From NCBI GenBank assembly GCA_903929755.1, contig CAIYVZ010000200.1:1-64000 (forward strand): 64,000 nucleotides of DNA, in the 5' to 3' direction. The stretch is from an uncultured Acidobacteriia bacterium. GTDB taxonomy: Bacteria; Acidobacteriota; Terriglobia; Bryobacterales; Bryobacteraceae. Both the position numbers and the translations under genes were made by a program. Positions 1 to 64,000 of this stretch are shown here, piece by piece (positions within the stretch are counted from its first letter, which is position 1; every line of letters begins with the position of its first letter). Below the pieces are notes generated by a model. It was not told the origin of the DNA. It ran no database searches and saw nothing but the letters and a program-made list of their open reading frames with translations.

Positions 1-129
1 CTGCTGACCGTCACGCAAACCTGCCGCATGCAGAACCGTCACCCTCTCGACTACCTCAACAGCGCCATCCGCTCACACCGCCTGGCACAACCGCCCACGT
101 CCCTACTCAAGAATTCCCGCCCTACCTGA
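1..129 (+). mobile_element. 3' end of an IS66-like transposase gene (cut by window edge)
   Basis: An open frame enters at base 1 and stops at 127-129, giving about 42 residues: LLTVTQTCRMQNRHPLDYLN, then a short stretch with AHR-like SHRLAQPPTSLL. The pattern (L)x(TQTC)xxQxRxxLxYL followed by HR and a PxSLL tail is typical of the C-terminus of IS66-family transposases. This is recognition by eye of a short tail, so the family call is moderate. No terminal inverted repeat was recognised just downstream. Its last codons overlap, antisense, the 3' end of the truncated secreted-protein gene at 103-483, which fits an insertion having cut that gene. Confidence 0.55.
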
Positions 130-483
130 ACTGTTACAAAAGCCGACACCGCCAGACGAAGGCCACTGGCTCCCCCCAATACTGACCCCATAATAAGTCC
201 GATAACCAGCATTCGGTGTTGTACAGTACTGCACGGATTTGTTTGTTGAAGGATCTTTGTAGTTCCCACACTTGCCACAGTTAGGAATTGTACACGGTGG
301 TCCAGACTGGTTATTGGCTATTACTAAGGCATTGTTGGCTGTATCAGCGTTCTGGGCAGAGGCATCTGCGACGCCCACCGTCAGCATCAGCGCAGCTGCT
401 GAAGCCAGGGTCAATCCCACTCCGATTCCCAGGGATCTGCGCACAGCTCCCTGGAGCGTGTTTCTATTGAATTTCATTCTCAT
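103..483 (-). CDS. Secreted Cys-containing protein, truncated copy of the 3140-3964 family
   Basis: The gene encodes 126 residues starting MRMKFNRNTLQ. A hydrophobic signal peptide (about residues 17-44, ending ASAQ) is followed by an ADTANNA segment and a Cys cluster with PNCGKCGNY. The first 95 residues are close to the 274-residue product of 3140-3964 (same leader, same NNQSGPxCTIPNCxKC core). This copy then diverges and ends early, where its 3' end meets an IS66-like transposase tail, so it is probably truncated by the insertion. The 5' flank carries the duplicated regulatory block also found before the pentapeptide genes. Function is unknown; it is presumably exported. Confidence 0.6.
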   Translation of the reverse strand: MRMKFNRNTLQGAVRRSLGIGVGLTLASAAALMLTVGVADASAQNADTANNALVIANNQSGPPCTIPNCGKCGNYKDPSTNKSVQYCTTPNAGYRTYYGVSIGGSQWPSSGGVGFCNSSGRAGILE

Positions 484-590
484 AGTTTTTTCTCCGCAGT
501 GTAATCAGGTCCCTGGGCGGCTTCCCTTAGTCCTGGAGCACAACTTAATGGCACCAGTGGTACTCAGTATCTGCCCAGGCCTGCCTCTGA
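484..590 (-). repeat. Duplicated upstream block, copy 1 (shortest)
   Basis: This leader shares with copies 2-4 a stretch reading (minus strand) GGGACCTGATTACACTGCGG just before the start codon, a GTGCTCC motif, and the GTAC-N5-GTAC-like palindrome. It lacks the extended distal part seen in copies 2-4. It is taken to be the promoter/leader of 103-483. Confidence 0.6.
551..563. promoter_or_regulatory. GCAC-N5-GTAC palindrome (degenerate copy of conserved operator-like site)
   Basis: GCACCAGTGGTAC aligns with the perfect GTAC-N5-GTAC sites at 1439, 2779 and 4860. It lies about 70 bp before the start of 103-483. A regulator-binding role is inferred from conservation of the half-sites while the 5-bp centre varies. 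Confidence 0.4.
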
Positions 591-669
591 CGCATTGGCT
601 TTCGCTGTAGTCTGGCGAGTCAGGTAAAGCGAGTCTCCACCACGTTGTTACACTCAAAAATCAATGAAC

Positions 670-1356
670 TTACCAGCTACATTTAGTGCTGGACTCGCAA
701 TGAACGCCTTGGGCCGTTATGGTGGTCGTGTCGAAGCGAACCAACTTCAGGTTCGCCCCGGTCAGGTCCGCGCCGGTCAGGTTCGCGCCGGTCAGGTTCG
801 CGCCCGTCAGGTTTGCGCCCATCAGGTTCGCGCCGGTAAGGTTCGCGCTGGTCAGGTTCGCGCCGAGGTCCGCCTTGATGAGACTCGCCTTAACAAGGCT
901 CGCGCCGGTCAGGTTCGCGCTGGCCAGGTACGCGCTGGTCAGGTTCGCGCCGGTCAGGTTCGCGTTACTGAGACTCGCGCTAATAAGGACCGCGCCGGAC
1001 AGGTTCGCGCCGGCCAGGTTCGCGCTGGTCAGGTTCGCGCCGGTCAGGTCCGGGCGGACCAGAATTGCGCTGGTCAGGATCGCGCTGGACAGGTTCACGT
1101 AGTTCAGGCCCGCGCCGACCAGCATCGCACCGGTCAGGTTCGCGCCTTTTAGATTTGCGCCGACCAGGTTCGCGTTGATCAGGTTCGCGTTGGCCAGGTT
1201 CGCGTTGACCAGTGAGCAACCATGCCAATCCAGGTAGATAAGGGGCGGTTGATCAGTGCAGGCCGCCTGCGCAACGGAGGCCAGGAGCGTCAAGGTTATC
1301 AGCGCCGATGCGGTAGCCACCAGGATCTTGTTGAATCTAATTTTAATGACCTTCAT
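670..1356 (-). CDS. Secreted pentapeptide-repeat protein (copy A)
   Basis: Start taken at the ATG at 1356 (MKVIKIRFNK); an upstream in-frame ATG at 1395 lies inside the conserved leader and is less likely. The 228-residue product has a signal peptide ending about VAQA, a mature N-terminus ACTDQPPL with a second Cys in WHGCSL, then about 30 tandem A(N/D)LxG pentapeptides, predicting a right-handed quadrilateral beta-helix. It ends with a short tail RFDTTTIT and a Cys pair (HCESSTKCSW). Pentapeptide repeats give a structural role only; substrate and partner are unknown. Close paralogue of 1885-2697 and relative of 4278-4778. Confidence 0.8.
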   Translation of the reverse strand: MKVIKIRFNKILVATASALITLTLLASVAQAACTDQPPLIYLDWHGCSLVNANLANANLINANLVGANLKGANLTGAMLVGAGLNYVNLSSAILTSAILVRPDLTGANLTSANLAGANLSGAVLISASLSNANLTGANLTSAYLASANLTGASLVKASLIKADLGANLTSANLTGANLMGANLTGANLTGANLTGADLTGANLKLVRFDTTTITAQGVHCESSTKCSW

Positions 1357-1700
1357 TCTGAAGTTTTCTGCTTTCTGGCTCCGCAATGTAATCACGTTTC
1401 GGAGGCGACTTCCCTTGACCTTGGCGTAAGACTAAAGAGTACCATGGGTACTGTCAGCCTGCCCTCGTCCGCTGGATGCCGTCTTTCGAAGCGCCGAGCC
1501 TCGCCGAGCCGGAGCGACAGCTCGAAACTCAAGAACTGTGTTGTGTTGTTGTTCGTGGTGGCGCGGACGTTCTCCGCAAACGCGCAAGTCCCCAGTTACT
1601 CCCCAAGTGGTCCGCAGCTGGGCGGGGCGGACGCCACGGTTCTCGGCGGGGCTGGATCTCGTACTACGCCAATCCGTACCAAGCATGGGTGAGAAAAGTG
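1357..1700 (-). repeat. Duplicated upstream block, copy 2 (long form)
   Basis: From the start codon outward it contains the AAAGCAGAAAACTT leader, a TTACATTGCGGAG stretch, the palindrome at 1439-1451 and the 22-bp sequence TGCCCTCGTCCGCTGGATGC(CG), identical in copies 3 and 4. Beyond about 1510 it matches copy 4 for another 170 bp, where both carry a rightward signal-peptide-like frame. Roughly 80% identity to copy 4 by eye. Confidence 0.7.
1439..1451. promoter_or_regulatory. GTAC-N5-GTAC palindrome
   Basis: GTACCATGGGTAC lies 83 bp upstream of the chosen start of the 670-1356 gene. The half-sites are conserved in all long copies and the spacing to the start codon is nearly constant (82-83 bp), which suggests a transcription-factor operator. 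The factor is not identifiable. Confidence 0.5.
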
Positions 1701-1850
1701 TCCACTCACGCGAGTCTTCCCGTGTCCAGGCCTGTCTAATCCATTGCCTTCGAAGGGAACTACCTCTTCGTCCAGGGCGGAAAGTCGTTCCCGCGAAGCG
1801 GTGCGTTCATTGGGTATCCCCGTAGTCTGGCGAGTATCGTAAAGCGAGTC
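1512..1850 (+). pseudogene. Decayed start of a rightward secreted-protein gene
   Basis: One frame reads KLKNCVVLLFVVARTFSANA, a signal-peptide-like segment, then stops at about 1690. Another frame further on reads SIAFEGNYLFVQGGKSFP, which looks like part of a folded exported protein, but the frames are not joined. The same 5' fragment occurs after copy 4 (4930 onward), where a recognisable C-terminal domain also survives. Interpreted as a multiply frameshifted remnant; original function unknown. Confidence 0.4.
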
Positions 1851-1884
1851 TCAACCACATTGTTACACCCCAAAAATAATCAAC

Positions 1885-2697
1885 TTACCAGGTACATTTA
1901 GTGCTGGACTCGCAATAAGCGCCTTTGGACGTTATGGTGGTCGTGTCGAAGCGAGCGCCGGTCAGGTTCGCGCCTGTTAGATTCGCTTTTGCCAGGTTCG
2001 CGCCTTTTAGACTCGCGTTTGCCAGATTCGCACCGGTCAGATTCGCGCCGGTCAGGTTCGCGCCGGTCAGGTTCGCGCCGGTCAGGTCCGTGGTGCCAAA
2101 GTGCGCGCGGGTCAGGTTCGCGCCGGTCAGGTTCGCGCCTTTTAGATTCGCCTGGCTCACGTACGTGCTGGTCAGGTTCTGGCTGGTCAGGTTCGCGCCG
2201 GGCATGATAACGTACTGCAGTGTCGCCCCGAGCAGGATCGCGCCCGTCAGGTTCGCGTTGGTCAGGTCCGCGCCGGTCAGGAACGCGCCGAGCAGGTTCG
2301 CGCCGGTCAGGTTCGCGCTTGCCAGGTTCGCGCCGGGCAAGTACGCGCCGGTCAGATTCGCGTTAACAAGGATCGCGCCGGTCAGGTTCGGCGGCGCCCC
2401 TGACCCAGCCGGCCCAAGCGAGACGGCGGTCATTGTGGCGCCGGTCAGGTTCGCGTTGGTCAGGTACGCGTTACCCAGAATCGCGCTCGTCAGGTTCGCG
2501 CCGGTCAGGTTCGCGCCGGTTAGATTCGCGTCGGTCAGGTCTGCGGCGACCAGTAAGCAACCACCCCAATTCAAGTTGGCAAGGGGCGGGCGATCCGTGC
2601 AGGTCGCCTGCGCGACGGAGGCCATGAGCGTCAAAGCCAACAGGGCCGAGGCCATAGCGGTCGGGATCTGATTGAATTTCATTTCAATGGGTTTCAT
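1885..2697 (-). CDS. Secreted pentapeptide-repeat protein (copy B)
   Basis: Start at the ATG at 2697 (MKPIEMKFNQ); 2682 (MKFNQIP) is also possible and matches the MKFN start of its neighbours. The 270-residue product has a signal peptide ending SVAQA, mature start TCTDRPPL, Cys in WGGCLL, then about 35 pentapeptides of type ANLTG. These are interrupted once by a Gly/Pro loop (GPAGSGAPP), and the protein ends RFDTTTITSKGAYCESSTKC. The two N-terminal and two C-terminal Cys could cap the beta-helix by disulfides (inference). The 3' flank is duplicated with that of copy A (1822-1884 resembles 602-669). Function unknown. Confidence 0.8.
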   Translation of the reverse strand: MKPIEMKFNQIPTAMASALLALTLMASVAQATCTDRPPLANLNWGGCLLVAADLTDANLTGANLTGANLTSAILGNAYLTNANLTGATMTAVSLGPAGSGAPPNLTGAILVNANLTGAYLPGANLASANLTGANLLGAFLTGADLTNANLTGAILLGATLQYVIMPGANLTSQNLTSTYVSQANLKGANLTGANLTRAHFGTTDLTGANLTGANLTGANLTGANLANASLKGANLAKANLTGANLTGARFDTTTITSKGAYCESSTKCTW

Positions 2698-2862
2698 TGT
2701 GAAGTTTTCTGCTTTCAGGCTCCCCAATGGAATCAGGTCCCGAGGTGGCTACCCTCGCTCCTCCAGCAAGCCTTAAGGGTACCATAGGTACTGCTAATCT
2801 GCCCTCGTCCGCTGGATGCCGGCTTTTTTAAGCGCGAGCCTCGCAGAGCCGGAGCCACAGGT
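2698..2862 (-). repeat. Duplicated upstream block, copy 3
   Basis: Same order as copy 2: leader AAAGCAGAAAACTTC, palindrome at 2779-2791, the shared 22-bp TGCCCTCGTCCGCTGGATGC(CG) element and a GAGCCTCGC-AGAGCCGGAG stretch. Similarity stops at about 2862, earlier than in copies 2 and 4. Confidence 0.7.
2779..2791. promoter_or_regulatory. GTAC-N5-GTAC palindrome
   Basis: GTACCATAGGTAC lies 82 bp upstream of the ATG at 2697, in the same relative place as the sites of the other duplicated blocks. Confidence 0.5.
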
Positions 2863-2929
2863 TGCAGGTGGCGGTATACCCAGTGCGTGGCGTTTAGAAA
2901 CGACACCCCTCGACCCAGTCGCGAAAACG

Positions 2930-2980
2930 AAAACTGACCGCCCAGAGCTGCTTGTCTGCTGCTCTGCTGCGGTCAGTTTT
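2930..2980. terminator. Strong hairpin, candidate bidirectional terminator
   Basis: Perfect 12-bp arms AAAACTGACCGC and GCGGTCAGTTTT (2930-2941 and 2969-2980) enclose a second 6-bp stem (CAGAGC/GCTCTG). The A-rich 5' side and T-rich 3' side would serve as terminator tracts on either strand. It lies 160 bp beyond the stop of the leftward gene 3140-3964 and before copy 3 of the upstream block. The rest of 2863-3139 shows nothing recognisable. Confidence 0.5.
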
Positions 2981-3139
2981 CTGTCGCAATCCATCAACTC
3001 TCACCAGCATGGCTGGTTATCCTTGGCTGGGTCCTGCGCACTCTTTATGTCGTCGTACCCTCTGCGCGAGATCCACAGTGGCTGTTTATCAATCCGGGAG
3101 GTTGTAACACCTTAGCTCCAGACCTCACACGCCGATCCA

Positions 3140-3964
3140 TCAAGGTATGTTTGGACGCGTGGGACGAGTAGCGGGCAGACTGCTTTTGGGACTAGCTCCA
3201 ACGCCTTGTGCACCCAGGGAACCAGGCGGATAGGTTACCGATTCACAGTCGTATCTGATGTTACCCGCAGCGACGTTAGTAACGTCGCCATGGATGCAGA
3301 CGGTACATTTGGCGCCAATCTCAATATAAATGGGGTTGCTTTCCTGGTACCAGCCCCATGCGTCATTAATATTCAGTATGGTGTTTTGGTTGAAGCCCAG
3401 GAACAACGAATACGCCGGGAAAAAGAAATTGGGAGATGTGGAAAACACAACCGCTTTGTTTGGAACAAGCCCCCCACTCAAGACGACGCTTGTAACAGAA
3501 GATGTATTACCGCCTTTATTCAGGCTACTCATAACAGGATCATTTAGCGCTGTAACATAGCCCTGTACCGCATAGTCTTGGTTGAATGGGGAGTTTTTCG
3601 TAACGATTGCCTGGTTGCCGTAAGACGCTTTTCCGCCGTTGATAGACACTGGCGTTGCATTTGACGGCCCCGCGACTCCAAAAAAAAGTGAGTAACCAGC
3701 ATTCGTTTGGGCACAACTGGTGATTCGAGTATTTGACGAATCTGTGTACTGACGACACTTGGCACAGTTCGGAATTGTGCACTGTGGTCCAGACTGGTTA
3801 TTGGCTATTCCTGCGGCATTGTTGGCTGTATCAGCGGTCTGGGCGACGGCATTGGCGACGCCCACGGTGAGCATCAGCGCAGCTGCTGCGGCCAGGGTCA
3901 ATCCCACTCCGATTCCCAGGGATCTGCGCACAGCTTCCTGTAGCGTGTTTTTATTGAATTTCAT
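3140..3964 (-). CDS. Secreted protein of unknown function, full-length family member
   Basis: The 274-residue product starts MKFNKNTLQEAVRRS. A signal peptide (about residues 16-42, ending NAVAQ) precedes TADTANNA, a Cys cluster (PNCAKCRQY) and a Ser/Gly/Asn-rich body with aromatic segments, then a late Cys motif (GAKCTVCIHGDV). The N-terminal third is almost the same as 103-483. The start codon overlaps (ATGA) the end of an upstream open frame that has no start codon of its own. Unlike its neighbours it lacks the duplicated GTAC block; it has its own perfect palindrome 20 bp upstream. No known domain recognised. Confidence 0.65.
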   Translation of the reverse strand: MKFNKNTLQEAVRRSLGIGVGLTLAAAAALMLTVGVANAVAQTADTANNAAGIANNQSGPQCTIPNCAKCRQYTDSSNTRITSCAQTNAGYSLFFGVAGPSNATPVSINGGKASYGNQAIVTKNSPFNQDYAVQGYVTALNDPVMSSLNKGGNTSSVTSVVLSGGLVPNKAVVFSTSPNFFFPAYSLFLGFNQNTILNINDAWGWYQESNPIYIEIGAKCTVCIHGDVTNVAAGNIRYDCESVTYPPGSLGAQGVGASPKSSLPATRPTRPNIP

Positions 3965-4277
3965 GCTGATTCGGTATCTTTCTTGTCCAAAACTTGTTTT
4001 GGACAGGCTAAATGACGGCCTCCAACGGGTTGAAGCCTCGCTGGCCCCGTCAATGGCCTCAGGAGGTCTGTTCTGGCTTTTTCTTGCGTAGATTTGGCCC
4101 GCTCGCGCACCGCTTCCAGCCCGCTCGTATTTTCAACCGGCTGTGCGTTGGCAAGGGCTTCATTTTCTGTTGTCGTCGGTCCGCTGAATGAATCAACAGG
4201 TCAGGCTGTGAAAAACAAGCTCAATGCCTTATCTTGGACAGCAGTGGTTCCTTATCCGACACCTGTTTTTCAAAGCC
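3965..4277. other. Gap without an assignable gene
   Basis: On the minus strand a frame is open from 4200 down to 3961 (79 codons, including SGLEAVRERAKSTQEKARTD) and ends in an ATGA overlap with the next gene. It has no ATG, GTG or usable TTG start and is preceded by a stop at 4201-4203. It may be the tail of a lost gene or a chance opening. No conserved GTAC block is present here. Confidence 0.3.
3984..4005. promoter_or_regulatory. Perfect palindrome before the 3140-3964 gene
   Basis: TGTCCAAAA-CTTG-TTTTGGACA has 9-bp arms and a 4-nt centre, starting 20 bp upstream of the ATG at 3964. It could be an operator or a leader hairpin that limits ribosome access. Function inferred only from symmetry and position. 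Confidence 0.4.
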
Positions 4278-4778
4278 CTATCGCGAAAGCCCTACCGCGC
4301 CGGTCGTAATCGTGCGGGTAAAGATCGCGCCGGTCAGGTTCGCGCCGGTAAAGTTCACGCCTTGCAGGTTGGTGCCGGTAAAGTTCACGTTTTGCAGGTT
4401 TGCGTTGGTCATGTCCGCGCCTTGCAGTTTCGCGCGTGTAACGATCGCGCCGGTCAGGTTCGCGCCTTGCAGGTTCGCGCCGGCCATGGTCACGCTGTCC
4501 ATGTTCGCGCCGGCAAAGTTCACGCCTTGCAGGTTCGCGCGGTCGAAGTGTATGGAAGAAAGGTTCCTGCCGGAAAGGTTGCTGAATTGCATCGACGCGT
4601 ACCTAAGATCTGTCAGAAGTGTCATATTGGTCAGGTCACAGCCTGCATAATTCAATGTACCTGGCGTGTCAATTAAAGGGCACTCCGCATGCGCGACGGA
4701 GCCCATGATAGTCAAAGCCATCAGGGCCGATGCTGTACGTCTCAGGATCTTATTGAATTTCATTTGAATCAGTTTCAT
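4278..4778 (-). CDS. Secreted pentapeptide-repeat protein (copy C, short)
   Basis: Start at the ATG at 4778 (MKLIQMKFNK), with 4763 as the alternative. The 166-residue product has a signal peptide ending SVAHA, then ECPLIDTPG with a Cys in YAGCDL, followed by about 18 pentapeptides (ANLQG/ANLTG). The end differs from copies A and B: after GAIFTRTITTGA it runs into GLSR and stops, losing the terminal Cys pair and the aromatic end. It may be a truncated or diverged paralogue. The 5' flank is duplicated block copy 4. Confidence 0.75.
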   Translation of the reverse strand: MKLIQMKFNKILRRTASALMALTIMGSVAHAECPLIDTPGTLNYAGCDLTNMTLLTDLRYASMQFSNLSGRNLSSIHFDRANLQGVNFAGANMDSVTMAGANLQGANLTGAIVTRAKLQGADMTNANLQNVNFTGTNLQGVNFTGANLTGAIFTRTITTGAVGLSR

Positions 4779-5112
4779 AGTAGAGTTGTTTGCTTTCTCG
4801 CTCCGCAATGTAATCAGGTCCCCAGGCGGCTTCCCTTGACCTGGGAGCACAATCTAATGGTACTACAAGTACCTCCAGCCTGCCCTCGTCCGCTGGATGC
4901 CGTCTTGTTTAAGCGCAGCGGCTCGCAGCTCCGGGAGCGACAGGTTGAAGCTCCAGAAGTATGTTGTGTTGTTGGTGGTAGTGGCGCGGACGTTCTCCGC
5001 AAACGCGCAAGTACCCAGTTGCTTCCCAAGTGGTCCGCAGCCGGGGGACAGCAAGCCACGGTTCTCGCGGGGGCTGGCTTCTCGTGCTGCACCAATCTGT
5101 ACTCTGCACAGG
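4779..5112 (-). repeat. Duplicated upstream block, copy 4 (long form)
   Basis: Shares the leader (TTACATTGCGGAGCGAGAAA), the palindrome at 4860-4872, the 22-bp TGCCCTCGTCCGCTGGATGC(CG) element, and then a further 170 bp matching copy 2, including CGCGGACGTTCTCCGCAAAC. In one rightward frame (VLRKRAS-QLLPKWSAAG) most differences between copies 2 and 4 are synonymous, hinting that this stretch was once translated. Confidence 0.7.
4860..4872. promoter_or_regulatory. GTAC-N5-GTAC palindrome
   Basis: GTACTACAAGTAC lies 82 bp upstream of the ATG at 4778. The centre differs from the other copies but both half-sites are kept. Confidence 0.5.
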
Positions 5113-5372
5113 TGACAAAATGCTGACGCAGTAGCACAAATCCGGCCACCCGTACCAGTTGGTTGTTGGTCTGCGGCACCGGTTTCGGCGTCTTCAACGC
5201 AGCGGGGACGAAGGGCTTGAAGTCGGTTGCCGGCACGGTAGCGGCAACTCTCGGGGGCGTGGATGCAACCGCGTTTTATGCAGGCAACACGCCCCGCGTA
5301 ACGGACGGTCTGCAGCAGTTCCATCTCCGGATTCCTGCTGGCAAGCTTCCGAGGGCAGCGCAGCGCCAAGGA
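4930..5372 (+). pseudogene. Remnant of a secreted protein with a TIGR03437-type C-terminal domain
   Basis: A signal-peptide-like frame (LKLQKYVVLLVVVARTFSAN) runs from about 4944 to a stop at about 5115. After a frame change, 5127-5372 reads TNPATRTSWLLVCGTGFGVF, then GTVAATLGGVDATAFYAGNT, then GLQQFHLRIPAG. This order (NPA-R, GTGFG, V-A-LGGV-A-YAG-P, GLQQ-IPAG) matches the C-terminal domain TIGR03437, which is abundant in Solibacter and relatives. The domain ends abruptly without its usual last strand. Frameshifted and truncated, so called a pseudogene. Confidence 0.55.
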
Positions 5373-5611
5373 ATTATTTTCTCAATCCAGTCAATCACTT
5401 ACGCGCGCCACCCGCAGATGTTGCACCACCCTCATGCTCCAATTACAGTCGAGAGCAACCAAATGCGCAAAACAGGCCAAATCCCGAACCCCTCCGGCTT
5501 CCAAACCAGCCCTGCGTCCGGCCCCCGCCGCCCCGGAAATCCCGCAAAAACGTTTTTTTACGGAACGAACCCAGTGATCTCGCTGAAAACAAAAGGAAAA
5601 CGCCACTTCGG

Positions 5612-5671
5612 ACGCCGGGTTTGTGCGGGTTTTTTACCCCCAAACGCCGGGTTTTCCCGGGTTTTTACCCC
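5612..5671 (+). repeat. Two imperfect 28-29 bp direct repeats
   Basis: ACGCCGGGTTT, a short variable part, CGGGTTTTT and ACCCC occur twice (5612-5640 and 5644-5671). The T and C runs could form a terminator-like structure beyond guaA, whose stop is at 5757 on the minus strand. The rest of 5373-5756 shows no gene. Confidence 0.4.
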
Positions 5672-5756
5672 ACTTTTCCTGCACTCCCAACCCAGCCAAA
5701 ATCCACACGCCCGGGCACACTTCCACCCTCCATGCCTGCTTCAGCTCAGCCCGAAA

Positions 5757-7523
5757 CTACTCCCACTCAATGGTTCCCGGAGGTTTATGCGTCAGGTCAT
5801 AAAAGACCCCGGCGATCTCCGGTATCGCCATCAGCCGCTCCGCCATCGCGTGCAGCAGTTCATCCGGCATCGACACAGCGTCTGCCGTCATGCCGTCCAC
5901 GCTCTGAATCGGCCGCAAAACCACCGACTCCCGAGCTTCGCCCGCACCCACCGGGATCAGAATCACCGGAAACTGCCAGACATCTTTATCGAAACCCGAT
6001 TCGGCCGACATCTCCCGAACCACTGCATCCGCCTCGCGCAGCAAAGCCACCCGGCCATGCGTGATTGTCGAAGCGTAAACCCGCAAATTCGCCAGCGGTT
6101 CCCGTGTCGCCACCCGCGCCATCACTCGGTTCACTCCGGACGTTCGGTTTACCAGCTCCGTCGCCTGATCCTGCAGCCGCGAAGCTGCCGTCGGGAATGC
6201 ATCAATCGCCAGCACAGGCGCATACGTCCGGAAATCGCCCTGCACCCCAACCGACCGCACTGGAACAAGGTACCCGTCCGGTACTCTCTCCACGTGCAAA
6301 TCTTCATCGGCGCACAAGCACCGAATTGCCAATCCCGGACCCGGGAACGGATGCCGCTCCAGCAACATTGGCGCCAGGCACAGCTCCCGCCCAATCGTCC
6401 GAACTTCGTCCTTGTAGAAATCCGCCAGCGGCTCCACAATCAGCCCGGCTTCCATCAGTTTCTGGATCCCCGGCACGCGGTTGTGGTGCGTCTTAATCGT
6501 CGCCGCCTTCGCCGTTCCTCCGGACTCAATCGTGTCCGGATAAATCGTGCCCTGGCCCAGAATCCACTTACCGCTCAGCAGGCCAATTTCCTCGATGATG
6601 CGTTCCTGAATCTTGACGAACTGTTCACCAATGATATGGCGCTTCAGTTCCGGCTCCCGGATACCTTCCAGCGCTCCAAGAAATTCCTCAGCCGCATCTT
6701 CAATCCGCACCAGCCCAAGCCCTGCGAATGTATCTCGCACAAACTGCGTCTCGCCCTCGCGCATCAGGCCCGTATCCACATAAACGCCGCGCACATGGTC
6801 CACGCCCAGCGCTTCCAGGCAAAGCATGAACGCAACCGTGGAATCCACGCCCCCCGAAACGAAGAAGAATACCTTCCGGTCGCCGACCCGGTCACGAATT
6901 TGCTGTTTCACCAGCTCAACCCGTTGGCCAGGGTTCCAGTCTTTCTCGCAACCAACAATGTCGAACAGGAAATTCGACAGGATCCGCATTCCCTCCGTCG
7001 AGTGCATAACTTCGGGATGGAACTGGACGCCGTACATCTTCCGTTCCCGGTTCTCAATGGCCGCCGTTTCACAACTGGTCGTACTGGCCAATACCGAGAA
7101 CCCCGGCGGTGGCACCGCAACCTTGTCCTTGTGCGACATCCACACCTGCTGGTGATCGCTCACGCCAGCCAGCAGCGGCGAATCCGTTACTTTCAGGTCC
7201 AGCAGCGCCAACCCGTATTCGCCCTTGTCGCCCGGCTGCACCGTGCCGCCCAGCAGTTGCGTGATCAGCTGTTGCCCGTAGCAGATACCGAGCACCGGAA
7301 TCCCGGCCTCCAGCACCGCAGCTTCCATCGTGGGGCAGCCTTCGTCATAAACGCTGCTGGGACCGCCCGAAATCACGATCCCGCGCGCATGGCGCAATTG
7401 CTCCAAAGGGGTTTCGCTTGCGAAAACCTCTGAAGATACCCCAAGTTCCCGGATCTTACGCGCGATTAAGTGGCAATACTGCCCGCCCGTGTCCAGAACC
7501 GCTATCTGTGTTTTCGAATCTAC
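5757..7523 (-). CDS. guaA: GMP synthase (glutamine-hydrolysing), eukaryote-like dimerisation domain
   Basis: Converts XMP, glutamine and ATP to GMP in purine synthesis. The glutamine amidotransferase part is complete only if the frame is read upstream of the first TTG at 7406: it then contains VLDTGGQYCHLIARKI, the nucleophile Cys in GICYGQQ, and the His/Glu pair in GVQFHPEV. The ATP-pyrophosphatase P-loop is SGGVDST, and the C-terminus is KPPGTIEWE. At about 588 residues it is longer than the roughly 525-residue bacterial norm. The extra part lies in the dimerisation domain, which resembles human GMPS in order (PVRSVGVQGD, VNRV, LREAD, PVILIP, SVVLRP). No ATG, GTG or TTG precedes the first catalytic strand; 5' limit set at a GTA codon (7521-7523) overlapping the ctpA stop. 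Confidence 0.9.
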   Translation of the reverse strand, partial: VDSKTQIAVLDTGGQYCHLIARKIRELGVSSEVFASETPLEQLRHARGIVISGGPSSVYDEGCPTMEAAVLEAGIPVLGICYGQQLITQLLGGTVQPGDKGEYGLALLDLKVTDSPLLAGVSDHQQVWMSHKDKVAVPPPGFSVLASTTSCETAAIENRERKMYGVQFHPEVMHSTEGMRILSNFLFDIVGCEKDWNPGQRVELVKQQIRDRVGDRKVFFFVSGGVDSTVAFMLCLEALGVDHVRGVYVDTGLMREGETQFVRDTFAGLGLVRIEDAAEEFLGALEGIREPELKRHIIGEQFVKIQERIIEEIGLLSGKWILGQGTIYPDTIESGGTAKAATIKTHHNRVPGIQKLMEAGLIVEPLADFYKDEVRTIGRELCLAPMLLERHPFPGPGLAIRCLCADEDLHVERVPDGYLVPVRSVGVQGDFRTYAPVLAIDAFPTAASRLQDQATELVNRTSGVNRVMARVATREPLANLRVYASTITHGRVALLREADAVVREMSAESGFDKDVWQFPVILIPVGAGEARESVVLRPIQSVDGMTADAVSMPDELLHAMAERLMAIPEIAGVFYDLTHKPPGTIEWE

Positions 7524-9109
7524 TTTGCCCGCCTCTCGACCACAATCTTGCGCGTGCTCGCCAGCAGCGCCTCGGCCTTGGGGAGCGCGGCCACAGCCGC
7601 TTCCACTTCCGGATCCGTCTGGATCTCGAACTTGCTTGCATCATCCACGCTGAAGCCGGTCTTGTAAATCTCCGCCTGCAGACGCCGCTTCACCTTGGTG
7701 AAATCCTTGGTAAAGTCCGCTTCCGTGAATTCAATTTTCTTTTCCAGCAGCCAGTTATGGAATTCATCCATATCGGCAGCCGTTGCCGTCCAGCCTGCCG
7801 GCAGCTTGTTCTTGTGGACCGCAAAGAAGTGCTTCGTGTATTCGCCGAAAGCGAACTTCACCAGAAGCTGCACTTCAAATGGCGTCAGCTTCTCAGGCGC
7901 GAACTTCTCGTCCGGGGAAATGCCGCCGCCGCCGTAAACCGTCCGGCCACCATCGGTCATCTTTACGTCATCCGGATTTCGCTGTTCGGTGTTGTTCCGG
8001 TAGTAGTAGTCGAAGAACGACACGTTGCTGTAATCGCGCTGGATCAGGCGTCCGCTCGGCGTGTAGTAACGGGCCGTCGTCAACGTCAGGCCCGTATTCT
8101 CGGCCAGCGGGAACACCGTCTGTACCAGACCCTTGCCAAACGTATTTTCACCCAGCACCCAGGCGCGGTCATGGTCCTGCAGCGCCCCCGATACGATCTC
8201 TGCCGCCGAAGCCGAATTGCGGTTCACAATCACCACAATCGGATAAGCCCTGCCCTTGTTTCCCGTCCGGGCCGTGTAAATCCGCTCCGGAGAGTTCCGG
8301 CCTTTGTGCGAAACAATCACATCGCCCTTGCCGATCAGATGATCCACAATCGAAACCGCTTCCGTCAGCAGGCCACCCGGATTGCTCCGCAGATCCAGTA
8401 CCAGGCCCTTCAGGTGATCTTCATCCAGATCCTTCAGGCCCTCTTCGAACTCCCGGCCCGTCGTTTCATTAAACTGTTCCACCCGGATGTAGCCGATATT
8501 CTGCTTCAGCGAGAAGATCTCCGGCACAGACTTCCGGTTGATGTCGTCGCGAACAATGTTGAAAACCAGCGGCTTTTCGTAGCCTTCCCGCGCAATGTGA
8601 ATCTGAACCGGCGTGCCCTTCTGGCCTCGCAGCAGTTCCGCCACCTTCGTCGAATCCAAACCCTCGGTCGACTTGTCGTTCACCATTTCGATGGTGTCGC
8701 CCGGCCGCAAACCAGCCTTGTATGCCGGCGAACCCACGAACGGAACCACCACCACGGTCTTGCCGTTCCGGCTCACCACCGACATGCCTACCCCGGCATA
8801 ACGGCCACGCTGGTCTTCCCGCAGGTTTTCAAAATCTTTCGGGTCGAAGAAATTCGAGTGAGGGTCAAGCGTCCGCAGCATCCCCGGGATCGCGCCCTTG
8901 AAAATCGCCTTGTCCGGGTTTACCTTATCCGCAAAGTTCTTATCCACTGTGTCGTAAACATCGGTGAACTGGCGCATCCCGGACTGAATGTCTTTGTCAC
9001 CCGACGCAGCCAAAGCCGGCTGCAGGCGCTGGCCATATATTCCGCCCACCAGCGCACAGGCGGCCAGGAGTAGCGGGATGAAAACAAAAGACCTGCGTTT
9101 CGTTGCCAT
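7520..9109 (-). CDS. ctpA: C-terminal processing peptidase, S41 family
   Basis: An exported serine protease that trims or degrades envelope proteins. Start placed at the ATG at 9109 (MATKRRSFVF) because a membrane anchor/signal (FIPLLLAACALVGG) follows; ATGs at 9124 and 9202 are upstream alternatives. Of 529 residues, a PDZ domain (RYAGVGMSV to GDTIEMVND) precedes the S41 core with the catalytic Ser in NRNSASAAEIVSGA and the Lys in ENTFGKGLVQT. The C-terminal region after about residue 380 is a longer tail than in short CtpA proteins. Its stop codon overlaps the start region of guaA, implying co-transcription. Confidence 0.9.
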   Translation of the reverse strand: MATKRRSFVFIPLLLAACALVGGIYGQRLQPALAASGDKDIQSGMRQFTDVYDTVDKNFADKVNPDKAIFKGAIPGMLRTLDPHSNFFDPKDFENLREDQRGRYAGVGMSVVSRNGKTVVVVPFVGSPAYKAGLRPGDTIEMVNDKSTEGLDSTKVAELLRGQKGTPVQIHIAREGYEKPLVFNIVRDDINRKSVPEIFSLKQNIGYIRVEQFNETTGREFEEGLKDLDEDHLKGLVLDLRSNPGGLLTEAVSIVDHLIGKGDVIVSHKGRNSPERIYTARTGNKGRAYPIVVIVNRNSASAAEIVSGALQDHDRAWVLGENTFGKGLVQTVFPLAENTGLTLTTARYYTPSGRLIQRDYSNVSFFDYYYRNNTEQRNPDDVKMTDGGRTVYGGGGISPDEKFAPEKLTPFEVQLLVKFAFGEYTKHFFAVHKNKLPAGWTATAADMDEFHNWLLEKKIEFTEADFTKDFTKVKRRLQAEIYKTGFSVDDASKFEIQTDPEVEAAVAALPKAEALLASTRKIVVERRAK

Positions 9110-9191
9110 GTGGTTTGAGGCCATGGAGGTTGGGACCGTCCTTTTTACTGAGTATAAACGATTGGACGCGAAGGCTCCCGAATGGTTCCCT

Positions 9192-10136
9192 CTATGCCTC
9201 AACCTTTACCGGAAGTCGCAAATCCTGGCCCGGGAAACTGCGCTCCAGCAGGCTTCCCAGCTGTGCGCTCGTCCCCGCATCAATGTTTCCACCCGGCGCC
9301 CGCACCCTGCCGCACCCAATCAGACCCCGCCGCCGCAGAATTTCCTTCCGAACCGCCAGGCCCGGCTGCTGCTCGAACACCATCAGGGGCAGATACCGCC
9401 TGAAAATCGCGTATGCTCCCTCCAGATCTCCCGCCCGCGTCCGCTCCACCAGCGCCAGCAGCACTTCAGGGAAGGCGAAGCCGGTATTGAAGCCGTCCGA
9501 GCCTCGTTCCAGGTCAAAGAAGCCATACAGAGCCCCCAGACCCGTCAGCACCGGAACCTCCAGGGCCGCTTTCAATACCGCGATCTTCCCCGGGCTGGGC
9601 ACCGCTTCCGCCTTCACGCACACCACCGCCGGAACTTCCCGCACAATCCGCATCACCAGTGCCGCCGACATGTGAACCTCGGTCGAAGCCGGGTGATCCT
9701 GCAACACGATCGGCAATGGCGAATGTTCACCCAGTGTTTTGTAATAGTTGAATACCTGCTCGTCGGAGGGTGTCGGCTGCTTCGAAGGCGCAATCATCAC
9801 CGCCCGAGCCCCCTGCTTTGCCGCTTCCTCTGCCAGCGCGATGGTCGCTGCCGTACCCGTATGGCTGCATCCGGCGATCACCGGCATGTTCCCTGCTGCA
9901 GCCACCGCCGTGGCGATCAGCGAACTTCGTTCACCGTCCGTCATGCGGTTCGACTCGCCCAGAACCCCCAGCAGCGTCACCCCCGTTACGCCCAATTCTC
10001 CAAAGAACCGGATCATTCTCCCCAGCGATTCATGGTCTGGCGATTCGTCTTCATGGAACGGCGTGGCCAGAATCGGTATTACGCCTGCGAGGCGGGGCAA
10101 AGGAGATGTTTTCATAGAAGCGTCCGGATTTGTCAT
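9192..10136 (-). CDS. DapA-family (dihydrodipicolinate synthase-like) aldolase/lyase
   Basis: The 314-residue protein is a TIM-barrel class I aldolase. GVIPILATPF at the N-terminus and TLLGVLGESNRM are family motifs, and the Schiff-base Lys is in VVCVKAEA. The Tyr of the usual YNxP motif is absent: the position reads LQDHPAST. This argues against true dihydrodipicolinate synthase and for a 2-keto-acid or hydroxy-acid lyase; the substrate is not predictable. The start is either 10136 or 10115 (MKTSPLPRLA), the latter closer to the conserved core. It is divergent from the DsbA-like gene with only about 10-30 bp between starts, so their promoters must overlap. Confidence 0.75.
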   Translation of the reverse strand: MTNPDASMKTSPLPRLAGVIPILATPFHEDESPDHESLGRMIRFFGELGVTGVTLLGVLGESNRMTDGERSSLIATAVAAAGNMPVIAGCSHTGTAATIALAEEAAKQGARAVMIAPSKQPTPSDEQVFNYYKTLGEHSPLPIVLQDHPASTEVHMSAALVMRIVREVPAVVCVKAEAVPSPGKIAVLKAALEVPVLTGLGALYGFFDLERGSDGFNTGFAFPEVLLALVERTRAGDLEGAYAIFRRYLPLMVFEQQPGLAVRKEILRRRGLIGCGRVRAPGGNIDAGTSAQLGSLLERSFPGQDLRLPVKVEA

Positions 10137-10145
10137 TATAGGAAG

Positions 10146-10988
10146 GTGACTCTTCGCAGACTAGCCCTTCCTCTTTTCGTCGCCGCCCTTTGCTTCGGCC
10201 AGGCAGCCTGGCAAGCTGTCACCGATCTGCCGTCTGTGGACTGGAAAAGCCTCACCGGCCCCAAGAAAACCGCCGCCCTCCGCGTCATGCAGGCCGAAGG
10301 CTGCTCTTGTGGCTGCGATATGAAAATCGCCGAATGCCGCGTCAAGGACCCCTCCTGCAGCGTCAGTAAGAAACTCGCCGCCTCCGTCGTGAATGATGTC
10401 GAATCGGGCAAAAGCCCTCAGGCGATTCGGGCACAACTCCAGAAGGTGGCCGCCGAGGGCCCTCCGGTTCTCGACGCACCCGTAAATATCCCCACCACTG
10501 GTGCCCCGGTGCTCGGCCCCGCCAACGCAAAGATCACCGTGGTGGAATTCTCTGACTTCCAGTGCCCCTATTGCTCGAAGGCCGTCGTCGAAATGAAAGA
10601 GGTGATGCGCCAGATGCCCAACGTGAAGCTCGTTTTTAAGCAGTTCCCTCTCGAATCGCACTCCCAGGCTGAATTCGGAGCGGAAGCCGCTCTGGCAGCT
10701 CAGGCACAGGGTAAGTTCTGGGAGATGCACGATCTGCTCTACGCCGGTTTCCCCGATCTGACCCGGAACCGGGTGATGAGCTATGCCCGCCAGCTAAACC
10801 TCGACATCAAACGCTTCACCGCGGAAGTGGACAGCCACAAGTACAAGGCCCGCATCGAAGCCGAAGCGAAGGAAGGTGAGGGCTTCGGTGTTTCCGGTAC
10901 CCCGAGCTTCTTCTTCAATGGCAGGAAGTACAACGGCGTCTTCACTGCTGCCGCCGTCATACCGCTGCTCCGCAAAGAGTTTAAATAA
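10146..10988 (+). CDS. DsbA-like thiol oxidoreductase with an N-terminal Cys-rich segment
   Basis: GTG start at 10146 gives 280 residues (VTLRRLALPLFV). A signal peptide ends about CFGQA. Residues about 45-70 carry GCSCGCDMKIAECRVKDPSC, five closely spaced Cys. The thioredoxin-fold part (about 100-280) has the redox motif CPYC in FSDFQCPYCSKA, a helical insertion, and the cis-Pro region VSGTPSFFF. It should act in the periplasm on disulfides of exported proteins. The Cys-rich segment could bind metal or be a second redox site (inference). It sits between divergent and convergent neighbours, so it is monocistronic. Confidence 0.85.
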   Translation: MTLRRLALPLFVAALCFGQAAWQAVTDLPSVDWKSLTGPKKTAALRVMQAEGCSCGCDMKIAECRVKDPSCSVSKKLAASVVNDVESGKSPQAIRAQLQKVAAEGPPVLDAPVNIPTTGAPVLGPANAKITVVEFSDFQCPYCSKAVVEMKEVMRQMPNVKLVFKQFPLESHSQAEFGAEAALAAQAQGKFWEMHDLLYAGFPDLTRNRVMSYARQLNLDIKRFTAEVDSHKYKARIEAEAKEGEGFGVSGTPSFFFNGRKYNGVFTAAAVIPLLRKEFK

Positions 10989-10992
10989 ACTC

Positions 10993-11898
10993 TTACTTGT
11001 GTCGGACCGTCTTCTTCAGGCGGTCCAGTTGCTTTCGCGCCGTTTTCGACCAGGTACTGGTCCCGTCCAGCCGCAGGTAGCTCTGCCAGCAGCTGATGGC
11101 CTGCAGAATTTCGTTGTTCTTTTCATGCAGCAGCGCCAGATTGAAGAACGCGTCCGCATACTGCGGGTTGAGCTTGATGGCCTGCTGGTAGTACTTTCGG
11201 GCGATTTCCACGTTGCCTAGTTCGTCGTTCAGGTTGCCCAGGTTGAAGTGCGCCAAAGCGTATTCAGCGTCCGCCTCCATCGCTCGGTTATAGAACGCCT
11301 CGGCTTCGCGCAGCTTTCGGGCGCGGAAGGAAATGGTCCCCAGGTTCACCAGTGCCCCGGCTGCGTTCGGGTTTGCCTCAATAGCCTTGCGATAGGCCGC
11401 GATGGCCTCCGCGATGGGTCGGCCTGTCTCTTCCAGAGCCAGGCCTTTCTGGAACCAGTTTTCCGCGTCGTCCTCTTGCGCCTTGGTCCGCACCGCCGGC
11501 CTGGACGCAAAGGTGGTGAGCTTTTTAAGATCCTCGCCATCGAAGTCCAGCAGCAACTGTCCGCTGATGGCCTCCATTTTGTTGCCGGAAAGATGAACCG
11601 TAATGCGTTTGCCCTCCGCGGTGATGCGGAGTTGTGACAGGGGGTGCTGGACATCGTCCAGCCAGCCCAACAGGGCCGAAATGGCAGCCTGGATCCGAGA
11701 CGTCGGGATCTTGAGCTCCCGCAGTTTCTTTAACGTCTTAAGCGCAAGAATATCGCCAAACTGGAAGTTGTCCTGCGGACGAATAAAGCCCTGTCTTTCC
11801 CAGGCTCGTAACTGCTGCCGGGTCACCCCGGCGATCCGGAGAATATCCTCACGGGTATAGCCGTTCTTCGCGCCGAAACTGGGGCTGGGCGTGGACAT
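10993..11898 (-). CDS. MerR-type DNA-binding protein fused to TPR repeats
   Basis: Of 301 residues, the N-terminus (about 13-75) is a MerR-like winged helix: YTREDILRIAGVTRQQLRAW then ERQGFIRP and FGDILALKTLKKL. A middle segment (about 80-135) is unassigned. Residues about 145-285 contain three to four TPRs with the W-LG-Y-A-F-A-P pattern (AAYRKAIEANPNAAGALVNL, ALAHFNLGNLNDELG, ADAFFNLALLHEK). It is probably a transcription regulator whose activity depends on protein contacts through the TPRs. No metal-binding Cys of classical MerR is present. Its stop lies 4 bp from the convergent DsbA-like gene. Confidence 0.8.
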   Translation of the reverse strand: MSTPSPSFGAKNGYTREDILRIAGVTRQQLRAWERQGFIRPQDNFQFGDILALKTLKKLRELKIPTSRIQAAISALLGWLDDVQHPLSQLRITAEGKRITVHLSGNKMEAISGQLLLDFDGEDLKKLTTFASRPAVRTKAQEDDAENWFQKGLALEETGRPIAEAIAAYRKAIEANPNAAGALVNLGTISFRARKLREAEAFYNRAMEADAEYALAHFNLGNLNDELGNVEIARKYYQQAIKLNPQYADAFFNLALLHEKNNEILQAISCWQSYLRLDGTSTWSKTARKQLDRLKKTVRHK

Positions 11899-12007
11899 AG
11901 CGCTTCCAAAGCCAGATTAACAGGCTCCGGGAGACACAGGAACGCCCAGGGCAAAATTGCCCTGCAAAACGGTTACTTGGCGGGACCCTGAACGTTCTGC
12001 GGTTTTA

Positions 12008-12574
12008 CTAGGGCTCGGTGTCGCTCACGGCGGCGCCCAGAGCAGCCTCCGTCTCGCCAACCACAACGGACGGCGGCGCAGCGGCCAGCAGCATGGGATA
12101 CGGATCGACCGGGATGCCCCCGAACCACAGATGCCGGGGCCCCGTCAGACTGACAGCGAAATGCAGGTGCGGCGCGGAGCGTTTCGCGTTGCCTGTGTAG
12201 CCGACAAAGCCGATGACTTCCCCTTTGTGCACTTGCTGGCCCTCGTGCAGGTTCTTCGCGTAGTGGTCCAGGTGGCCGTAGAAGAAGCAGTATTCTTTAC
12301 TGCAATCGAACATGTAAATGGAGATGCCACCGGTCTTGCTGCGATAGAGTTTACGGATAATTCCGTCGGTTACGGCCATCACCGGAGTTCCACGTTTTCG
12401 CATCAGGTCGATGGCGTTGTGCCGATGTCCCCGCCGCTTGTCAGTGAACTGGCTGCGCAACTCCCGGGGTTTTATTTCTGCCAACGGATAGCCCAGTTCC
12501 GGCAGCACCGGGCGTTTGGCAGCGCCGAGCATGACGGGGAGAATGAGCAGGACTGCAACCAGTACGGTTCGCAT
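12008..12574 (-). CDS. M23-family (LytM-like) peptidase
   Basis: The 188-residue product has a signal peptide (VLVAVLLILPVMLGAA). The Zn ligands are seen in GHRHNAIDLMRKRG (HxxxD form) and in PHLHFAVSL (HxH), with the strand GEVIGFVGYTGNA between. It probably cleaves peptidoglycan cross-links or acts as an envelope scaffold. The second half after the HxH is short and Ala-rich. About 110 bp of leader separates it from the MerR-TPR gene, and it may share a leftward transcript. Confidence 0.85.
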   Translation of the reverse strand: MRTVLVAVLLILPVMLGAAKRPVLPELGYPLAEIKPRELRSQFTDKRRGHRHNAIDLMRKRGTPVMAVTDGIIRKLYRSKTGGISIYMFDCSKEYCFFYGHLDHYAKNLHEGQQVHKGEVIGFVGYTGNAKRSAPHLHFAVSLTGPRHLWFGGIPVDPYPMLLAAAPPSVVVGETEAALGAAVSDTEP

Positions 12575-12603
12575 CGGAAGTCAGTATCATATCTTACCCA
12601 CGA

Positions 12604-13494
12604 CTACCACCTGTAGAGCCTGGTGGCGTTGCCTCCGCGGATCTTCCGGCGGTCGTCTTCATTGGCGTAATCGAACATCCCATCCAGCAGCTCCAGCTCT
12701 TTCTGGTAGGTGGCTAAGTCGTGGCCGAAGGCACCCCAGATCAGGCGGTTCGGGCCAAAGGCGTCGTAGATCTTCCGCACCATGGGCTTCATGTCCGCCT
12801 TGGCCGTGGAGTACTTCATCACAACCTTCGGGTATTTTGCCAGTTTCAGGACGTTGGCGAAGTCAGCCGGTGTGCCCTCGGCAACACGGCCCAGGTGGTC
12901 CAGGATAACGGTGACTTCGGGAAGTTGTTCCACGAGTTCCGCGATCTGCGTCGCGTAGAAGGGGTGGAAGTGCATCTGGATGGCGAGACCGAGTTGTTGG
13001 CAACGCTTCCAGGTGGCCTTCATTTCAGGGGCGCGCATGTCGCGGTCTTTGAGCGGGCCAGAACTGAGCGGGGGCAAACCTGGCTTGCGGGTTTGGTGGA
13101 TCCGGAGCGCCACAATGCGACCAGGGTTCATCCCAACCAGTGCGGCGATCCGGTCGGGCGTGTCCCTGGCGATGGGATCGAAGAGGCAGGTGCCCTTGAA
13201 AAATCCTCTTACGTGTTCTTGCGAGAAGCAGTATTCCAGGTAACGGTAGTCATCCTGGTAAGGTTCGGGGTGGACGATGACGGCGTGGTCGATGCCCGCG
13301 GCTTTGGCGAAGGCGACGTAGGTTTCTACGGGGAGGGGTTCCGGCTTATACGGCGCGTTGGGGGCCAGGGGAAACCGCTTCTGGTCTGCGGCGAAGAGGT
13401 GGACATGCGTATCGACGATGGGCCCAGGGGGGTGTCCGGCTGCTTTGGCTGCAAGGGCTGCGGAAAGGGAAGTTAAAAGCGAACGGCGCGTCAT
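12604..13494 (-). CDS. Exported amidohydrolase (Amidohydro_2 family)
   Basis: Start at the ATG at 13494 (MTRRSLLTSLSAALAAKA), a twin-arginine-type leader; an upstream ATG at 13512 is less likely. The 296-residue protein has the metal-binding start IVDTHVHLF, a mid-barrel His in AIQMHFHPFY, ILDHLGR, and the late Asp region LIWGAFGHD. The family includes lactonases and decarboxylases of the 4-sulfomuconolactonase/L-fucono-lactonase type. In GAFGHDL the usual GSDWP pattern is altered, so activity is uncertain. The start codon lies inside a 17-bp perfect inverted repeat just after rho. Confidence 0.8.
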   Translation of the reverse strand: MTRRSLLTSLSAALAAKAAGHPPGPIVDTHVHLFAADQKRFPLAPNAPYKPEPLPVETYVAFAKAAGIDHAVIVHPEPYQDDYRYLEYCFSQEHVRGFFKGTCLFDPIARDTPDRIAALVGMNPGRIVALRIHQTRKPGLPPLSSGPLKDRDMRAPEMKATWKRCQQLGLAIQMHFHPFYATQIAELVEQLPEVTVILDHLGRVAEGTPADFANVLKLAKYPKVVMKYSTAKADMKPMVRKIYDAFGPNRLIWGAFGHDLATYQKELELLDGMFDYANEDDRRKIRGGNATRLYRW

Positions 13495-13540
13495 CAACTT
13501 GGACAGTACCACGTTAAGGGACCAGTTGATGACGCGCCGT
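13483..13540 (-). terminator. 17-bp perfect inverted repeat spanning the amidohydrolase start
   Basis: Arms ACGGCGCGTCATCAACT (13483-13499) and AGTTGATGACGCGCCGT (13524-13540) are exact complements with a 24-nt loop. On the minus strand the hairpin follows the rho stop by 27 bp and is followed by TCGCTTTT, so it resembles a Rho-independent terminator of rho. The 3' arm contains the ATG of the amidohydrolase gene, so it could also hide that start. Confidence 0.55.
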
Positions 13541-13566
13541 GAGGGCTTTATTGATGTAGTGTCGGA

Positions 13567-15408
13567 CTAGCCGTTCATGGCCAACAGAAATTCGGCATTG
13601 CTGCGCGTTTTCCCGAGCTTGTCAATCAGCAGTTCCATGGTTTCCACCGGCGTCAGCGGGCTGAGCACGCGGCGGAGGATGTAGATACGGTTGAGTTCAT
13701 CGCGCGGCATGAGCAGTTCTTCCTTACGCGTACCCGACTTGTTGATGTCGAGGGCGGGGAAGATGCGTTTGTCGATGAGCTTGCGGTCAAGATGGATTTC
13801 CATGTTGCCGGTACCCTTGAACTCTTCGAAGATCACGTCATCCATACGGCTGCCCGTATCGATGAGAGCCGTAGCGATGATGGTGAGCGAGCCACCCTCT
13901 TCAATGTTGCGGGCCGCGCCAAAGAAGCGCTTGGGGCGCTGCAGAGCGTTCGAATCGACGCCACCCGAGAGGACTTTACCGGACGGCGGAACAATGGTGT
14001 TGTAAGCGCGCGCCAGCCGGGTGATGGAATCGAGCAGGATGACGACATCGCGCTTGTGTTCCACCAGACGCTTGGCCTTTTCGATGACCATTTCCGCAAC
14101 CTGCACGTGGCGGGTAGCGGGTTCATCAAAGGTGGAGCTGATGACTTCGCCGCGAACCGAACGCTGCATGTCGGTGACTTCTTCCGGGCGCTCGTCGATG
14201 AGCAGCACGATGAGGGTCACATCGGGGTGGTTGGTGGTGATGGAGTTGGCGATGTTCTGCAGCAACATCGTCTTACCGGTGCGGGGCGGCGCGACGATCA
14301 GGCCGCGCTGGCCTTTACCAATAGGCGTGACCAGGTCCATTACGCGACCGGAGAAATTATCGCGCGTGGTTTCCAGCTTGAACCGTGAATCCGGATAAAG
14401 CGCAGTCAGATTATCGAAGAAAATCTTGTTGCGCGTTTCCTCTGGCGGCTCGAAGTTGGTCGCGTCCACTTTAATGAGGGCGAAGTAACGCTCGCCTTCC
14501 TTGGGGGGGCGGATCTGACCGGAAACCGTGTCGCCGGTGCGGAGGTCGAAGCGGCGAATCTGCGAGGGCGAGACGTAAACGTCGTCGGGACCGGGCAGGT
14601 AGTTGTATTCGGGAGCGCGGAGGAAGCCGAAACCGTCCGGCAGGCATTCGAGAACGCCTTCCGAGAAGATGAGCCCGGCTTTTTCGGCCTGCGTTTGCAG
14701 GATCTTGAAGATCAGTTCCTGTTTGCGGAGGCCGGCGGCGTTCTGGACGCCCATTTCCTTGGCGATATTGTTGAGATCGACAATGCTCTTGTCTTTTAGC
14801 TCAACCAGATCGAGCGTGCCAGGGCGGCCCTGCTGCTGTTTGCGGCGAAGCTGGCCCGGGTGTGACGCGGGGGCAATGCCGGTGGCCGTTTGCAACGTTG
14901 GCTGCGTGACGGCAGGCTGCTGAGCAGCCGCTGGTGCGGTGACGGCGGGCGGCGGAGCCACAACAGGTGCGGCCAGGGGGGCATGTGGCGGACGGAGCGG
15001 CTGTCCGGACACCGGTCCACTGGCGGCTCGCTGCTGCGCGATCGGGATCCCCTGGGGGGCTCTGGGCGCAACTGGCTGAGCTTGGGGGGCGGAAACCGGG
15101 GGGGCAGAAACAGGTGCGACTGCTGGTGCAGCCACAACCGGGGGGGGCGATACAGGGGCTGCCGCTACTACAGGTGCGGCTGCGACCGGAACCGCCACAG
15201 GGGCATCCACTGCCTTGGCAGCCGCAGATTTCACAGCAGGTCGGGCGGCGCGGGGCTTCTCGGCGGGAGGCGGCTTGATTACAGTCTCCTCAGTTCTTTC
15301 AGCGGATGCTTCCCGGGCGGGAGCTTCTGCCGGCTTCTCGGGAGCGATTTGCTCCTGAGGTGGGGTGTCTATTTCCGTGGTGGGTTTGTTATCGTTATCG
15401 CTTGCCAA
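13567..15408 (-). CDS. rho: Transcription termination factor Rho with a long Ala/Pro-rich N-terminal insert
   Basis: An RNA-dependent hexameric ATPase that ends transcription. Length 613 against about 420 in E. coli. Residues 1 to about 195 are low-complexity Ala/Pro/Val with charged runs. Then come the Rho_N fold ([20 protein letters not shown]), the cold-shock RNA-binding domain (DGFGFLR to [10 protein letters not shown]), and the ATPase with P-loop [12 protein letters not shown] near residue 378, Walker [13 protein letters not shown], and the loop [20 protein letters not shown]. Its start overlaps the 3' end of engB by 40 bp. The extension may drive RNA binding or phase behaviour, as proposed for other Rho proteins with disordered inserts (inference). 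Confidence 0.95.
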
Positions 15409-15935
15409 ATTTCCCTCACTCCCCGGCCTGTTACGGCCGAGAACGGCAGAGGCTCAGCATATTTACGGATACCTTTTATGCTTTGCGACTGCTCTGACTG
15501 ATTCAGTTTGTCGATTTTGGAAGCAACAACACGAAAAGGATGATTGTTGGCCTCGAGCCATTCTTTCAGGTCGAGATCCTTGTCCATCCAGCCGCGTCGC
15601 GCGTCCACAATCAGAAAAGACATGCCAAGTGTCTTTCTTTCTTTCAAATAGCTTTCAATGAGCCGTGCCCACTCTTGCTTCGATGCCAGAGGCACCTTGG
15701 CGTAACCATAGCCGGGCAGATCGACGAAGTAGAAGCTGTCATCTATGCGGTAGAAGTTGATGGACTGGGTACGGCCAGGCGTGTTGCTGGTAAAAGCGAG
15801 GCCCTTAATCCCTGTTATCGCATTGATGAGGCTGGACTTGCCGACGTTACTTCGCCCAAAAAAGGCGACCTCGGGCAGCCCGTCGGACGGGAAGTGCTCG
15901 GGTTTATTTGCGCTAAGGACGAATTCTGCTTTCAA
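15369..15935 (-). CDS. engB: Ribosome biogenesis GTPase YihA/YsxC (EngB)
   Basis: A 188-residue TrmE-Era-EngA-like GTPase needed for large ribosomal subunit assembly. G1 is [12 protein letters not shown], the switch region TPGRTQ, G3 [11 protein letters not shown]4 SKIDKLN (a Ser replaces the more usual Thr) and G5 FSAVTGRG. Length and motif spacing are normal. Its 3' end overlaps rho by 40 bp, so the two are likely co-transcribed. Confidence 0.95.
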
Positions 15936-16061
15936 GTCTACTACACCAGGAGAGGGGAGATTGTGTACGGGCGGGTAAGCTCCATTGTACTCTTTTTTCG
16001 GGTAGCGTGGGCGCAGGGGAATGGGGCATATGAAATTTCACGGATTCTGGACGTTTGATAA

Positions 16062-16095
16062 GGCACATGGCCCGGCTGGGAAGCGGCCAGGTGCC
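16062..16095 (-). terminator. Hairpin after the sigma/anti-sigma pair
   Basis: GGCAC-AT-GGCC and GGCC-AG-GTGCC form an interrupted 9-bp stem 22 bp beyond the stop of the cupin gene. The following T-run is weak (TTATC on the minus strand), so its role as terminator is tentative. Confidence 0.35.
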
Positions 16096-16117
16096 TGCCG
16101 CGAATTCTGAAAATTGA

Positions 16118-16714
16118 CTATGCGTGCGCGAATTCGTTGTGGCCGGAGACAATCAGCAGCAGGTTGCCGGTCTCCGACCAGATTTCCGGATGCGTCGTAT
16201 CCTTTCCCATTACCACAAAATCGCCTTTTTCATAAACCAACTGGCCCCAGCGAATATCGCCTTCCAGTACCAGACACTGTTCGGTGTCACCGTGTGAGTG
16301 AGCAGGAAGCTTGGCCCCGGGCTCCATGCGCACCAGATATGTAGTCTGACCGGTAGCCTGGTCTCTGAATAGCTGACGAGTGTCCACGCCAGGAATTCCG
16401 GCACTTGCCCAGCCACCTTCGTTCCGGCGCACATCGGCCAGTGGCCGTAGCTCCTCATAAGCGGCCACGCGAGACAGCAGGCGATCTTTGACGGAGGGGC
16501 GGGGCAATACCGGCCGAACTGCAGCCACCAGGGAAGCCACTGCTTCCTCCATTTTACGGACTTCCGGGCGCCGGACGCCGGTCGCCTGACCGGGTTTCAG
16601 TAAGCCCAGGGCGACCAGGGCGGCAGTGCCCTCATGGTCCTCTTCAGATCCAGCCATTGTTTTGTCGCTTAAATCGCCCAAATCGCCTCCGTACTGATCC
16701 TTTCCCGTGTTCAC
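16118..16714 (-). CDS. Cupin-domain anti-sigma factor (ChrR-like)
   Basis: The 198-residue protein pairs with the ECF sigma gene, whose stop overlaps its ATG (ATGA, 16711-16714). The N-terminal helical part (about 1-90) should bind sigma. The C-terminal part is a ChrR-like cupin with metal-ligand pattern HSHGDTEQ, EGDIRWG and a late His (TTHPEIW). The protein has a single Cys and lacks the HxxxCxxC zinc motif of classic ChrR, so the N-terminal domain would have to fold without zinc. Signals sensed by such cupins include oxidants or small ligands (family knowledge). Confidence 0.8.
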   Translation of the reverse strand: MNTGKDQYGGDLGDLSDKTMAGSEEDHEGTAALVALGLLKPGQATGVRRPEVRKMEEAVASLVAAVRPVLPRPSVKDRLLSRVAAYEELRPLADVRRNEGGWASAGIPGVDTRQLFRDQATGQTTYLVRMEPGAKLPAHSHGDTEQCLVLEGDIRWGQLVYEKGDFVVMGKDTTHPEIWSETGNLLLIVSGHNEFAHA

Positions 16715-17337
16715 GCTCTTGCCCCCCGCGAAATGCCCCCTGTTTGCTGCTCCAGCAGGGCTCGCACTTTTCCGAGCGCCATCCGAATGCGGCTCTTCAC
16801 CGTGCCGAGGGGCTGTCCCAGCCTCGTCGCAAGTTCCGAGTGGGTGAAACCACAGAAAAACGCGAGTTCCAGAACTTCTCTCTGCTCCGGCGGCAGTTCC
16901 TTCAGAACCGCAGCTACCTGGCGACGACGCCGAGCGTCTTCCGTTTGGGTTTCCGGAGAGGCATCGCCCGAAACGAGTTCCCCCAGCGTCTCCAGCTCAA
17001 ATACCGGAGTATCCGCCTGCGTCTTCCGCTGCCGGATCCGGTCAATCGCCATGCTGCGCGCCATAATCACCAGCCAGGACTGAACCGAGCCTCGATGAGT
17101 GGAAAACGAGGAGGCCTTCTTCCACGCCCTCATGTATACATCCATCAGGACCTCTTCGGCGTCTTCGGCACGGCCCAGCATCCGCACCAGCAGACCGTTG
17201 AGAAGAGAAGAAGTTTCGTCGTACAGTTCCGACATGGCTTCCTGTTCGCCACGCGACATCCGGGCCACTATGCTGGCCAGCAGTTCCGCGCGTGTCTCGC
17301 GTGCGGGTGGCGCAGGGGATTGGAAAGGTTCGTTCAT
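16711..17337 (-). CDS. ECF-family RNA polymerase sigma factor
   Basis: Start taken at the ATG at 17337 (MNEPFQSPAPP); 17376 is an upstream option. The 208-residue protein has region 2 (GEQEAMSELYDETSSLLNGL, RAEDAEEVLMDVYMRAW, SWLVIMARSMAIDRIRQRK) and region 4 (LPPEQREVLELAFFCGFTHS, LGTVKSRIRMALGKVR). The layout is that of RpoE/SigK-type ECF factors. It is translationally coupled to a ChrR-like cupin anti-sigma, so the pair probably drives an envelope or oxidative stress regulon. Target promoters cannot be read from this window. Confidence 0.9.
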   Translation of the reverse strand: MNEPFQSPAPPARETRAELLASIVARMSRGEQEAMSELYDETSSLLNGLLVRMLGRAEDAEEVLMDVYMRAWKKASSFSTHRGSVQSWLVIMARSMAIDRIRQRKTQADTPVFELETLGELVSGDASPETQTEDARRRRQVAAVLKELPPEQREVLELAFFCGFTHSELATRLGQPLGTVKSRIRMALGKVRALLEQQTGGISRGARA

Positions 17338-17456
17338 CAGTCCGAAACAGAGCTCTTGCGCTGCAGCGACCAGCATAACTTAAACCGCACCTCTTGGTGT
17401 GAATTCCGGCATACTCTTGTGTTACGCACAGAACGGGATTCCGGATCACCTGCGAA

Positions 17457-18251
17457 TCAGGAATTTGAAGGCCGGCAGATGCCGCGCTTGCTGGCCCGAA
17501 TGAAGCGGATCAGGTGCGCAGTATCGTCCCCGGCGAGAGTCTGCCCGATCTGAACAAGGGCTTCTTCGAGCTTTAAGCCCTGTTGATACAGCAGCTTATA
17601 CGCTTGTTTCAGGGTGCTTACCCGAGTCGCGCTGAAGCCCGCTCGCCGAAGCCCCACCACGTTCAGCCCAACCGGTTCCACATTGAAGCCCGAGTAGAGG
17701 AAAAAAGGCGGGACATCCAAATTGACGCGCGTATTGCCGCCGATCATCGCCAGTCGGCCGATCTTCGAAAACTGATGGACCACCACGCCGCCCGAGATGA
17801 ACGCCTGGTCTTCGATATCCACATACCCGGCGACCAGAGCACAACTGGCAATTACTACGTTGTTTCCAACCGTTGAATTATGCGCAATATGTCCCGAAGT
17901 CATGATGTAGTTGCCGTCGCCAAGCGACGTAACCGACTCCGGCTGTGTCCCGCGCGAGATTGTGTAATGTTCCCGGATCTTGTTGCCGTTGCCGATACGG
18001 AGGTAGCTTCGCTCGCCCTTGAAGTTCTTGTCCAAAGGATCGGTGCCGAGCACAGTACCGGCCGAGATCTCGTTGTTCTCACCGAGCGTCGTCCAGCGCT
18101 TAACGAAAACGTAGGGCTCCAGCATGCACCCGGCGCCGATGACGACGTCGCGCTCCACCACGCAAAACTCGCCAATTCGCACACCGGGGCCTATAACGGT
18201 GTCCTCATGGATACGAGCGGTGGGGGCGATGGTCGCCGAGGGATCGGTCAC
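17457..18251 (-). CDS. lpxA: UDP-N-acetylglucosamine acyltransferase
   Basis: The first enzyme of lipid A synthesis. The 264-residue product shows left-handed beta-helix hexapeptides from residue 7 (IAPTARIHEDTVIGPGVRIG). The catalytic His lies in MTSGHIAHNSTVGNN, and GGVVVHQFSKIGRLAMIGG follows. The C-terminal helices (RRAGFSATRVSTLKQAYKLL) are complete and the length matches the E. coli enzyme (262). It directly follows an OstA-like secreted protein gene on the same strand (25 bp). Other lpx genes are not in the window. Confidence 0.93.
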   Translation of the reverse strand: MTDPSATIAPTARIHEDTVIGPGVRIGEFCVVERDVVIGAGCMLEPYVFVKRWTTLGENNEISAGTVLGTDPLDKNFKGERSYLRIGNGNKIREHYTISRGTQPESVTSLGDGNYIMTSGHIAHNSTVGNNVVIASCALVAGYVDIEDQAFISGGVVVHQFSKIGRLAMIGGNTRVNLDVPPFFLYSGFNVEPVGLNVVGLRRAGFSATRVSTLKQAYKLLYQQGLKLEEALVQIGQTLAGDDTAHLIRFIRASKRGICRPSNS

Positions 18252-18276
18252 CAGACCATGATAGCGACGGCCATTG

Positions 18277-18621
18277 CTAAGGCTTCTTCGTCGCCGGTTC
18301 GTGCTGGAGCGGCATGATAGTCACCGAACCTGCCGCCTCAATCTTACCGGTCGCCTCATGAAAGGTGGCAGCTTCCGCACGAACGATCGTGTACCCATCG
18401 CAGACCAGCTTGCCGTCTGCGCCAATCGGCAGGCAGACCTGAGATTGAATCTCTACCGCCCCTGCCATTCGAATAACCGAGGGGTAATCACCATCGCGCA
18501 CAATGCTGTTCGCCGTGAGACTCACCCGGGACCCGGACGCCAGCGCGACCACCAGGTGGAGCGGTGCCTGAGCGCTAAGCGGGGAGACGAGGCAGAGGAA
18601 GAGCCAAATCGCGATTCGCAT
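18277..18621 (-). CDS. Exported OstA/LptA-like small protein
   Basis: The 114-residue product has a signal peptide (AIWLFLCLVSPLSAQA). The later part reads DGYTIVRAEAATFHEATGKI then EAAGSVTI, the pattern of OstA/LptA beta-jellyroll strands (A-xAT-xxxTGxIEAxGxV). It is upstream of lpxA on the same strand, so a role in lipopolysaccharide transport or assembly is plausible. It is shorter than LptA (about 185), so it may form only part of a bridge. Two Cys (QVCLP, LVCDG) could form a disulfide. Confidence 0.55.
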   Translation of the reverse strand: MRIAIWLFLCLVSPLSAQAPLHLVVALASGSRVSLTANSIVRDGDYPSVIRMAGAVEIQSQVCLPIGADGKLVCDGYTIVRAEAATFHEATGKIEAAGSVTIMPLQHEPATKKP

Positions 18622-18863
18622 GAGATGCTGACGGAATCTCCCCGGGTAAGGTTGCGCTTCAATTTACTTATCCTGATGGGTATTTGAGAATCCTTCACGT
18701 GTTAGCTGGCACAATGCCGAACGCGCAACCCCTCTGCAAAGATTGGTGATTTTCGGTTTCTGCTGTTCCACGCAGGGTTTACAATTGGCACTGCGGGAAT
18801 TGCGGTAATCCTGCTGCAGGCTGTGATTCGGCACACAAGAATTCTGTATTAAGTGGAGCGATT

Positions 18864-19256
18864 TTGAAAAAGTGGATGCGGTTTAACGCAATCGGGATGA
18901 TGGGCGCACTGGTGCAGTTACTGGCGCTGCGAGTCCTGCTTTCAACCGGCATGCACTATCTGGTGGCCACCGCTCTGGCAGTGGAACTGGCCATGCTCAA
19001 CAACTACTGCTGGCACTTGAAATGGACCTGGACCGACCGCTCGTTTGAGGGTCGCGTCCGGGCGTTTGTCCGTTTCCACGTGGCAAACGGGACGGTGTCG
19101 ATCATCTCGAACGTACTTCTCATGCGGTTGTTGGCCGGGCAGCTGCATTTCCCGCCGCTGCCGGCCAACCTGATCGCCATCACTTCCATGTCGGTGGTGA
19201 ACTTCATGCTCGGAGACCGGTGGGTCTTTCGGGAAGAGCTCACCAAACCGGGCTAA
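18864..19256 (+). CDS. GtrA-family membrane protein
   Basis: TTG start at 18864, preceded by GTGGAG seven bases upstream. The 130 residues form four predicted membrane segments (AIGMMGALVQLLALRVLLS, YLVATALAVELAMLNNY, VSIISNVLLMRLL, LPANLIAITSMSVVNFMLG). The motifs NYCWHLKWTW and NFMLGDRWVF fit the GtrA family, small proteins implicated in moving lipid-linked sugars across the inner membrane. The preceding 240 bp (18622-18863) hold only the divergent promoter region. No glycosyltransferase partner is adjacent. Confidence 0.8.
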   Translation: MKKWMRFNAIGMMGALVQLLALRVLLSTGMHYLVATALAVELAMLNNYCWHLKWTWTDRSFEGRVRAFVRFHVANGTVSIISNVLLMRLLAGQLHFPPLPANLIAITSMSVVNFMLGDRWVFREELTKPG

Positions 19257-19268
19257 GCCTTAGCCCGG
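19248..19268. terminator. Palindrome between convergent genes
   Basis: CCGGGCTAAG-C-CTTAGCCCGG has perfect 10-bp arms and sits at the stop of the GtrA gene, 9 bp from the stop of tkt. It is likely a bidirectional transcription end, although no long T-run follows. Confidence 0.45.
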
Positions 19269-19276
19269 GCCAGCGC

Positions 19277-21400
19277 TTACGCGTGGTGCAGCGTTGGGCC
19301 AGCGAACGCCGTTTCCCTGGAACCGGATTCGTTCGCCGCCTCTTCATGGCGACCCAGCAACCGAAGAGCAGCGCCCGTAACATTACCCACGGTGAAGCCG
19401 AATTGCGCAAAAATAACGTCGCCGGGAGCCGACGCGCCGTAGGTGTCGATTCCGATCCTGATGCCCTCGTCGCCCGACCAGCGGTCCCAACCGAACGTGG
19501 AACCAGCTTCGACGGTCACGCGTTTCTTCAGGCCCCGCGGCAGGACGCTCTCGCGATACGCCGCGTCCTGCTTTTCGAACAGGCTCATGCCGGGCATGGA
19601 GACGACGCGAGCCTTCACGCCATAGGTCGCCAATTTTTCCTGTGCCTTCACGCAGAGGCCGACTTCGCTGCCGGTGCCGATCAGGATAACGTCGGGGCTG
19701 CCACCTTCCGATTCCGAAAGAATGTAAGCGCCCTTTGCGAGGTCTCCTGCTCCGGAGCGGGAGTGATCCAGGTGCGGAACGTTTTGGCGGCTGAGGACGA
19801 TGGTAGTGGGGCCGTTATGCTGCACGGCGAATGACCATGCCTCGGCTGTTTCGTTGGCATCGGCCGGGCGCAGTACCGTGAGACCCGGAATGGAACGAAC
19901 GGCGGCAAGGTGTTCAACCGGTTCGTGAGTGGGACCGTCTTCCCCAACTCCAATACTGTCGTGGGTAAAGACATAAACGGCCCGCAGGCCCATCAAAGCG
20001 CCCAGACGCAACGCAGGCTTCATGTAATCGGAGAACACAAAGAAGGTAGCGCTAAACGGCAGCAGGCCGCCGTGAGCCGCCATGCCGTTTACGGCCGCCC
20101 CCATGGCGTGCTCACGCACACCGAACGCCATATTGCGGCCCGCATAACCCCAAACGCCGCCTACCGCACCAAGCGCGCCAGCGGGGGTTCCCGGAGCCTG
20201 GAAATCACCCAGACCTTTGAGGGCCGTGTTGGTGGAGGGGTTGAGATCGGCAGAACCCCCCACAATATTCGGAATGTTCTTTGCCAGAGCGTTTAGAACT
20301 TCCCCACCCGCCACACGCGTGGCAATCGCCTTATCCGACGGCTTCCACTTCGGGAGTCCCGAATTCCAGCCTTCCGGAAGCCCGCCGGCGATCAACGTCT
20401 CCAGTTCCTTTGCTTCCGAAGGGAACGCCGCCCGATAGGCCGCCAGCTGTGCCGACCACTCCACCTGAGCCGCCGCACCCTCGGTAACGGCTTCGCGAAG
20501 ATGGCTCACCGCTTCTTCGGGTAGCCAAAACTTGTCTGTAGAACCCCACCCGAGGTTCACCTTGGTGGCGGCGAGTTCGTCATCACCGAGCGGGCTGCCG
20601 TGCGAGGAGCAATTATCCTGCTTCTTCGGGCTGCCGAAACCAATATGGGTCCTGACCAGCAGAATCGACGGGCGCGACGCATCAGCCTTTGCTTCCGCGA
20701 TAGCCGCCGAAACAGCCTCTACATTGTTGCCGTCTTCGACGGCGATGGTCTGCCAGCCGTAGGCTTCGAAACGCTTCCCAACATCTTCGGTAAAGCAGAG
20801 GTCGGTCCCACCGGCCAGCGTAATTCGGTTCTGATCATAAAGAACGATCAGCTTGCCCAACTGCAGATGTCCCGCCAGTGAAGCGGCTTCCTGGGTGATC
20901 CCCTCCATGAGGCAGCCATCGCCGCAAATGGCGTAGGTGTAGTGGTCGATGATCGCGTGGTCCGGCTTGTTGTAGGTTGCGGCAAGCCAGGCTTCCGCCA
21001 TCGCCATTCCGACGCCGTTCGAAAATCCCTGGCCCAACGGGCCGGTGGCGACTTCCACGCCAGGAGTATGGCCGCGTTCGGGATGCCCCGGCGTCTTGCT
21101 GCCCCACTGCCGGAAGGCCTTGATATCGTCGAGCGAAAGATCGTAGCCGGTCAGATGCAGCAGGCTGTAGATCAGCATGGAACCGTGACCGGCGGAGAGG
21201 ATGAAGCGGTCCCGATCAAACCAGGTGGGATCCTGCGGGTTGTGCTTCAGGTGACGCTTCCAAAGCGCGTAGGCCATGGCGGCAGCGCCCATCGGCATGC
21301 CTGGGTGGCCCGAATTGGCATTCTGGACTCCATCAGCGGACAACATCCGGATGGCATTAATCGCGAGGTCTTCAAGCCTCTGGTTCTGTGTTTGGGGCAC
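19277..21400 (-). CDS. tkt: Transketolase
   Basis: A thiamine-diphosphate enzyme moving C2 units between sugar phosphates. The GTG at 21400 ([20 protein letters not shown]) gives 707 residues and avoids the upstream gene. An ATG at 21460 would add 20 residues and overlap the OsmC gene by 29 bp. Motifs: [11 protein letters not shown], the ThDP-binding [12 protein letters not shown] to YDQN, and the pyrimidine-domain Glu in [27 protein letters not shown] is also intact. It is likely in a leftward unit with the OsmC gene. Confidence 0.95.
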
Positions 21401-21431
21401 GAACTTTATTTTAGCGGCCCTGTTGGGTTCT

Positions 21432-21908
21432 TTACCGGGAAGATTCCATTTGTGGCTCATGCCGGACCGGAAACTTCACCGAGTTGGCGATGAAGCAGAG
21501 CTTTGCCGCAACGTTGTGCAACTCCGCGGCCCGTCGAATATCGGAGGCGGCACTGATGGTCACATGAGGGCGCAAGACAACTTCGGAAAAGGCACCGGAT
21601 CCGCTGGCCTCTTCCACCATGTTGCCAAAAGCGGAGTCCACGTAAGCTTCCACTACCACCGCGTTGACGGCGCACAAATGCAGATACCAGAGCATGTGGC
21701 ACTGGCTGAGACTGGCCACGAGTAGCTCTTCAGGGTTGTAGCGTGCCGCGTCTCCCCGGAATTGCGGATCGGAGGAGCCTGGGATGGAAACTGCTTTTCC
21801 GGGTGCCGCGACTTCATGATCCCGCGAGTAGTCGGCATAGCCCGTGGTGCCCACCCCCAGGTTCCCGGTCCAGCGAACGCTCGTGACGTACTGGTGTGTT
21901 GTGGCCAT
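21432..21908 (-). CDS. OsmC-family peroxiredoxin
   Basis: Start at the ATG at 21908 ([15 protein letters not shown]); an in-frame ATG at 21962 would add a poor N-terminus. The 158-residue protein reduces organic hydroperoxides through two Cys: one in [14 protein letters not shown], the second in [31 protein letters not shown] is the family hallmark. The closest type by pattern is the OsmC-like YhfA/Ohr relative group. It lies upstream of tkt on the same strand. Confidence 0.85.
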
Positions 21909-21958
21909 ACAAAGAGAATACGCTGGCGGCTGGAAGTTCAGTTTCAGACCCAGCTGAA

Positions 21959-22162
21959 TCACGCGGGTAAGAACTCAGCGCGGAATCCAAGTGAACGCCG
22001 CTCCCTGAGCTTCATTTTCTTCGTGGCCGAGAAGTCGATGTTCTCGGTGCCGGGCAGGCGGATGGCATCGGTCCGACTGGTGGCACGTACCGTGACGCCC
22101 GGTGAGCAAACCGCGACAATTCGTGGATGTCTGCGGATTTGGTAAGCTTGGCCTTTCCACAT
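21959..22162 (-). pseudogene. Remnant of the C-terminus of a TonB-dependent (Oar-like) receptor
   Basis: A minus-strand frame carries RLPGTENIDFSATKKMKLRE then RRSLGFRAEF before a stop at 21959. This matches the last strands of acidobacterial carboxypeptidase-regulatory/TonB receptors (R-PG-N-DFS-KNF-L-E--LQFRAEFFN-FNHP). The terminal FN-FNHP is missing and nothing of the rest of the barrel is present, so it is a small fossil. The first 30 codons look unrelated. Confidence 0.45.
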
Positions 22163-22928
22163 GACTAACTATCTCGACATGACAGGCAAGACCGCCCTGA
22201 TTTCCGGAGCCTCCTCCGGCATTGGAGCCGCCACCGCAGCAGTGTTCGCCAATCTGGGTGCCCGTGTGGCCATTGGCTATCTCAAGAATGAAACCGGGGC
22301 CTTTGCCGTGCGGGACGCCATTTGCGCCACCGGCGGAACTGCGATTGCGGTGAAGGGCGATGTGCGCCAGGCGGTCGATATCCGCGCTGTCGTGGCACAA
22401 ACGGTGGCCGAACTCGGCCCCATCGACATTCTCATCAATAACGCCGGCTGGCTGGTGGAACGTCAGAAACTGGCCGATATCACCGAAGAGCGCTGGGACG
22501 AAATCATGGACCTGAATCTGACCAGCGCGGTTCTGGCAACTCAACTGGTGGTGCCGTCCATGATTGAGCGGAAATCTGGTTCCATCGTGAACCTGGTTTC
22601 CATCGCTGGCCGCAATGGCGGCGGTCCCGGGGCGCTCGCGTATGCCACTTCCAAGGGCGCGCTCATCACTTTTACCAAGGGTGCCGCGCGGGAACTGGCG
22701 CCTTACGGGATTCGCGTCAACGGAGCCTCTCCGGGCGTGATCGACACGCCGTTCCACGAAGTTTTCTCCACACCGCAAATGATGCAGAACTTCGTCTCCG
22801 GCATTCCCATGGGCCGGACGGGCACGTCACTCGAATGCGCCAAAGCTATTGCCTTCCTTGCCTCCGACGCCGCCAGCTACATTACCGGCGAGACGCTGGA
22901 AATCAACGGCGGCCAGTTGATGCTGTAA
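22161..22928 (+). CDS. Short-chain dehydrogenase/reductase
   Basis: The 255-residue Rossmann enzyme uses NAD(P)H. The cofactor motif is SGASSGIGAA, the NNAG motif is INNAGWLVE, and the catalytic Ser/Tyr/Lys are in NLVSIAGRNGG and AYATSKGAL. The end GETLEINGGQLML is the classic SDR C-terminus. Length is normal. The substrate is not predictable; many relatives are 3-oxoacyl or sugar alcohol dehydrogenases. The mrp-like gene follows 28 bp downstream on the same strand. Confidence 0.9.
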   Translation: MTNYLDMTGKTALISGASSGIGAATAAVFANLGARVAIGYLKNETGAFAVRDAICATGGTAIAVKGDVRQAVDIRAVVAQTVAELGPIDILINNAGWLVERQKLADITEERWDEIMDLNLTSAVLATQLVVPSMIERKSGSIVNLVSIAGRNGGGPGALAYATSKGALITFTKGAARELAPYGIRVNGASPGVIDTPFHEVFSTPQMMQNFVSGIPMGRTGTSLECAKAIAFLASDAASYITGETLEINGGQLML

Positions 22929-22956
22929 CGGCCTCGTTAAGATAGAAGTTAAACCC

Positions 22957-23784
22957 ATGAGCCCCCAGCAACAGCAGCCGAAGCTGCCCATACCCGGAGT
23001 GTCGAACCTGATTGCAGTTGGAAGCGGTAAAGGCGGGGTCGGCAAAACGACCATTTCCGTCAACCTGGCCATTGCCCTTTCCCGAATGGGCTACCGCGTC
23101 GGCCTTTTGGACGCCGACGTCTATGGCCCGAACGTTCCGCTCATGATGGGTACCAACCAGACCCCCACCGCGATCGGCGAACGGATTCAGCCCCTGGAGA
23201 AATACGGGGTAAAACTGATGTCGATGGGCTTTCTGAGCCCTGGCGACAAACCCCTCGTTTGGCGTGGCCCCATGCTTCACTCCGTCATCCAGCAGTTTCT
23301 GCGGGGTGTTGACTGGGGCGAACTGGATTATTTGGTGATTGACCTGCCGCCCGGTACCGGAGATGTGCAGTTGTCCCTGATCCAGACCGCTCCGGTAACC
23401 GGCGCGGTTGTCGTCACCACGCCGTCAGATGTTTCGCTCGAAGATGCGCGTAAGGCTGTTCGCATGTTTGAACAGGTTCGGGTCCCGCTGCTCGGCATCG
23501 TGGAAAACATGAGTTACCTGCAGTGCCCTCACTGCGATGAGCGAATCGATGTCTTCAGCACCGGTGGCGGCCGCCGCACTGCAACTGACATGGGCGTGAA
23601 TTTCCTGGGCGCGCTGCCTTTAGATCCCTTCGTGAGGGTAGGCGGGGATACAGGGAATCCGGTGGCGCTTTCAGGCCCGGGAGATGTCCGTGCGAAGGGC
23701 TTCTACGACCTTGCCGAACTGGTAGTGGAACAGGCCAGGTCGGCCGCAGAACAGCAGGGCCCGACCATTACGATCAGCGAATAA
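22957..23784 (+). CDS. Mrp/NBP35-type Fe-S carrier ATPase (short form)
   Basis: A 275-residue deviant Walker A ATPase that carries and inserts Fe-S clusters. P-loop VGSGKGGVGKTTISVNLA, DADVYGPN, and the cluster-binding CxxC in YLQCPHCDE. The usual N-terminal MIP18/DUF59 domain (about 90 residues) of Mrp is absent: the P-loop starts at about residue 22. It is convergent with the tyrosine kinase gene; the stops are 18 bp apart around a GGAGGAC-CTA-GTCCTCC hairpin (about 23796-23812). Confidence 0.9.
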   Translation: MSPQQQQPKLPIPGVSNLIAVGSGKGGVGKTTISVNLAIALSRMGYRVGLLDADVYGPNVPLMMGTNQTPTAIGERIQPLEKYGVKLMSMGFLSPGDKPLVWRGPMLHSVIQQFLRGVDWGELDYLVIDLPPGTGDVQLSLIQTAPVTGAVVVTTPSDVSLEDARKAVRMFEQVRVPLLGIVENMSYLQCPHCDERIDVFSTGGGRRTATDMGVNFLGALPLDPFVRVGGDTGNPVALSGPGDVRAKGFYDLAELVVEQARSAAEQQGPTITISE

Positions 23785-23802
23785 TTACCGGAAGGGGAGG
23801 AC

Positions 23803-24849
23803 CTAGTCCTCCTCTTCCTCCTCTTCGGTGTGCCCGCTGCCTGCGGTCTCAACGGGCATGCTGGCCACATCCAAACCACTGTCCGCTGCCTCTTCTTCTC
23901 GGGGTGCTTCATCCTCCGAGTCGTTCCGCGTGTAGTAGTACGTGTATTTGCTGTAAAGCTCACCAGCCCGGGCACCGTTGGCCACAATACCGAGAACATT
24001 GTTCTCGCACAAGGTCTGCATGGCGCGGATCACATTGTCATAGGTGGTAGAGCCAATTCGCACGACAATGAGAATCCCGTCAGTCAGCGTGGCCAGGAGG
24101 TTCGCATCCGCCGAGAACAGAAGTGGCGGGGTGTCGAGGATCACCCAGTTGAAAACCTTCCGAAACGCGTCAATCGTGTACTTCACCTGACGCATATTCA
24201 GCAACTCGAGAGGATTCCGGACTTGCGTGCCCGCGGGCATGAAGTACAGGTTGGTGCCCTCAATGCGGCGCACACATTCTTCAAGAGGGCGCTCGGCCAG
24301 CAGAAAGTCTGAGAAGCCCGGCACCTTATCGCACTGAAACATATTGTGGATGACGGGACGGCGGAGATCAAGGTCGGCGATTAGCACCGGCGCTTCCAAC
24401 TGCGCTTGGGCAAGTGCGAGATTGATGGCCGTAAATGTCTTACCTTCGGCAGGTGAGGCACTGGTAACCACGATGGCATGCAGGTCCTGTTGGCTCTGCA
24501 TGTGGTTCAGCCGGGTTCGCAAACTGCGAAATTCTTCGCCCGGAACTTCGTGCGGGCGTTCAATATCAATCAGGTGCGACTCCGGTGCCGGCCGGAAGGG
24601 AATTACCTTGCAACGGGCAAGGAAGTTTCGCCAGTCTACCTGTAGCCCCTTTGAATCCGGGCTCCTGACAATGCCCCCGGGGGTATTGTAACCAGGCAGG
24701 TCAACGGCAGCAGGTTCGGAGGCAACGCGGCTTTCCTCCGCAACAACCAGAGACTGAGCGTCCGGTCGGGAGGTTGGCTCAGCGCCTTCTCCGGGCGCGG
24801 CTTCGAGCATCTGCTCGGCCCTGCGCAATGCGTCGTGAACTCGGCTCAT
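23803..24849 (-). CDS. Bacterial tyrosine kinase (BY-kinase, CpsD/CapB-like)
   Basis: A 348-residue cytoplasmic ATPase controlling capsule/exopolysaccharide polymerisation. Walker A is SASPAEGKTFTAINLA, Walker A' IADLDLRRP, Walker B WVILDTPPLL. A Tyr cluster, YSKYTYYYTRN, near residue 305 is the likely autophosphorylation site. The start MSRVHDALRRAEQM is typical of kinases that stand apart from the chain-length protein. The tail is very acidic (seven Glu/Asp at the end). It follows the Wzz-like gene by 40 bp in the same operon. Confidence 0.88.
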   Translation of the reverse strand: MSRVHDALRRAEQMLEAAPGEGAEPTSRPDAQSLVVAEESRVASEPAAVDLPGYNTPGGIVRSPDSKGLQVDWRNFLARCKVIPFRPAPESHLIDIERPHEVPGEEFRSLRTRLNHMQSQQDLHAIVVTSASPAEGKTFTAINLALAQAQLEAPVLIADLDLRRPVIHNMFQCDKVPGFSDFLLAERPLEECVRRIEGTNLYFMPAGTQVRNPLELLNMRQVKYTIDAFRKVFNWVILDTPPLLFSADANLLATLTDGILIVVRIGSTTYDNVIRAMQTLCENNVLGIVANGARAGELYSKYTYYYTRNDSEDEAPREEEAADSGLDVASMPVETAGSGHTEEEEEED

Positions 24850-24889
24850 GGTTCTGGATTCTCTTTCGGTTCGGACCCGGTTCTGGTCA

Positions 24890-26596
24890 TCAGGCGGTCA
24901 GCGTAACTGAATTGTAATAAAATAGCGCAGCGCACACGGAAATGGTACCGACGATCACAGTCGCAGACCAAGCCAGGTAGGCGATTCGCTTCTTGCGCTT
25001 CACCAGCATCGTGTTCTCCAGAAGCGGAATACTACAGAGCACCGGAAGGTTCGTATAAGCCCGAACATCCTTCAGATTCTTCAGCGAAGAGTCCTTGGCC
25101 TCCTGAATACCCGCCATTGCCAGCCCCAGTACAAACGCAAGTGCGATGCCGGCCCCAATGATCATGATTCGGTTCGGGTTGGAAGGATTCACGGGGAGTG
25201 ACGGCGGATCCAGAACTTCGAGAGCCTCACCCGCCTTGCGCTGAATCAGGTCACTGTTCTGTGCCGTCATTTCGGATTTTTTCAGCATTTCCTGGAACTT
25301 CTCACCCGAATTCTTCTGGTCGCGCAACAGATCAGAGTACCTGGCTTCAATCTGCGACGTTTGCGCCAGCTTGTTGCGGTAATCTCCCATTTCCTTATTC
25401 AGTTTTTCCAGCTCTTTTAGCCTGAACTCGCGCTCCTGCTCGTTGATTCTTAGCGCCGTCGTGTTGCCGTCAATTTGGCCCTGGATATCGTTCTGGGCCT
25501 TTTGCGCGGCAAAATTCGTGGGCCTCTTCAGAACTTCCCGGGGCTTCTTATCCTGGTCTTCAAGTTCTTTTTCGTAACGAAGCGCCAGTTCATCGCGTTC
25601 ACGCTTGATCACGGCCAGGCGCTTGCGCATGTCCCGAATCTCAGGGTAAGTTTCGCGGAAGCTCTGCAGCAATTGGGCCAACTGACTATCCATAGCCTCA
25701 ATTTGTTTGTTTCGCTGCAGTAGCTCCTCGTTCTTCTTGACCATTGGGCTGCCGGGAACTGACAAATCCCCGGCGTCCTTTTCCATCATCACGGCGAGCT
25801 CTTTGTTCTGCCGCAACGTGGTGATGTGCTGCTCAGTCAACATCTTGTTCTGCGCCAGTCGGTTCAGATCATCGTTGATCCGGGTGACCTGCGCCTGAAT
25901 GGAACTCAGAGCTGTTATGTTTCCAGCCGTCTGTTCCGGCAGGCGACCCTGGTTTTCAGAGCGGAATTTGGCAAGCTCTTCGTTCGTCTTTTCCACATTG
26001 GCTTTCGCCTGGGCGAGCTCGTCCCCGAAAAAGTCCTTCAGGAGGTTCTGTTGCGACCGCTGAGAATTCTGATTTTCGTCGATAAATCGGGTAATCAGCT
26101 TTTGCACCGTGTTCTGCGCCTTGAACCGGTTCTGGTAGGCAAACGTGATGCTGAACGACGACGCGTGCTTGGTAATCAGGCTCTGCATCGAGGTGTTGAT
26201 CTCGATCCGGAGATCCTTCGCCTTCATTGCCTCAATTACGTCTTCAAGAGGCTTGCTGGCCCTCTCTTTGGGATAGAGGTTCAGATCGGGAGCCTGAATC
26301 AGATTGGAGAGGCTGGTACGGCTCAAGATATTGCCCTCCATCTGCATGATCCGCTCAGTCAGTTGCTGATTGATGGTTGTGGGAACCAACGCCTCGGAAA
26401 TCTGTGCCGGGACAATTTGCATCACCGCCTTCGAAACATAGGTATTCGGAAGGAGATACGCAACTACGATGGAAGCCACCGTGCCCGCAAAGAGCGGTCC
26501 GATAATCCAGCCCATATGGCGCCTGGCGACGTCAATGTAGTCTTCCAGATCGAGCGGGCGGCGAGAAATGGCTACATAACCCTGGGAGCCTGTCAT
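24890..26596 (-). CDS. Wzz/GumC-type polysaccharide chain-length protein
   Basis: The 568-residue inner-membrane protein has an N-terminal Wzz domain with TM1 (IIGPLFAGTVASIVVAYLLP). A long periplasmic coiled coil follows (about 180-440, rich in Gln/Glu/Lys heptads), then TM2 (IMIIGAGIALAFVLGLAMAG) preceded by a Pro-rich PPSLPVNPSNPNR. After a cytoplasmic stretch (LKDVRAYTNLPVLCSIPLLE) there is a third hydrophobic segment at the very end. It works with the Wza-like and BY-kinase neighbours in exopolysaccharide export. Confidence 0.88.
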   Translation of the reverse strand: MTGSQGYVAISRRPLDLEDYIDVARRHMGWIIGPLFAGTVASIVVAYLLPNTYVSKAVMQIVPAQISEALVPTTINQQLTERIMQMEGNILSRTSLSNLIQAPDLNLYPKERASKPLEDVIEAMKAKDLRIEINTSMQSLITKHASSFSITFAYQNRFKAQNTVQKLITRFIDENQNSQRSQQNLLKDFFGDELAQAKANVEKTNEELAKFRSENQGRLPEQTAGNITALSSIQAQVTRINDDLNRLAQNKMLTEQHITTLRQNKELAVMMEKDAGDLSVPGSPMVKKNEELLQRNKQIEAMDSQLAQLLQSFRETYPEIRDMRKRLAVIKRERDELALRYEKELEDQDKKPREVLKRPTNFAAQKAQNDIQGQIDGNTTALRINEQEREFRLKELEKLNKEMGDYRNKLAQTSQIEARYSDLLRDQKNSGEKFQEMLKKSEMTAQNSDLIQRKAGEALEVLDPPSLPVNPSNPNRIMIIGAGIALAFVLGLAMAGIQEAKDSSLKNLKDVRAYTNLPVLCSIPLLENTMLVKRKKRIAYLAWSATVIVGTISVCAALFYYNSVTLTA

Positions 26597-26608
26597 ACGT
26601 GGTTACCT

Positions 26609-27376
26609 TTAGTCGGGAACGACAATCCTGTCCCCATTCTCGAGGAGAATATTCTGTTCCATGTGCTTTCCCCGGATCACGTCCTGGTAGTTAAACTTCA
26701 GCTTTTCAGTACCCCGGAGAACATAGATCTTCTTCAGATTGGCGAAATCCTTAAACCCTCCGCAGCTCGCGAAAGCGTCCAGGATGGTGACATCGCCCAC
26801 TAAAGGAAACTCCCCCGAGCGGAGACATCCGCCAAAGATTGAATACTTCTTACTGTTGATTCGAAGGACCTGAACATTCACTTCCGGCTCGATAATAATG
26901 CTCGTCAGCTTGTCTTTCAGCCCCAGCGTCAGCTCAGCAACGGTCAGGCCACTGGCCACAACCGGGCCAACAAGGGGAAGCGTAATTGTACCGTCGGTCG
27001 CAACGTCCACCAAGCCGCTGAGCTTAGGGTCGTTCCAGACTTTAACCTCCAGAACATCCAGGGGCCCGATCACATAGGGTTTTGCGTTTCGGGCAGGAGC
27101 GGCCCCGCGGCCAGCGCCACGCGCGGCAGTCGGCGGCGCGGCAGCGGCCGCGGGCAGAATAACCGGGCCAGCCGGAGCTTGCGGGCCTGCGGCAGCAGGC
27201 GGCGGAGTGTAATCCAGGTCCGCACGCGGTCTGTTGCCCGATTCCTGCTGTTTTACTGGGGCAGGAGTGGCAACCGTACCAGCCCCCGGGTCGGATTTAG
27301 TGACGGGCGCACTTTGTCCTGGTGCCAGCATGGCAGCAAGCACAAAAACGCCTCCGGTCATGAGCAGCAGCTTCAT
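26609..27376 (-). CDS. Wza-type polysaccharide export protein
   Basis: Start at the ATG at 27376 (MKLLLMTGGVFVLAAML), preceded by AAGGAAG; the frame extends further up but without coding character and over the divergent EVE gene. The 255-residue product has a signal peptide, a Pro/Ala-rich linker (about 25-90), a poly-export domain (YVIGPLDVLEVKVWNDPKLS) and an SLBB-like domain (YSIFGGCLRSGEFPL). It is expected in the periplasm/outer membrane as part of the export channel. It is the first gene of the leftward Wza-Wzz-kinase operon (12 bp to the next). No Cys lipidation site is obvious. Confidence 0.85.
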   Translation of the reverse strand: MKLLLMTGGVFVLAAMLAPGQSAPVTKSDPGAGTVATPAPVKQQESGNRPRADLDYTPPPAAAGPQAPAGPVILPAAAAAPPTAARGAGRGAAPARNAKPYVIGPLDVLEVKVWNDPKLSGLVDVATDGTITLPLVGPVVASGLTVAELTLGLKDKLTSIIIEPEVNVQVLRINSKKYSIFGGCLRSGEFPLVGDVTILDAFASCGGFKDFANLKKIYVLRGTEKLKFNYQDVIRGKHMEQNILLENGDRIVVPD

Positions 27377-27484
27377 GGCTTCCTTATTGAATCTTACCAA
27401 CTTCTCTACCAGCTTAAACCCTAGCAGAAGCTCGGCGTAAGGTATACGGTATCTGAACATCACTCTGCTAAAATCGGGAACAAA

Positions 27485-27895
27485 ATGCCACCGTCTCCAC
27501 GCTACTTCCTCGCAAAAACCGATCCCGACACCTACCCCGTCAGCCAGTTGGAAAAAGACGGGCAAACCGTCTGGGACGGAGTTCGCAACGCGCAGGCCGT
27601 CCGGGCGATTCGTGAAATGAAGGCGGGTGATGTGGTCTTTATCTATCATTCTATGGGAGAAGCGGCCATTGTGGCGCTGGCAGATATAGTCGGAGATGGC
27701 CGGCCGGACCCCAACAATCCGAAACTGGCGGTAGCCGATTTTCGTTTCCGGAAAATGGTGACCCCGCCCGTCACGTTGCGTGAGATAAAAGAATCCGGCC
27801 TCTTCCCTGACTGGTCTCTGGTTAAACAAAGTCGTCTTTCCACAATGAGCGTCCCGGACGAGTTTATCGGGTGGTTTTTCGCCCGCCGCCCATAG
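27485..27895 (+). CDS. EVE-domain protein
   Basis: The 136-residue PUA-like EVE protein opens with [17 protein letters not shown]. It then has the hallmark [20 protein letters not shown] with GDVVFIYHS, then [15 protein letters not shown] domains bind modified bases in nucleic acids (family knowledge). Length is complete for a stand-alone EVE protein. It is divergent from the exopolysaccharide operon with a 108-bp shared promoter region. Confidence 0.9.
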
Positions 27896-27962
27896 CTACC
27901 TGTCTCCCTATCGACAAAAAACAGCCCGGGCAGCAGATCAACCTGTCTGGAAAAGAGGAAAA

Positions 27963-29075
27963 ATGCAGATCACGGAAATTCTTGCCTACCAGGTCGGGTT
28001 ACCTTTGTTTGAAGGGAGCTACAAATGGTCGGGAGGTAACTCGGTCGATGTCTTCGATTCTACGGTCGTAGAAATTCGTACTGACGCAGGGATCACTGGT
28101 TTTGGCGAAATCTGCCCCCTCGGCCCCGCCTACCTTCCTGCCTATGCGGCAGGTGCCCGAGCTGGTCTGGCGGAACTCGCGCCCCATCTGCTCGGCCTGG
28201 ACCCTACCCATCTGGGCATCTTCAATCAGGCGATGGATCGGGCAATGCGTGGCCATCCCTACGTTAAATCTGCCCTGGACATGGCCTGTTGGGACATTCT
28301 TGGTAAGGTGACCGGGCAGCCGGTTGCCGTGCTGATGGGCGGTCGGTTTGGGGACGATTTCGTGCTTTACCGGGCTATTTCCCAGGACACGCCCGAGGCT
28401 ATGGCCGAAAACGTGGGCGTCTACCGCGCCCAGGGTTACACCAAATTCCAGCTCAAGGTGGGCGGTAACCCTGACATCGATATCCAGCGGATCCACCGGG
28501 TGGCGGCTGAACTGCAAACCGGTGATGTTCTGGTCGCCGACGCGAATACCGGCTGGACCCAGCACGGCGCGATTCGGGTTGCCAATGGGGTTCGGGACGT
28601 GGATGTTTATCTGGAGCAGCCGTGTATGCGCTACGAGGAGTGCCTCGCCGTACGCCAGCATACCGATCGTCCCATGGTTCTTGACGAAGTGATGGACGAC
28701 GTGGCGATGGTCCTGCGCGGCTATAAGGATCAGGCGATGGACGTGATCAACCTCAAAATCTCTAAGGTGGGTGGCCTGACAAAGGCACGCCAGATCCGGG
28801 ATCTGTGTGTCTCGCTGGGAATCGCGATGACCATTGAGGACACCTGGGGCGGAGATATTGTAACGGCGGCAATTGCTCATCTGGCGCACAGTACGCCGCC
28901 GGAGATGCTGTTTTCCGCCACCGATTTCAACAGCTACGTCACGGTCAGCATCGCCGAGGGCGCACCCCAGAGGCAGCACGGTCGGCTGGCCGCTTCGAGC
29001 GAGCCAGGCCTGGGAATTCAGCCCCGCTTCAACGTTCTGGGCGCGCCGGTTTACCGAACAAAGGACCGGGCTTAG
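27963..29075 (+). CDS. Enolase-superfamily (mandelate racemase/muconate lactonising) enzyme
   Basis: The 370-residue protein has a capping domain and barrel. Catalytic Lys in KFQLKVGG, metal ligands in [14 protein letters not shown] and VLDEVMDD, second Lys in [10 protein letters not shown], and EDTWGGDI late in the barrel. The N-terminal stretch ([20 protein letters not shown], then [12 protein letters not shown]) resembles cis-3-hydroxyproline dehydratases and 4-hydroxyproline-betaine racemases, so a hydroxyproline-type substrate is the best guess. It lies 67 bp after the EVE gene. Confidence 0.8.
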
Positions 29076-29122
29076 CCGTGAAGCGGCACCGCCGACCGGC
29101 CGTGACGCGCATCTAAGAAGGC

Positions 29123-29530
29123 ATGAAACCGGATTTCACCGGGGTTTGGAAGCTGATTCGGGGCGAGAGCGAGTTCGCCTTCCTGCCGCCCCCACGCCTG
29201 CGCATCGACACAATTTCGCACGTGGACCCTCAGTTCCATGTGCGGACCCGCCAGAAAGATGCCAACGGGGATGTGACCGTGGACCGTGACCTCACGCTCG
29301 GCGGCAACGCGATCGAAATCAGTATCCGGGGACGGACGCGGCAAATCCGTGCCACATGGGACGACAGCATTTTGGTGGTGGAAACCCTGTCGCAAGTCAG
29401 CGGGAGTAACCGGCGCCTGGTGGATCGCAGGACCTTAGACCCTGGCGGCACCTGGCTTACGCTGGACCGCACGCAGGAGCAGCCGGGCGGAGATGTTCGG
29501 CAACGCTTGCGCTTTCGACGCTTAGGCTGA
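29123..29530 (+). CDS. Small hypothetical protein
   Basis: The 135-residue product begins MKPDFTGVWKLIRGESEF and is rich in beta-strand pattern (IDTISHVDPQFHVRT, LGGNAIEISI, TWDDSILVVETL). DFTGVWKL openings are seen in a family of small acidobacterial proteins that look like beta-barrels/lipocalin-like folds; this is recognition by pattern only. No signal peptide. Its stop codon lies in the first unit of a 13-bp tandem repeat. Confidence 0.55.
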   Translation: MKPDFTGVWKLIRGESEFAFLPPPRLRIDTISHVDPQFHVRTRQKDANGDVTVDRDLTLGGNAIEISIRGRTRQIRATWDDSILVVETLSQVSGSNRRLVDRRTLDPGGTWLTLDRTQEQPGGDVRQRLRFRRLG

Positions 29531-29581
29531 TCGCTTAGGCTGATCGCTTAGGCTGATCGCTTAGGCTGATCGCTTAGGCTG
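29521..29581 (+). repeat. 13-bp tandem repeat, about 4.7 units
   Basis: CTTAGGCTGATCG is repeated four times exactly (29521-29572), followed by a partial fifth unit. It starts in the last codons of the preceding gene and ends 39 bp before the stop of the convergent histidine kinase. Confidence 0.9.
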
Positions 29582-29619
29582 GTGACGCGGTCCGCGGGTC
29601 CGGCAGGCGGCTTTTGTCC

Positions 29620-31620
29620 CTACGCCGTTGCCGCTTGCGGTGAAGCAGACAGAGCGGTGGCAACAGTGGCAAGCAAAATATCCTTGCGAACTGGTTTCGC
29701 CATATAGCCGGTGCACCCAGACTGCAGACATTTTTCCCGGTATCCCAGAAGAGCGTGGGCCGTAACCGCCACAATCGGAATGCGGGGGGTGCCAGAGAGT
29801 GTTTCATGCAGCCGGATCTGGCGGGTAGCCTCCAGGCCATCCATTTCGGGCATTTCCAGATCCATCAGGATCAGATTATAGTTTTGCGTGGCCGCAGCTT
29901 CCACTGCCAGGCTGCCATTTTCTGCGCGCGTCACAGAATAGCCATTCCTGGTGAGGTGCCGTTCGAGGATGGCGTAGTTAACGTCGTGGTCTTCCACAAT
30001 CAGAATTCTGGAGCCAGGTGATGCGGCGACTGCGGCCCCAGCGGCGGGCTGCAGCTCCGTGGGGTCGGCCTGCTCGCTTTCCACTGCCACCAGGGGCAGG
30101 GTAACTTCAAACCTGGAACCCTGCCCCGGCACGCTCTCCACGTTAATCTCGCCGCCAAGCGCATCCACCAGAGACTTCACGATACTCAGGCCCAGGCCGG
30201 CACCGCCCTTTCTGCGTGTCGTAGAACTATCCCCCTGAAAGAAGCGATCGAAAAGGTGAGGTCTGGCGGCGAGAGAGATGCCTGTGCCACTGTCGGTTAC
30301 GGAAATTCCGAGGTGGTTCTGGCGTCGGATGATGTTAATCGCGATAAAACCAGCATCGGTAAACTTTATCGCATTTTCGGCCAGGTTCATGACGATTTGA
30401 CGGATGCGAGTCGGATCGTCCAGGATGCGCGTCGGCAGGTCCGGGGCGAAATTCAGATGAAAAGCTAATCCCTTGCGGGCGGCACGTTCCGCAAGGGGAA
30501 TCAGCGCTTTTTCGAGGTGAGGGCGCAGAGCAAACGCGCTCCGGTCCCACTCGAACTGACCGGCTTCGATTTTTGACACGTCCAGAAGGTCAGATATGAG
30601 CCCCAAGAGCGTTTCGGCATTTTCGTCAATACGTTTCAGATGAGTTGGATACTCAGCAAGGGCGGTTTCCGTCCGGGCCAGTTCCACGCTGCCTAAAATG
30701 ACATTCAGCGGGGTCCGCATTTCGTGGCTGATCGTGGCAAGGAAATGAGTTTTTGCGTCGCTGGCTGATTCTGCAGCTTCCTTTGCTGCTTTCAGGTCGG
30801 TCTGGGTTCGGCGAAGCTCCGTTATGTCGGTTTGAATGGAGACAAAACGTTCCACGTTCCCCGTCGCGTCAAGAATCGGCGAAATATGGACCGCTACCCA
30901 GTATTCCTCGCGGGCCTTGGTGTAGTTGAGGATCTCGCACTGGAACGACCGGCCTTCCCGCAGGCGCTGGCGAATCGTCTCAACAGTGGCAGGGTCCGAG
31001 CGGGGACCCTGCAGGAGCTCTCCTGGCTTGCGCGCGACTACTTCCGCCAGGGTGTAGCCGGTCTTTCGGATGAACGCGTCGTTGACCCATTCCACGCGGC
31101 CTTCGCAATCGGCGATGATGACGAGGTTGTCGGTAAAACTGGCAACAAGCGATAGCTTCGCAAGTTCTGCCTGGGCAGCTTTCTGCCGGGTTACATTGTG
31201 AAGAATGCCCACGGCTCCCCCCTCATCGCGGGCCGCGACCGAGAGTTCCATCCACACGACACCGCCGTCTCTGCGTCGAAACCGGACCTCCGGCCTGCTC
31301 TGTCCCGCACGGGCGTCGGCCCTGACTGCAAAGTGATGAAGCGCCTGATGGAGGAGCGGCTGGTCGTCTTCCACCACGAAGGATGCCAGTGGGGCGCCCA
31401 AACTGCTGCCGGGTTCGTAATCCAACGCGGTTTTCCAGGCCGGATTCAGGAACGTGAGACAGCCATCCGGGGTAGTCTCGAATACGATTTCCGAAAGAAG
31501 TTCAATGCGGCGACGCATCTTCTTTTCGGACGCGACAAGCGCTTCCGTCAGGCGATAAGTGGCCTGAATATGGATATCGTTGTTGAGCAGTGACTGCTCG
31601 TTATTGTCGGGCGCTTGCAT
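29620..31620 (-). CDS. Hybrid sensor histidine kinase (PAS-PAS-HisKA-HATPase-REC)
   Basis: Start at the ATG at 31620 (MQAPDNNEQ); 31629 and 31647 are in-frame options. Of 666 residues, two PAS domains (about 40-150 and 155-275, the second with [15 protein letters not shown]) precede the H-box [17 protein letters not shown]. The N-box is [11 protein letters not shown], the G-boxes DSGTGIS and [11 protein letters not shown]. The C-terminal receiver has [10 protein letters not shown], the phospho-Asp in [13 protein letters not shown] and the Lys in AKPVRKD. No membrane segment, so it is a cytoplasmic sensor. Its start lies inside the end of the isochorismatase-like gene. Confidence 0.92.
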
Positions 31621-32263
31621 CGCCTGCATAAAGAGAACTGAACGCAAGCGGCATAAACGGTGCCGGCGTGAATTGTTCCATGAACGCCCGATTCGTCATC
31701 ACCTCGGCATAGAGGGGGAAGATATGGTTGCAGTAAAAGTCCTGCTCGGCGGGAGTCCGGGCGGAGACGCAATCGGACAGAACGGTCACCTTGTAGCCTC
31801 GTTCATAGGCGGCGCGGCCGGTGGAATCGATGCAGAGAGAGGTGATCATGCCGGCCAGCAGCAGGTGGTGGATGTTGTGGGCGCGCAGCACCTGGTCAAG
31901 TTCCGTGTTGGAGAAGGCGTTGAAGCCTTGCTTACCGTTGACGTAGATGATCTTGTCGCCGAATGCCAGTATCGCAGGAATTGTGTCGGCACCGGGGGAA
32001 CCGGCCCTGAACGCGCCGGAACTCTTGATGGCTCCCAGAATCCCTTCAGATTCGGCCATCGCCCGGTAGTCGGGAGTCAGGATGATGGGCGTGGAAATGA
32101 GCACCATGCCCGCGTCCGCAGCGACGCGCAGCAGCGTAAGGGTATTGGCGAGGGTTTCATCAACGCGGTTCGTACCTTCCACGACACCCCGGAGAATACC
32201 GTTTGCGGCAAAGTAGTCATTTTGGTATCCGACGAGGAGAATGGCTGTTGTCTTGGGGTCCAT
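31601..32263 (-). CDS. Isochorismatase-family cysteine hydrolase
   Basis: Start at the ATG at 32263 (MDPKTTAILLVGYQNDYFA). The 220-residue hydrolase has the triad Asp in GYQNDYF, Lys in VNGKQGFNAF and Cys in MITSLCIDSTGRAAYERGY. The family splits amides or vinyl ethers (nicotinamidase, N-carbamoyl hydrolases and others); the substrate is unknown. The gene overlaps the start of the histidine kinase by 20 bp, suggesting a coupled pair. The preceding 214 bp (32264-32477) show no gene. Confidence 0.85.
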   Translation of the reverse strand: MDPKTTAILLVGYQNDYFAANGILRGVVEGTNRVDETLANTLTLLRVAADAGMVLISTPIILTPDYRAMAESEGILGAIKSSGAFRAGSPGADTIPAILAFGDKIIYVNGKQGFNAFSNTELDQVLRAHNIHHLLLAGMITSLCIDSTGRAAYERGYKVTVLSDCVSARTPAEQDFYCNHIFPLYAEVMTNRAFMEQFTPAPFMPLAFSSLYAGDASARQ

Positions 32264-32477
32264 GCACGGCTGGTAGCTGCAACTCAGGGGCCAGCCACGA
32301 ATCCAGCGAATCCTCAATGATTCGAGCCTTCGCTGTTCCGGGGTATTCCGAAACGAAACACAACGCGCCTGGAAGGTGTATCGTTTTGGGTAACCTCCGG
32401 CGGGTTCTGTGTTCGCCTGTCGCAGTCGGACTACCTGCAGACGCCCTGGGGGGCCGGGCTGGAAGAAACGGCCATGT

Positions 32478-33842
32478 TCAAACCGTTTTCGCGTCCGGGT
32501 GCGTCCAGCCTTTTCTGTAAGCTCTGGTCAGGAGCTGGTTGGCTTCCGGATCCCCAATAACCTGCTGCTTCGCGGGATCCCAGGCCAGCTTACGCCCCGT
32601 TTTCAGCGCCAGGTTGGCCAAAATACACGAAGCCGTCGAAATATAGCCCTGTTCGATATCTGCAACCGGGTTCGAGCGTTTATCAATGGCGGCCAGGAAG
32701 TCCATCATGTGGTGACGCACGGCGGGCGCCACATGGGTTTCCAGGTCCTTCTCCGTCTTGTCTTCCGGGTACTTGTCGAATTCGTACGTGACGTCCTTGT
32801 GGACTGGAGCAGCACCCTTGGCGTTCGGGATGAAGTCATACGAATAGACGCCCACTTTCAGAACACCCTTTTCGCCATAGAAGGTGGCACCCCAGCTGTG
32901 CTTCGGGTCAGGCTCTCCGGCGTCACCCCAGGTCCGGTGGTTCCACACGATGTTGAGGTCGGGATACTCGAAAGTACACATCTGGGTGTCGGTGATGTTT
33001 GCCTTGCTGGCCTTGTCCATGACGATGCCGCCCTCTGACGAAATGCGCGTCGGCCAGCCGAGCTTCATCATCCACCGCGTCATATCGAACATGTGGATGC
33101 ACATGTCGCCGACGATGCCGTTGCCGTATTCCATGAACGCTCGCCACCGGCGCGGGTGTGTCCAGGCGTTGAAGGGGCGCATCGGCGCCGGGCCCGTCCA
33201 GGTTTCATAGTCCAGATTCGCGGGAGGGGCCGAATCGGGCGCATCGCCGGTGGCGCGCATGTGGTAATAGCAGTGAATATCCACGTGGCCGATGCGGCCA
33301 AGTGCGCCGGTGTCGATGAACCGTTCCTTCGCTTCCACAATGTGGGGCGTGCTGCGGCGCTGGGTTCCAACCTGCACCACACGCTTGTATTTGCGGGCGG
33401 CGGCCAGCATGGCCTGGCCTTCGGTCACGTCGACGCTGATGGGCTTCTGCACGTAAACATCAGCGCCGGCCTTTACCGCATCAATCATGGCGAGAGCGTG
33501 CCAGTGGTCAGGCGGCGCGATGAGGCAGATGTCGAGACCGCTCTGTTTGAGCATGTCCTTATAGTCGTGAAACAGCTGCGGCTTCTTGCCGGACTTCTGG
33601 CGGGACGCGACCAGGGTGGCGGCATTTTCGAGCATCGTGGAATCGACGTCACAGAGCGAGACGACTTCCACGGGCTCCACCTGAATGAGGCGCAGGAGAT
33701 CAGTCTTCCCGTACCAGCCGGTGCCGATGAGGCCAACGCGGCGCGGCTTCGCGGGGCCCTGCAATGCGTAGGCAGGCGAGGCGGCGTAAGAGGCGGCTGC
33801 GGCTGCAGTCTGGAGGAAGTTGCGACGGTTCAGGTCGGCCAT
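32478..33842 (-). CDS. Exported Gfo/Idh/MocA-family oxidoreductase
   Basis: Start at the ATG at 33842 (MADLNRRNFLQTAAAAASYA), a twin-arginine-type leader. The 454-residue protein has a Rossmann NAD(P) site (RRVGLIGTGWYGKTDLLRL), the EKP-like motif as VYVQKPISVDVTEGQAML, and a C-terminal substrate domain (MEYGNGIVGDMCIHMFDMTR). Such secreted members are common in sugar-degrading Acidobacteria and Planctomycetes. Likely substrate is a sugar or cyclitol, not defined. It is divergent from the Nif3-like pair. Confidence 0.88.
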   Translation of the reverse strand: MADLNRRNFLQTAAAAASYAASPAYALQGPAKPRRVGLIGTGWYGKTDLLRLIQVEPVEVVSLCDVDSTMLENAATLVASRQKSGKKPQLFHDYKDMLKQSGLDICLIAPPDHWHALAMIDAVKAGADVYVQKPISVDVTEGQAMLAAARKYKRVVQVGTQRRSTPHIVEAKERFIDTGALGRIGHVDIHCYYHMRATGDAPDSAPPANLDYETWTGPAPMRPFNAWTHPRRWRAFMEYGNGIVGDMCIHMFDMTRWMMKLGWPTRISSEGGIVMDKASKANITDTQMCTFEYPDLNIVWNHRTWGDAGEPDPKHSWGATFYGEKGVLKVGVYSYDFIPNAKGAAPVHKDVTYEFDKYPEDKTEKDLETHVAPAVRHHMMDFLAAIDKRSNPVADIEQGYISTASCILANLALKTGRKLAWDPAKQQVIGDPEANQLLTRAYRKGWTHPDAKTV

Positions 33843-33932
33843 ATGACACAAAGTATATTGCTCTTCCAGCCACAGCGCCAACGTTGACGGCATGGTGCCA
33901 GCCTCGCTATAGTTTGAGCCGGCAACGAACTA

Positions 33933-34853
33933 GTGAATACTCAACGTTATGAAGTGTCGCGCCGGAGCTTTGCTCTGCTTTCGGGAGGGTTTCTTGCGGC
34001 TCAGATCCCGCTTCCGGGGGCAGGGAAGCTGTCGGCTGCGGAAGTAATTGGCCAGATCAAGGAAAAGCTCGGCGGCGAATGGCCGGAGGGTGGCCTGGAC
34101 GGCTTTAAGGCCGGTAAACCAGAAATACCAGTGACTGGAATCGCGACGACCGCCATGGCGACGCTTGACGTTCTGCAGAAAGCGGCGAAGGCGAAGCTGA
34201 ATCTGATTCTGACGCATGAACCAACCTTCTATGGAAGGCAGGACGGACCAGCCCCGCCTCCCGCTCCCGGTGGTCGGGGACGCGGCCCGGCCGGTGTGCC
34301 GCCGAACGATCCCGTCTATCAGGCCAAACGCGAGTTCATTGAGAAAGAAGGCCTTGTCGTTTTCCGCCTGCGGGACCACTGGGTTGCGCGCCCCGAGAAA
34401 CATCTGACGCTCGGCCTGGCGGAAGCTCTGGGCTGGCAAAAGTACGCAGTGCCAGGGGATGGAATATACGATATTCCTGCCGCGACGGCCGAAGATGTGG
34501 TGGCTACGATTCGAAAGAAGCTCAACTTGCGCGGCGGGTTGCGCGCCGTGGGCGACCGGAAGGCCCGGGTGAAACGTGTGATGCTGCAGCCCGGTCTGAT
34601 GGCAGTGGCCACCATGTGGAAGAACTACCATGACGTCGATATGCTGCTAACCGGCGAGGTACGGGAGTGGGAATGCGTCCACTACGCGGCCGACATGCTG
34701 GCAACGGGTGAGAAGCGCAACCTGGTGACGGTCGGGCGAGTGGCGTCGGAAGAACCTGGAATGCAGGCGTGCGCGAAGTGGCTGACGTCAGCCATTCAGG
34801 GTGTTCCAGCGAAGTGGATAGACGCCGGTGATCCCTACTGGAGGGCGGTCTGA
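33933..34853 (+). CDS. Nif3-like protein with export leader
   Basis: The 306-residue member of the Nif3/YbgI dinuclear-metal family starts MNTQRYEVSRRSFALLSGGF with a twin-arginine-type leader. Family motifs: VTGIATTAMATLDVLQKAA, NLILTHEPTFYG and, near the end, TVGRVASEEPGMQACAKWL. A Pro/Gly-rich loop (APPPAPGGRGRGPAG) interrupts the first lobe. Its stop (TGA) shares a base with the ATG of the next gene, a second Nif3-like protein without leader. The biochemical role of this family is unknown. Confidence 0.75.
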   Translation: MNTQRYEVSRRSFALLSGGFLAAQIPLPGAGKLSAAEVIGQIKEKLGGEWPEGGLDGFKAGKPEIPVTGIATTAMATLDVLQKAAKAKLNLILTHEPTFYGRQDGPAPPPAPGGRGRGPAGVPPNDPVYQAKREFIEKEGLVVFRLRDHWVARPEKHLTLGLAEALGWQKYAVPGDGIYDIPAATAEDVVATIRKKLNLRGGLRAVGDRKARVKRVMLQPGLMAVATMWKNYHDVDMLLTGEVREWECVHYAADMLATGEKRNLVTVGRVASEEPGMQACAKWLTSAIQGVPAKWIDAGDPYWRAV

Positions 34854-35635
34854 TGACAGCACGCGAAACAATCGAACTGGTGAAGCAGAATCTGGGCGTG
34901 CCGTTCAACCAGGCGACTTACCGGGACACGTTCAAGATCGGCGATCCGGACACGCAGGTAAAGGGCATTGCGACCACCGTGATGACTACCTTCGACATGA
35001 TCCGCCGTACCCAGGCGGCCGGGCTGAACCTGATCATCACGCATGAGGACACCTGGTGGAATGACCGGGATGAGACGAAGGATCTGACCGAAAATCCCCT
35101 GTACAAGATGAAGTCCGCGTACTGCAAAGAGCACGGCATCGTGATCTGGCGGTTCCACGACCATCAGCACGCGAAGAAACCGGACCAGTCTATTGTGGGC
35201 TCCCTGCGTTCGGTGGGAATCGAAGATGAGACGGCGACCATGGGCGGTGGGAAAGTCTATACGATTCCGGAGACCACCCTGGGCGCGTTTGCCTCGGATA
35301 TTAAGAAGCGGACGGGGTCGCGAGCGTTTCGCGTGGTGGGCGATCCGCAAGCGAAGATCAGCCGGATTCTGCTCGGTCCCGGATACGCATCACCAGCCCT
35401 GCGGCAGGACGTGGACGTGGTAATCGGCGGCGAATCGCCCGAAACCGACGGAACGTTTGATAATCCCGAATACGTAATGGACGCGGTGACTTTGGGGATC
35501 GTGAAAGGCCAGATTATTCTGGGCCACGTGGTTTCCGAAGAACCAGGTATGGAAGAGTGCGCGAAGTGGCTGCGGACGTTTATTTCCGGCGTGCCGATTC
35601 AGTTCATTCCGGCTGGCGAACCATACTGGACGTAA
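34853..35635 (+). CDS. Nif3-like protein, cytoplasmic paralogue
   Basis: The 260-residue product, starting MTARETIELVKQNLGVPF, has no signal peptide. It repeats the motifs of the upstream gene: VKGIATTVMTTFDMIRRTQ, NLIITHEDTWW and ILGHVVSEEPGMEECAKWL, and ends PAGEPYW like its neighbour (DAGDPYW). The pair arose by tandem duplication. The TGATG junction predicts translational coupling and nearly equal output, although only one protein appears to be exported. Confidence 0.75.
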   Translation: MTARETIELVKQNLGVPFNQATYRDTFKIGDPDTQVKGIATTVMTTFDMIRRTQAAGLNLIITHEDTWWNDRDETKDLTENPLYKMKSAYCKEHGIVIWRFHDHQHAKKPDQSIVGSLRSVGIEDETATMGGGKVYTIPETTLGAFASDIKKRTGSRAFRVVGDPQAKISRILLGPGYASPALRQDVDVVIGGESPETDGTFDNPEYVMDAVTLGIVKGQIILGHVVSEEPGMEECAKWLRTFISGVPIQFIPAGEPYWT

Positions 35636-35641
35636 TCGCGC

Positions 35642-36682
35642 TTACAGACCAAAGATCTGCCGCGTATGGCGCAGGCTCGCTTCCAGGTCTTCGCGTTCTT
35701 TCTGTGCCGCCTGAGCGCGGTCGGTTCGCTGGAAGTCAACGGGCTTGCCTCGTTCGGCAATCTCGGTGAAGCGCTCAAAATTCCACGCCGGAACGTCGCG
35801 GTAACCATCCCAGAATTCCGGCTTGCGGTAGTTGAATGGCCGCGGAGGCGTCACGATGCACTCCATGGAGAGCGCCTTGCCGGGGCAGAGGGCGGCGTAC
35901 TTGCGGCAATACTCATCAATATTGACGTTGCCTTCGCCCATGCGGACCCAGCTAACGGCAGCGCCGTCCGGAGTGCGCCACACAGCGGAGTCGCGGACGT
36001 GACTGGTCAGAACGTAGGGGTGAAGTTGCTCAAGCGTGGAATGCGGATCTTCCAGCGTCCAGCACGGATTGCCGGAGTCCAGGCAGGCCCCGACGAAGTC
36101 CTTACCGGCGGCCTCGATCAGGCCTTTCAGCTGCCAGCCCTGCATATCTCCGGAGTGGTTTTCGACGGCGATCTTGATATTGGCATCCTGAGCCTTCGAG
36201 CGGACGTTGCGGAGCACTTTCACCATCGCGTCGATGTGCAGCGCGAGAGGTCCGGGCTTTCGGTCCTCGGAACTGCCCAGAACGCAGCGAACAATCTTTG
36301 AACCAACCAGGCCGGCGGAGATGATCATGCGGGAAAGTTGCTCTTCCGCCGTGCCTTCTTTCGCTTCAAACATCTTCGAGGAAGGGCAAATCGACTTCAT
36401 CCCCAACTCCACCTCAATACCTTTTTCTTCAGAGTATTTGCGAACTTTGCGGAGGTTGTCGGGTTCCAGATTGCCGATGAAGCGCACTTCCGAAAAGTGG
36501 ACGACGCTGACCTTTTGCGCCGCACAGTAATCGAGGTACTGGAAGGGCGTGTAGCCAGACGTCCGAATGCTAAAGAGGTCGATGCCGAGCTTGACGGGCA
36601 AGGTGGCGGTGGTCTGCGCAGCTTCACCTGCTGAAAGGAGGGGCGCGGCTCCGGCAATTGCAATCGCGTTTCGGCGGGTCAT
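35642..36682 (-). CDS. Exported sugar phosphate isomerase/epimerase-like TIM-barrel protein
   Basis: Start at the ATG at 36682 (MTRRNAIAIAGAAPLLSAGE), with a twin-arginine-type leader. The 346-residue AP-endonuclease-2/xylose-isomerase-like barrel shows metal-ligand regions KIAVENHSGD, GACLDSGNP, VLTSHVRDSAVW and GEGNVNIDEY. The substrate is probably a sugar or inositol derivative. It is convergent with the Nif3-like pair and starts just beyond the vapC remnant. Confidence 0.78.
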   Translation of the reverse strand: MTRRNAIAIAGAAPLLSAGEAAQTTATLPVKLGIDLFSIRTSGYTPFQYLDYCAAQKVSVVHFSEVRFIGNLEPDNLRKVRKYSEEKGIEVELGMKSICPSSKMFEAKEGTAEEQLSRMIISAGLVGSKIVRCVLGSSEDRKPGPLALHIDAMVKVLRNVRSKAQDANIKIAVENHSGDMQGWQLKGLIEAAGKDFVGACLDSGNPCWTLEDPHSTLEQLHPYVLTSHVRDSAVWRTPDGAAVSWVRMGEGNVNIDEYCRKYAALCPGKALSMECIVTPPRPFNYRKPEFWDGYRDVPAWNFERFTEIAERGKPVDFQRTDRAQAAQKEREDLEASLRHTRQIFGL

Positions 36683-36695
36683 GGAAGGCAGTTTA

Positions 36696-37005
36696 TCAGG
36701 CAAGGAGGCGCAAATTCGGGATATCGGCGAAGTCTTTGGTGTTGAGGGTCCAGAGCATCGCATTGTGGACGACAGCGCAGCCGGCAATTGCGAGATCGAC
36801 CTCCCTGCCGCGAGCGCGGCCAACATGCTTTCTGTAACGCCAGTTCGGCCGGACCGCGGGGGCCGCGAAGAAACTCGTAGTAGACAAGCGACGGAACGCT
36901 GATTCGCTTGCGGCTCTCGATCAGATTTCGAAGGCGAGTGCGAACCTCGGCCCCCGCCACCAACGTGACGGCTTCAATCAGGACGGAAGTATCGAGAAGA
37001 ATCAC
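36696..37005 (-). pseudogene. vapC: Broken VapC-type PIN-domain toxin
   Basis: The start MILLDTSVLIEAV carries the first PIN Asp and LVYYEFLRGPR the Glu. Near 36827 the frame changes: after AELALQK the PIN continuation HVGRARGREVDLAIAGCAVV with LWTLNTKDFADIPNLRL is in another frame ending at 36696. About 25 residues usually found between these parts are missing. The in-frame product (108 residues, stop at 36679) would lack the second acidic cluster, so the toxin should be dead. Its ATG overlaps the antitoxin stop (ATGA). Confidence 0.75.
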
Positions 37006-37262
37006 AAGTCGCTGGGAGTGCGGCGACCACCGCCTCGCCGAGCCGCCCGAATCTCGCGAAGCTCCCGGTCAACTTCCTCGCGGCTTCGCAGCGCGACCGC
37101 CGGTAACAGCGTGTCGAACGCGCGCAGCATGCGATCCCGCTCCTCGTCGCTCAGCCGATCCAGCCGGGCATGATAGTCGTTGATCGCGTCGCGCACAATT
37201 TCGCTCCTGGGGCGGGAAAGACGGGCCGCAGCGTCGGCCAGACGACGGTCGCCGTTTTTCAT
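37002..37262 (-). CDS. vapB: VapB-type antitoxin (ribbon-helix-helix-like)
   Basis: The 86-residue protein has an N-terminal DNA-binding segment (LADAAARLSRPRSEIVRDAI) and a charged C-terminal tail (SREEVDRELREIRAARRGG) expected to wrap the toxin. It is coupled to the broken vapC (ATGA overlap). Its own ATG overlaps the priA stop (TAATG), so it is expressed from the priA transcript or an internal promoter. With the toxin dead it may be a domesticated regulator or a decaying gene. Confidence 0.75.
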   Translation of the reverse strand: MKNGDRRLADAAARLSRPRSEIVRDAINDYHARLDRLSDEERDRMLRAFDTLLPAVALRSREEVDRELREIRAARRGGGRRTPSDL

Positions 37263-39673
37263 TACATCAGCGTCATGGGGTCAACATCAATCACCAGCGC
37301 GGTCGCGTTCCACTTGTCTTTCCTGGCGAAATTGCGAGCCCGCTGCAGCAGGGCATTCAGGTCCTTCCGGCTGGTCGATTTCACCAGCAACTGGTAGCGG
37401 AATTCATCCTTCAAACGAACCACGGGAGCTTCCGCCGGCCCCATAATGCGCATGTTTTCCGGAACTGGCGTCAAAACGTGGCCCAGCTCCGTACTCATCC
37501 GTAACGCATCTTCCTGCTTCGGGGCGCGGATCAGGATGTTCGCCATCGCGGAAAACGGCGGGTACTTCATGAAGCGGCGGAAGTTAATCTCTTTCTCATA
37601 GAACCCGGCATAATCCTGCGCTCCCGCGAGACGAACCGCGTAATGGTCGGGATTGACGGTCTGCATGTACACAACCCCCGGCAAATGGCCGCGTCCGGCG
37701 CGTCCCGCCACCTGCGTCAACAGCTGGAAAGTCCGTTCCGCCGCGCGAAAATCAGGCATCCCCAGCCCCACATCTGCCGACACGACTCCCACCAGCGTGA
37801 CGTTTGGAATGTCATGCCCCTTGGCAATCATCTGCGTCCCCACGAGGATGTCGTAATTGCGCTCACGAAAGTTGTGCAGGATGTCTTCGAACTGGCGTTT
37901 CCCGGTAACGGTGTCGCGGTCCAGACGCGCGATGCGGGCCTCGGGGAATTCGGTATGGAGTTCATCCTCCACCCGTTCAGACCCTGCTCCCATGAACGAG
38001 ATGTGCTCGCTTTCGCAATCCGGGCAGACCTGCGGCACTTTTTCGGCATAACCGCAGCAGTGGCAAAGCAGGCGACGATCGCGGCGGTGCCACGTCAGCG
38101 TGACCGCGCAGTTCTTGCACTCCACCCGTTTTCCGCAGGCCCGGCACGTGACAAAGCTGGAAAATCCACGGCGGTTGAGCAGGATCATGGCCTGTTCATT
38201 ATTGGCGAGGCGCTCCCGAATCGCATCACTCAGAGCCCGCGAAAAGATGGCATGTTTGCGAGTCTCCAGAAACTCCTGGCGCATATCGACCAGGTGGACC
38301 GTGGGCATAGGCCGGTCCGCAATGCGCTCCGGCATTTCCAGCAGCGTGTACTTGCCGTTTTCGGCATTGAAACGGCTTTCGAGACTAGGTGTGGCCGACC
38401 CCAGAACCACGCAGGCCCCAGCCGCCTGGGCACGAACAATCGCCACGTCCCGACCGTTGTAGCGAGGAGTCTCCTCCTGCTTATAACTGCCGTCGTGCTC
38501 CTCGTCCACAAGAATCAGACCAAGGTTGTTTACCGGGGCGAAGACCCCGGAACGTGTACCCACAACCACTTGCGCCCCGCCCGCCCGAATCCTGCGCCAC
38601 TGGTCGGCGCGTTCGGAATCAGAAAATGCCGAGTGAAGAATCGCCACCCGATCTCCAAATCGGGCATAAAACTGGCCCGCCACAGCAGGCGTGAGCGCAA
38701 TCTCAGGCACCATCAGGAGCGAGCCGCGCCCGGTAGCGAGAGCGGAATCGATGGCATTGAGGTAGACCTCCGTCTTACCCGAGCCGGTGACACCATGCAG
38801 CAGAAAAGTGCAGAACTTCCGCGATTCGACGCCCGCGTGGATCAGGTCGAAAGCATTCCGCTGGGACGCATTCAGGTCATGCGGAGCCCGAATCGGAGCG
38901 CTGCGGATGGCCATCGGTTCCGGCGTCAGCGTCACCAGTTGTCGGCGCGCCAGTGACCGAGCCGCAGTGCTGGAGTTCTTCACCAGGTCTTCCAGTTCTG
39001 CCAGATTGTGGGAACCAGGATGTAGCGAGAGGAACGCCAGCAGTTCGCGTTCGGCCTTAGGCAGTTTCCCGGTCGCCGCCGTTTCGGTCAAAGCGATACG
39101 GAGTTTGGCGGCAGGGGCCCGAAGGGGATCGCGGTCCGTGTTCACCTCTTCCACGGCGACCCAGCCTTTCTTCAGCAGCGATTTCAGGGCATTGTCGGCT
39201 TGGGGCAGCTTGCGTTTCAGGTGTTGCAGCGAAAGAGACCGGTGCTCCAGCATCGACATCACCTGATTGAGCGTGTCGTCGGCAGTCGCCGCAATCGACA
39301 GCTGCTTCGCCGCATCCCTGCCGGAATCGGTCAGCGTGTAGACCTTGCCGGAGCGCACATCGTTCGCCAGCGGCAGCATGGAACGCAGCACTTCCCCCAG
39401 CGGCGAACAGTAGTAGCCCGAAATCCAGCGGCCCAGGGTCAGAAGCTCATCGCTCAGAACCGGTTGTTCATCCAAAAGCCTGAAAAGATCCTTCACCGGA
39501 ACGCCGGGCGGATCATCGTGAACGCGCAGCGCTACACCCGTCAGCTTTCGCGTCCCAAACGGCGCGATAACCCGGGCACCTGGTTTGACGCGGTGCTGTA
39601 GAGTCAGCGGCAGAGAGTACGTGAAGGGCTGATCGAGAGGGACCGGCAGGCTGACATCGCAATAGCGAGGCAA
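37262..39673 (-). CDS. priA: Primosomal replication-restart helicase PriA
   Basis: An 803-residue 3'-5' helicase that reloads the replisome. N-terminal DNA-binding domain (YCDVSLPVPLDQPFTYSLP), Walker A LHGVTGSGKTEVYLNAI, the DEEH box ILVDEEHDGSYKQEETPRYN, and eight Zn-binding Cys (CRACGKRVECKNC and LCHCCGYAEKVPQVCPDC). The motif DVGLGMPDFRAAERTFQLL and VAGRAGRG complete the helicase. Length is normal to slightly long. It is divergent from the methyltransferase gene (51 bp). Confidence 0.96.
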   Translation of the reverse strand: MPRYCDVSLPVPLDQPFTYSLPLTLQHRVKPGARVIAPFGTRKLTGVALRVHDDPPGVPVKDLFRLLDEQPVLSDELLTLGRWISGYYCSPLGEVLRSMLPLANDVRSGKVYTLTDSGRDAAKQLSIAATADDTLNQVMSMLEHRSLSLQHLKRKLPQADNALKSLLKKGWVAVEEVNTDRDPLRAPAAKLRIALTETAATGKLPKAERELLAFLSLHPGSHNLAELEDLVKNSSTAARSLARRQLVTLTPEPMAIRSAPIRAPHDLNASQRNAFDLIHAGVESRKFCTFLLHGVTGSGKTEVYLNAIDSALATGRGSLLMVPEIALTPAVAGQFYARFGDRVAILHSAFSDSERADQWRRIRAGGAQVVVGTRSGVFAPVNNLGLILVDEEHDGSYKQEETPRYNGRDVAIVRAQAAGACVVLGSATPSLESRFNAENGKYTLLEMPERIADRPMPTVHLVDMRQEFLETRKHAIFSRALSDAIRERLANNEQAMILLNRRGFSSFVTCRACGKRVECKNCAVTLTWHRRDRRLLCHCCGYAEKVPQVCPDCESEHISFMGAGSERVEDELHTEFPEARIARLDRDTVTGKRQFEDILHNFRERNYDILVGTQMIAKGHDIPNVTLVGVVSADVGLGMPDFRAAERTFQLLTQVAGRAGRGHLPGVVYMQTVNPDHYAVRLAGAQDYAGFYEKEINFRRFMKYPPFSAMANILIRAPKQEDALRMSTELGHVLTPVPENMRIMGPAEAPVVRLKDEFRYQLLVKSTSRKDLNALLQRARNFARKDKWNATALVIDVDPMTLM

Positions 39674-39724
39674 GTTACAAGTTTAGCGGGCCACGAGGCA
39701 GGAGGGGGTAATATCTGAAAAGGT

Positions 39725-40741
39725 ATGGGACCAACAACTGGCGGTGCCGCTCCGAATCCGGGGCAAATCATCGATGTTCTGATGGGTTTTCGGGAGAGTG
39801 CGGCGCTGAAAGCCGCGATTGAGCTGGGCGTCTTCACGGCGATCGCGGAAGGTGCCTCCACCGCCGCCGAAATCGCCACCAAGTGCGACGCCGCCGAGCG
39901 CGGCATGCGAATCCTCTGCGACATCCTGGTGACCATGCAAATGCTCTCCAAAGAGGGTTCGGCCTACGCGAATTCCCCCGCCGCGCGGGTCTTCCTCGAC
40001 AAAAACCTGCGCACCTACATGGGCGGCATTGCGGATTTCATCTGCGGCCCCGAAATTGCCCACGGCGCACTTTTCACGACCGCTGCCTGCGTGCGCAAAG
40101 GCGGAACAGTGATGCCCGGCGAGGGCACCGTGGACCCCGACAACCCACTATGGGTTCGTTTTGCCGAAACCATGGGCCCCATGATGATGCCCGCCGCCAT
40201 GGCGATCCCCCACCACGTTCCCGCCACCGGCCCCCTGAAGGTTCTCGATATCGCGGCCGGGCACGGCTTCTTCGGAATCCAGATCGCCCTGCGTAATCCG
40301 GAAGCGCAAATTGTGGCTCTCGACTGGCGCGCCGTGCTGGAAGTGGCACAAAGACATGCCGCGCAGGCGGGCGTGGCGGACCGATATTCCACAATCGTGG
40401 GCAGCGCCTTCGACGTGGATTTTGGCGAAGGTTACGACGTGGTTCTGGTCACCAACTTCCTGCACCATTTCAGTCTGGAAACCAACATTGGCCTGCTGCG
40501 CAAGGTGCATGCGGCCCTGAAGCCGGGCGGCAGCGCGATTATGCTGGAGTTCGTGCCCGATGAATCGCGCGTCACGCCCCCCATGCCCGCCCGTTTCGCG
40601 ATGACCATGCTGACCGGAACCCATGAGGGCGACGCCTACACCTTCGCCGAACTGGAGCGCGCCGCAAGCGCCGCCGGCTTCGCCCACAGCGTGCAACACA
40701 TGCTGGAGACCACGCAATCGGTTATCATTTCAACAAAATGA
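39725..40741 (+). CDS. SAM-dependent O-methyltransferase (COMT-like)
   Basis: The 338-residue protein has an N-terminal dimerisation winged helix (SAALKAAIELGVFTAIAEGA, AAERGMRILCDILV) and a class I methyltransferase domain with SAM motif VLDIAAGHGFFGI, the acidic IVALDWR, and motif IV VLVTNFLHHF. KPGGSAIMLEF follows. The type is that of small-molecule O-methyltransferases of secondary metabolism. Its stop overlaps the start of the VOC gene (ATGA), so the two are co-translated. Confidence 0.85.
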   Translation: MGPTTGGAAPNPGQIIDVLMGFRESAALKAAIELGVFTAIAEGASTAAEIATKCDAAERGMRILCDILVTMQMLSKEGSAYANSPAARVFLDKNLRTYMGGIADFICGPEIAHGALFTTAACVRKGGTVMPGEGTVDPDNPLWVRFAETMGPMMMPAAMAIPHHVPATGPLKVLDIAAGHGFFGIQIALRNPEAQIVALDWRAVLEVAQRHAAQAGVADRYSTIVGSAFDVDFGEGYDVVLVTNFLHHFSLETNIGLLRKVHAALKPGGSAIMLEFVPDESRVTPPMPARFAMTMLTGTHEGDAYTFAELERAASAAGFAHSVQHMLETTQSVIISTK

Positions 40742-41124
40742 GTCTTCAACTTGTAAAGCTCCACCACGTGTCACGGCAGACGAAGAAACTGGCGGAGACA
40801 CTCAAGTTTTATACCGAGGTAATGGGGTTCGAAGAGGTCGCCCGGCCCCCGTTCGATTTCGATGGCGCGTGGCTGTTTGGCGCCGGAATCCAGATCCACC
40901 TCATTGACGAGCCGTTCACTGACCCGTCCCTGCCCATCAATACCCACGAGAACCATATCGCCTTCCAGGTGGAAGATATGGACGCCTGCGCAAAAGTTCT
41001 GGACCAGCACGGGATCACGTACCACCGGCAAACAACCCCGGCGACGGGAGCCCAGCAGATGTTCTTCCGCGACCCGGAAGGCTGGCTGTGTGAGTTGGGC
41101 TGCCCTCCGAAAGTGACCGCGTAA
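40738..41124 (+). CDS. VOC/glyoxalase-family protein
   Basis: A 128-residue betaalphabetabetabeta-fold metal enzyme of the vicinal oxygen chelate superfamily. The first metal His is in VKLHHVSRQTKK, with later ligands in ENHIAFQVEDMD and the Glu in GWLCELGCP; FRDPEG is the family hallmark. The substrate is unknown (glyoxalase, dioxygenase or resistance-type). It is translationally coupled to the methyltransferase, which suggests a shared small-molecule pathway. Confidence 0.85.
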   Translation: MSLQLVKLHHVSRQTKKLAETLKFYTEVMGFEEVARPPFDFDGAWLFGAGIQIHLIDEPFTDPSLPINTHENHIAFQVEDMDACAKVLDQHGITYHRQTTPATGAQQMFFRDPEGWLCELGCPPKVTA

Positions 41125-41158
41125 ACCCGCTGGGCGGACGATCCTGCGGCTGGCGGCT

Positions 41159-42547
41159 TTACTCGGCCAGAATTTTACCCGGATTCAGAATCCCCCGGGG
41201 GTCCATCGCCTGCTTCAGCGTTCGCATCAGCGCCAGTTCCTCGGGCGTCCGGCACATCTTCAGCCACTCCCGCTTTTCCAGCCCGACACCATGTTCGGCG
41301 GAAATCGCGCCGGTTCGTCCGGTCAGGCCACCGTACACGATCTCCTCCACGCCATGCCGGGACTCCGCGTCCCCGGAACCCACGTGGATATTCAGATGAA
41401 GATTTCCGTCTCCCATGTGCCCGAACACGAATGCTTTGTGCTCCGGCCAGCGGGCGCTCAGGCGCGCACGGACCTCCTTCACATACTCGTCCATGTGCTT
41501 AATCGGCAGGCTGACGTCAAAGCCAAACCACGGGCGGAACTGATGGAACTGGTCCACGTCATCCCGCATAGCCCAGATTCCGGCGCGTTCGTTTGCATTC
41601 AGGGCAACCACGCAATCGGCGGCCAGCCCCTGATCCATCACGCCTTCCAGCGCGGCACTAAAACGTTCGCGATCCGTCGCCTCATCCGACCCTAAAGCGT
41701 CCACCAGCACGTAGAGAGGGTAGGTCTGCGGCAGGGGCGGGTGCTGCTTCGCGGGCGGCGTCGTCACCAGGCTGTAGAACTCGTTCCACATCACCTCAAA
41801 CGCCGACAAAGTACCGCCCAGACCAGCATTCAGCTCATTTAGAATCTTCGGCAGGCTGGCAAATTCATTCACAGCCAGAAACGCGGTATTCTGGCTCCTC
41901 GGCTGAGGTTGCAGGCGCAGAATCGCTCGCGTCACTATACCCAGCGTCCCTTCTGACCCGACGAAGAGCTGTTTCAGGTCGTAACCGGAGTTGTTTTTCA
42001 CCACGGGGTACATGGAAGAAATGATCGTCCCGTCCGCCAGCACCGCTTCCAAACCCAGGATCAGGTTCCGCGTCATGCCATAGCGGATCACGCGGTTGCC
42101 GCCCGCGTTGGTCGAAATCAAGCCACCGATCATCGCCGAACCACGCGCGCCCAGGTCCAGAGGGAACAGCAACCCTTTCGCCTGGGCGGTTTTCTGAATA
42201 GTCTCAAGAACCACGCCGGCCTGCACTGTCATGGACGGCGCGGCCTCGTCAAGCTCCTCAATCTGGTTCATCAGTTCCAGGGAAACCACAACTTCGTTTT
42301 CGTTCGCGTGCCCCCCTTCCACCAGGCCCGTCAGGCCTCCGTGGGGAACAACTGGCTGGCCCGCCGCGTGGCAAAGACGCATCACGGCGGAAAGCTCTTC
42401 CGTAGTACGCGGGCGGAACAGCGCCGCCGCTTGCAGGCTGCTGCGCGAGATCCAGCCAGCCGAACGGGAAGATACTTCATCGCCGGTGAGAACACCGCCA
42501 GGACCAAGCGCGGCAGTGACGGCAGAGAGGAGTTGAGAGTCAACCAT
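41159..42547 (-). CDS. FAD-linked oxidase of the GlcD/D-lactate dehydrogenase type
   Basis: The 462-residue flavoprotein has the FAD-binding PCMH fold: LFRPRTTEELSAVMRLCH, PVVPHGGLTGLVEGG, GGLISTNAGGNRVIRYGMTR, VGSEGTLGIVT. Its C-terminal substrate domain ends GDGNLHLNIH, SAEHGVGLEKREWL and MDPRGILNPGKIL. It should oxidise a D-2-hydroxy acid (glycolate, D-lactate or 2-hydroxyglutarate). No separate Fe-S subunit follows, so it is the single-subunit form. Confidence 0.9.
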   Translation of the reverse strand: MVDSQLLSAVTAALGPGGVLTGDEVSSRSAGWISRSSLQAAALFRPRTTEELSAVMRLCHAAGQPVVPHGGLTGLVEGGHANENEVVVSLELMNQIEELDEAAPSMTVQAGVVLETIQKTAQAKGLLFPLDLGARGSAMIGGLISTNAGGNRVIRYGMTRNLILGLEAVLADGTIISSMYPVVKNNSGYDLKQLFVGSEGTLGIVTRAILRLQPQPRSQNTAFLAVNEFASLPKILNELNAGLGGTLSAFEVMWNEFYSLVTTPPAKQHPPLPQTYPLYVLVDALGSDEATDRERFSAALEGVMDQGLAADCVVALNANERAGIWAMRDDVDQFHQFRPWFGFDVSLPIKHMDEYVKEVRARLSARWPEHKAFVFGHMGDGNLHLNIHVGSGDAESRHGVEEIVYGGLTGRTGAISAEHGVGLEKREWLKMCRTPEELALMRTLKQAMDPRGILNPGKILAE

Positions 42548-42607
42548 GAGTCAAATTCAGGATAGACGATGGGGGCGAAAGGCTGGCGCATCCGATACTG
42601 GAGTCTA

Positions 42608-43387
42608 GTGTCTGCTCCTCTCATTGAACTTAAAAACGTCACCGTCATGCGCGGTGACAGCATTGCTCTGCGCAACATCAGCCTCAGCATCGGCGCCGGG
42701 GAACACGTTGCCATCCTCGGCCCGAACGGCTGCGGGAAATCCACGCTGATTAAGACCATTACGCGCGAATGCTACCCGCTCGCGAAACCGGAATCCAGCG
42801 TTTCCATTCTGGGGAAGAGCGCGTGGAACGTGGTGGAACTGCGCGCCATGCTGGGCATCGTTACCAACGATCTGATGACGCAGTGCACCCGCGAAATCAC
42901 GGGGTTCGACATTGTGCTCTCCGGGTTCTTTTCCAGCATCGGCATCTGGGAGCATTACGAAGTTACCCAGCGCATGCATGCCCGCGCTCACCAGGTTCTG
43001 GACATGCTGCAAGCCGGACATCTGGCCGATAAACGGGTAGACGAGATGTCCTCCGGGGAAGGTCGCCGCATGCTGATCGGCCGGGCCCTGGTGCACAATC
43101 CGAAAGCGTTGCTGCTGGACGAACCCTCCACCAGTCTCGACCTGTTTGCGCAGCACGAGTTGCGTGAGACCGTGCGGACCCTCGCGAAAGCCGGGCTCGG
43201 CATCGTTCTCGTCACCCACCACCTCTCCGACATCATCCCGGAAATCGAACGGGTCATCCTGATGAAGGGCGGCCAGATTGTCGGAGACGGACCCAAAGCG
43301 GAACTCCTGACGGCGGCCAACCTGCGGGAGCTTTTCCGGGTGGATGTGGAATTAGCCGAGCGGGACGGGTATTATCACCTCTGGTAA
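42608..43387 (+). CDS. ABC-transporter ATP-binding protein (orphan)
   Basis: GTG start at 42608 (VSAPLIELKNVTVMRG); a more distal start at 42569 is poor. 259 residues: Walker A GPNGCGKSTLIKT, signature MSSGEGRRMLIGRALV, Walker B ALLLDEPSTSLD, H-loop VTHHLSD. The signature has SSGEG in place of LSGGQ, as in some ModF/YfeB-type ATPases. No ABC permease or binding protein is nearby. The next gene encodes an unrelated membrane protein, so the partner is unknown. Confidence 0.85.
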   Translation: MSAPLIELKNVTVMRGDSIALRNISLSIGAGEHVAILGPNGCGKSTLIKTITRECYPLAKPESSVSILGKSAWNVVELRAMLGIVTNDLMTQCTREITGFDIVLSGFFSSIGIWEHYEVTQRMHARAHQVLDMLQAGHLADKRVDEMSSGEGRRMLIGRALVHNPKALLLDEPSTSLDLFAQHELRETVRTLAKAGLGIVLVTHHLSDIIPEIERVILMKGGQIVGDGPKAELLTAANLRELFRVDVELAERDGYYHLW

Positions 43388-43394
43388 CTAATAA

Positions 43395-44051
43395 GTGAGT
43401 AAAAGGCGACCCTCAGTCAATCCGCATCCCCGCTGGCCGGTGGTTCTCGCCATCCTCGCGATCTGCGTTCTGTATTACTTCCTGCCCGAACATCTGACGG
43501 TGGGCCCCGGCTGGCTGCTGTTGGTTGTGTCCCTCGTGCTGTTGATCCCGACGATGCTGACGCACCGCACGGGACACATCAACCTGAACGAAATCTTCGC
43601 CTATCTCAGCCTGTCGGTAATTACGGTCGGGCTGGTAGCCTCCCTCACCCTGCTGGTTATGCGGTTACCCCAGCACAAAGACGCCCCCGTAATCCTGCTG
43701 GAGGCGGCCTCGGCCCTGTGGGTTGCAAATATTCTCTTATTCGCCTGCTGGTACTGGAAGCTCGATGGCGGCGGTCCCAATCAGCGCGACGAGAAAGGTG
43801 TCCATCTGGACGGCGCGTTTTTATTCCCCCAAATGACCATGGATGAGCAGCTTCGCATCCGCATGGGAGAGCACGAATGGAGCCCTGGTTTCGTCGATTA
43901 CCTCTTCCTCGCCTTCAACACCAGCACCGCGTTTTCGCCAACCGACGTGCCCGTTCTCTCGCGCTGGGCCAAAATTCTGATGGTGGTCCAGTCCCTGATT
44001 TCGCTCACCACCGTCGCCCTGCTGGCCGCCCGCGCCGTCAATATTCTATAG
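43395..44051 (+). CDS. Integral membrane protein (DUF1345-like)
   Basis: GTG start at 43395, 7 bp after the ABC ATPase stop. The 218 residues have about five membrane segments (VVLAILAICVLYYFLPEHLT, GWLLLVVSLVLLIPTML, AYLSLSVITVGLVASLTLLV, LWVANILLFACWYW, VVQSLISLTTVALLAARAV). The stretch YLFLAFNTSTAFSPTDVPVL resembles the pore-like end of DUF1345/ion-channel-like proteins. It overlaps the convergent NfrB-like gene by 14 bp. Function unknown. Confidence 0.65.
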   Translation: MSKRRPSVNPHPRWPVVLAILAICVLYYFLPEHLTVGPGWLLLVVSLVLLIPTMLTHRTGHINLNEIFAYLSLSVITVGLVASLTLLVMRLPQHKDAPVILLEAASALWVANILLFACWYWKLDGGGPNQRDEKGVHLDGAFLFPQMTMDEQLRIRMGEHEWSPGFVDYLFLAFNTSTAFSPTDVPVLSRWAKILMVVQSLISLTTVALLAARAVNIL

Positions 44052-45903
44052 CTTCGGCTTCTCCTTTCACTACCAGATACTCGGCAGCCAGTTCCTCAAA
44101 CTCAACCGGCGTCACCAGCCGAAAGCGAATTTCCAGCGAACAGAACCGCCGGATGTCATTCTGCATCTCCTCCCCCGGCAGTTCCGCCCCGGCAAGATAA
44201 ATCTCACCCGCCGCTACCCGAAACGGCAAAACGCGCCACTTCCGGGCCACCGAGGCTGGCAGAGTGCGCGTAATATGTGGCGAGACCTGTTCAGGCTCGG
44301 GCTTGCCAAGTTCCAGGTGATTCTGCAGCGCCAGCGCCGCGTAAAGATCCTGGTCGGTAATGAACGCCAGGTCGATCAAGTGCTCACCGAGGCGGCGACC
44401 CGGCGGTTGCGAAGCCAGCGCTTCTTCCAGTTGGGCGGGCGAGATCCAGCCCGAACCTGCCAGAATCTCGCCCAGGCGCTTCCTGTCCGGCAGCAGTGCG
44501 CTCCTCGAAGGATATGCATGTTCCGTCTTCACCCAACGCAGGGGCCGGCCCCGAATTCTGGCATTCCCGTACGTCCAGATCGCCCGGCACGTGGCGAAAC
44601 AGTTGATCCAGTTGCCGGCGACCACCCGAACCGGCACTCCGCAAGCGAATCGCAGGCCGTAAACCCTCCACGAACACCAGCTCCGGAACGCCACGTGAAG
44701 CCCCTGGATACTCAGGCCCGTGGCCACGAAAGGGGATATACCCGACGCTTCCCGGGCTAGTCCCCACGCGTGGCCAGTGGACTCAGCCCACGCCAGAGTC
44801 GCAACGCCGTAGAGATAAACCAGATTCGTCAGCGGCGTTACCAGATTTCCCACCACGCCCTTGCGATCGCGCCAAAACCAGTAGATGTAGCGCATGGATT
44901 CGGAAAACCCATGGTGCTCCCACGATTGCAGCGTGATTCCCAGAACCCAGCGCGACCTCTGCCTTACCGCCGCGCCAAACTTGCGCGGAAAATACTCACG
45001 AGTCGCTATCGGGCGTCCGAAACGAAAATGGATTGGAATAAACCGCTGCGACAGGCCCATCGCGTGGATACGGAAGCCGTTTTCGTAATCCTCGGTCAGG
45101 CAACCGGGCTCAAAAATCCGGTTTGAATGCCGCTCCGCCAGCATTTCCAGCGCGCGGCGGGAAAAACCGGTGCCCACTCCGTTCGACGGGATAAAACCGC
45201 CCATCCACTGCCGCGCCACCATGTCCTTGAACTGGTATTCGGCGAATTCGTCGCAGTAGACGCCGTGAGAAATCTCCCGCAGCGGCGTCGGCAGCGCCAG
45301 CACTGGAATCTGCACCATGTCGTGCTCCTGCGCATAGTAATTGATCCAGCGAAGAGCGTCAGGGTCAATCAGATCCTCCGCGTCATGCGTCAGGATCATG
45401 TCGAACCGAACATCGTGCTCCTCTTCGTAGAGCAGCATCCGTTGGTAGATCCAGTTCAGGCAGTCCGCCTTCGAAGTAGGGCCGTCGTGAGGACAAACGG
45501 ACAAATGCACCTGCGGGTAGCGCTTCATCGCCTCGCGAATCGCCGCCAAAGTGGGCGCATCGTTCGGATACGCGCCCACGAAAAAATCGTATGTTGGGTA
45601 TCTCAGGCGCGAAATATTGTTATCCAGCATCTTCTGGATAACGCGATGCTCGTGCCAAAGGGCCACAAATATGGCCATGCGCTTCGGGGGCGCGGCGTCG
45701 AGTTCCGCCTCAGTGGGGGGAGGTTTCCCGCATCCCGTAAGCCAGGTTACGGCGGCGGCGCAGTCGATGACCAGATCATCGACACCGTTGATCAATACCC
45801 AGATCGCGAGCGGGATCAGGAGGCCCGCGACCCAATGGTCTAACTGCCACAACCGGCTGTGCCCCCAATACCGATAAGTGCCGAAACGGACCAAAGTTCT
45901 CAC
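44038..45903 (-). CDS. NfrB-like membrane glycosyltransferase with C-terminal MshEN domain
   Basis: GTG start at 45903 (VRTLVRFGTYRYWGHS), 621 residues. Order: N-terminal membrane segment (VAGLLIPLAIWVLINGVDDL), GT2 core with AIFVALWHEH, HDAEDLIDPDAL (DxD-type), TEDYENGFR and the QxxRW-like RQRSRWVLG. More membrane segments follow, then an MshEN (type II secretion E, N-terminal) domain from about 500 (RKRLGEILAGSGWISPAQLE). This architecture is that of E. coli NfrB, a c-di-GMP-linked synthase of an exopolysaccharide. The end overlaps the membrane protein gene. Confidence 0.82.
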   Translation of the reverse strand: MRTLVRFGTYRYWGHSRLWQLDHWVAGLLIPLAIWVLINGVDDLVIDCAAAVTWLTGCGKPPPTEAELDAAPPKRMAIFVALWHEHRVIQKMLDNNISRLRYPTYDFFVGAYPNDAPTLAAIREAMKRYPQVHLSVCPHDGPTSKADCLNWIYQRMLLYEEEHDVRFDMILTHDAEDLIDPDALRWINYYAQEHDMVQIPVLALPTPLREISHGVYCDEFAEYQFKDMVARQWMGGFIPSNGVGTGFSRRALEMLAERHSNRIFEPGCLTEDYENGFRIHAMGLSQRFIPIHFRFGRPIATREYFPRKFGAAVRQRSRWVLGITLQSWEHHGFSESMRYIYWFWRDRKGVVGNLVTPLTNLVYLYGVATLAWAESTGHAWGLAREASGISPFVATGLSIQGLHVAFRSWCSWRVYGLRFACGVPVRVVAGNWINCFATCRAIWTYGNARIRGRPLRWVKTEHAYPSRSALLPDRKRLGEILAGSGWISPAQLEEALASQPPGRRLGEHLIDLAFITDQDLYAALALQNHLELGKPEPEQVSPHITRTLPASVARKWRVLPFRVAAGEIYLAGAELPGEEMQNDIRRFCSLEIRFRLVTPVEFEELAAEYLVVKGEAEAIEY

Positions 45904-45957
45904 TTCCAGGGAAAATAAAGTTGAACCTGGTTGGGTGTGTGGTGATAAACTCACCCC

Positions 45958-46707
45958 GTGGTCCGAACCCTCCTTACCTGCACACTTTTTGCCGCTACCC
46001 TGGCAGCCCAGAAGCCCGTTTTCACTGAATCGTTTGAATCCGGCAAGATCGATCCCGCCGCCTGGGACACGCGCGTCGCCGGCACAGCAACCGTCGCCGT
46101 AGAACCCGTGGAAGGCGGTCACGGCAAGTATGCCCTCCACGTCCACTACCCGGATATGGCAGCCGCCAGTTATGCCTTCGTGGTGGCAACGCACCTGCCC
46201 GATTCCGTCCGGACCCATTTCTTCGGCCGCGCCTACATGAAGGTTTCGCCAGGTCTGGGAGTCACCCACAACCCGCTGATCTTCGCCGGAGAACCGGGCT
46301 GGCAGCTTTCAAAGTTCCACGAAATCGGCACATCTCGCGGCATGTGGATGCCGTCGTATCAGGAGAACAAGTCGGTGCGCGGCCAGGGTCGAGGAGAAAT
46401 CACCTACCGCACGGAAACAGCACCGCAGTATGACAAATGGTTCCTGATCGAATGGGAATTCAACGACGATCCGTCAGCCATCACTCTCTGGATTGACGGC
46501 GAGAAGATCCAGGCGCCCATGAATGGCCAGAAGGTCGATACCGTAACCTTTGACTGGCCGAAAGGCAGTGGCACCGTGAAAAACCTCGTCGGCGGCTATC
46601 AGGAATTCGGTTTCGGCGCCCGCGTCTGGGGAGCCCCACCAGCCGGTTTCGATGTCTGGTACGACGATATTGCCATCGGGACATCGCGTCTCGGCCCTGT
46701 CAAGTAG
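45958..46707 (+). CDS. Secreted Cip1-like (concanavalin-fold) protein
   Basis: The 249-residue product has a signal peptide (VRTLLTCTLFAATLAAQ). The body is a beta-jelly-roll pattern (FTESFESGKIDPAAWDTRV, SVRTHFFGRAYMKVSP, WFLIEWEFNDDPSAITLWID, GFDVWYDDIAIG) resembling the fungal Cip1 protein and polysaccharide-lyase-like concanavalin folds. It could bind or cleave an acidic polysaccharide; no catalytic residues can be assigned. It is divergent from the NfrB-like gene (54 bp). Confidence 0.6.
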   Translation: MVRTLLTCTLFAATLAAQKPVFTESFESGKIDPAAWDTRVAGTATVAVEPVEGGHGKYALHVHYPDMAAASYAFVVATHLPDSVRTHFFGRAYMKVSPGLGVTHNPLIFAGEPGWQLSKFHEIGTSRGMWMPSYQENKSVRGQGRGEITYRTETAPQYDKWFLIEWEFNDDPSAITLWIDGEKIQAPMNGQKVDTVTFDWPKGSGTVKNLVGGYQEFGFGARVWGAPPAGFDVWYDDIAIGTSRLGPVK

Positions 46708-47040
46708 CCCGCCCCAGGCCAGCGGCAGCCCCGCAATCAGGTGGTTGACGAAGTACTTCTGCCGTCGCTGAAACACGAGCCAGCTAAACCCCGCGAACAG
46801 AAACACCGACACCTGACGTGCCCCGGAACAGGCGGTTCGAAACGGGCGCTTCTGTTCCAGCCGGGGACTGAGGAGTACGTCCACGTGGAGGAACTCGTGC
46901 ATCAGTTCATGCCCGAAATGGCCCAGCGTCGGCGCGTGGCCTTCGTGCGCGGCCTGCCCACAGGATGAGCCGTATTCGCCGTGCAGAACGGCGTCACAGT
47001 TCAGGCAGTTGGCATGTCCGCTGTCGGCGATATGTTCCAC
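46708..47040 (-). pseudogene. Remnant of a DUF3667 membrane protein
   Basis: From a GTG at 47040 the frame reads HANCLNCDAVLHGEYGSSCG, then HEFLHVDVLL and later RRQKYFVNHLIAGL. This matches DUF3667 (CLNC-L-G-YC--CGQ, HEFLH-D, YVEHLVFAL) but the middle part and all later membrane segments are missing. The frame runs on into the antisense of the Cip1-like gene, so the gene has lost its 3' part. The gap 46708-47091 holds nothing else recognisable. Confidence 0.45.
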
Positions 47041-47091
47041 GGTCTTCTCAGATTACGCCAGAGCGATGCGGAAAGTTGATAATCGTTGAAT

Positions 47092-47892
47092 ATGTTCCGA
47101 TCATTGTTGCTTCTTCTTGCCACCGCCGCATTTGTCACTGCGGCGGATAAACCACTCTACGTATTTGATAACGGCCTTGGCCGTGGGGAAGTAACGGTAG
47201 CGCAACAGACGCAACTCGCGAAGCGGACAGGCTACGCGGGCGTCTTCTACGCCATGCCCGGCAACACGCCGGAGTTCCTCGCAGCGCACAAGAACGAAGG
47301 TCTCCACCTGCTCGGCATCTACACCGGCATGAACCTCTCCGACGCCAAACCGGGTTACGACCCCAGTCTCCCCGCCGCCATAGAACAACTCAAAGGCACC
47401 GGCGCCATCATCGGCTTCAACGTAAACGGCAAAGCCGCCAACGGCGACGAACTGGCCGCCAACACTATCCGCGAAGTTGCCGACATGGCCGCGAAATCCG
47501 GTCTTCGCGTCGCCATCTATCCCCACTACGGGATGCATGTGGCACGCCCGGAGGACGCGCTCCGAATCATCGAAAAGGTGCAGCGACCCAACGTCGGCCT
47601 CGTCTTCAACCTCTGCCACTGGCTCCGCAGCGGCGACGAACCCAACCTTGACCTCCGGCTGAAGCAGGTGATGCCCCACCTGTACCTGGTAACCATCAGC
47701 GGCTCCGAACACGACGGCGATTGGGACCGGCTGATCCAGACTTTAGACAAAGGTTCCTATGATGTGAAAGCCTTTGTCAGGAAACTCGAAAGCGCAGGTT
47801 ACAAGGGTCCCATGCTGCTGCAGCACTACAATATCAAGGGTGATCGTGAGCAGAACCTGCGGGCGTCCATGAAAGCCTGGAGGTTGTTCTAG
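47092..47892 (+). CDS. Secreted sugar phosphate isomerase/epimerase-like protein
   Basis: ATG at 47092 (MFRSLLLLLATAAFVTA) gives 266 residues with a signal peptide; a TTG at 47086 is an alternative. The TIM barrel shows VAIYPHYGMHVARPEDALRI (usually an E-N-H metal site, here PHYG), LVFNLCHWLRSGDEPNL and KGPMLLQHYNIKGD. Relatives act on sugars or inositol. Its stop TAG shares one base with the GTG start of the following sulfatase, so the two are co-translated. Confidence 0.75.
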   Translation: MFRSLLLLLATAAFVTAADKPLYVFDNGLGRGEVTVAQQTQLAKRTGYAGVFYAMPGNTPEFLAAHKNEGLHLLGIYTGMNLSDAKPGYDPSLPAAIEQLKGTGAIIGFNVNGKAANGDELAANTIREVADMAAKSGLRVAIYPHYGMHVARPEDALRIIEKVQRPNVGLVFNLCHWLRSGDEPNLDLRLKQVMPHLYLVTISGSEHDGDWDRLIQTLDKGSYDVKAFVRKLESAGYKGPMLLQHYNIKGDREQNLRASMKAWRLF

Positions 47893-49325
47893 TGCCGATC
47901 ACGCGCCGGGAATTTGTCACAGCCGCCGCCCTGGCACCCGCCGCCGCAAAAGCCGCCAGCACCCGCCCCAACGTCGTCATGATCATGACTGATGACCACG
48001 GAGCCTGGGCCACTGGCGCGTATGGCTGCAAAGATATTCGGACCCCGAATATCGACGCCCTCGCCGCCGGTGGAGCCCGCTTCACCCGCGCCTTCGCCTG
48101 CACGCCCGTCTGTTCCCCAAGCCGCATGACCTACCTGACCGGCACCATCCCCTCCACCCACGGGGTGCAGGACTGGCTGGTTCCCGAAGACAGCTTCGGC
48201 CCCACCACACGCAACTGGTACGCGGGTCTCACACCCTACACCGAAGTCCTCGCCAAACACGGCTACAAGCTCGGCATGTGCGGCAAGTGGCACATGGGGA
48301 ATGACGACAAAGCCCAGGCCGGTTTCACGTACTGGGCCTCCATCCCCGGCGGAGGTGGAACCTACCGAGACCCCACCTTCGTCGTAAACGGCGAGACACG
48401 TCCCATGAAGGGCTTCAAGACCGACCTCGTCACCGATTTCGCCCTCGACTTTCTCTCGCAACAAACCGCCGAAGCGCCCTTTTATCTGCTGCTGCCCTTC
48501 TACGCGCCGCACACGCCTTTCGACTACCAGCCGGAACCCTACCGCGCTCCCTACGCCGATTCAAAGTTCTCCTGCTTTCCCCGCACCCCCATGCACCCCT
48601 GGCAGAATCGCGGCCTCGCCAACAACCACAACAACACCAAAAGCATGCAGGCCTATTCCGCGCTCATCTCAGGCGTGGACCACAACATCGGCCGCATCCT
48701 GAAGCGCCTCGAAGAAATGGGGCAGCGAGAGAACACGCTCGTCATTTTCTGCGCCGATCAGGGCTGGAACGCCGGCCACCACGGCGTCTGGGGCAAGGGC
48801 AACGGCACCGTGCCCTTCAACATGTACGAGGAATCGCTGCGCGTGCCCATGATCTGGAACCACCCGGGCAAGATCAAGCCAGGCCTCACGCCTGATCCCA
48901 TGGTTTCGTCCTACGACTACTTCCCCACCATTCTGGAGTACCTCGGCATCACAGCGCCGCCGGACAAAAGGCGCGTCGGCCGAAGTTATGCCGCGTTCCT
49001 GCAAGGCAAACGCCCGCAGTGGAACAACCGCCTTTACTTCGAATATGAGTACGTCCGCGGCATCCGCACTGAAAACCTGAAACTGGTAGAGCGCACCAAA
49101 GGCCCCAACGGCGAGGACGGCCCCAGCGAGTTTTTCGACCTCGAAGCCGACCCGGGCGAGACGCAGAATGTGATCGCCGACGCGCGTCATCGCAAACAGG
49201 TGGATACCCTGCGCACAGAGCTAAAATCGTTCTTCAACAGGACCGGAGCCCCGCCGCTGGAAGCCTGGCGGACCACCACCAAACAGACGCTTACCCGCGA
49301 CCTGCCCATAGCCCCGAAGCCTTAG
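47892..49325 (+). CDS. Exported type I sulfatase
   Basis: GTG start at 47892, with a twin-arginine-type leader (TRREFVTAAALAPAAAKA). 477 residues. The formylglycine motif is CSPSR in TPVCSPSRMTYLTG, and metal ligands are in IMTDDHGAW and FCADQGWNAGHHGVWGKG. The substrate Lys/His region CGKWHMG is present. It should remove sulfate from a polysaccharide or small ester after maturation by a formylglycine-generating enzyme. It is coupled to the upstream isomerase. Confidence 0.9.
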   Translation: MPITRREFVTAAALAPAAAKAASTRPNVVMIMTDDHGAWATGAYGCKDIRTPNIDALAAGGARFTRAFACTPVCSPSRMTYLTGTIPSTHGVQDWLVPEDSFGPTTRNWYAGLTPYTEVLAKHGYKLGMCGKWHMGNDDKAQAGFTYWASIPGGGGTYRDPTFVVNGETRPMKGFKTDLVTDFALDFLSQQTAEAPFYLLLPFYAPHTPFDYQPEPYRAPYADSKFSCFPRTPMHPWQNRGLANNHNNTKSMQAYSALISGVDHNIGRILKRLEEMGQRENTLVIFCADQGWNAGHHGVWGKGNGTVPFNMYEESLRVPMIWNHPGKIKPGLTPDPMVSSYDYFPTILEYLGITAPPDKRRVGRSYAAFLQGKRPQWNNRLYFEYEYVRGIRTENLKLVERTKGPNGEDGPSEFFDLEADPGETQNVIADARHRKQVDTLRTELKSFFNRTGAPPLEAWRTTTKQTLTRDLPIAPKP

Positions 49326-50824
49326 TCGCGGGGCCTCACATACCAGTCCAAAGCTTCAGCCACAGCCAACCGCTGCGGTTCCTGAGGCGCGTCCGGATGT
49401 GTTGCCCGGAAGCGATCCAGCAACATCTGCCGCAACCGTGACGCGGCATCGGTCTCCTGCGTGACCACGTTATCCACTTCCCCAGGATCCTTCGTGAGGT
49501 TATACAGCCGTTCGTAGCGGCCAGGCGTCGGGTTGTCTGTCTCATACCCGTCGGTCCGCTTCCGCCGCCCCGAACAAAACATGTACTTGTACTCCTTCGT
49601 CCGGATGTACGCTTCCTCGTTCTCCAGATACTCACTGAAGATGTGATTCCGCACCATCACCGGACGCCGACCCTCCAGATAGGGCCGCAGCGTGTGGCCA
49701 TGCTGCACGGCCAACGGCTCCAGTCCCATCATGTCTGTAATGGTGGCGGGAACATCGATATGTTCCGTAAAATCCGAAACCACCCCGGCCCGAATCCTCT
49801 TCGGCCAGCGCATGATCAAAGGCACGCGCAGCGCCTGGTCGTAACCGCAATGCTTCTCAAACCGGCCATGCTCGCCCAGGCAATAGCCGTGGTCGGCCAT
49901 GTAGACAACGTATGTGTTGTCCTCCAGCCCCAGTTTCTTCACCGCGTTCAGAACCCGGCCCACGTTGTGATCCAGAAACGCCGCCGACGTGTAGTAAGCC
50001 GCGCGAATCCCGGCCTTCTCTTCCGGCGAAAGATCGCGGAAGATATTCGGAATCTGCCAGCTATCGGATGCCGCCACCGCAGGCGCGGGGTACCGACTCG
50101 GCGACAGACGATTCGTATATTCCACCGGGAAATCGTACGGCGAATGCGGCTCCTGAAAGCTGGTCCACAGCGCGAACGGTTCGCCGCGATGCTCTTCCAG
50201 ATACTTCGCCGCCTGGTTCGCCAGGTACGTACTGCGCATCTCGCCAAGACTCCTGCCGAACGGCAGTTTCTCCGAGTTGAGCCAGATCCGCGCAGGGTCC
50301 TGAAACGGCTTCCATTGAGGCTTCACACGCAAATCCGCCGGCAAAGGCTTCGGCTGGACATCCTTCTGCCAGGCGCGCGTCAGCTCATTCTCGGTCATCA
50401 TCACGTCGAACCCGTGAAGACCAGCCTCCGCAGGCCGATTGAAGTGCATCTTCCCAAAGACCGCAGTCTTGTACCCCGCCGCCTGAAACTGTTTCGCCAG
50501 CGTGGGCTTCCCCGCATCCAGAGGCGTCGGCAACCGCGTCACCCCTGCGGCGTGCGGCAACTGTCCGGTTAAAAACGACTGCCGCGACGCCGTACACACC
50601 GGCGCATTGCAGTAGTGGCCGGCGAAACGCGTGCCCTGTTTCGCCAGCGCATCCAGGTTCGGCGTGGAAGCCAGCGGGTTCCCATCTGCGCCCAGCGCGT
50701 ACCCGGCGTGGTCGTCGGCCAGGATGAACAGGAAGTTCGGCCGTTTTGAGGTGGGCGAGGAAAGCGGCGCCCCCCGCAATTGCGTTACGGCGGCAGAGGC
50801 CGCCAGCAGTTCTCGTCTGGTCAT
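49322..50824 (-). CDS. Exported type I sulfatase (second)
   Basis: The 500-residue product, leader MTRRELLAASAAVTQL, is convergent with the previous sulfatase (stops overlap by 4 bp). Formylglycine motif CTASR in APVCTASRQSFLTGQ, metal ligands FILADDHAGYALG and YMADHGYCLGEHGRFEKH, and FGKMHFNRP. The sequence is clearly different from its neighbour (they are not tandem duplicates), so it probably acts on a different sulfate linkage. Confidence 0.9.
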   Translation of the reverse strand: MTRRELLAASAAVTQLRGAPLSSPTSKRPNFLFILADDHAGYALGADGNPLASTPNLDALAKQGTRFAGHYCNAPVCTASRQSFLTGQLPHAAGVTRLPTPLDAGKPTLAKQFQAAGYKTAVFGKMHFNRPAEAGLHGFDVMMTENELTRAWQKDVQPKPLPADLRVKPQWKPFQDPARIWLNSEKLPFGRSLGEMRSTYLANQAAKYLEEHRGEPFALWTSFQEPHSPYDFPVEYTNRLSPSRYPAPAVAASDSWQIPNIFRDLSPEEKAGIRAAYYTSAAFLDHNVGRVLNAVKKLGLEDNTYVVYMADHGYCLGEHGRFEKHCGYDQALRVPLIMRWPKRIRAGVVSDFTEHIDVPATITDMMGLEPLAVQHGHTLRPYLEGRRPVMVRNHIFSEYLENEEAYIRTKEYKYMFCSGRRKRTDGYETDNPTPGRYERLYNLTKDPGEVDNVVTQETDAASRLRQMLLDRFRATHPDAPQEPQRLAVAEALDWYVRPRD

Positions 50825-50915
50825 ATAGGACTCGTTCCGGTTATGTTACTCCACCCCTTCCCCTCACTCCGTTGTATTCTTGGATTTGACGTCCTCCCGC
50901 CCGGCCGCGTACGAC

Positions 50916-51881
50916 ATGCCTGTTCAGCCCGGCTCTCCCGCGCTGCAACTCAGGCACCTCGAAGCCGCCATCGGGCTCTCCGTTCGTGGCAAACCCGAAG
51001 TCGTCCGGCTCTCCCTTGTCTGCCTGCTGGCGCGCGGCCACTTGCTGATTGAAGATGTCCCCGGCGTCGGAAAAACCACTCTCGCCCAGGCCATCGCCCG
51101 TGCCGTGGATGGCAGTTTCCATCGCCTCCAATTCACCAGCGACATGTTGCCGTCCGACGTCCTTGGTGTCACGGTCTACAACTCGCACTCCGAGCAGTTC
51201 GAATTCAAGCCCGGGCCCCTCTTCGCGAATTTTCTCCTCGCCGACGAAATCAATCGCGCCACCCCAAAAACGCAATCCGCCCTGCTGGAAGCCATGAATG
51301 AGCAGCAGGTCTCCGTGGAAGGCCGCACCCTGCCGCTGCCTGATCCCTTCATGGTGATCGCCACCCAGAACCCCGCCGAGCACCACGGCACCTACCCTCT
51401 GCCCGAATCGCAGCTCGACCGCTTCCTGATGCGCCTTTCCATCGGCTATCCCGAGCGGCAGAGCGAGCGCGAAATCATTCGCCAGCCCGACGCCCGCCAT
51501 ACCCTGGTCACCCCCAGCGTCATCGGCCCCGGCGAGCTTCTGGAATACCAGGAGTTCGTCGCACAAGTGAAGGTGGACGCCGCCATCGTCGATTACATGC
51601 TGACCGTTGTGGAACGAACCCGCACGCATGAAGGTCTGTCGCTGGGCGTGAGCCCGCGCGGTTCTCAGGCCCTGTACCGCGCCGTGCAGGCACTCGCCGC
51701 AATGGAAGGTCGTGCCTGGGCCCTCCCCGACGACGTAAAATTACTGGCCCCCAAAGTCCTGGGGCATCGCGTGATGGCCGCCGCCAGGGCCGGGTTGGTT
51801 TCACGCCGCCAGAACGCTGGAGCGGCTGCCGGAGAGCGCATCATTGAAGAGATTCTGGCCTCCGTCGAGGTGCCGCTTTAA
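50916..51881 (+). CDS. MoxR-family AAA+ ATPase
   Basis: ATG at 50916 (MPVQPGSPALQLRHLEAAIG) is preferred to a TTG at 50880. The 321-residue AAA+ protein has Walker A EDVPGVGKTTLAQAIA, Walker B NFLLADEINRATPKTQSALL, sensor ATQNPAEHHGTYPLPESQLD and the Arg finger RF. MoxR ATPases normally sit next to DUF58 and VWA-domain genes; here none follow. Instead the copper-related genes start one base after its stop, so it may act as a chaperone in their maturation (inference). Confidence 0.9.
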   Translation: MPVQPGSPALQLRHLEAAIGLSVRGKPEVVRLSLVCLLARGHLLIEDVPGVGKTTLAQAIARAVDGSFHRLQFTSDMLPSDVLGVTVYNSHSEQFEFKPGPLFANFLLADEINRATPKTQSALLEAMNEQQVSVEGRTLPLPDPFMVIATQNPAEHHGTYPLPESQLDRFLMRLSIGYPERQSEREIIRQPDARHTLVTPSVIGPGELLEYQEFVAQVKVDAAIVDYMLTVVERTRTHEGLSLGVSPRGSQALYRAVQALAAMEGRAWALPDDVKLLAPKVLGHRVMAAARAGLVSRRQNAGAAAGERIIEEILASVEVPL

Positions 51882-51882
51882 T

Positions 51883-52233
51883 ATGCTCCGTCGCGCCAGC
51901 CGCGCCCTGGTCCTTACCGCCATTGTGACGGTCATCGCTTATGCGCAGTGCTTCAGCGATTGCGGCCTGCGTCCGTGCGAACCGGAACACGCTGCACCCG
52001 GAAGTTGCCACCACGAAGCCCCACCCAGCCAGACGACAGCCTGCGCCCACCAACACTTCGATTTCTCATCCCCCGAAGCCCGCATCCCGAACGGTGTTTC
52101 ACCGCTGCTGATCCTGGCTGAAATTCCGTGGCGCACGCCGCAAAGTTTCCTCACCGCAACGCGCCCCCCGGTTCCCTCCACATCCCCGCCCGCCAGTACT
52201 TTCATCTCCGCACCCCTGCTACTCCGCGTCTAG
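51883..52233 (+). CDS. Small secreted Cys/His-rich protein in a copper-handling operon
   Basis: ATG at 51883, one base after the MoxR stop. The 116-residue product has a signal peptide (ALVLTAIVTVIAYAQ). A dense metal-ligand stretch follows: QCFSDCGLRPCEPEHAAPGS then CHHEAP and CAHQHFDF, i.e. five Cys and five His in about 45 residues. The C-terminal half is Pro/Ser/Thr-rich. No known family recognised. Position before a multicopper oxidase and a CusF-TolC fusion suggests a periplasmic copper-binding protein. Confidence 0.6.
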   Translation: MLRRASRALVLTAIVTVIAYAQCFSDCGLRPCEPEHAAPGSCHHEAPPSQTTACAHQHFDFSSPEARIPNGVSPLLILAEIPWRTPQSFLTATRPPVPSTSPPASTFISAPLLLRV

Positions 52234-52296
52234 CCCTCGCGGCAATCGCGTAGTCGTAAATTGCTGTCCCGCCCTATAATCCCAGGAGAATTATTC

Positions 52297-53538
52297 ATGA
52301 ACCCGCGAAGAAGCTTCTTCCGAAGCCTTCTCGAATTCGGCACCGGCGCCGCTGCGTTGTCGCAGGTGGCCACCGCCCAGCCCACGCTCTCCCCCGTATC
52401 CGTCCAGACCCCCGATATCGCCGACCTCCCCTTCACCCTCGACAACGGCGTCAAGGTCTTTCACCTCATCGCAGAACCCGTAAAACAGACAGTCATCCCC
52501 GGCCGCACCTTCGACCTTTGGGGCTTCAACGGCAGCGCCCCCGGTCCCACCATCCAGGCCACCGAAGGCGACCGGATCCGCATCATCTTCGACAACCATC
52601 TGCCCGAACCCACCGGCATCCACTGGCACGGCCTCGAACTTCCTATCGAAATGGACGGCGTCCCCGGCATTGGTCAGGATCTTGTAAAACCCGGCGGACG
52701 CTTCATCTACGAATTCCCTCTGCACCAAAACGGGACTTTTTTCTATCACCCCCACATGGCCATGCAGGAGATGGTGGGCATGCTGGGCGGCTTCATCATC
52801 CACCCCAAAACCGCGTACACCCCGCACGTGGCCCGCGACTTCCTCATCGCGCTCCAGGAATATTCTGTACTGCCCAACAGCACCATCCCGAACAGTATGA
52901 GCATGGAATTCAACTGGCTGACGTTCAACGGCAAAGCCGGTCCCGCCTCCACGCCACTCATCATCAAACAGGGTGAGCGCGTTCGCATCCGCATCATCAA
53001 TCTGGGCATGGACCACCACCCCATCCACCTTCACGGCTTCACCTTCTGGGAGACCGGACGCGAGGGTGCCCGCCAGCCCGAAGCCATCTGGCCCCGCGGC
53101 AACACAACCCTCGTCGGCGTCGCCCAGGCTCGCGACATCGAATTTATTGCGGATCGCCAGGGGGACTGGATGTTCCACTGCCACCTGCCGCACCACATGA
53201 TGAACCAAATGGCGTCGCGCGGTGGCATCACCAACGGCCCCCTCACCGCCGCCGGAATGGCACAGGCCATGTCGGATATGCCGGGCATGGACCACGCCGC
53301 GCACGCCGCCGCAACCGCGGACCTGCCCCCCAACGCCAACCAGATCCCGCTGTTCCCGCAGGATGCCTTCATGGAGGGTCCCATGATGGCCATGGATAAA
53401 GAAGTCGATAAGCCCGAGGCTTACGGCCTGCCGAAGAACTGGAGCGGCTTCGTGGGAGGCATGATGACCCTGGTGCGCGTAATGCCGCCCGCAATGTTCG
53501 ACAAAGTGATGGAACTGAAGCGAGGCAACCATGCTTAG
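52297..53538 (+). CDS. Exported multicopper oxidase
   Basis: ATG at 52297 preceded by AGGAGA; 413 residues with a twin-arginine-type leader (MNPRRSFFRSLLEFGTGAAA). All copper ligands are seen: HWHGLE, FFYHPHMAM, HHPIHLHGF and MFHCHLPHHM. Only two cupredoxin blocks fit this length, so it may be a two-domain/compact type. A Met/His-rich segment (SDMPGMDHAAHAAAT) follows, as in copper-tolerance oxidases (CopA/CueO). It probably oxidises Cu(I) in the periplasm. Confidence 0.9.
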   Translation: MNPRRSFFRSLLEFGTGAAALSQVATAQPTLSPVSVQTPDIADLPFTLDNGVKVFHLIAEPVKQTVIPGRTFDLWGFNGSAPGPTIQATEGDRIRIIFDNHLPEPTGIHWHGLELPIEMDGVPGIGQDLVKPGGRFIYEFPLHQNGTFFYHPHMAMQEMVGMLGGFIIHPKTAYTPHVARDFLIALQEYSVLPNSTIPNSMSMEFNWLTFNGKAGPASTPLIIKQGERVRIRIINLGMDHHPIHLHGFTFWETGREGARQPEAIWPRGNTTLVGVAQARDIEFIADRQGDWMFHCHLPHHMMNQMASRGGITNGPLTAAGMAQAMSDMPGMDHAAHAAATADLPPNANQIPLFPQDAFMEGPMMAMDKEVDKPEAYGLPKNWSGFVGGMMTLVRVMPPAMFDKVMELKRGNHA

Positions 53539-55027
53539 GAAAATCGCCCTCGTCACCCTCGGCATGGCAGTGGTCGCCCTGGCCCAGAAGCAACCCCTCA
53601 CGTTTCGTGGCAAAGTCCAGCAGATCAACGCCGCCAGCGGTCGCATCACCGTAGCGGGCGAAGCGGTAGAAGGCTGGATGGCCGCCATGACCATGGCCTA
53701 CCCTGTCGCCGATAAAGAAATCCTCGCCACCCTGAAACCTGGCGACGCCATCACGGCCACCGTCTACGCCGGAGACATGGCGCTGCACCATGTCACCATC
53801 GTCAAAGCGCAAGACGCACCCGGTGCCTTCTCCCTCGAAACCCTGGAACAACTGGCGCTGAAGAACAACCCCACCGCCGCCCAGGCACAGGCCAATCTCC
53901 GCGCCGCCACCGCGCTCGCAAAGCAGGCAGGCCTCTATCCCAACCCTACCGTCGGTTACTACGGCGATGAGATTCGAGGAGGCTATTCCGGCGGCGGCAA
54001 ACAGGGAGCCTTCGTCAACCAGACCATCGTGATGGGGGGCAAACTTCAGGCTGCCCGCAAAGTGGCCACGCTGCAAGCCGCGGAAACCGAAACTTCCGCC
54101 GAACTCCAGCGCGTCCGCATCCTGAACAGCGTCCGCACTTCGTTCTATCGCGTGCTCGCCGCCCAGCGACTCGTGGCAGTCCGCCGCAAACTGGAACAAC
54201 TGGCCCACGAAACCGCCACCACCGCGGGTCATTTGGCCAACGTGGGACAGGCTGACAAACCCGACGTCCTGCAGGCGGAAGTTGAACAGGAACAGGCGGC
54301 CATCGGAGTCACAATCGCGGAACAGACTCTCACCGCGGCATGGCGAGTCCTCGCCGCCGTCGCCGGGCAACCCGACCTCCCTGTCACCAAACTCGAAGGA
54401 GATCTGGATGCCGTCCCCCAGTTCACCTTCGACGAAGCCCTCGCCCTCACCCTGCGCGATAGCCCCGAAGTGAAGCTCTCTCAAGTCGCAGTCGCCCGCG
54501 CCGAGGCCTCCCTCACGGCCGCAAAGAAAGTCCCCATCCCCGACCTGCAAATCACCGGCGTCATCGCCAACAATTTCACCCCGCTTGAGACCACTCACCT
54601 TCCAGCCGGGGTCCAGAGCGCCGCGCAGGTGGGCGTTCAACTCCCGCTGTTCAATCGCAACCAGGGCAACATCGCCGCCGCTAAAGACGGCATCGAAAGC
54701 TCCCGCCAGGACGCCGAACGCGTCCGCCTCCAGCTCCGGCGCAACCTCGCCGCCACCTTCCGCGACTACGACGCCGCCCGCACGATCGCCCTCCAATACA
54801 AAAATCAGATGCTCCCCAGGGCCGAACAGGCTTATCATTTGTATCAAGCCAGTTATCGAAAGATGGCGGCGGCATATCCTCAGGTCCAAATGTCACAGCG
54901 AACGCTTTTCCAACTCGAAGTCGAATACGTGCAAGCGCTCGAAAACGTGTGGCAGAGCGCCCTGGCCATCCGGGGCTTCGGGCTGATGGATGGTCTGGCT
55001 GCCCCCGCCAGGAGCCTGGCACCGTAA
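53531..55027 (+). CDS. CusF-like copper-binding domain fused to a TolC-family outer-membrane factor
   Basis: The 498-residue protein overlaps the oxidase gene by 8 bp. After a signal peptide (ALVTLGMAVVALAQ), residues about 22-95 form a CusF-like OB domain (FRGKVQQINAASGRITVAGE, then VEGWMAAMTMAYPV) with Trp and two Met in the CusF positions but the usual His before EAVEGW replaced by Gly. Residues about 100-495 are a TolC/CusC outer-membrane efflux protein with two OEP repeats (SLETLEQLALKNNPTAAQAQ, FTFDEALALTLRDSPEVKLS). CusF and CusC are normally separate proteins. No CusA/CusB partner is in the window. Confidence 0.8.
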   Translation: MLRKIALVTLGMAVVALAQKQPLTFRGKVQQINAASGRITVAGEAVEGWMAAMTMAYPVADKEILATLKPGDAITATVYAGDMALHHVTIVKAQDAPGAFSLETLEQLALKNNPTAAQAQANLRAATALAKQAGLYPNPTVGYYGDEIRGGYSGGGKQGAFVNQTIVMGGKLQAARKVATLQAAETETSAELQRVRILNSVRTSFYRVLAAQRLVAVRRKLEQLAHETATTAGHLANVGQADKPDVLQAEVEQEQAAIGVTIAEQTLTAAWRVLAAVAGQPDLPVTKLEGDLDAVPQFTFDEALALTLRDSPEVKLSQVAVARAEASLTAAKKVPIPDLQITGVIANNFTPLETTHLPAGVQSAAQVGVQLPLFNRNQGNIAAAKDGIESSRQDAERVRLQLRRNLAATFRDYDAARTIALQYKNQMLPRAEQAYHLYQASYRKMAAAYPQVQMSQRTLFQLEVEYVQALENVWQSALAIRGFGLMDGLAAPARSLAP

Positions 55028-55651
55028 ATGAATAAGAACCTCCTTTGGGCTGTTACCGGCATGCTGGGCCTGCTCCTGATCGGCGCGGGTGCGGCGCTGA
55101 TCGCGCTGCAGACCACCGCCGGAGGCTTCAGCGCCCACGCCGAACCTACCGCCATCGAAGCCTGGGCCGCCACGAAAGCCCGCCAGATGGCCATGCCGGC
55201 CGGCGCGCTGGCGACGCACAATCCCGTGCCACCCTCCCCTGGAAATCTCGCCGAAGCAAAGGAACACTGGGCCGACCACTGCGCCGGATGCCACGCCAAT
55301 GATGGCAGCGCCGCCAACACCATGGGCAGACAGATGTACCCGCCCGCTCCCGACATGCGCCAGGCCAAAACCCAGAATCTTTCTGACGGCGAACTCTTCT
55401 TCATCATCGAAAACGGCATCCGCCTCACCGGTATGCCCGCCTGGGGCAACGGGACCGCCCACAGCACCGAAGCCTCCTGGAAGCTGGTCCACTTCATCCG
55501 GCATCTGCCGAAGCTCACCACAACCGAGATCGCCGAAATGGAGAAAATGAATCCCAAGAGTCCGGCCGATCTGGAAGAAGAAAAACAGGAAGAAGAATTC
55601 CTGAAGGGTGCCACCCCGGCCCCCACCGCCCAGGAATCGCATCACCACTAA
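55028..55651 (+). CDS. Membrane-anchored c-type cytochrome
   Basis: The ATG follows the previous stop directly. 207 residues: N-terminal membrane anchor (LLWAVTGMLGLLLIGAGAAL), one heme site DHCAGCHANDG and an axial Met in IRLTGMPAWGNG. The fold is cytochrome-c class I. The end is very acidic (DLEEEKQEEEF) and finishes ESHHH, which could bind metal. It probably accepts electrons linked to the multicopper oxidase. Confidence 0.85.
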   Translation: MNKNLLWAVTGMLGLLLIGAGAALIALQTTAGGFSAHAEPTAIEAWAATKARQMAMPAGALATHNPVPPSPGNLAEAKEHWADHCAGCHANDGSAANTMGRQMYPPAPDMRQAKTQNLSDGELFFIIENGIRLTGMPAWGNGTAHSTEASWKLVHFIRHLPKLTTTEIAEMEKMNPKSPADLEEEKQEEEFLKGATPAPTAQESHHH

Positions 55652-55669
55652 ACTTAAGGACTACCCACC

Positions 55670-56002
55670 ATGACGCGCAGATCAACCCTCGTAACCACTT
55701 TCATCCTGTTGCTGACCGTCACCGCAGCCTTCGCCCACAACGGCGTTGAGCACGTCCTCGGCACCATCAAAGTCCTCACCGAAACCTCCATCACCGTGGA
55801 GACCCCGAAGCACACCTCCGTGACAGTAGAGGTAAGCGCGGCCACAAAATATGCGAACGCGAAGGGAGTCGCTACCGCGAGAGATATGAAAGTGGGAGAT
55901 CGTGTGGCCATTGACGCGAAGGAAGGCACAGACAACAAACTGTCCGCCCTCTCCGTGAAAATCGGTGCGGGAGCCACGGCCGAGCACGCCGACCACAAAT
56001 AA
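55670..56002 (+). CDS. Small secreted protein, DUF5666-like
   Basis: The 110-residue product has a signal peptide (LVTTFILLLTVTAAFA). The mature part begins HNGVEHVLGTIKVLTETSIT, a small beta-barrel pattern (GTI-V--SITVETP, GDRVAIDA) like DUF5666/OB-type proteins. It ends EHADHK, giving His at both ends. Last gene of the copper-related run, 18 bp after the cytochrome. Probably a periplasmic metal-binding protein (inference). Confidence 0.65.
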   Translation: MTRRSTLVTTFILLLTVTAAFAHNGVEHVLGTIKVLTETSITVETPKHTSVTVEVSAATKYANAKGVATARDMKVGDRVAIDAKEGTDNKLSALSVKIGAGATAEHADHK

Positions 56003-56015
56003 ATCCCTGGGGGTC

Positions 56016-56050
56016 TAAGACATCGGGGAGCTATGACATCGGGGCTCTTA
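56016..56050. promoter_or_regulatory. Repeat/hairpin between copper genes and the TPR-barrel gene
   Basis: GACATCGGGG occurs twice, 16 bp apart, within an interrupted inverted repeat (CTAAGA...TCTTAG with inner GAGC...GCTC). It is followed by an eight-A run and a second A-run (to about 56075). It could end the copper operon or regulate the next gene. Confidence 0.35.
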
Positions 56051-56112
56051 GAAAAAAAAGATCTCTGAGAAAAAACCTTCCGGCCCGCACTTATTAGGTT
56101 GGAGGCCAGAAG

Positions 56113-58167
56113 ATCAGACTCTTGTCGCTCAGCCTGTTGGCGGCGGTCGCGCTTGCCCAGGTCCCTGTCTCCGCTGATGAGGCATCCGCTAAAGACCAGG
56201 GTAAGGACCCCGCCTACCCCGCTCTCACCACCGCGTTCGAAGCCCTGCGCAGCCACGATTACGACCGCGCTGTAGCCGATTTCCGTGCTGCCGCCGCCCT
56301 CTCGCCGCGCCGTACCGACATCCGCAAAAACCTCGGCTACACGCTGCTCAAAACCGGCGAATCCGAGGCCGCCCGCGAAGAATTTGGCGTCGCCGTGCAA
56401 CTGGACCCCGCTGACGTCCACCTCGCCCTGGAATACGCCTTCCTTTGTTTTGAAGCCCGCGACGACGCCCCGGCGCGCAAAGCTGAAGCCCGCCGCATCT
56501 TCGCCCGGGTTCGCGACACCACCAGCGACACCACCCTTCGCACCACCGCAGCCCAGGCCTTCCGCAACGTGGATGAACCCCTTGCCGCCGGAATCGCACG
56601 ATGGCAGCAGGCCCTGGCTACTTCAAAACCTAACTTCAGCGCCCATTACGAGTTAGCGCAGCTCGCCGAGCAGCGGGACGAACTGGCGCTCGCCGCCGCT
56701 AACTACCGCGCCGCGTACCAAATCCTGCCCGAGCGCAAATCCGTGCTCCTGGAACTGGCACGTGTGGAAAAAGCGCGAGGGAACCCCGAGGGCATGGTCG
56801 CCGCCCTCCTCGCCGCCACCCGAGGTGCCGAACCACGTGCCGCCGAACTCGCCCGCGAACGCATGCCGGACCGCTACCCCTTCGTCTACGAATTCCGCCA
56901 GGCTCTGGAGCTTGACCCGAAAAACGCAACCCTCCACCGCGAACTCGCCTTCCTGCTGCTCAGCATGTCGGAATCGAACCAACTGCCCCGCCAGCAGGCC
57001 GAAGCCGAATTCAAAGAGGTCCTCGCCGGGGCCCCGAACGATTACCTGGCCGCCGCTCAACTTGGCCTCCTCTACCTGGCCGACAAACGCGACGACCTCG
57101 CCATGCCGATCCTCAAAGACGTCCTTGGCCATGCCGACCCTGGAACCGCCAATCGCGTCCGCCTGGCGCTAAAAATGCCGCTCGTCCTCGAAGAACACAG
57201 TCAGGACGAAACACCCCTCGATCCCCGCATCCTCGGCGAACGCAGCTACAACGCCGGCTTCCTGAAGGACGCCCTCCGCTACTTCACCCTGGCCCACGAA
57301 ACCAACCCCATCGATTCCCAGGTTCTGCTTAAACTCGGCTGGACCAACAACCTCCTCCACAACGACGCCACCGCCGTCAAATGGTTCAACGAAGCCCGCC
57401 ACAGCGCCGACCCCGCCATTGCCGCCGAAGCCGCCAAGGCGTGGACCAACCTCCGCCCCAGTACCCAACTGGTCCGGACCACCGTCTGGACTTACCCCGT
57501 CTTTTCCTCGCGCTGGAGCGATCTGTTCGGCTACGGGCAGGCAAAATCTGAAATCCGGCTCGGGAATCTCCCCTTCAAACCCTACCTCTCCGCCCGCTTT
57601 GTCGGCGACATCCGCCGCACCAGCGAAGGCCCGCTGAAACAGGCGCTCTCTGAATCCGCCATCATCTTCGGAGCCGGAATTATGACCCGCCAGTATCACG
57701 GCGCCCTGGCATGGTTTGAGACTGGCACCGCCGTCACATATCTCCGCAAAGGTCACTGGCAGGACACGCGCGGCGGCATCTCCTGGTCCCGAAATCGGGG
57801 TGCCTCGCTCGGTGCCACCGAGGACGGCTTCTTCCTCGAGAACACCGCCGACAGCGTCTTCGTCAGCCACTTCGGCAACGACATTATTAACTATTCCCAG
57901 AACAAAGCCGGTTACCGCGCCACACTCGCTGGCATCCCCACGCAGTTCTTCTGGTCCGCCAGCATGACCTTCGACATAAAGCACCAGTACTGGGCCAACT
58001 TCGCCGAAATCGGCCCCGGCTTCCGCCTCCACCCGCCCGGCCTGCCGCCCTCCGTCACCGTCACTGTCTCGGCAATTCGCGGCATCTACACCATCAACGA
58101 CGGCAATCCCCGCCGCCCCAATTTCAACGACCTTCGCGCCGGAGTCTGGTATGCGTTCACTAAATAG
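56113..58167 (+). CDS. TPR protein with C-terminal outer-membrane barrel (NfrA/PgaA-like)
   Basis: About 684 residues. No ATG is present; the GGAGG at 56101 is well placed (7 bp) for an ATC codon at 56113 (IRLLSLSLLAAVALAQ), giving a good signal peptide. The first TTG (56122) is 16 bp from it. Residues about 35-450 are TPRs (YDRAVADFRAAAALSPRR, ARRIFARV..., ALRYFTLAHETNPIDSQVLL). The last 200 are beta-barrel-like (SEIRLGNLPFKPYLSARFVG, WANFAEIGPGFRLHPPG). This is the layout of exopolysaccharide porins (PgaA, BcsC) and of NfrA. It overlaps the next gene by 17 bp. Confidence 0.7.
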   Translation: MRLLSLSLLAAVALAQVPVSADEASAKDQGKDPAYPALTTAFEALRSHDYDRAVADFRAAAALSPRRTDIRKNLGYTLLKTGESEAAREEFGVAVQLDPADVHLALEYAFLCFEARDDAPARKAEARRIFARVRDTTSDTTLRTTAAQAFRNVDEPLAAGIARWQQALATSKPNFSAHYELAQLAEQRDELALAAANYRAAYQILPERKSVLLELARVEKARGNPEGMVAALLAATRGAEPRAAELARERMPDRYPFVYEFRQALELDPKNATLHRELAFLLLSMSESNQLPRQQAEAEFKEVLAGAPNDYLAAAQLGLLYLADKRDDLAMPILKDVLGHADPGTANRVRLALKMPLVLEEHSQDETPLDPRILGERSYNAGFLKDALRYFTLAHETNPIDSQVLLKLGWTNNLLHNDATAVKWFNEARHSADPAIAAEAAKAWTNLRPSTQLVRTTVWTYPVFSSRWSDLFGYGQAKSEIRLGNLPFKPYLSARFVGDIRRTSEGPLKQALSESAIIFGAGIMTRQYHGALAWFETGTAVTYLRKGHWQDTRGGISWSRNRGASLGATEDGFFLENTADSVFVSHFGNDIINYSQNKAGYRATLAGIPTQFFWSASMTFDIKHQYWANFAEIGPGFRLHPPGLPPSVTVTVSAIRGIYTINDGNPRRPNFNDLRAGVWYAFTK

Positions 58168-60130
58168 CCTGATCCTCGCCGCCTGCCTCGCAGTTCCGGT
58201 CTCCGCCGGAACCTTCGCGGTAATCGGCGCCCAACCCGGCCCGTGGCCGCAAATGCTCTCTTCCGTGGGCCACTTCCCTGTCCCCGCAGCGTCAGCCGAA
58301 ATCTTCGTCGCACCTTCCGGAACGCCGGCCGCGCCCGACTGGCAAGCAAAAGTAAAAGCCGGCGCCGCCCTTATCCTGGAAGGCAACTCCCCCCTCGCGG
58401 CCAGCTTTGGCTTCAAACAGACTCAGGGCTCGGTCCCCGTCATCCACCTCGTCGATACCCACAACCCCACTCTGCCCGTTATCTGGTCGAAATCGCTGGA
58501 GATCCCGCGCCCCGCAGTCCCCGCCGAAGCCAAAGTCTTCGCCAAAGAGCGCTGGTCCGGACTCCCCGTGGAAGCTGGCTACAAGCTGGGTGCCGGTGCC
58601 GTCCTCTGGCTCGCAACCCCTCCCGGCGAATCCGGCTACGAACGCTACCCCTACCTTCTCCAGGCCCTCTCTGACCTCGGCTTCCCCCCGGCCTTCCGCA
58701 ACTCCCGGCTCTGGGCCTTCTTCGACTACTCCTACCGGACCCGCGCTGATCCCGACTACCTCGCCGAACGCTGGCGCGCCGCCGGAATCGCCGCTCTTCA
58801 CGTTGCCTCCTGGCATTTTTACGATTCCGCCCCTGATCGCGACGATTACCTGGCCAAACTTATTGCCGCCTGCCACCGCCACGGAGTTCTTGTATACGCC
58901 TGGGTGGAACTCCCCCACGTCAGCGAGAAATTCTGGGCCGACCACCCCTCATGGCGTGAAAAAACCGCCCTCCTCCAGGACGCCCAACTCGACTGGCGCA
59001 AACTGATGAATCTGCAGAACCAGGAATGCACCGCCGCCATCCGGGCCGGCCTGCAGACCATGATGTCCCGCTTCGATTGGGACGGCATCAATCTCGCCGA
59101 GCTCTACTTCGAATCTCTCGAAGGAGCCGGCAATCCGGCCCGCTTCACGCCCATGAATGACGACGCCCGCGCCGCCTTTCGCGCCGAAGCCGGCTGGGAC
59201 CCTCTTGAAATATGGAGCGGGCGCCGCCCCGATTCTCCATCCCTCCGCCATTTCCTCGACTTCCGCGCCAACCTCGCGCGCCGGATGCAGGAAGACTGGC
59301 TGGCCGCTGCGGAACAGTTCCGCACGGCGAAACCCGGTCTCGATATTGTCCTCACTCACGTGGACGACCGTTTCGATACCGGCATGAAGGACTCGATCGG
59401 CGCCGATGCCGGTCGAGTCCTCCCCCTCCTCGACAAACACGCGTTCTCTTTCCTGATAGAGGACCCCGCCACCATCTGGAACCTCGGGCCCCAGCGCTAC
59501 CCTGAAATCGCGAAACGCTACCAGCCCCTCACCACGCACCAGAATCGCCTCGCCATCGACATCAATATCGTGGACCGCTACCAGGACGTCTATCCCACCA
59601 AACAGCAGACCGGCGCTGAACTCTTCCAGCTCGTTCATCTGGCTTCCATCGCTTTTGCCCGCGTGGCGCTCTATTTCGAAAACAGCATCCTCAGACCGGA
59701 TTTGTCGCTTCTCGCAGCTTCCTCCGCAGTGGTAACGTCCTACGCGAAGGACCGCCGCCGCGTCACGCTCGACTCGCCTGCGGGAGTCGAAATGCAATGG
59801 CCCGCCGAAGGAGCCTCCGTGGACGGCAAGCCCTGGCCACTTCTTGGGGCAGGAACTCTGCGTCTCCCGCCCGGATCCCACACCGTGGAGCCCGCTCCGA
59901 AACGCGAGGCCATCGCAGTCACTGACCTGAACGCCACACTTCGCACGGCATCCGTCGAGGGACGCAAGGTGACTTTCTCTTACGTGTCCGACAGCCGCGC
60001 CGTCGCACGATTCGACCGTCGCCCCGTTTCCGTGGATGTCGATGGGGCCGCAGTTGCAACCAGTTGTCTCGCAGGCAGCGATTGTGCAATGTTGCTTCCG
60101 GGCGGGGAACACAAGGTCACTATCCAGTGA
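58151..60130 (+). CDS. Exported TIM-barrel glycoside-hydrolase-like protein
   Basis: The 659-residue product has a signal peptide (LNSLILAACLAVPVSAG). A N-terminal Rossmann-like part (about 20-190) precedes a barrel (about 200-500) with AERWRAAGIAALHVASWHFY, GVLVYAWVELPHVSEKFW, SRFDWDGINLAELYFESLEG and LDIVLTHVDDRFDTG. A C-terminal beta domain follows (about 540-659). The DWDGINLAE strand resembles PgaB-type (GH153) and GHL10-type hydrolases. Overlap with the TPR-barrel gene suggests it trims or modifies the exported polysaccharide. Confidence 0.6.
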   Translation: MRSLNSLILAACLAVPVSAGTFAVIGAQPGPWPQMLSSVGHFPVPAASAEIFVAPSGTPAAPDWQAKVKAGAALILEGNSPLAASFGFKQTQGSVPVIHLVDTHNPTLPVIWSKSLEIPRPAVPAEAKVFAKERWSGLPVEAGYKLGAGAVLWLATPPGESGYERYPYLLQALSDLGFPPAFRNSRLWAFFDYSYRTRADPDYLAERWRAAGIAALHVASWHFYDSAPDRDDYLAKLIAACHRHGVLVYAWVELPHVSEKFWADHPSWREKTALLQDAQLDWRKLMNLQNQECTAAIRAGLQTMMSRFDWDGINLAELYFESLEGAGNPARFTPMNDDARAAFRAEAGWDPLEIWSGRRPDSPSLRHFLDFRANLARRMQEDWLAAAEQFRTAKPGLDIVLTHVDDRFDTGMKDSIGADAGRVLPLLDKHAFSFLIEDPATIWNLGPQRYPEIAKRYQPLTTHQNRLAIDINIVDRYQDVYPTKQQTGAELFQLVHLASIAFARVALYFENSILRPDLSLLAASSAVVTSYAKDRRRVTLDSPAGVEMQWPAEGASVDGKPWPLLGAGTLRLPPGSHTVEPAPKREAIAVTDLNATLRTASVEGRKVTFSYVSDSRAVARFDRRPVSVDVDGAAVATSCLAGSDCAMLLPGGEHKVTIQ

Positions 60131-60149
60131 TCCGGGATTCCCGGATGAC

Positions 60150-60197
60150 AGCCTCGGAATCCGTTGGTTCTGGGTTCAAGTCCTGGAAGGCCCACCA
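60150..60197 (+). other. tRNA 3'-half-like sequence
   Basis: Just after the hydrolase stop there is a T-arm-like stretch (CTGGG-TTCAAGT-CCTGG, 60170-60186) followed by AAGGCCC, A and CCA (60187-60197), exactly as at the 3' end of a tRNA. No matching D-arm or acceptor 5' strand (GGGCCTT) is found upstream, so it is not a complete tRNA. It may be a fossil or an old integration scar, or chance. Confidence 0.3.
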
Positions 60198-60201
60198 AAT
60201 T

Positions 60202-60795
60202 TCATCCCGCAGTGCTATTCCAAAGCCTCACTACCGGCTCTGAAACATCGTGTTCATAGCCGAGGATGCTCAGGCTGGCCGTACTCAGCACGAAGTGCGC
60301 CGCGCCGTGTGGTTCCAGGCCGAGCCAGCGGGCGGTCAGTATCCGCAGGAAATGTCCGCTGGAAAAGATGAGGACGTTGGCCTTGATCTCGCGGATCCGG
60401 CCAACCACCCGGTCCGCCCGGGCTGCAATCTGTTGGGGTGATTCGCCCCCGGGACACCCGTCGCGGAAAAGGTCCCAACTCGGGTTCTTCTGCAGGATCT
60501 CGGTTCGTCGCAGGCCCTCATACTCGCCGTAGTCCCATTCCACCAGGTCCGAATCGACTTCAGCCACCGCGCCAAAGCCAGCCAGAGCGCACGTCCTCCA
60601 CGCTCGCTGGAGTGGGCTGGTGAGCACCTTTTCAAATGATGGGCCGCGCAGTCGCCCGCCGAGGTGTCTCGCTTCTTCTTCCCCGTGCGGCGTCAGCGCG
60701 AGGTCGGTCAGGCCCGTGTGCTGCCCACTCATCGACCATGCTGTTGCTCCGTGTCGTGCCAGATAGGTGAGCGGGGTTGCAGTCAGCTGACTCAT
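60202..60795 (-). CDS. Histidine phosphatase (phosphoglycerate-mutase-like)
   Basis: The 197-residue protein has the catalytic RHG in TYLARHGATAWS, VEWDYGEYEGLRRTEI, the second His in IFSSGHFLRILTARWLG, and SPLQRAWRTCALAG. This subfamily includes cofactor-dependent mutase-like phosphatases acting on small phosphate esters. Its ATG overlaps the stop of the upstream patatin gene (ATGA, 60792-60795), so the two are co-translated. Confidence 0.9.
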   Translation of the reverse strand: MSQLTATPLTYLARHGATAWSMSGQHTGLTDLALTPHGEEEARHLGGRLRGPSFEKVLTSPLQRAWRTCALAGFGAVAEVDSDLVEWDYGEYEGLRRTEILQKNPSWDLFRDGCPGGESPQQIAARADRVVGRIREIKANVLIFSSGHFLRILTARWLGLEPHGAAHFVLSTASLSILGYEHDVSEPVVRLWNSTAG

Positions 60796-63443
60796 ACTCC
60801 AAATATCGCCGACAGCTCCTGGTTATCCCCGAAAGTCTCCGTTACACTCTGCAGCCCCAGCAACCGATAGCTTTCGGTTTGGGTTTCATTGAAGAACTGA
60901 TCTGCAGTGGTTTCATGGGGGAAGGTGCGGCTTTGCACGGCGTAGCTGCGGACATCAGTCGCTTCATTGCCTCGCAGCATCGGTTTAATGTAGACGAGAT
61001 TCCCGTCCGGGACTCCGGCGCCATCGGCGCTGGAATAACGGATGGCGGCAGTGGCGTAGCGCTTTTTCCCGTCGCGAAGTTGCTCCATGCCGGCCTCATC
61101 GAAGACGATGTCGATGCCCTGGTCGATGCGGATCTTGCGCAGGGCGTTGCCCAGGTCTTCATAACCGAAGGCGGGGTCGCAACCGGCATCGAGGACGACA
61201 ATGTTGCGGCACCGGCGCAACACCATTTCGTAGAGCGCGAGATTTTCAAAATGGCCACCATCGGAAAGATAGACATACGGGCTGTCGTTGGCGGTTAAGC
61301 CAAGAGCCTCCGTGGTGAGCCAGCGGGCGGCGGCGTGGGGGCCGGGATCCGTCCATGTCTTTTCACCCGCCGGGCCCGGATTGCCCAGCCATGCCCCCAG
61401 GCGCGCGTTCAAAAGAGTCATCGCAAAGCCAACGAGGAATGACGAATGATAGCCCATGCTGGGGCTGGCCGCAGCACCCGAAATTGTCATGGCAGTACCC
61501 AGGGTGATGCCGTTTTTCCCGCCGTATTGGCCGGATGGTCGGTAGCCGAGGTCGAGATTGCCGCAGTGCAGCGGCGACAGGGTGAACGATTCGGCTTTGC
61601 GCTGTTGCCAGGCAAGTTGTTGCGACCCCACCAGGTTCAGCGCCGTATTGACCACGAGGAACGGCTTTCGGGCCAGTTCCGACAGCGGAAAATCGTCGCT
61701 CTCGGCAAAGTCGGTGAAGACATCCCGATCTGCCGGGTTCTGATTGGAAGCGCGAAGGTAGGCGCGGACCAGGCGATTCCGGTACATGCCGTGGAGCGAG
61801 AACTTGTTGATGTCCATGAACGTGGCCATTAGGGCACCAAAGACGGCTAGCAGCACGGCGGCTCCCAACCCAGCCCACCAGGTTGTGTGGTCCAGCAGCG
61901 TGGCGTGCTGGTACCACTCAATCGGGCCGCTACCGGTAACAAGGCAATTTTTTTCAAAGGGACCACGGGGCGCCACTCCGCCCAGGCTATTGAGCGCCAG
62001 ATTGGTAACCAGCGATATCCCCAGGCAGAACAGGAGGAGGGCGACGATGGAAGCGATTGATGGTAAATTCGCACGTATCTTCTCAGCGATCGCTGATTTT
62101 CCTGAACCCATCTGCGACACCCTGCTGAACCAGGCCCCGGCAAGTCCGGCGGCCCCCAGAATCCCCTGCTGCCACCCGGCCCAGCCGAAAACAACGCCAG
62201 GGAGCAGCAGCGACAGCGCACAGAGACCGACCCATCCGACAGCGAAGATCTTGAGCCACGCCGAGCAGCGGGCCAGCCATTCCCGGGCATCGTCATTCGC
62301 TGCGGCGCTGGAGAAGCCGACGAACAGCATGATGCCCACGTCGGCTGAGAGCACCAGGGCCGGTGGCGCGATGGTGATGTATTGTGGCCAGGTTGTTGCG
62401 GGCAGTACCTTGTTTGCCAGAAACCACGCCAGGCTGCCCATGGAGGCTGCCATGCACAAGAAAGCCCCGCTGAGAGGACTAAAGAGAAGTCCGAGCCAGG
62501 TCCGAAAGGGCGTGCGGTGAACCACCAGGAAGGCGATCCAGCTGCCTCCCGCAGCTGCCAGGGCCCAGGGCGCCAGGCTCAGGAACGGTGTCTGCTCGGG
62601 AAAGCCGCTCACGAGGTACTTGTCATCCCAGAAATCGAGCGAATCCCACGCGGTGAATGCGAGGGCTGAACCAACCAGGGGGACCAGCACGGCGCGTAGA
62701 AACGTTGCATCCGAACACTTGGCGCCGCCCACCCCAGGGATGTAGCGGGCCATAGAGAAGAATGTGATGGCAAGCAGCACCAGGCTGGAAACCGGCAGAA
62801 CTTTGTCCACAAAGAACGAATCGGAAATAGCGAGGGCGCTGCCGTGAACGCCGCAGTACGCTTCGCCAATCGTAGCCAGTGAAAGCAGGATTCGGGGGAC
62901 CATCAGGACTGCGGCCAGCAGGGGGACGATCACCAGCCAGTTGAGCGAGATGTTGCGGATTACGGTGGCGATCAGCGACCATGTGTCAGCAGAGAGTGCG
63001 CCCAGGCGCGGTGACAGGAAATTGTTGTAGGCGCGCAGATGCGCAATTGGCGGCGCTTCGCCGGGTTTTGAAGCCGCCGCCGCCTCAGGGTGAAAGCCCG
63101 GCTTGATTTGCCCCAATACCGCCCCAGGCTCTTCGCGTTTCATCCAGGCAGCCAGCCAGCTGCCGATATATCCGCCGCCCGAAACGGTGGAAAGATAGTG
63201 AAACTTTCCCAGCATCTTCTGCTGCGCCAAACCCTGCAGCGCCCCCAGCGCGAAGGTGGCGCTGCGAATTCCGCCGCCAGAGATGCAAAGGGCATTTAGC
63301 GGGCTTTCTGCCGCATGGATTCGCGCCCGGGTGTCGCTCAGGCTGGCTCCGGCCAGCTTCGCTTCCGGCAGAATGTGAGTGAGTTCCTCCGCCAGGACAG
63401 TGCCGAGGGGAACGGATGTATCCAGCTTTGCTGAGTTAGACAT
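60792..63443 (-). CDS. Polytopic membrane patatin-like phospholipase
   Basis: The 883-residue lipase starts with the split active site: oxyanion loop ISGGGIRSATFALGALQGL and nucleophile Ser in LSTVSGGGYIGSWLAAW near residue 90. The catalytic Asp is much later (YLSDGGHFENLALYEM, about residue 728). Between them lie about eight to ten membrane segments (LVIVPLLAAVLMVPRILLSL, SLVLLAITFFSMARYIPGV, ALSLLLPGVVFGWAGWQQGI and others). This insertion of a membrane bundle inside a patatin fold is seen in a minority of bacterial patatins. Likely acts on membrane lipids. Confidence 0.82.
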   Translation of the reverse strand: MSNSAKLDTSVPLGTVLAEELTHILPEAKLAGASLSDTRARIHAAESPLNALCISGGGIRSATFALGALQGLAQQKMLGKFHYLSTVSGGGYIGSWLAAWMKREEPGAVLGQIKPGFHPEAAAASKPGEAPPIAHLRAYNNFLSPRLGALSADTWSLIATVIRNISLNWLVIVPLLAAVLMVPRILLSLATIGEAYCGVHGSALAISDSFFVDKVLPVSSLVLLAITFFSMARYIPGVGGAKCSDATFLRAVLVPLVGSALAFTAWDSLDFWDDKYLVSGFPEQTPFLSLAPWALAAAGGSWIAFLVVHRTPFRTWLGLLFSPLSGAFLCMAASMGSLAWFLANKVLPATTWPQYITIAPPALVLSADVGIMLFVGFSSAAANDDAREWLARCSAWLKIFAVGWVGLCALSLLLPGVVFGWAGWQQGILGAAGLAGAWFSRVSQMGSGKSAIAEKIRANLPSIASIVALLLFCLGISLVTNLALNSLGGVAPRGPFEKNCLVTGSGPIEWYQHATLLDHTTWWAGLGAAVLLAVFGALMATFMDINKFSLHGMYRNRLVRAYLRASNQNPADRDVFTDFAESDDFPLSELARKPFLVVNTALNLVGSQQLAWQQRKAESFTLSPLHCGNLDLGYRPSGQYGGKNGITLGTAMTISGAAASPSMGYHSSFLVGFAMTLLNARLGAWLGNPGPAGEKTWTDPGPHAAARWLTTEALGLTANDSPYVYLSDGGHFENLALYEMVLRRCRNIVVLDAGCDPAFGYEDLGNALRKIRIDQGIDIVFDEAGMEQLRDGKKRYATAAIRYSSADGAGVPDGNLVYIKPMLRGNEATDVRSYAVQSRTFPHETTADQFFNETQTESYRLLGLQSVTETFGDNQELSAIFGV

Positions 63444-63528
63444 TTCGATATCTTTCGCCGCTGTGCGAAAAAGTGTATCAGAAATGCCGGTAAACCGCGT
63501 TGCTGTTGGGCGCTAAACCGGGGCGGAT

Positions 63529-64000
<472 letters not shown>

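Follow-up and report, generated by a model that had tools for sequence, protein, structure and literature searches.

A copied leader with a putative operator-class palindrome in front of four clustered acidobacterial genes for secreted-type proteins

In the genome of a soil bacterium of the Acidobacteriota, four neighbouring genes for secreted-type proteins share one copied upstream region (leader) that contains a palindrome with two GTAC half-sites. A first-pass annotation interpreted this arrangement as a small local regulon with its own operator, and not simply gene duplication. The locus raises the question of whether the palindrome is a site read by a regulator or a passenger in duplicated DNA. 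The window analyzed here is a stretch of 64,000 nucleotides, and all features described below are on its reverse strand.

The gene cluster and its copied leaders

Three of the four genes, P0003 (670–1356, 228 residues), P0002 (1885–2697, 270 residues) and P0001 (4278–4778, 166 residues), encode pentapeptide-repeat proteins of secreted type, which match PF00805 with E-values of 6.1e-46, 1.5e-67 and 5e-27 (154, 223 and 93.5 bits, respectively; all above the gathering cut-off of 20.2). The fourth, P0004 (103–483, 126 residues, ATG at 483 or 477), is an orphan gene of secreted type with no match in a Pfam search, and the annotated presence of two unrelated protein families behind the leader is thus borne out. 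A fifth gene, P0005 (3140–3964, 274 residues), had been overlooked; it belongs to the orphan family of P0004 (72% identity over 99 residues) and lacks the leader. Although they are clear members of PF00805, the three pentapeptide proteins differ from others of that family in being short and of secreted type, and their N-terminal 60 residues have no relative at E 0.001 in 236 other genomes of the taxonomic family and 395 other sampled genomes of the phylum. P0005 likewise has no relative in these two sets, nor in genome_contigs, viral_contigs or plasmids (three collections that possibly exclude its own genome) or the PDB. Cross-species footprinting of the leader therefore had no relatives to draw on.

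The leader copies are located at 484–576 (copy 1, the short copy 5' of P0004), 1357–1512 (copy 2), 2698–2852 (copy 3) and 4779–4935 (copy 4). Copy 1 was defined by alignments of 492–554 with 4801–4863 (86% identity) and of 492–576 with 2720–2804 (73%), and the other three by leader searches of the genome and family together with the copy alignment. A leader search of the genome itself returned four strong matches (E 1.7e-12 or better), all within the cluster, and nine more with E of at least 0.4. The same search in the 236 other family genomes, with at most three candidates scored per genome, returned only scraps of 22–32 bases in four of them (E about 0.006–0.008), which look like chance matches. 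For the common "22-bp element" of the annotation, two candidate stretches were found. One is a 23-bp block, CGGCATCCAGCGGACGAGGGCAG, which is identical in copies 2, 3 and 4 (1459–1481, 2799–2821 and 4880–4902) and shares its final six bases with copy 1; the other is GGGAAGCCGCC..GGACCTGATTACATTGCGGAG, downstream of the palindrome. A consensus scan of the region found no sigma-70-like promoter, and its terminator-like flags numbered 8, compared with 6.4 expected.

The duplications extend beyond the leader, through coding and flanking DNA, with 1255–1697 matching 4677–5120 (78% identity), 2605–2867 matching 4686–4950 (77%) and 593–1142 matching 1808–2390 (74%). The orphan coding sequences match at 88% (246–483 and 3733–3970), with the similarity ending within a few bases of their common ATG. 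Judged from these alignments and searches, the common leader is the product of local paralogy and is private to the cluster within the genomes searched, and the gene starting at 483 is a promoter swap, in which an orphan coding sequence now stands behind the leader of the pentapeptide genes while its sister at 3964 has another leader. The sequence thus shows one ancestral leader multiplied to four by local segmental duplication, with one copy fused to an unrelated orphan gene close to its start codon. The assertion that the arrangement is not simply gene duplication is not supported: leader and palindrome were copied together in segmental duplications, and even the unrelated gene acquired them through a junction near its start codon. 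Like other local paralogous clusters with promoter exchange, this one combines copied leaders with an unrelated coding sequence fused to one of them close to the ATG; its only unusual feature is the common operator-like site.

The palindrome within the leaders

The core GTAC-N5-GTAC is exact at 1439, 2779 and 4860 and has one mismatch at 551 (GCACCAGTGGTAC), which confirms the four annotated sites within one common leader. The corresponding 15-mers are AGTACCACTGGTGCC (copy 1, 550–564, degenerate, with one mismatch to RGTACYNNNRGTACY), AGTACCCATGGTACT (copy 2, 1438–1452), AGTACCTATGGTACC (copy 3, 2778–2792) and GGTACTTGTAGTACC (copy 4, 4859–4873), the last with an inner pair altered on both sides, from C..G to T..A. 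The distance from the start of the site to the A of the ATG is nearly constant, as annotated, at 83, 82 and 82 bp for the genes starting at 1356, 2697 and 4778; the short copy, at 74 bp (start at 477) or 68 bp (start at 483), lies somewhat closer.

The bare 13-mer, with a single mismatch tolerated, occurs nine times in the window, compared with 7.4 expected, and is not above chance. The pattern RGTACYNNNRGTACY occurs five times at the same tolerance, compared with 0.38 expected, and none of 100 shuffles reached five; however, four of the five are the leader sites (three exact, copy 1 with one mismatch), which are copies of one another and hence not four independent events. When scored with a position weight matrix (PWM), the three exact sites are the top three positions of the 64 kb; of the 44 reference intergenic sites, 11, 11 and 18 score no higher than they do, whereas copy 1 (10.9) falls below all 44. 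The palindrome arms are 100% identical in three copies, compared with 67–72% for the rest of the leader and 20–80% for the centre. Windows of the same shape are, nevertheless, equally conserved at 4 of 89 positions in the four-copy alignment and 17 of 161 in the three-copy alignment, and the 23-bp block is conserved better than the palindrome.

Recurrence of the palindrome outside the cluster

The genome contains 60 bare GTAC-N5-GTAC sites, compared with 54 for N8, 35 for N4 and 25 for N6. The count therefore tracks codon phase, and enrichment of the bare core was rejected because the in-phase N8 spacing is nearly as frequent as N5. Among own-genome N5 sites, 20 of 53 are intergenic by both a first, simple gene mask and a later HMM mask, which have common errors at L012 and L064; in the same genome, N4 sites fall mostly in coding DNA, with 3 of the 21 examined being intergenic. 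The intergenic share of the N6 control, at 7 of 21, is not low. RGTACY alone is intergenic in 26% of cases and GTAC in 19%.

The extended palindrome GTACYNNNRGTAC behaves differently from other palindromic cores. Elsewhere in the genus, a trained coding mask labels 39 of the 66 examined sites intergenic, whereas for a set of 15 different palindromic cores it does so at 2 of 27; with the genome itself (13 of 20), the totals across all loci are 52 of 86 and 9 of 82 (Fisher p 1.1e-11). This contrast varies in strength with the method of calling coding DNA. When only sites outside every ORF of at least 120 residues, in whatever frame, are counted as intergenic (the strict rule), the figures are 27 of 86 and 12 of 82 for all loci (p 0.011) and 19 of 66 and 4 of 27 for the genus only (p 0.19); with mask and strict rule together, 27 of 86 and 6 of 82 remain for all loci (p 7.9e-5) and, for the genus only, 19 of 66 and 2 of 27 (p 0.029). 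The Y..R refinement came from the own genome and was put to the test in the genus afterwards; the genus search in addition demanded one outer Y, a condition absent from the controls with other cores. Sites in the reverse geometry, GTACRNNNYGTAC, are intergenic in 1 of 7 cases. Mask-intergenic sites at L012, L064 and probably L075 lie within plausible ORFs; at L078, L083, L084, L088, L099 and L101 they coincide with mechanically called ORFs, of which some are certainly spurious. The sequence flanking the 17-mer carries almost no information; the palindrome is therefore not part of a longer repeat. It thus recurs in intergenic DNA without a longer common repeat, and the strict rule weakens this pattern. 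Between convergent genes, intergenic segments with a site show no clear deficit (4 of 45, compared with 26 of 179; p 0.46). Single regulator genes lie near sites at L072 (an ECF sigma gene), L076 (a sigma-54-type activator, by eye), L100 (a CRP/FNR-type gene) and L137 (a response regulator, by eye), in a single genome each, and no regulator gene was found that both bears the site and is tied to this cluster.

Since GTACYNNNRGTAC is preferentially intergenic in the genus and the window sites match RGTACYNNNRGTACY, the palindrome is probably a shared putative operator class, not private to the cluster, and its intergenic recurrence in related genomes points to a switch site that a regulator would recognize. 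The first-pass reading is thus borne out in part: the palindrome shows the behaviour of an operator class across the genus. An operator belonging to the cluster alone is not borne out, since the leader is private as far as searched, whereas the palindrome is not. The annotation had staked its reading on the palindrome being present elsewhere, which it is, and on its standing out from its flanks, yet it is not the best-conserved part of the leader.

The main competing explanation is plain paralogy, in which a functionless palindrome is a passenger in the duplicated leader, retained through the kinship of its copies. The reach of the duplication blocks, the other columns (and the 23-bp block) conserved as well or better, and the unenriched bare core all agree with it, and we regard it as a serious minority possibility. 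The preferential intergenic placement of the extended palindrome in other genus genomes argues against it, as does the pattern of substitution, since the substitutions at specified bases of the 15-mer all respect the R/Y scheme, with a single base of copy 1 as the exception.

Known sites and other possible roles for the palindrome

NtcA/CRP-type sites have the form GTA-N8-TAC. The palindrome shares the GTA...TAC ends, and a CRP/FNR-type gene at L100 has a site 31 bp upstream; however, the spacing here is GTA-N7-TAC, and L100 is one gene in one genome. The cyanobacterial LexA box, given as RGTACNNNDGTWCB in PMC3091678, is likewise a pseudo-palindrome with GTAC half-sites at a similar distance from the start codon, and AGTACTTATGTACT, listed there, resembles the present sites. 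That box is GTAC-N4-GTWC, 14 bp with even symmetry, while the present sites are GTAC-N5-GTAC with odd symmetry; a LexA box of this type was rejected on spacing, with N5 in all four window sites. No SOS gene (lexA, recA, uvrA, ssb) was recognized among the 55 site-neighbouring proteins, on the basis of the 25 most frequent families out of 97 and out of 559. In the available part of PMC5541348, AGTACT appears only within ScaI-site primers.

A hairpin in the 5' UTR (stem of 5–6 bp, loop of 3 nt), acting on the transcript and possibly part of a terminator or attenuator, is improbable. Pairing on the transcript strand is possible at all four sites, through a G-U pair in the degenerate copy; the inner pair of copy 4 is altered on both sides, and the site at 1438–1452 was among those flagged as terminator-like. 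Against this, the stem-breaking inner pair C..A outnumbers the stem-keeping T..G (12 to 6 among 44 intergenic sites elsewhere, small numbers), shuffled sequences fold just as well as the leaders (z 0.24, 1.18, 0.12 and -0.71), and Rfam searches gave no family at gathering score for 14 loci and a single chance-level match (E 2.4) in window 1–6000.

An operator of an exosortase/PEP-CTERM surface-protein regulon, prompted by the neighbours of sites at L107 (an exosortase-family protein, over the cut-off of TIGR04178; TIGR04151 at 1.4e-69 but below cut-off), L126, L135 and L136 (over the TIGR02595 cut-off, L126 by a mid-protein match), L099 (just under it) and L086 and L104 (PEP-CTERM-like by eye only), and by exported-looking downstream genes (30 of 59, compared with 67 of 191 controls by a home-made rule; p 0.03), is very unlikely and was not supported. 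Of the 24 PEP-CTERM genes of the genus that could be analysed, from 30 loci returned, a single one carries the site within 350 bp upstream at up to one mismatch, while the other spacing, RGTACYNNRGTACY, precedes 3 of 24. GTACYNNNRGTAC is absent from 31 further loci of exosortase relatives, a comparison of low power in which most loci come from other phyla, and no window protein matches PEP-CTERM.

We therefore favor, at somewhat better than even confidence, leaders spread by local segmental duplication that carry a genus-recurrent operator of a homodimeric transcription factor. Every leader holds one instance of RGTACY-NNN-RGTACY, beginning about 70–83 bp before the start codon, and by the statistics above, which depend on the coding call, this pattern recurs between genes across the genus. 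The palindrome would most likely be a putative operator for such a factor, and the cluster genes would be under a regulator with targets in other parts of the genome as well. In a bolder version, which is speculative and rather doubtful, RGTACYNNNRGTACY would serve as operator for an undescribed global regulator of secreted and cell-surface genes in the genus and would reach new, lineage-specific genes when whole leaders are copied onto unrelated coding sequences, as at gene 483. To our knowledge, few operators have been described for Acidobacteriota; a short, searchable consensus and a list of candidate target genes make the hunt for the regulator testable. The cluster also illustrates how a lineage-specific gene gained a ready-made control region by a join near its start codon.

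Gene cluster and shared leaders

The contig is 68,681 bases long, in a 6.86 Mb genome, and its initial 64,000 bases make up the window. Every gene of interest lies on the minus strand. The genes starting at 4778, 2697 and 1356 encode pentapeptide-repeat proteins of secreted type that match PF00805 (5e-27, 1.5e-67 and 6.1e-46, respectively). Two further secreted-type genes, P0004 (103–483, start at 483 or 477) and P0005 (3140–3964, start at 3964), form an orphan family with 72% identity over 99 aligned residues; secretion was judged by eye from the N-termini. Neither orphan protein exceeded the cut-off of any Pfam or NCBIfam family, and P0005 has no match in the PDB and no relatives in 236 other genomes of the family, 395 other sampled genomes of the phylum, or the searched collections of genomes, viruses and plasmids. 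As the first-pass annotation held, two unrelated families stand behind the shared leader, the three PF00805 proteins and P0004.

Block comparisons paired 1255–1697 with 4677–5120 (78% identity), 2605–2867 with 4686–4950 (77%) and 593–1142 with 1808–2390 (74%), and the duplicated blocks span the signal-peptide coding sequence, the leader and DNA past the leader. The orphan coding sequences match at 88% (246–483 and 3733–3970) up to a few bases from the common ATG, and the stretch upstream of P0004 (492–554) corresponds to the pentapeptide leader at 86%; the gene at 483 is therefore the junction of the two. Its sister gene at 3964 has a different leader. The leader has four strong matches in its own genome, all in the cluster (E 1.7e-12 or better), and nine further matches with E of 0.4 or worse. 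With at most three candidates scored per genome, scraps of 22–32 bases were found in four of the 236 other family genomes (E 0.006–0.008) and none in the rest. The earlier view that the sharing is not simply gene duplication is not supported, since duplicated blocks extending past the leader explain it; judged from these alignments, the shared leader reflects local duplication of an ordinary kind, and one gene acquired it through a promoter swap.

A perfect 10-bp inverted repeat, TGTCCAAAACTTGTTTTGGACA, lies at 3984–4005 directly upstream of the orphan gene at 3964, in the position taken by the shared leader at the other genes; it is the sole match within the window (0 in 100 shuffles). The segment upstream of the leader of the gene at 4778 (4936–5400) is partially duplicated at 1513–1697 and by eye resembles remnants of a plus-strand secreted-protein gene.

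The palindrome within the leaders

The palindromes first placed at 551, 1439, 2779 and 4860 are present (550–564, 1438–1452, 2778–2792 and 4859–4873), and their near-constant distance to the start codon is confirmed, the sites beginning 74 (or 68), 83, 82 and 82 bp before the A of the ATG. The RGTACYNNNRGTACY form is exact at three leader sites and has one mismatch at 550–564; allowing one mismatch, the window contains 5 matches against 0.38 expected from shuffles. The three exact sites score 18.2, 18.3 and 19.8, the top three positions of the window, and equal or beat 11, 11 and 18 of 44 reference sites (14.6–23.7, median 20.2), whose score range is narrow because they were picked by exact pattern. 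The degenerate copy scores 10.9, and its function may be in the process of being lost. In a consensus scan of the region no sigma-70-like promoter came up, and the palindrome at 1438–1452 was marked terminator-like, one of 8 such flags in the region against 6.4 expected.

The three long copies agree at all eight arm bases, against 60% of columns overall, and 17 of 161 equally shaped windows match this conservation; across four copies the corresponding values are seven of eight, 41% and 4 of 89. The best conserved stretch of the leader is not the palindrome but a 23-bp block immediately upstream of it. Conservation alone, given this block and the similar windows elsewhere, therefore fails to single out the palindrome. 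Selection on a palindrome is nevertheless consistent with the variable centre and with the inner pair of the copy at 4859–4873, which has changed on both sides.

Distribution in the genome and genus

The first-pass annotation had proposed a genome-wide search for the core, and the bare core proved not to be enriched: spacers of 5, 8, 4 and 6 bases between the two GTAC occur 60, 54, 35 and 25 times. For the 5-base spacer, 53 of the 60 sites were examined (50 outside the window and its three). Those whose arms contain an inner pyrimidine and purine appeared intergenic, a pattern first seen post hoc, and the 19 genomes of the genus were therefore searched with GTACYNNNRGTACY. Seventy loci were used among the matches listed: 30 with at least one per genome, five of which (L089, L091, L093–L095) re-sample places already represented, and 40 from genomes G005, G007, G008 and G013, with three listed G013 sites excluded and one locus, L134, overlapping another, L099. 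For the coding mask, a periodic order-4 HMM was trained on 535,517 bases, comprising the window and the loci used; this is mildly circular, as the training included loci chosen for the motif.

By this mask, GTACYNNNRGTAC is intergenic at 40 of 67 genus sites and 13 of 20 own-genome sites, and its fully symmetric form at 26 of 36. The baseline is 13.8% of all bases, 19% for GTAC and 26% for RGTACY in the own genome. Own-genome controls gave 3/21, 7/21 and 2/25 for spacers of 4, 6 and 8 bases (20 regions each), and 7/33 for 5-base spacers lacking the inner pyrimidine and purine. In the same geometry, GTAC is intergenic at 52 of 86 sites versus 9 of 82 for 15 other four-base palindromic cores, and in reverse geometry at one of seven. 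The difference is found in the own genome minus the window (10/17 versus 5/42, p 4.5e-4) and in the other genomes, excluding the own-genome locus L089 (39/66 versus 2/27, p 2.4e-6), where the GTAC pattern required one outer pyrimidine and the other cores did not.

A strict ORF rule alone gave 27/86 versus 12/82 over all loci (p 0.011) and 19/66 versus 4/27 in the genus (p 0.19); mask and strict rule together gave 27/86 versus 6/82 (p 7.9e-5) and 19/66 versus 2/27 (p 0.029). The direction of the intergenic excess of the GTAC core holds, and its size depends on the coding rule. Two sites (L012, L064) were called intergenic yet lie inside plausible genes, a third mask-intergenic site (L075) is probably also inside a gene, and those of L078, L083, L084, L088, L099 and L101 are overlapped by mechanical ORFs.

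Nature of the site and candidate targets

Information is limited to a roughly 17-base element of type YRGTACYRNYRGTACYR, with almost none outside it, and this speaks against membership of a dispersed repeat family. Of 49 sites, 44 have a facing gene; in these 44 the inner pairs, oriented to the nearest gene, are T..A (22), C..A (12), T..G (6) and C..G (4); C..A, expected to be avoided by an RNA stem, is frequent, and DNA recognition is therefore favoured on these small numbers.

The neighbours of the sites are mixed and include outer-membrane barrel, NHL, TPR and PEP-CTERM-like proteins, exosortase, glycosyltransferases and single regulators, several assigned by eye. Export signals, scored with a home-made rule, appear modestly enriched in genes downstream of sites (30/59 versus 67/191 controls, p 0.03), and flanking-gene orientation showed no significant difference. 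A PEP-CTERM regulon is not supported: the site occurs at one of 24 analysable genes, seven other cores at 0/24, and the same core with two different spacers at 1/24 and 3/24.

The strongest candidate target observed in the own genome is L039:1492–1526 (C52:157341–157375), where two perfect GTACYNNNRGTAC matches, 22 bp apart and with extra GTAC half-sites alongside, separate a divergently oriented gene pair; judged by eye, its products are a secreted protein with NHL repeats and a dienelactone hydrolase. At L099:1501–1522, three GTAC half-sites at 9-bp steps are flanked by a secreted-type gene and a PEP-CTERM-like gene whose match reaches 15.9 bits against a cut-off of 16. This arrangement suggests that the site is extendable by added half-sites. 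At L100:1502–1514, AGTACTAGAAGTACT precedes a CRP/FNR-type regulator gene by 31 bp, which makes this gene a possible candidate for self-regulation. Additionally, an exosortase of the genus (L107:160–1056) has relatives mostly in Verrucomicrobia records among the matches listed, which hints at transfer between phyla.

Literature searches for the motif in several spellings found no paper, and those on operators, motifs and regulators in Acidobacteria, Bryobacter or PEP-CTERM systems found nothing relevant; publications on LexA in which Acidobacteria are mentioned do exist. Of the small local regulon with its own operator first envisaged, the operator-like site stands, but the site class is probably genus-wide and the sharing of the leader is attributable to duplication. 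The palindrome is probably one instance of a genus-wide class of candidate operators.
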